Positions 1 to 13,925 of a stretch of 13,925 bases of DNA are shown piece by piece. Made by a program: the position numbers and the translations under genes. The stretch comes from Deltaproteobacteria bacterium (GTDB taxonomy: Bacteria; Desulfobacterota; DSM-4660; Desulfatiglandales; B25-G16). The stretch covers positions 724,298 through 738,222 of the forward strand of contig CP070752.1 of assembly GCA_020348625.1 (NCBI GenBank). Direction: 5' to 3'. Each line of letters begins with the position of its first letter. Positions within the stretch are counted from its first letter, which is position 1. The notes beneath the pieces were generated by a model. The model was not told the origin of the DNA. It saw only the letters and a list, made by a program, of their open reading frames with translations, and made no database searches.

Positions 1-447
1 TCTTTGAGAAATACCGGCTCTGTCTGGACCGGTCCAATCCTGATTTGAATTTATGTGAAAGGTCAAGAACGAATTAATCTTTATCCATTTCTTACCTGAT
101 GACGATGCGGTATTTTTCCTGCCAATGGGGCCCAGATTTGTTGTCGAGACAATCTGCCAGCCTGTCGGGCCAACTCCGCCAAAGGCCTTTGGCCTTTTCT
201 CTTGCTTATATCATTTAGGAAAATGGTGATTTTACCCATTTCCTCCTTGGGCAAAAAATGCGGCCTCTTCTTCAAAAGACCTCTTGACATTGACATGAGT
301 CGTTGCATTGGCGGTTTGCATTCCCCCAATCACTTCCTTTTTCTTGCACCTCACCCCCTCAAAGTGGAGGGAATTTTCATGATTTCTGGATGCACACTCA
401 TCACTGATATGGTGAAGGAGTTAATATATGAAAACGAAAGATTTCAG
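1..447. other. Region without a convincing gene
   Basis: No reading frame here has a recognisable domain. Positions 3-77 on the plus strand could be the last 24 codons of a gene entering from the left (ending in residues ERSRTN before a TAA), but this is only an open frame. An 82-codon minus-strand frame (329 to 81) starts with TTG behind a purine-rich AAGGAAG, yet its basic, low-complexity product resembles nothing I know. The stretch also holds the palindrome described at 178-203 and a small CCCTC/GAGGG hairpin at 356-371 downstream of the minus-strand operon. That hairpin lacks a T-run in the minus direction, so no terminator for the operon is evident. Confidence 0.5.
178..203 (+). terminator. 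Possible rightward terminator-like palindrome
   Basis: Positions 178-193 are a perfect 16-nt palindrome (GCCAAAGGCCTTTGGC). It can fold as a 7-bp stem AAAGGCC/GGCCTTT with a TTT loop, followed on the plus strand by a T-rich tail (TTTTCTCTT). It could end a plus-strand gene lying left of the window. In the minus direction no T-run follows, so it does not suit the minus-strand operon. The stem is short, so confidence is low. Confidence 0.3.
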
Positions 448-1527
448 CTATGTATACCACCCAAAGTCATTGACGGCCTCGGTCATGGCCTTAACATTTT
501 CAACAGGCGCCATTGGGGGCAATTCACAGCCAGGTCCAAACATGAAACCCCCGGGTAGCCTTTTCCCCTTTTTTATGACAATTTCAGAGGCCTCATAAAC
601 CTCCTCTGGCGTACCGATCTGAATGATGGCCGGCTCCATGTTGCCCACAATAATATCGTTGGGGAAATATTCAGCCGCCTTTTCAAGATCGACCTCATGA
701 CCAAAGCTGACAATACCGGGATCTCCCATGGGGATTTGTGCCCAATGAGGGAGATTCTGGTTGTGCTCACCACAAATGTGCATAAATATCGTTTTGTAGC
801 CCATGTCCAAAACTTTCTCATGGACCTCTCTCCGGTAGGGCAGGTTAAAGGTCTCAAAGGTTTTGGGTGAAATAACCTGGTTAGAGGCTACCGGTTCTCC
901 ACCCCATGGGAGAACACCCTCAGTACCAAAGATGTTCTTCCAGTATTTTGCCACCTCTAACCCGAAATCAGCGGCCAATCGCATAAGCCGATGGGCAACT
1001 TCGGGCTTCTTGAGTATCCATCGGGAAAACCGATCTGTACCGGGAATATTCGAAGCACAGGTAAAGGTCCCTTCCAATTGAAAAACAATATTCCAAGGCT
1101 TATTATCGAGGTCTTCCTGCGACGAAAGTTCAAGAAACTTCTTCTGAATGGGTATGATGCCGGCACTGGCAACATCAGGCGTCTTCAAATTCATCACATC
1201 TTCTGGTGATTGTACCACGTGACGAGTTATTATGGGCGCCTGGGAAAATCCTCCATCGGGCCATTGGATCTCCCCACCAAACTCCCAACCGCCAAAGGCA
1301 GCATAAGCGATATCCGGAACAAAGACCCAATCAAAATCCTCCGCAGCTTTGCGTTGTGCGGCCAGAGATACTTCCGGGTTGTTGTACACTTGGGCAATAG
1401 AGGCCTTGCAGTAGACCGCAGAAAAACCCATGCCGAAGGGGTAAATGGGCACCCGATCCGGCTTTTCACGATTGAGTAATGCTTCGACCCGCTGCCCGTT
1501 TGTCATGGTGTCTTTTCTGACTGCCAT
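448..1527 (-). CDS. Uroporphyrinogen decarboxylase / MtaA-family protein (methyltransferase-like)
   Basis: A 359-residue protein of the URO-D superfamily (TIM barrel), the usual length for this family. It opens with the family signature NREKPDRVPIYPFGMG. It carries a zinc-site pattern like that of MtaA/MtbA-type corrinoid:coenzyme M methyltransferases: His250-x-Cys252 in FMHICGE and Cys334 in GPGCELPP. This suggests thiol or methyl-group transfer, or O-demethylation, rather than haem synthesis. No corrinoid-binding protein lies beside it, so the substrate is unknown. The ATG at 1527 is preceded by AAGGAG about 11 nt upstream; an internal ATG at 1506 (MTNGQ) is an alternative start. It lies 44 nt downstream of the SDR gene and is probably cotranscribed with it. 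The family assignment is strong; the exact reaction is inference. Confidence 0.88.
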   Translation of the reverse strand: MAVRKDTMTNGQRVEALLNREKPDRVPIYPFGMGFSAVYCKASIAQVYNNPEVSLAAQRKAAEDFDWVFVPDIAYAAFGGWEFGGEIQWPDGGFSQAPIITRHVVQSPEDVMNLKTPDVASAGIIPIQKKFLELSSQEDLDNKPWNIVFQLEGTFTCASNIPGTDRFSRWILKKPEVAHRLMRLAADFGLEVAKYWKNIFGTEGVLPWGGEPVASNQVISPKTFETFNLPYRREVHEKVLDMGYKTIFMHICGEHNQNLPHWAQIPMGDPGIVSFGHEVDLEKAAEYFPNDIIVGNMEPAIIQIGTPEEVYEASEIVIKKGKRLPGGFMFGPGCELPPMAPVENVKAMTEAVNDFGWYT

Positions 1528-1571
1528 AGCATCTTTTAACTCCTTTTTTAGTAATTGACTACTTCCTTTCT

Positions 1572-2384
1572 CTATTGGGCGGTGACACCGCCATCAATAG
1601 TGAACTCGGCTCCTGTAACCCATCTTGACTCATCTGAGGCGAGATACAGATCCATATAGGCAACATCTATCGGTTCTCCGATACCTATGGGGTGTATCGC
1701 CTTCATCCTTTGAACATACTCCTCTTCCGTTATTCCGTAGCCGCGCGCCTCCCCCTTAGTCATGGAAGTGTGGACGTAGGCCGGATGTACGGAATTTACG
1801 CGGATGGTGTATTCTCTTGCACCACACGATAGCGCTGCTGACTTGGTCAAGATAGTGACAGCCCCTTTGGAGGCACAGTAGGCGAAAAGATCCGGTTCAG
1901 CTACCTGGCCGTCGATTGACGATCGGTTGACAATTGAGCAGAGCTCTCCGTTATTTTTCATGGTAACAATGGCATGCTTGGTACCCAGGAAGACCCCTGT
2001 GGCGTTAACAGCCATCGTGGCGTGCCAATCCTCAACGGTGGTGTTTTCGATGTCCCCTATTTTAGAAATACCTGCGTTATTGACCAAGATGTTCAATTTG
2101 CCGTATTTCTCAACCGTTGCTTTCATCAAAGATTGCCAGTCTTCCTCTCTGGTCACATCCAGCGAGATGAAGATGGCTTCGCCACCGCTTTGCCGAATCT
2201 CTTCGGCCACTCGCTTACCCTTGGTTTCGTTCATATCGGCCACAACTACCTTTGCTCCCTCCTTTGCGAACAGTCTGGCGGTAGCTTGTCCGATGCCCTC
2301 AGCGCTGCCGGTCACGATGGCAACCTTCCCTTCAAGCCTGCCAATGCGACTACTTGACTCCTGCTTCAGAATTTTCCCTCCCAT
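1572..2384 (-). CDS. SDR-family NAD(P)-dependent oxidoreductase
   Basis: A 270-residue classical short-chain dehydrogenase. Seen in the sequence: the nucleotide-binding motif TGSAEGIG (residues 25-32); Asp50 at the end of the second strand, which favours NAD over NADP; NNAG (102-105); the active-site tetrad Asn127, Ser156, Tyr169 and Lys173 in the YCASK motif; and the C-terminal TGAEFTIDGG typical of the family. These enzymes interconvert alcohols and ketones; the substrate cannot be read from sequence. The start at 2384 is chosen because an ideal AGGAGG lies 5 nt before it. The frame is open further, to 2423, but that extension lacks a better ribosome site. It is the first gene of a likely two-gene operon with the URO-D-family gene, which suggests that the two act on related compounds (inference). 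Confidence 0.93.
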   Translation of the reverse strand: MGGKILKQESSSRIGRLEGKVAIVTGSAEGIGQATARLFAKEGAKVVVADMNETKGKRVAEEIRQSGGEAIFISLDVTREEDWQSLMKATVEKYGKLNILVNNAGISKIGDIENTTVEDWHATMAVNATGVFLGTKHAIVTMKNNGELCSIVNRSSIDGQVAEPDLFAYCASKGAVTILTKSAALSCGAREYTIRVNSVHPAYVHTSMTKGEARGYGITEEEYVQRMKAIHPIGIGEPIDVAYMDLYLASDESRWVTGAEFTIDGGVTAQ

Positions 2385-2395
2385 ATTAACCTCCT
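2385..2395 (-). promoter_or_regulatory. Strong ribosome binding site deciding the SDR start
   Basis: On the minus strand AGGAGG (complement of 2390-2395), then TTAAT, precedes the ATG at 2384. This consensus spacing selects the 270-residue product over the 283-residue one starting at 2423. Confidence 0.8.
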
Positions 2396-2497
2396 GTTTC
2401 AGCAACATGCCCCCAGCAAACACTCCTGGTTTCAGAGACCCGAGGATTCAAACCCAACCTGGAATGCCCAGCCCTCCTAATAAGGAAAAGAATAGGA

Positions 2498-3010
2498 CTA
2501 ACTCCCATTTGCAACACTAACATTTAGGCATGTGTTGATGCACATTCCCCCGTTTTTTCCTTCCAAGCAATATGCGCCCACATGAATGGAGAGCGCTCCA
2601 GCGACCTCGTTCATGGGTGCCAAAAGCGGTAAGGTGCCATCCGCCAATTGTACTGTCTCACAGGCAATGCCAACGACCTTCTTAGCTAGAAGCTTCTCGG
2701 TCAGTTCTTGATCGGCTGCCAGATGGAGGTAAGTAAAAAGAATCTGGCCTGGCCTCATCCAGCTGAACTCCAACCTGATGGGCTCCTTGACCTTGAGAAT
2801 CATCTCCGCCTCAGTCCAAACCTCTTGTGCCCGCTCACACATCTCGGCCCCGGCCTGTAGATACTCATCGTTCACAAATCCTGAGCCAATACTGGCTCCC
2901 GCCTCCACAAGGACCTTGTGTCCATCATCGGTTAACGCCTTGACACTGGCCGGTGTGGCAGCAACGCGCCGTTCCGCCGGCTTTATCTCCTTGGGAACCC
3001 CTACCTTCAT
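2498..3010 (-). pseudogene. ald: Truncated alanine dehydrogenase (substrate domain only)
   Basis: The 170-residue product matches the N-terminal half of alanine dehydrogenase / transhydrogenase alpha-type proteins. It starts MKVGVPKEIKPAERRVAATP and keeps substrate-site residues at their classical positions: Arg15, Lys75 in KVKEP, His96 in YLHLAAD and Met133 in PMNEVAG. Homology stops near residue 155 (EGKNGG), where family members continue into the glycine-rich NAD-binding domain. Here an unrelated tail (MCINTCLNVSVANGS) runs to a stop. Full-length enzymes are about 370 residues, and the missing half is not found in other frames before the SDR gene at 2384. A working dehydrogenase is therefore impossible, and a deletion remnant is likely. 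The intact active-site residues leave room for a recent truncation. The ATG at 3010 matches the family N-terminus, though the frame is open to 3070. Confidence 0.8.
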
Positions 3011-3642
3011 GATGCATCCCCCTATCGAGCTTTGTGAGTAGGATGCTACGCCTGTTGCCAATACTGTCAAGGCACAGCGTGTGCCGGACTGGGTCGCTAA
3101 TCATAAAGGGATTAATATGCTCGTTTTGAAGCTGGGTGAACGAAAAAGTGATTAAAGGAGCTTTTGCGAGTAATAAGACTACTCTTTATCAAGAAATGGC
3201 TCCATAAAAGTCAAAGATGTGTTGATAGAACTAACAGTGAATTAAATCTAATGAATTGATTCTCTTTTGTCAAATTGTACGAATTTTTCATGAATTTCAG
3301 TAAGTTTCTGCTCACTCTTACCTTCCTTTTTGCCCATTTTCCTGGGTGGTGGTGGAATAAAGAGAGGACAAGATGCCCGGTTCAACGAATTGCCGGGCGC
3401 GGATGTGGCACTATTTTATTCAGGTGCCCGGGCTCTTGCCTGATATCACTGGGGTACTGATCACACGCAGGCATCCATGAGAAAAAGCCGAAGCGATTAG
3501 AGAAAAATATTAATGCGTCATGTTTAGTGACTCATTGACATTATGGGGATGATCATTGGATTCTTGTGCCTCTTGGTGGGATAGAAGTCATGGTAATTTC
3601 CATACGTTTTAATGCGAAGTTGACAGAGCGGGTAGATCAGGG

Positions 3643-3972
3643 CTACCTTTGGGGACGCCACTTCCTTTTCATGAAGAGATCAGTCGAATATTCACGGTCT
3701 CTTTTGTTTTGCTGATCCAGAATACCCGCTATTTTGAACAATAAAACACCGGTGAACTTGCCCCGATTGAATTCGAGGGGAATCGGATTGGAAACGCCAG
3801 TGTGTCTGAAGGGATTACCTGAAATACCGATGATCTCCTTTTTTTCCGGGTTATCAAAGAAATAAGAACTACTGGGTCCTGACTGTCCCAATATTCCGTT
3901 GTCGCCAGTCTTTCTCAGGCTAGCATAGGGTTTTGGTTTTGCGCCATGCACACGGATATCCACGCTCTCCAT
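3643..3972 (-). CDS. Uncertain hypothetical protein
   Basis: A 109-codon frame with a reasonably protein-like composition (for example the stretch EKKEIIGISGNPFRHTGVSN), but with no domain, signal peptide or membrane segment that I recognise. The sequence before the ATG at 3972 is pyrimidine-rich (CCCCTTCTTTTTCC) and has no ribosome binding site, which argues against translation from that codon. It could be a remnant of a longer gene or a chance frame. It is listed because it is the longest open frame in an otherwise empty kilobase. Confidence 0.2.
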   Translation of the reverse strand: MESVDIRVHGAKPKPYASLRKTGDNGILGQSGPSSSYFFDNPEKKEIIGISGNPFRHTGVSNPIPLEFNRGKFTGVLLFKIAGILDQQNKRDREYSTDLFMKRKWRPQR

Positions 3973-4009
3973 GAGATGACGGAAAAAGAAGGGGCATGTC
4001 TTTTAGTGT

Positions 4010-4037
4010 TTGACTTTTTGATTCCATCTGGTATGAG
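4010..4037 (+). promoter_or_regulatory. Candidate sigma70 promoter for the TPR-synthetase-methyltransferase cluster
   Basis: TTGACT (4010-4015) and TATGAG (4032-4037) are separated by 16 nt, 18 nt before the ATG at 4056. Five of six and four of six bases match the consensus boxes. It is the best promoter-like pair upstream of the first gene of the cluster, but it is unproven. Confidence 0.35.
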
Positions 4038-4050
4038 AGCCTTGGAATCA
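4019..4050 (+). repeat. 8-bp inverted repeat overlapping the candidate promoter
   Basis: TGATTCCA (4019-4026) and its exact reverse complement TGGAATCA (4043-4050) flank the -10-like box and end 5 nt before the TPR start codon. This placement would suit a repressor site, or a leader hairpin that hides the start if transcription begins upstream. No regulator gene is adjacent. Confidence 0.4.
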
Positions 4051-4055
4051 CTACC

Positions 4056-4736
4056 ATGCAAATCCAAGACTACAAAGGAAGAGATACCCACAAAACCCTG
4101 GGGCTCAAGAAAGGAAAGGCCGTAACCAAAAAGAGGACCTTTTCAAGAAAACGAATCAAGGTATTGGTATGGATAGGGCTCGTTGCCCTGGTGGTCTTCT
4201 TGAATTATCTCGTTTTTGTACACCTCAGTCCGTTTGGCAAAAAGGAGATAACCGCAGGACCGGTAGTCAAGGAGAATACCGGAGCACATACCTTTGAGCA
4301 GTGGTTCGATGAGGGGCACAAGAACTATCAAAAGGGAGATCTCTCAGGTGCTGAAGACGCGTACACGCAGGCCATCATGCAGCAGCCCGACGACGTGAAA
4401 TCCCATTTCAACAGGGGAATTGTGTATATAAGTATGGGCGAGTATGACAAGGCTATCGAGGACTATACTAAGGTAATTGCGATGCAGGCGGATTATCCCG
4501 AAGCTTATTATAATAGGGGATGGGCATACTTTCATAAGGATATGTTCGATAATGCCATCGAGGATTGCAATCAGGCCCTTCTGCTGAATCCCGATATGGC
4601 GTCGGCGCACCTCACCAGAGGCATGGCATATAAGGCCAAGGGATTGCTTGATAAGGCGAAGAGCGACTTTCAAAAGAGCTGCGAACTTGGCGATAATAAT
4701 GGCTGTCAGGCATACGGAGAGCTTTTAAAAAAGTAA
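4056..4736 (+). CDS. Membrane-anchored TPR protein
   Basis: A 226-residue protein with three parts. The N-terminus is strongly basic (residues 1-33, many Lys/Arg). A single hydrophobic segment follows (about 35-56, VLVWIGLVALVVFLNYLVF). The soluble part (about 80-222) is built of four tetratricopeptide repeats with the usual W/Y-G-Y-A-P spacing, for example FNRGIVYISMGEYDKAIEDY and YNRGWAYFHKDMFDNAIEDC. The positive N-terminus predicts cytoplasm-in topology, which places the TPR scaffold outside the membrane. TPRs bind protein partners; the partner is unknown. Its stop codon overlaps the next gene's start by 1 nt (TAATG), implying translational coupling to the synthetase-like gene. The ATG lacks a strong ribosome site (only a GGA 9 nt upstream). 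Confidence 0.85.
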   Translation: MQIQDYKGRDTHKTLGLKKGKAVTKKRTFSRKRIKVLVWIGLVALVVFLNYLVFVHLSPFGKKEITAGPVVKENTGAHTFEQWFDEGHKNYQKGDLSGAEDAYTQAIMQQPDDVKSHFNRGIVYISMGEYDKAIEDYTKVIAMQADYPEAYYNRGWAYFHKDMFDNAIEDCNQALLLNPDMASAHLTRGMAYKAKGLLDKAKSDFQKSCELGDNNGCQAYGELLKK

Positions 4737-6118
4737 TGAAAGATGTGCCATGTGATCTGAAATACTTCTTCGAACCAAAGGGAATAGCGGTAGTAGGCGC
4801 CTCTCCTCAGACCAACAGCGGCGGGAATAATCTTCTCAAAAACATAACTCGTGGCTATACGGGCCCTGTTTATCCCGTAAACCCAAAATACAACGAGATT
4901 ATGGGCCTGAAAGCTTACCCCCGTGTATCCGCTATAGACGGGGCAGTTGATCTTGCAATCATCTTTGTCCCGGCTCCACAATCCCCAGGAGTGCTCCGAG
5001 ATTGCGTTAGAAAGGGCCTAAAGGGTGCCATCTTGGAAAACGCCGGCTTTGCCGAGGTAGGTGCTGAAGGCAAGGCGCTCCAAGATGAATGCATTGCCAT
5101 CGCCAGGAAGGGAGGATTACGCCTATGGGGCCCCAACTGTATGGGTTTGATTGACATGAAGAAGAGGTATGTGTTCAGTTTTATGCTACCTGAGCTCTGG
5201 GATGATCTTTATGATGCTGGTCGCATATCTCTGATCTTTCAAAGCGGTCTCCTCTCCGCTGGTTTTATCATGTCTGTTGTGAGCAGAAAGATCCTCGGCC
5301 TGGCAAAGGTGTGTTCAATAGGTAACAGGTCTGACATAAACGAGATAGAGTGCTTAGAATTTCTCCTTCATGACCCTGATACGAAGGTCATTGCCCTGTA
5401 TTTAGAATCGATGAGTCATGGACGTCGGTTTCTGGAGCTAGCTAAATCATCCACTAAGCCAATTGTCTTGCTAAAGGGCGGAAAAAGCGATGCTGGCGCC
5501 AGGGCCTCGCTCAGCCACACTGCGTCGTTGGCCGGAAACTACCCTATACTCAGGGCGGGCCTCAAGCAGGTTGGTGTTAAGGAGGCCGATGATTTTTTTG
5601 AAATGGTGGATATTGCCCGGTGCCTCGAAAAGGGGTTTGCTCGCAGGCCTGAGGGCCCGGGTAGGGTTGCAGTTTTGACTTATAGCGGAGCTTCTGGTAT
5701 TGTAACTGCCGATCATTTACAGAAATATGGACTCAATCTTGCGCCATTATCACCCGAGACGACGAAACGCTTGCAAGAGAAATTGCCCCCCTGGATGCCG
5801 GTCAACAACCCCGTGGATTATTGGCCTGCCATCGAAAAGCATGGTGTCCTGGAGGCCCTGAAAGAAGGGCTTTCTGCTCTACATGCCGATCGCGGAGTAG
5901 ATGGGGTAATTGTTCACCTGTTTGCCGGAGTTGGTCACTGGGCGCTTGACCTCTTACAAATAATGGACGGCATTCAGAACCGTAAGAAGCCGGTTCTCGT
6001 ATGGATCGCAGGCCTCAAAGATGAAGCAGAGCACATAAAGAGGAGAATGGAGAGCGCCGGTTGGCCGGTGTTCGATGAGATTCAGCGCTTGGCCAAGGTA
6101 ATGTCCGCTCTCCTATAA
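4736..6118 (+). CDS. ADP-forming acyl-CoA synthetase, alpha-subunit-like (CoA-binding) protein
   Basis: A 460-residue protein matching the alpha part of ADP-forming acetate/acyl-CoA synthetases. An N-terminal CoA-binding Rossmann domain (GIAVVGAS, residues 16-23; GPNCMG, 132-137) is followed by the succinyl-CoA-ligase-like flavodoxin domains (QSG at 169-171). His261 in LSHTASLAG is the position of the phosphorylated histidine of this family. Such enzymes convert acyl-CoA, ADP and phosphate to acid, CoA and ATP. They need an ATP-grasp beta part, either as a C-terminal fusion or as a separate subunit. Neither is present in this window: the protein ends after the alpha domains and the next gene is a methyltransferase. 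It may pair with a beta subunit encoded elsewhere, or have another acyl-CoA-related role. It is coupled by a 1-nt overlap to the TPR gene. Confidence 0.85.
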   Translation: MKDVPCDLKYFFEPKGIAVVGASPQTNSGGNNLLKNITRGYTGPVYPVNPKYNEIMGLKAYPRVSAIDGAVDLAIIFVPAPQSPGVLRDCVRKGLKGAILENAGFAEVGAEGKALQDECIAIARKGGLRLWGPNCMGLIDMKKRYVFSFMLPELWDDLYDAGRISLIFQSGLLSAGFIMSVVSRKILGLAKVCSIGNRSDINEIECLEFLLHDPDTKVIALYLESMSHGRRFLELAKSSTKPIVLLKGGKSDAGARASLSHTASLAGNYPILRAGLKQVGVKEADDFFEMVDIARCLEKGFARRPEGPGRVAVLTYSGASGIVTADHLQKYGLNLAPLSPETTKRLQEKLPPWMPVNNPVDYWPAIEKHGVLEALKEGLSALHADRGVDGVIVHLFAGVGHWALDLLQIMDGIQNRKKPVLVWIAGLKDEAEHIKRRMESAGWPVFDEIQRLAKVMSALL

Positions 6119-6136
6119 TAACTACAAAGCTGTTTC

Positions 6137-6901
6137 ATGGGCTGTGTATTCGATCAAAAGCTGGCCATGCTTTACGGGGCATGGGAGAAATCCCCAGAGG
6201 GACTATTAGTCGACCGCTTAAGCACTGAGTTGATAATCCACTTGCTCAGACCTCAGCGGGGAGAGAGAATTCTGGATGTTGGCTGTGGTTCGGGAAATCA
6301 TCTACTCCTCTTTCACCGATTAGGACTCGATGTGACCGGCCTGGATGCCTCTCCCTATATGCTTGATATCGCGCGATCAAGATTGGGCAATAAGGTAACC
6401 CTTAAGATGGGGAGGGCTGAGGATCTCCCGTTTGAGGATAATGAATTCGATGCTGCCTCATTGATCATTACCTTGGAGTTTCTCGATGATCCCCTCGCAG
6501 CACTCAAGGAGGTCGGCAGGGTAACGAAGCACAGGGTTTTTGTGGGAGTCCTCAATGGACTCTCGCCGGGCTGTTTTGGTAGAAAGTGTTTCGCAGTATT
6601 CCGGGATTCTATCTTTGGGCAGATGCAATTGCTCACCTTATGGAGTTTAAGGGGCTGCGTGAAAAAGGCATGTGGTAATGTTCCTATGGAATGGGCGAGT
6701 GTATCAGTAGGGCCATCCTCTTTAAGAAGATATGGCGGGCGGCCTGAACGGGCACCAGTAATGCAATCATCTCCGTTTGGCACGTTTCTTGGCCTTACCT
6801 TTGAATTGGCCTATACCCTAAGAACTGAAAACCTCCCTGTGAAGCAGCGACTAAAACGAGGAGCAGAATCCCCGGTTGGGAGTTCCGGTTTTCAGGTTTA
6901 A
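6137..6901 (+). CDS. Class I SAM-dependent methyltransferase (Methyltransf_11 type)
   Basis: A 254-residue protein with the SAM-binding fold. Motif I is ILDVGCGSGNH (residues 45-55), the ribose-binding acidic residue is Asp70 in VTGLDASPYML, and a later motif reads AEDLPFEDNEFDAA. These features place it among UbiE/COQ5-like small-molecule methyltransferases, but the substrate cannot be assigned. The C-terminal third (after about residue 150) is Gly/Arg-rich and not recognisable, and is probably lineage-specific. It begins 18 nt after the synthetase-like gene and is probably its operon partner. No clear ribosome site precedes the ATG at 6137, so either coupled translation or a later start (the ATG at 6167) is possible. 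Cytoplasmic; no signal peptide. Confidence 0.85.
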   Translation: MGCVFDQKLAMLYGAWEKSPEGLLVDRLSTELIIHLLRPQRGERILDVGCGSGNHLLLFHRLGLDVTGLDASPYMLDIARSRLGNKVTLKMGRAEDLPFEDNEFDAASLIITLEFLDDPLAALKEVGRVTKHRVFVGVLNGLSPGCFGRKCFAVFRDSIFGQMQLLTLWSLRGCVKKACGNVPMEWASVSVGPSSLRRYGGRPERAPVMQSSPFGTFLGLTFELAYTLRTENLPVKQRLKRGAESPVGSSGFQV

Positions 6902-6914
6902 TGGCTTTTACCCC

Positions 6915-6959
6915 TTGACACATCCTGGTTGAAGAATTACTCGTTATGAAGGAGTAATT
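6915..6959 (+). promoter_or_regulatory. Promoter-like TTGACA and 8-bp hairpin before tRNA-Leu
   Basis: A perfect -35 box TTGACA (6915-6920) lies 61 nt before the tRNA. The matching -10 position (TACTCG, 6938-6943) is poor. It sits inside a perfect inverted repeat AATTACTC (6935-6942) / GAGTAATT (6952-6959) with a 9-nt loop. No T-run follows, so this is not a classic terminator. It may be a tRNA promoter with an operator-like repeat, or a weak terminator for the methyltransferase gene. Confidence 0.35.
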
Positions 6960-6975
6960 GCTCTAAAGGCTTAGT

Positions 6976-7062
6976 GCGAGAGTGGCGGAACTGGCAGACG
7001 CACTGGACTTAGGATCCAGCCCGCTTCGTCGGATAGGGGTTCGAGTCCCCTCTCTCGCACCA
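6976..7062 (+). tRNA. tRNA-Leu (anticodon UAG)
   Basis: The acceptor stem GCGAGAG (6976-6982) pairs with CTCTCGC (7052-7058), the discriminator is A, and the 3' CCA is encoded (7060-7062). The anticodon stem CTGGA/TCCAG encloses the loop CTTAGGA with TAG at 7010-7012, which reads CUA leucine codons. A long variable arm (CCGCTTCGTCGG) marks it as class II, as expected for leucine. The T arm AGGGG-TTCGAGT-CCCCT is intact. Confidence 0.97.
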
Positions 7063-7414
7063 GCCAAGATGCTATAACAGACTCCTCGGGGTTATACGAT
7101 TTTCGACCATAGGAGTGCTGCATTAAGGGAATATTGGAAGTAGAGTTTTAGACGATCTAACCCCTTTGACGTACCTCCTTCAGTGCCTGGTACTCTGGTT
7201 TTCCAGCATTCCAAGTGAATCTGAGCAATCCGCCTGTGAGGGCGGCGAAAAGGCTATCGTTTTCACCCCTAGGTCGGTTTATGGAGCGATCGGATCTTGA
7301 GGGTGGTTGGCTGAAAAAAGGATCCCTATTCTCAAAGACTCTTAAGGGGTTATTCCGTGAAATGGGTTGCTATCAATTGAGAGATTCTTGACTCTTCTTG
7401 TCCGGTGAGCAAGC
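7063..7414 (+). other. Upstream region and probable leader of the protease operon
   Basis: About 350 nt without a gene. It contains a TATAAC/GTTATA inverted repeat just after the tRNA (7073-7096), a CCGCC-TGTGAG-GGCGG hairpin (7230-7245) and TTGAGGG/CCCT...CTCAA complementary pieces near 7290-7340. The promoter for tig must lie here or upstream of tRNA-Leu. A TTGACG at 7166 has no good -10 partner. No known riboswitch or heat-shock element was recognised. Confidence 0.4.
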
Positions 7415-8743
7415 ATGGAAATGAATATCGAGGAAATCAATCAGGTAAAAAGGCGCATTGATGTTGAAATCGATGCGGAAGAGGTAACTAGAAAACTGGA
7501 TCAGGCTTACCAAAAGCTTTCCAAGAAGGCCAAGGTGAAAGGCTTCAGGCCCGGCAAGGTTCCGCGAAGGATACTTGAGCAATATTACTCCCAACAGGTG
7601 TTATCCGATGTAAAGAGCGACCTCATTGAGGAATCCTTCTCACAGGTACTAGAAAAGAGCAACCTGTATCCACTGGGAAAGCCCTCCTTGGAAGATGGTG
7701 TCATGAAACCAGGTGAGAGCTTTAAGTATACCATTGTCATGGAGGTAAAACCGGATTTCGAGCTGAAGAACTACATGGGAATCTCCGTTGAGAAAGAAAT
7801 CGTAAATGTTTCGGAGGATGATGTCGATAAGAGGCTTGAGGAGATACGGGAAGCCCATGCTAACCTCAATCCTATTACTACAGACAGAAAAATTAGAGAC
7901 GGTGACTATGTCATTATTGACTTAGAGGCCTTTTGGAACAACAAACCCCTAAAAGATCTCAATGCTCAGGATGTTTTGATACAGGTTGGTAGCGGGAATT
8001 TCTATCCTGAAATTGAATCAGGTCTCCTCGGTCTGAAGAAAGGATCGGGCAAGGATATAGCTGTCGCTTTCAAAGAAGACTTCCACGACACGAGACTGGC
8101 TGGCAAGGATGTGGTTTTTTCTATACACATCAAAGACATTAAAGAAAAAGAACTACCCAAGCTGAACAACCAATTCGCAAAGGGTTTAGGAGGCGATATT
8201 AAGTCCCTTGCCGGCCTAAGAAAGAAGGTCAAGGAAGAACTCTTCGCGCAAGAAGAAAGGAGAGTGGAAAGAGAACTCAAAAAGCGGCTTCTCAAGAAGA
8301 TAACCGATTCCGTAGACTTCGAGCTTCCACAGGTGGCGGTTGAAGGAGAAATTGAACGATCCGTGGCCATGTTAAAGCAAAATCTCATGCTGAGAGGAGC
8401 TCGGTTCGAATCGACCGGTCTTTCCGAGGAGAAAATGAGGGAGGATTTAAGGGAAAGCGCTGAACAAAAGGTTAAGGAAAATCTTGTCTTAGGTAAGATT
8501 GCCGATCTGGAAAATATCGATCTCGATGAAGATACCATACGGGAGGGCTTCAAGAACCTCGCAGCCCAAACGGGGAGGGATATGGCTCAGCTTCGAAGAT
8601 ATTACGAAGAAAACCACTTGATGGATTCATTCCGGAATCAGCTCCTCGTTGAAAAGATATTGAATCATTGCGTTCAAGGTGCTACTATTACTCAGGTAGA
8701 GCGGATATCCGAGAAGAACCACGAAGAAAGGAAGGACACGTAG
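7415..8743 (+). CDS. tig: Trigger factor (ribosome-associated chaperone / prolyl isomerase)
   Basis: A 442-residue protein of normal length for trigger factor. The N-terminal ribosome-binding domain has the signature GFRPGKVP (residues 43-50), which docks at the tunnel exit. It is followed by an FKBP-type peptidyl-prolyl isomerase domain (about 160-245; [13 protein letters not shown]...) and a Lys/Glu-rich helical C-terminal chaperone domain ([18 protein letters not shown] onward). It shields nascent chains in the cytoplasm. The ATG at 7415 has GGTGAG 6 nt upstream; a second in-frame ATG lies at 7421. It is the first gene of the tig-clpP-clpX-lon operon, 4 nt before clpP. The isomerase domain lacks some aromatic residues of classical FKBPs, so its isomerase activity is less certain than the chaperone role. 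Confidence 0.97.
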
Positions 8744-8747
8744 GCAC

Positions 8748-9365
8748 ATGTTAATACCGATTGTCGTGGAACAAACCTCGAGGGGTGAGAGAGCATATGA
8801 CATTTACTCACGCCTGCTAAAAGATAGAATCATATTCATGGGCGAACAGGTTACCGATGACATGGCAAATATTATTATCGCCCAGTTTTTGTTTCTGGAA
8901 TCTGAAGACCCGGATAAGGATATCAATCTGTATATCAACTCTCCTGGGGGCTCCATTACTGCCGGCCTCGCCATTTATGATACGATGCAATACGTGAAGC
9001 CTGACATTACCACCATCTGCACCGGACAGGCCAGTAGTATGGCTGCGCTGCTGCTAGCAGCTGGGGCAAAGGATAAACGATTTGCCCTTCCCCACTCCAG
9101 AATTATGATACATCAGCCCATGGGAGCCACGCAGGGACAAGCTACCGATATCGATATCCAGGCCAAAGAGATCATGAGGCTCAAACAGGCAATCAATGAG
9201 CTTTTTGCACTCCACACAAACCAGGAAATAAAGAAGATAAGAAATGATACGGAGCGGGATTTCTTCATGAGCGGCCAAGAGGCATTGGAGTATGGCATCG
9301 TAGATAGAGTGATTACCAGACGGGAAATGGTTAGTTTGGAGGAAAATAAGGGGAGTAAAGCCTAA
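8748..9365 (+). CDS. clpP: ATP-dependent Clp protease proteolytic subunit
   Basis: A 205-residue serine peptidase (S14). The catalytic triad is visible: Ser97 in [14 protein letters not shown], His122 in MIHQPMG and Asp171 in TERDFF. The numbering equals that of mature E. coli ClpP, so little or no N-terminal propeptide is expected (the product starts [21 protein letters not shown]). ClpP forms a 14-subunit barrel that degrades proteins unfolded by ClpX. The gene starts 4 nt after tig, and its purine-rich ribosome site (AAAGGAAGG) lies within the end of tig. It overlaps clpX by 1 nt (TAATG), which would help balance ClpP and ClpX synthesis. Confidence 0.98.
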
Positions 9366-10615
9366 TGACTAGAAAAGAAAACTCGTCAGGGGAGCTCGTT
9401 TGCTCCTTTTGTGGTAAGAGCCAAGATGAGGTAAAAAAGCTGATCGCTGGGCCCTCGGTTTATATCTGCGATGAGTGCGTTTCCCTTTGTAACGAAATCA
9501 TCCAAGAAGAATACGAACAGAAGGAAAAGGATAGAGAGGGGGGTTTTCTCCTCAAGCCGCAAGAGATAAAGCAGAAGCTCGATCAATACGTCATTGAGCA
9601 GGAAAGGGCCAAGAAGGTCCTTTCGGTAGCAGTGCATAACCACTACAAGAGGATTGGTGCGAACCTTGATAGTGATGATGTTGAGATTGATAAAAGCAAC
9701 ATACTGCTAATCGGTCCCACGGGTTCTGGAAAAACACTGCTGGCCCAAACGTTGGCGCGGATACTCGACGTTCCGTTTACCATAGCCGATGCTACCAATT
9801 TGACTGAGGCGGGTTACGTAGGCGAGGATGTTGAGAGCATCATCCTCAGCCTCGTCCAAATGGCAGATTACGATATCGAAAAGGCATCGAGAGGCATCGT
9901 GTATATTGACGAGATAGACAAAATCGCCAAGAAGACCGATAGCCCCTCAATTACCAGAGATGTTTCCGGCGAGGGTGTCCAGCAGGCTCTTCTTAAGATA
10001 CTAGAAGGCACTGTTGCCAATATCCCCCCAAAAGGCGGCCGAAAACACCCGCAACAGGATTTTCTCAAGGTGGACACGAGGAACATCCTCTTTGTTTGCG
10101 GAGGCACCTTCAACGGCCTTGAAAAGATAATCAGATCCAGGATTGGGGCCAAGGTCATGGGGTTTGAGGCAGATATTAGGGGACAAGGTGAACTGGACCT
10201 TGAGAAAACGCTGGCCTTGGTTCAACCAGAAGATCTCCTCAAGTTTGGTTTAATACCGGAATTCATAGGCCGACTCCCCGTCATAGCATCGCTCGGCGAG
10301 TTGAGCCTGGATGCCTTGGTGAGGATCTTGACGGAGCCAAAGAACGCCCTCGTCCGACAGTATGAAAAGCTCTTTGAGTTCGAAGACGTAAAGCTCAAGT
10401 TCAGCAAAGATGCTTTACGGGCCATTGCCAAAGACGCGATCGACCGAAAATCCGGTGCAAGAGGGCTGCGGGCCATCCTTGAAAAGGTCATGCTTGATAT
10501 CATGTACGATCTCCCCTCCAGATCGGGAGTGGCCGAATGCGTCATAGGCGAAGAGGTTATTATCAATAATGACGCTCCTCTCCTGTTGTATGAAAACCAG
10601 ATAGAATATGCATAA
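9365..10615 (+). CDS. clpX: ClpX, ATP-dependent unfoldase of ClpXP
   Basis: A 416-residue AAA+ unfoldase of standard length. The N-terminal zinc finger (Cys13, Cys16, Cys35, Cys38) binds adaptors and some substrates. Next come Walker A GPTGSGKT (117-124), the GYVGEDVE pore loop, Walker B with Asp182-Glu183 in YIDEIDK, the RKHPQQDF loop, the EFIGRLPV arginine-finger region and sensor 2 in GARGLR. ClpX unfolds tagged proteins and threads them into ClpP. The ClpP-docking loop, usually IGF, reads Met265-Gly-Phe here, followed by Glu where Gly is common. This conservative change probably still docks. Translationally coupled to clpP; lon follows 11 nt after the stop. Confidence 0.98.
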
Positions 10616-10626
10616 CAGGTATCTCT

Positions 10627-13077
10627 ATGTTCAAGAAAAACTCCTTAGATAGTGTGTCAGTTCAAACGAGAAAGCAGGTTCCGTTGCTTCCGCTCAGGGA
10701 TATCGTGGTATTTCCTGGTATGGTAGTCCCGTTGTTTGTGGGCAGGGAAAAATCCGTTGATGCGCTGAAATTCGCTCTGTCTCAGGAAAAGGAAATTTTT
10801 CTGGCCACCCAGAAAAACGCCAAGGTAGATGAGCCGAGCCTCAGGGATATATATGCTTGTGGCACCCTTGCCACTGTTCTCCAGCTTCTGAAGATGCCCG
10901 ATGGAACTGTAAAGACCTTGGTGGAGGCGAAAACCAGGGCCAAAATCACTAATTATCTCCCCGAGACCGGCTTTTTTATGGTTGAGGTGGAAAAAATCCA
11001 AGAACATTACGAACCCAGCGCAAGAGTTGAGGCCCTTATCAGAAGCATCCAATCCTCCTTTGAATCGTATGCTAAGGTGAACGAAAAGGTTGGTGAGGAT
11101 ATAGCCGAAGCCGTTGCTACCGTATCCGACCCCTTTCAGTTGACCTACACCGTGGCAGGTCATCTATCGTCAAAGGCAAAGGAAAAACAGGCCTTGCTGG
11201 AGATGGAAGACGCCGAAAGGATGCTCGAAACATTATATAAGACATTGATCGCGGAGATCGATATTCTCAAGCTCGAGGAAAACCTGAGGGAGCGGGTCAA
11301 AAAGCAGATGGAGAAGACCCAAAAGAACTACTATCTGAACGAGCAGATGCGGGCCATACAGAAGGAAATGGGCGCCCAAGATGATTTTGCCAGCGAACTG
11401 AAGGATCTCGAGAAAAAAATAAAGAACAAGAATCTGCCTAAGGATGCTGCGGCAAAGGTACGGCATGAATTCAAGAAACTGAAAATGATGACGCCCATGT
11501 CTGCAGAGGCCACCGTGGTGCGGAATTACATCGACTGGATCTTGTCTCTGCCATGGCTCACCAAGACCAAGGACAAACTCAATATTGACGAGGCAGAAGC
11601 CATACTCGAAGAAGATCACTATGGCCTCTCCAAACCGAAGGAAAGAATTCTGGAGTACCTAGCCGTTCAAAATTTGACCAAGAAGATCAAAGGCCCCATT
11701 CTTTGTTTTGTCGGTCCACCAGGTGTTGGAAAGACCTCCTTGGCCAGATCCGTGGCCCGGGCCTTGGGCAGGAATTTCATCAGGGTCTCTCTCGGCGGAG
11801 TAAGGGACGAGGCTGAGATTAGAGGACACAGAAGAACCTATATTGGGGCTATGCCCGGAAAGATCATCCAGTATCTCAAGCGAGCGAAATCTAACAACCC
11901 GGTCTTTTGTCTGGATGAAGTTGACAAGATGAGTACTGATTTCAGGGGTGATCCATCGGCTGCTCTTCTAGAGGTGCTTGACCCAGAACAGAACTATGCA
12001 TTTAACGACCATTACCTCGATCTGGATTACAATCTCTCGGAGGTTCTCTTTATCACCACCGCCAATGACCTCATTGGTATACCGCCGGCCCTGCAAGACA
12101 GAATGGAGGTCATTCGGCTTCCCGGCTACACAGAACTCGAGAAGTTGCATATTGCAAAGAGATTCCTCATAAAGAAACAGACTCAGCAAAACGGTCTTTC
12201 AGATGATAATATCACCTTCTCCGATCAGGCTATCCTCGGCATTACTCGGCATTACACAAAGGAAGCCGGTGTTCGAAATCTTGAAAGGGAAATAGCAGCT
12301 GTATGCCGGAAGGTTGCCAAGGAGGTGGCGAGAAAAGGTAAATCCACCAGGGTCAGAATTACAGCGAATTCCATTCATCGTTACCTTGGTGTGGAAAAAT
12401 TCGACTTCGGCAAGACCGAAGAGCAAGATCAGATCGGTCTGGCGACCGGCTTGGCATGGACAAGTGTTGGCGGCGAATTGCTACAGATAGAGGCCACTGT
12501 TATGCCTGGAAAGGGTAATCTGGACTTGACCGGTACCCTTGGAGATATAATGAAGGAATCGGCTAAGGCTGCCTTAAGTTATGTTCGTTCGCGGGCAAGA
12601 AGGCTTAGCCTTCCGGATGACTTCTATGAAAACGTTGACATCCACGTGCATGTACCTGAAGGTGCTACACCGAAAGATGGACCTTCAGCAGGCATCACGG
12701 TAGCTACGGCGATTGCCTCAGCCCTGTTAAGAAAGCCCATTAGGAAAAACCTGGCCATGACCGGCGAAATAACCTTGAGGGGCAGAATTCTCTCGATCGG
12801 GGGACTCAAAGAAAAGATAATAGCCGCCCATAGGACAGGCATAGCACGGGTTCTCATACCCAAAGAAAACATGAAGGATATAGAAGAAATTCCCCAGAAG
12901 GTGCTCAAGAAGGTCGAGTTGGTACCAGTGGACCATATGGATTCGGTTCTCAAGGAGGCCTTCATTTTAGAGGAAGGGGAAGAGCTTTTTCTCTCGGAGG
13001 ACGCCTTCGAGCCGTTCGCTTTGCCGAAAGGAGAGATACCAAAAGGAGAAACGGAACCTACCGTTACCGCACACTAA
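10627..13077 (+). CDS. lon: Lon protease, ATP-dependent
   Basis: An 816-residue LonA-type protease. The N-terminal substrate-binding domain starts at about residue 17 ([20 protein letters not shown]). A coiled-coil region follows, then an AAA+ module with Walker A GPPGVGKT (363-370) and Walker B Asp430-Glu431 in FCLDEVDKM. The C-terminal peptidase has the catalytic dyad Ser687 (PKDGPSAG) and Lys730 (GGLKEK). Lon degrades damaged and regulatory proteins in the cytoplasm. The C-terminus extends beyond the peptidase as an acidic tail with a short PKGE duplication ([14 protein letters not shown]), probably disordered. The start has a weak AGGT 6 nt upstream, 11 nt after clpX. The stop is 4 nt before tRNA-Val, so the mRNA must run into the tRNAs or be processed there. 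Confidence 0.98.
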
Positions 13078-13081
13078 TTAT

Positions 13082-13156
13082 GGGCGGGTAGCTCAGTGGG
13101 AGAGCATCGGCCTTACAAGCCGGGGGTCACAGGTTCAAATCCTGTTCCGCCTACCA
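13082..13156 (+). tRNA. tRNA-Val (anticodon UAC)
   Basis: The acceptor GGGCGGG (13082-13088) pairs with TCCGCCT with G-U pairs at both ends. The discriminator is A and CCA is encoded (13154-13156). The D stem is GCTC/GAGC. The anticodon stem TCGGC/GCCGG encloses loop CTTACAA with TAC at 13114-13116. The T arm includes GGTTCAAATCC. It begins 4 nt after the lon stop and has only 1 nt before tRNA-Asp. Confidence 0.97.
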
Positions 13157-13157
13157 T

Positions 13158-13236
13158 GGGGACGTAGTTCAGTTCTGGTTAGAACGCCGGCCTGTCACGC
13201 CGGAGGTCGCGGGTTCAAGTCCCGTCGTCCCCGCCA
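13158..13236 (+). tRNA. tRNA-Asp (anticodon GUC)
   Basis: The acceptor GGGGACG pairs perfectly with CGTCCCC (13226-13232). The discriminator is G and CCA is encoded (13234-13236). The D stem is GTTC/GAAC. The anticodon stem CCGGC/GCCGG encloses loop CTGTCAC with GTC at 13194-13196. It is complete and presumably functional. Parts of it (13175-13186 and 13204-13236) are duplicated exactly downstream of the GIY-YIG gene. Confidence 0.97.
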
Positions 13237-13246
13237 CGAAAATATA

Positions 13247-13275
13247 AGCCTGTCTCCCAAAAGACGGGCTTTTCT
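13247..13275 (+). terminator. Intrinsic terminator after the operon and tRNAs
   Basis: AGCCTGTCT (13247-13255) pairs with AGACGGGCT (13262-13270) through one G-U pair, with a CCCAAA loop, followed by TTTCTATTT. It lies 11 nt after tRNA-Asp. It would end the transcript that includes lon and both tRNAs and would insulate the GIY-YIG gene. Confidence 0.75.
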
Positions 13276-13277
13276 AT

Positions 13278-13306
13278 TTGACAAGCCGGTGTTCTAATCT
13301 TAAAGC
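13278..13306 (+). promoter_or_regulatory. Possible promoter for the GIY-YIG gene
   Basis: A perfect TTGACA (13278-13283) lies directly after the terminator. At 17 nt spacing the -10 position reads TAAAGC (13301-13306), a weak match. Transcription would start at about the ATG at 13313, giving a nearly leaderless mRNA, which fits the lack of a ribosome binding site before that ATG. Confidence 0.35.
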
Positions 13307-13312
13307 TATCTC

Positions 13313-13570
13313 ATGCCTTTCTACGTCTATATTATTCAGTCCGAGATAGACGGAAGCTATTATATTGGATCTGCGCAGGATATTGTTGAAAGGTTAGAAC
13401 GCCACAACCAAGGGAGATCAAAATATACCAAGCACAAGCGTCCATGGCAGCTAGTTTATTGCGAAGAGCATCCAGACCGATCGAGTGCTATGAAACAGGA
13501 GAATCAAATAAAACGACAAAAAAGTAAGGAGGCTATTGAAACCCTGGTTAGAACGTCCCGTCAGGTATGA
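13313..13570 (+). CDS. Small GIY-YIG nuclease ending inside a tRNA-derived sequence
   Basis: An 85-residue single-domain GIY-YIG protein of the small (UPF0213/COG2827-like) type. The signature is YVY (residues 4-6) and YYIG (16-19). Arg27 and His31 (ERLERHN) and Glu63 (KQENQIK) occupy the conserved catalytic positions, so it looks active. GIY-YIG domains cut DNA and include homing endonucleases; small stand-alone members are mostly uncharacterised. Residues 78-85 (LVRTSRQV) and the stop are encoded by the partial tRNA-Asp copy: codons 78-81 are the tRNA D-arm piece and the rest is the hairpin at 13556-13575. No ribosome site precedes the ATG at 13313. The neighbourhood suggests a mobile or homing role at the tRNA gene (inference). 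Confidence 0.88.
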   Translation: MPFYVYIIQSEIDGSYYIGSAQDIVERLERHNQGRSKYTKHKRPWQLVYCEEHPDRSSAMKQENQIKRQKSKEAIETLVRTSRQV

Positions 13571-13608
13571 CGGGAAGGTCGCGGGTTCAAGTCCCGTCGT
13601 CCCCGCCA
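13544..13608 (+). pseudogene. Partial, remodelled tRNA-Asp copy
   Basis: Positions 13544-13555 equal tRNA-Asp 13175-13186 (D-arm piece, 12 of 12), and 13576-13608 equal 13204-13236 (variable loop, T arm, acceptor 3' strand, discriminator and CCA; 33 of 33). The 17-nt anticodon arm between them is replaced by an unrelated 20-nt hairpin. The 5' acceptor strand and the 5' D-stem strand are absent. It cannot make a tRNA and is a duplicated 3' portion, like an attachment-site remnant. Confidence 0.93.
13556..13575 (+). repeat. Perfect 8-bp hairpin replacing the anticodon arm
   Basis: TCCCGTCA (13556-13563), loop GGTA, TGACGGGA (13568-13575). The GIY-YIG stop codon TGA is the first triplet of the right arm. 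The left arm shares TCCCGTC with the tRNA 3' half (13220-13226 and 13592-13598), so the right arm could instead pair with that downstream copy. Confidence 0.9.
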
Positions 13609-13617
13609 GTTGAGTTT

Positions 13618-13655
13618 AAAGGACCGAGGTCTGAGGACTGAGGTCCTTTCTTATG
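13618..13655 (+). terminator. Probable terminator after the GIY-YIG element
   Basis: AAAGGACC (13618-13625) pairs exactly with GGTCCTTT (13642-13649). The 16-nt internal segment also contains repeated GAGGTC/GAGGAC units, and the tail is TTTCTT. It could end transcription of the GIY-YIG gene; the T-run is interrupted by a C. Confidence 0.5.
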
Positions 13656-13680
13656 GTACAGACAATCCACCGAGGAATCG

Positions 13681-13857
13681 ATGGAGAAGCGCTACGCCCT
13701 GCGAGCGCGCGGGTTTGATCTGGCGAAGACTGCTCGCAGGGTAGCCGAGGTCCTGGGAGGGAAGCAAATGGCAGAAGAAACAACAGGATTTCCTTACTGC
13801 GGAAGCCTGCCGTTTCAACTCTTCTTTGCTGCTCAACCTCTGCCTGCGTTCAAATAA
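13681..13857 (+). pseudogene. Possible remnant of a transposase-associated (DnaA-domain-like) protein
   Basis: A 58-codon frame begins MEKRYALRARGFDLAKTARR and continues with VAEVLGGKQ. From memory this resembles the linker and start of the DnaA-like C-terminal domain found in REP-associated tyrosine (Y1) transposase-type proteins. After about residue 30 the similarity is lost and the frame ends at 13857. The frame at +1 reads on to a stop near 13915 without recognisable motifs. There is no upstream transposase domain, so this is at most a fragment. The family guess is weak and unverified. Confidence 0.22.
13697..13741 (+). repeat. 10-bp perfect inverted repeat
   Basis: CCCTGCGAGC (13697-13706) and GCTCGCAGGG (13732-13741) are exact reverse complements with a 25-nt spacer. 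They lie in the putative remnant frame, where they encode ALRA and ARR. The repeat may be a structured DNA element or a coincidence of arginine and alanine codons. Confidence 0.6.
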
Positions 13858-13925
13858 TTATGGAAAGGCCATCGCGGGCGACACGAAAGGACCCGCCGAA
13901 AGACGCGAGATATGATTCGAGCTCA

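Follow-up and report, generated by a model that had tools for sequence, protein, structure and literature searches.

A small GIY-YIG nuclease gene between an intact and a hairpin-broken tRNA copy: a probable one-gene selfish element of bacterial tRNA genes

In the 13,925-nt stretch of a Deltaproteobacteria chromosome analysed here (the window), a small GIY-YIG nuclease gene lies between an intact tRNA-Asp and a copy of the same tRNA that is broken by a hairpin. Units of this kind insert at tRNA genes and leave one intact tRNA, are present in some relatives and absent from others, occur in tandem, and leave remnants without the coding sequence (CDS). We consider it probable that they are very small one-gene selfish elements that target tRNA genes and spread by nuclease-initiated recombination, with the tRNA copies serving as homology arms. 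An earlier note on this DNA had proposed a minimal single-gene element at a tRNA gene that keeps one tRNA intact, and this part of its reading gains support from empty, filled and remnant sites and from the recurrence of the design beside other tRNAs.

The locus reads in one direction on the forward strand, from a gene at 10627..13077 (ORF; assigned by family to what we presume to be the Lon type of proteases, and used as synteny anchor) via the conserved neighbour tRNA-Val(tac) at 13082..13156 (ARAGORN) to tRNA-Asp(gtc) at 13158..13236, the left tRNA arm of the element, which the earlier note had called intact and which ARAGORN and Rfam (RF00005, 71.3 bits) recognise as such. Directly 3' of it follows a leader of 76 nt (13237..13312, +) with a terminator-like hairpin at about 13246-13271 (stretch 13237-13275, folding z -5.45) and then, as the same note had it, the nuclease gene (ORF 13313..13570, +, 85 aa; Pfam PF01541, E 1.9e-20), which leads into the broken tRNA-Asp copy. 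Measured between the 3' ends of the intact and the broken tRNA copy, the distance is 372 nt. The stretch after the broken copy (13609..13652, +) contains another terminator-like hairpin (13610-13655, z -3.07) and, judged by its position and by comparison with relatives, is probably the native terminator of tRNA-Asp. Further downstream of the element lies a 58-aa ORF at 13681-13857 (+).

The broken copy forms a single tRNA-derived stretch without a gap (13544-13608, +), with a 20-nt hairpin, TCCCGTCA-GGTA-TGACGGGA (13556..13575, from sequence and folding), where tRNA-Asp has its 17-nt anticodon arm. It opens with a D-arm piece (13544..13555; tRNA positions 18-29) that repeats 13175-13186 exactly over 12 nt and closes with the last 33 nt of the tRNA (13576..13608; variable region, T-arm, acceptor 3' strand and CCA), an exact copy of 13204-13236; a repeat search of the window returned both. 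These two repeats had been correctly reported in the earlier note, which listed them separately and missed the hairpin as well as the mirrored forms, arrays and CDS-less copies described below. The hairpin is the signature of the element. Because the nuclease CDS extends into the broken copy, its last codons (LVRTSRQV) consist of D-arm and hairpin sequence, and the motif [LI][VIA][RK]TSR occurs after residue 60 in 76 of the 120 homologs listed (of 384 found) and within the first 60 residues in none of these 120, which suggests from protein sequence that the Asp-type arrangement is common. Other Asp-type broken copies carry their hairpin in the same position with compensated stems: with hairpins picked by position and not by pairing, 177 of 188 stem positions are Watson-Crick and 2 are G-T pairs across 25 distinct rows, one of which (L286) is foreign to the type. 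At L286, a further tRNA-like piece lies ca. 70-120 nt past tRNA-Asp and is not an Asp-type hairpin-broken copy.

Recurrence of the tRNA 3' end downstream of the CDS is not a matter of chance, since 31 of 56 GIY-YIG hits with an intact upstream tRNA repeat at least 11 of its last 12 nt there, compared to 0 of 1120 matches for shuffled 12-mers; in the other 25 of 56, the 12-mer is absent (three loci of this set, L007, L022 and L177, count twice due to a split frame, and a few were fetched by tRNA pattern). The fragments resemble the tRNA at their own locus: over the last 30 nt, this tRNA was the strictly best match for 12 hits, shared first place for 14 and was outdone for 2.

The protein belongs to the GIY-YIG superfamily by its Pfam match and by residues Y6, Y17, G19, R27, H31 and E63, which are invariant across 30 aligned homologs and include the Tyr, Arg and Glu of the domain that we take to be catalytic. 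As the match spans residues 3-72 of 85, the protein comprises little beyond the catalytic domain. Its nearest solved sequences are UPF0213, which it also resembles in size, and SLX1, a longer protein with a role in DNA repair (1zg2, E 1.8e-9; 1ywl, E 7.9e-6; 4xlg, E 0.01), followed by a weak match to the intron-associated endonuclease domain of I-TevI (1mk0, E 0.4). The small size, this kinship and the weakness of the I-TevI match make a long sequence-specific recognition doubtful. The gene is under purifying selection, with dN/dS values of 0.09-0.39 in the 15 closest pairs that gave a finite value, pairs that overlap, are not independent and include tandem copies. Small GIY-YIG genes that carry no label other than "GIY-YIG nuclease family protein" or "putative endonuclease" are common; in a sample of 395 genomes of one phylum, 193 contain a homolog.

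A survey of 30 loci, extended by further loci from other genomes, uncovered the same design with tRNA-Asn, Ala, Ser, Ile, Arg and Met in several phyla. Asp-type elements in Desulfobacterota and Nitrospirota carry a TCCCG..CGGGA hairpin at the same place of their broken copies, a hairpin type shared by the Ile-type element L019 of Dehalococcoidales, while the hairpin is TCCGCC..GGCGGA in Asn-type, GGTCGNATCGAC in Ala-type and TCCCC..GGGGA in Bacteroidota broken copies; L001, L012 and L082 have a second hairpin in place of the T-arm. The order can be mirrored, with a broken 5' tRNA copy preceding the gene and the intact tRNA following it (L104, L113, L151, L152 and L157, also by BLAST; L196, L199 and L052 by eye). 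Gene-bearing units occur in tandem at L016/L046, L193 and L162, and two to three tandem 5'-broken hairpin copies stand upstream of an intact tRNA at L016, L106, L156, L092, L007 and L057. At these six loci, each tandem copy carries the tRNA's own upstream stretch and no nuclease gene lies between copies. By eye, the distal array units appear more decayed in L016, L106, L193 and L095.

Linkage between the nuclease gene and tRNAs is strongly oriented. Within 300 nt of the 153 hits obtained by protein search, a tRNA lies upstream on the same strand in 53 and on the opposite strand in 0, and downstream on the same strand in 10 and on the opposite strand in 1, compared to a tRNA in 1 of 258 control windows 1000-1300 nt away. 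The corresponding counts for 159 distinct GIY-YIG hits, a set that takes in loci fetched by tRNA pattern which the 153-hit set leaves out, are 56, 0, 12 and 1; the pattern-fetched loci, L089-L132, were kept in this set and in the flank-piece, hairpin-density, tree and 12-mer counts. Both an intact tRNA and a broken piece accompany 38 of the 153 hits, a piece only 20 and an intact tRNA only 23 (meaning that no piece was detected at E 1e-4), and 25 of the 28 hits at E <= 1e-25 are linked. With intact tRNAs masked, broken tRNA pieces (E <= 1e-4) were detected in 83 of 316 flanks, including some pattern-fetched loci, against 2 of 263 distant stretches. Similarly, TCC..GGA hairpins number 47 in 43.9 kb beside tRNA-linked genes and 4 in 36.9 kb beside unlinked ones, with 1 in 35.6 kb and 1 in 32.5 kb in controls near the linked and unlinked groups, respectively. 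The earlier note had counted occurrence of the same nuclease family without tRNA fragments against its reading, and such occurrence is real for part of the wider family, as 72 of the 153 hits have neither tRNA nor piece. Unlike the linked elements, these homologs (e.g., L150, L155 and L145) are mostly free of hairpins, and they largely occupy their own parts of the protein tree; at 20 unlinked loci, no other noncoding RNA reached the gathering threshold. Perhaps the unlinked homologs have a different role. Searches of phage records returned 13 matches, all below 60% identity, and viral contigs gave none.

In a phylogeny of 141 proteins built on 81 columns, with 53 of its 138 inner branches open, tRNA labels in 14 groups (isotype or none) require 25 changes, compared to a mean of 68 for shuffled labels, and in 0 of 200 shuffles was the count as low. 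Labels denote the nearest tRNA or piece and were corrected by hand for nine loci whose intact tRNA lies downstream, as well as for one Val-to-Asp case. Most isotypes cluster on the tree, including Asp (5 changes in 29 rows), Asn (3 in 15) and Ala (2 in 7), as does the label "none" (12 changes in 68 rows, shuffled mean 47.3), while Ser (6 changes in 7 rows) and Leu (2 in 2) do not; some of the clustering stems from kinship among the genomes.

The most direct evidence for insertion comes from relatives, and here the earlier note had named genomes lacking the insert as the way to check its reading and a lack of empty sites as a point against it; empty sites do exist. Of 18 genomes in the family of G009 and G005, 10 yielded a tRNA-Asp when up to 3 mismatches were allowed, and in all 10 loci the stretch of Lon 3' end, tRNA-Val and tRNA-Asp is 74-80% identical to the window. 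Three of these loci appear empty (L304, L307 and L310), three carry the nuclease gene by HMM (L305, L311 and L313) and three carry hairpin remnants without the gene as judged by eye (L308, L309 and L312); the tenth, L306, has a run of N and was left out of this sorting. At the empty L310, tRNA-Asp runs straight into its terminator. Over 900 nt upstream plus the tRNA, L311 is 94.4% identical to L310, with upstream values of 96.0% for L309, 97.1% for L308 and 81.3% for the window, which itself is part of no empty/filled pair. The first 70 nt past the last broken copy of L311 are 90% identical to the sequence that follows the tRNA in L310 (same comparison: L002 97%; L308 85% with 16 gap positions), and the leaders of L311 and L308 share 47% and 43% identity with that sequence. 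Between tRNA and native terminator lie 463 nt in L311, where a gene unit is accompanied by one more broken copy that lacks the CDS; in the remnant L308, this distance is 101 nt. A terminator motif follows the empty tRNA-Asp in 9 of 18 parsed loci (20 given), the broken copy in 3 of 11 parsed rows and the filled-locus tRNA, i.e., in the leader, in 0 of 9, with 23 hits in 6018 random windows; this test on 14 filled loci (leader parsed in 9, after-part in 11) is weak and superseded by the 70-nt comparison. L062 and L063, outside the parsed rows, look like motif matches by eye, and the letters of the window matched the motif neither in the leader nor after the broken copy.

Among the pairs listed for Chitinophagaceae, the filled L104 differs from the empty L103 by a 325-bp unit with a 22-nt tRNA duplication and hairpin TCTCGCCTGAGGCGAGA (flank identities of 88% across 1072 nt and 74% across about 460 nt), and L113 differs from the empty L114 by 322 bp with the same 22-nt duplication length and hairpin (left flank 87%; the L114 contig ends shortly past the tRNA). 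A tree of the upstream gene from 25 loci requires two changes to account for the two filled rows, as its starred branches dictate, and the simpler reading is that these insertions are two gains; of the other 23 rows, L016, L028 and L029 bear other-type forms at the same tRNA. A separate family with Ala-type sites has 6 of 14 loci that look empty, 6 with the gene and 2 with CDS-less copies (L096 and L100), all by eye, and tandem units in two gene-bearing loci, L092 and L095. Presence and absence of the gene at one site were thus seen between species (L310/L311, L103/L104 and L114/L113), not within one.

The best explanation, predicted from the arrangement of these sequences, is that the nuclease cuts a tRNA gene and that repair copies the element in. 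The mobile unit would comprise leader, nuclease gene and hairpin-broken tRNA copy; as it adjoins an intact tRNA, the gene has sequence of the same tRNA on each side. We infer that the nuclease would initiate recombination by breaking or nicking the tRNA gene, most likely in the region that the hairpin replaces, i.e., the anticodon arm or nearby, so that one broken end could pair with the donor's intact copy and the other with its broken copy. Repair would then copy the unit in and rebuild the tRNA, and the hairpin would shield the broken copy from cutting. Ordinary and mirrored forms alike place the gene between sequences of the same tRNA and would thereby meet the need of recombination into a broken tRNA gene. 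The first cut could fall either in the recipient tRNA or in the donor hairpin: that the anticodon arm alone is replaced in Asp-type copies speaks for a cut in that arm, as far as sequence can tell, while the SLX1-like sequence and, by analogy, the nicking of cruciforms by the GIY-YIG enzyme ANKLE1 (available text of PMC10287932) favour a structure-cutting step. Against this explanation stands that the adjoining intact tRNA would itself stay a target; in element-bearing alleles, the broken copy is altered by the hairpin and the neighbouring intact tRNA is unaltered. The doubtful sequence recognition, the hits that lack a tRNA, a piece or the 3' 12-mer, and the scattered Ser and Leu labels count against it as well. 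If tRNA sequence is the sole homology needed, one element could move between unrelated chromosomes. More tentatively, and as a possibility to which we give less than even credence, the unit of about 320-460 bp may be a natural cleave-and-rescue device that cuts and rebuilds a tRNA gene with the tRNA as its sole homology arms and with hairpins that mark or shield the cut copy, which would make it a previously undescribed class of mobile element, very small even among autonomous ones, whose tRNA arms could carry it across phyla as well.

The alternative that fares best, though we think it rather unlikely, puts the hairpin first in the manner of REP/RAYT systems, in which small hairpin units occur with and without a nearby nuclease-like gene and in arrays. 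An SLX1-like nuclease would cut the hairpin, as cruciform or single-stranded DNA, in its own broken copy, the freed tRNA ends would invade tRNA genes, and CDS-less hairpin copies would be non-autonomous derivatives. This would fit the kinship to UPF0213 and structure-specific SLX1 as well as the activity of ANKLE1 and would do away with the immunity problem posed by the intact tRNA. It also agrees with the density of hairpins, ca. one per kb by linked genes and rare elsewhere, with stems that vary while their pairing holds, the foreign L286 being counted, and with the hairpin-broken copies without CDS seen by eye at L096, L308, L309 and L312, which match the hairpin units without a gene of REP/RAYT. 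Yet a general mobility of such palindromes did not emerge: of 21 palindrome loci from 20 genomes, 19 are without tRNA-like sequence and 2 have an intact tRNA, and hairpin type varies among the elements of a single genome (G013: L013, L196, L199 and L200). Counts of the palindrome pattern exceeded the reversed control in 12 of the 20 genomes, equalled it in 1 and fell below it in 7. Unlike REP/RAYT, the linked elements carry their hairpin inside a tRNA copy, and in place of a Y1 (HUH) transposase the only gene of the unit is that of the GIY-YIG nuclease.

We regard it as improbable that host recombination duplicates tRNA genes in tandem and that the nuclease gene is a passenger or domesticated and not itself mobile. 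The six loci with 5'-broken arrays do resemble serial duplications, but a passenger would not be expected to accompany different tRNAs in several phyla as one gene family, and purifying selection, the mirrored forms, the foreign hairpins and the two changes forced at a single site speak against it as well. Still far less credible is that the broken copy acts as RNA, as a tRNA mimic or small RNA in a regulatory or toxin-antitoxin-like pair with a nuclease acting on RNA: the window's broken copy does fold better than its shuffles (z -2.94), but an Rfam search gives it no tRNA score, 3' and mirrored 5' broken copies retain different halves of the tRNA, and the presence, remnants and absence among relatives that are 94-97% identical upstream argue for a mobile and not a housekeeping function.

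Just as hard to credit is the leftover of an ordinary island integrated at a tRNA by a tyrosine recombinase and since reduced to the nuclease gene and an att piece. Such islands and phages insert at a tRNA gene and restore it, so that an intact tRNA stands on one side and a plain 3' tRNA fragment on the other, and plain, hairpin-free 3' tRNA pieces indeed occur at L001, L002, L015, L064 and L133. The insertions into empty sites measure only 322, 325 and 463 bp, however, and units of 322, 325, 372 and 463 nt cannot accommodate an integrase next to the nuclease gene; we reject this origin of the unit. Nor is the fragment a plain 3' direct repeat of the att kind, since hairpins take the place of the anticodon arm and at some loci also that of the T-arm, and unlike in islands there are mirrored 5' versions of it. 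Group I introns with GIY-YIG homing genes also sit in tRNA genes, but here the tRNA is uninterrupted, and no Rfam intron family matched within 13000-13925 at E <= 1, so that an intron is rejected.

Nearest in behaviour, going by the available text of PMC13096335 and PMC2988022, is SegB of phages T4/T6, a free-standing GIY-YIG homing endonuclease that adjoins tRNA genes, has its target in the tRNA region and is amplified segmentally together with a tRNA by homologous recombination. Like SegB, the window element is a GIY-YIG gene adjoining a tRNA gene; SegB is phage-borne and sits between phage tRNA genes, with no hairpin-broken tRNA copy described in these texts, whereas the window element is chromosomal, encodes an 85-aa protein, has a hairpin-broken copy and belongs to a group in which most clades are tied to one tRNA. 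A paper on the GIY-YIG superfamily (PMC1564403) mentions tRNA three times in its available text, none of them on neighbouring tRNA genes, and our literature search found no description of such elements; as it covered mostly non-subscription papers, a prior report may exist. If a large share of the homologs are parasites of tRNA genes (81 of 153 hits are linked to a tRNA or piece), this would give a role to a family without one and account for hairpins and broken tRNA copies next to tRNA genes. It would also provide a natural counterpart to engineered cleave-and-rescue gene drives, small enough for a one-gene construct of less than 500 bp.

Two minor observations concern individual genomes. The plain 3' tRNA-Asp pieces at L001, L002, L015, L064 and L133 lie upstream of the nuclease gene and start near the anticodon loop, and in G001 about 9.4 kb separate the nuclease gene from the intact tRNA-Asp; later islands seem to have entered the same tRNA-Asp and parted it from the nuclease gene. 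In G013, the palindrome TCCCGATAGCTATCGGGA accounts for 23 of the 50 TCCCG..CGGGA places listed (73 in all), is spread genome-wide over many contigs and is a dispersed repeat, which also breaks the tRNA-Leu copy beside the GIY-YIG gene in L199.
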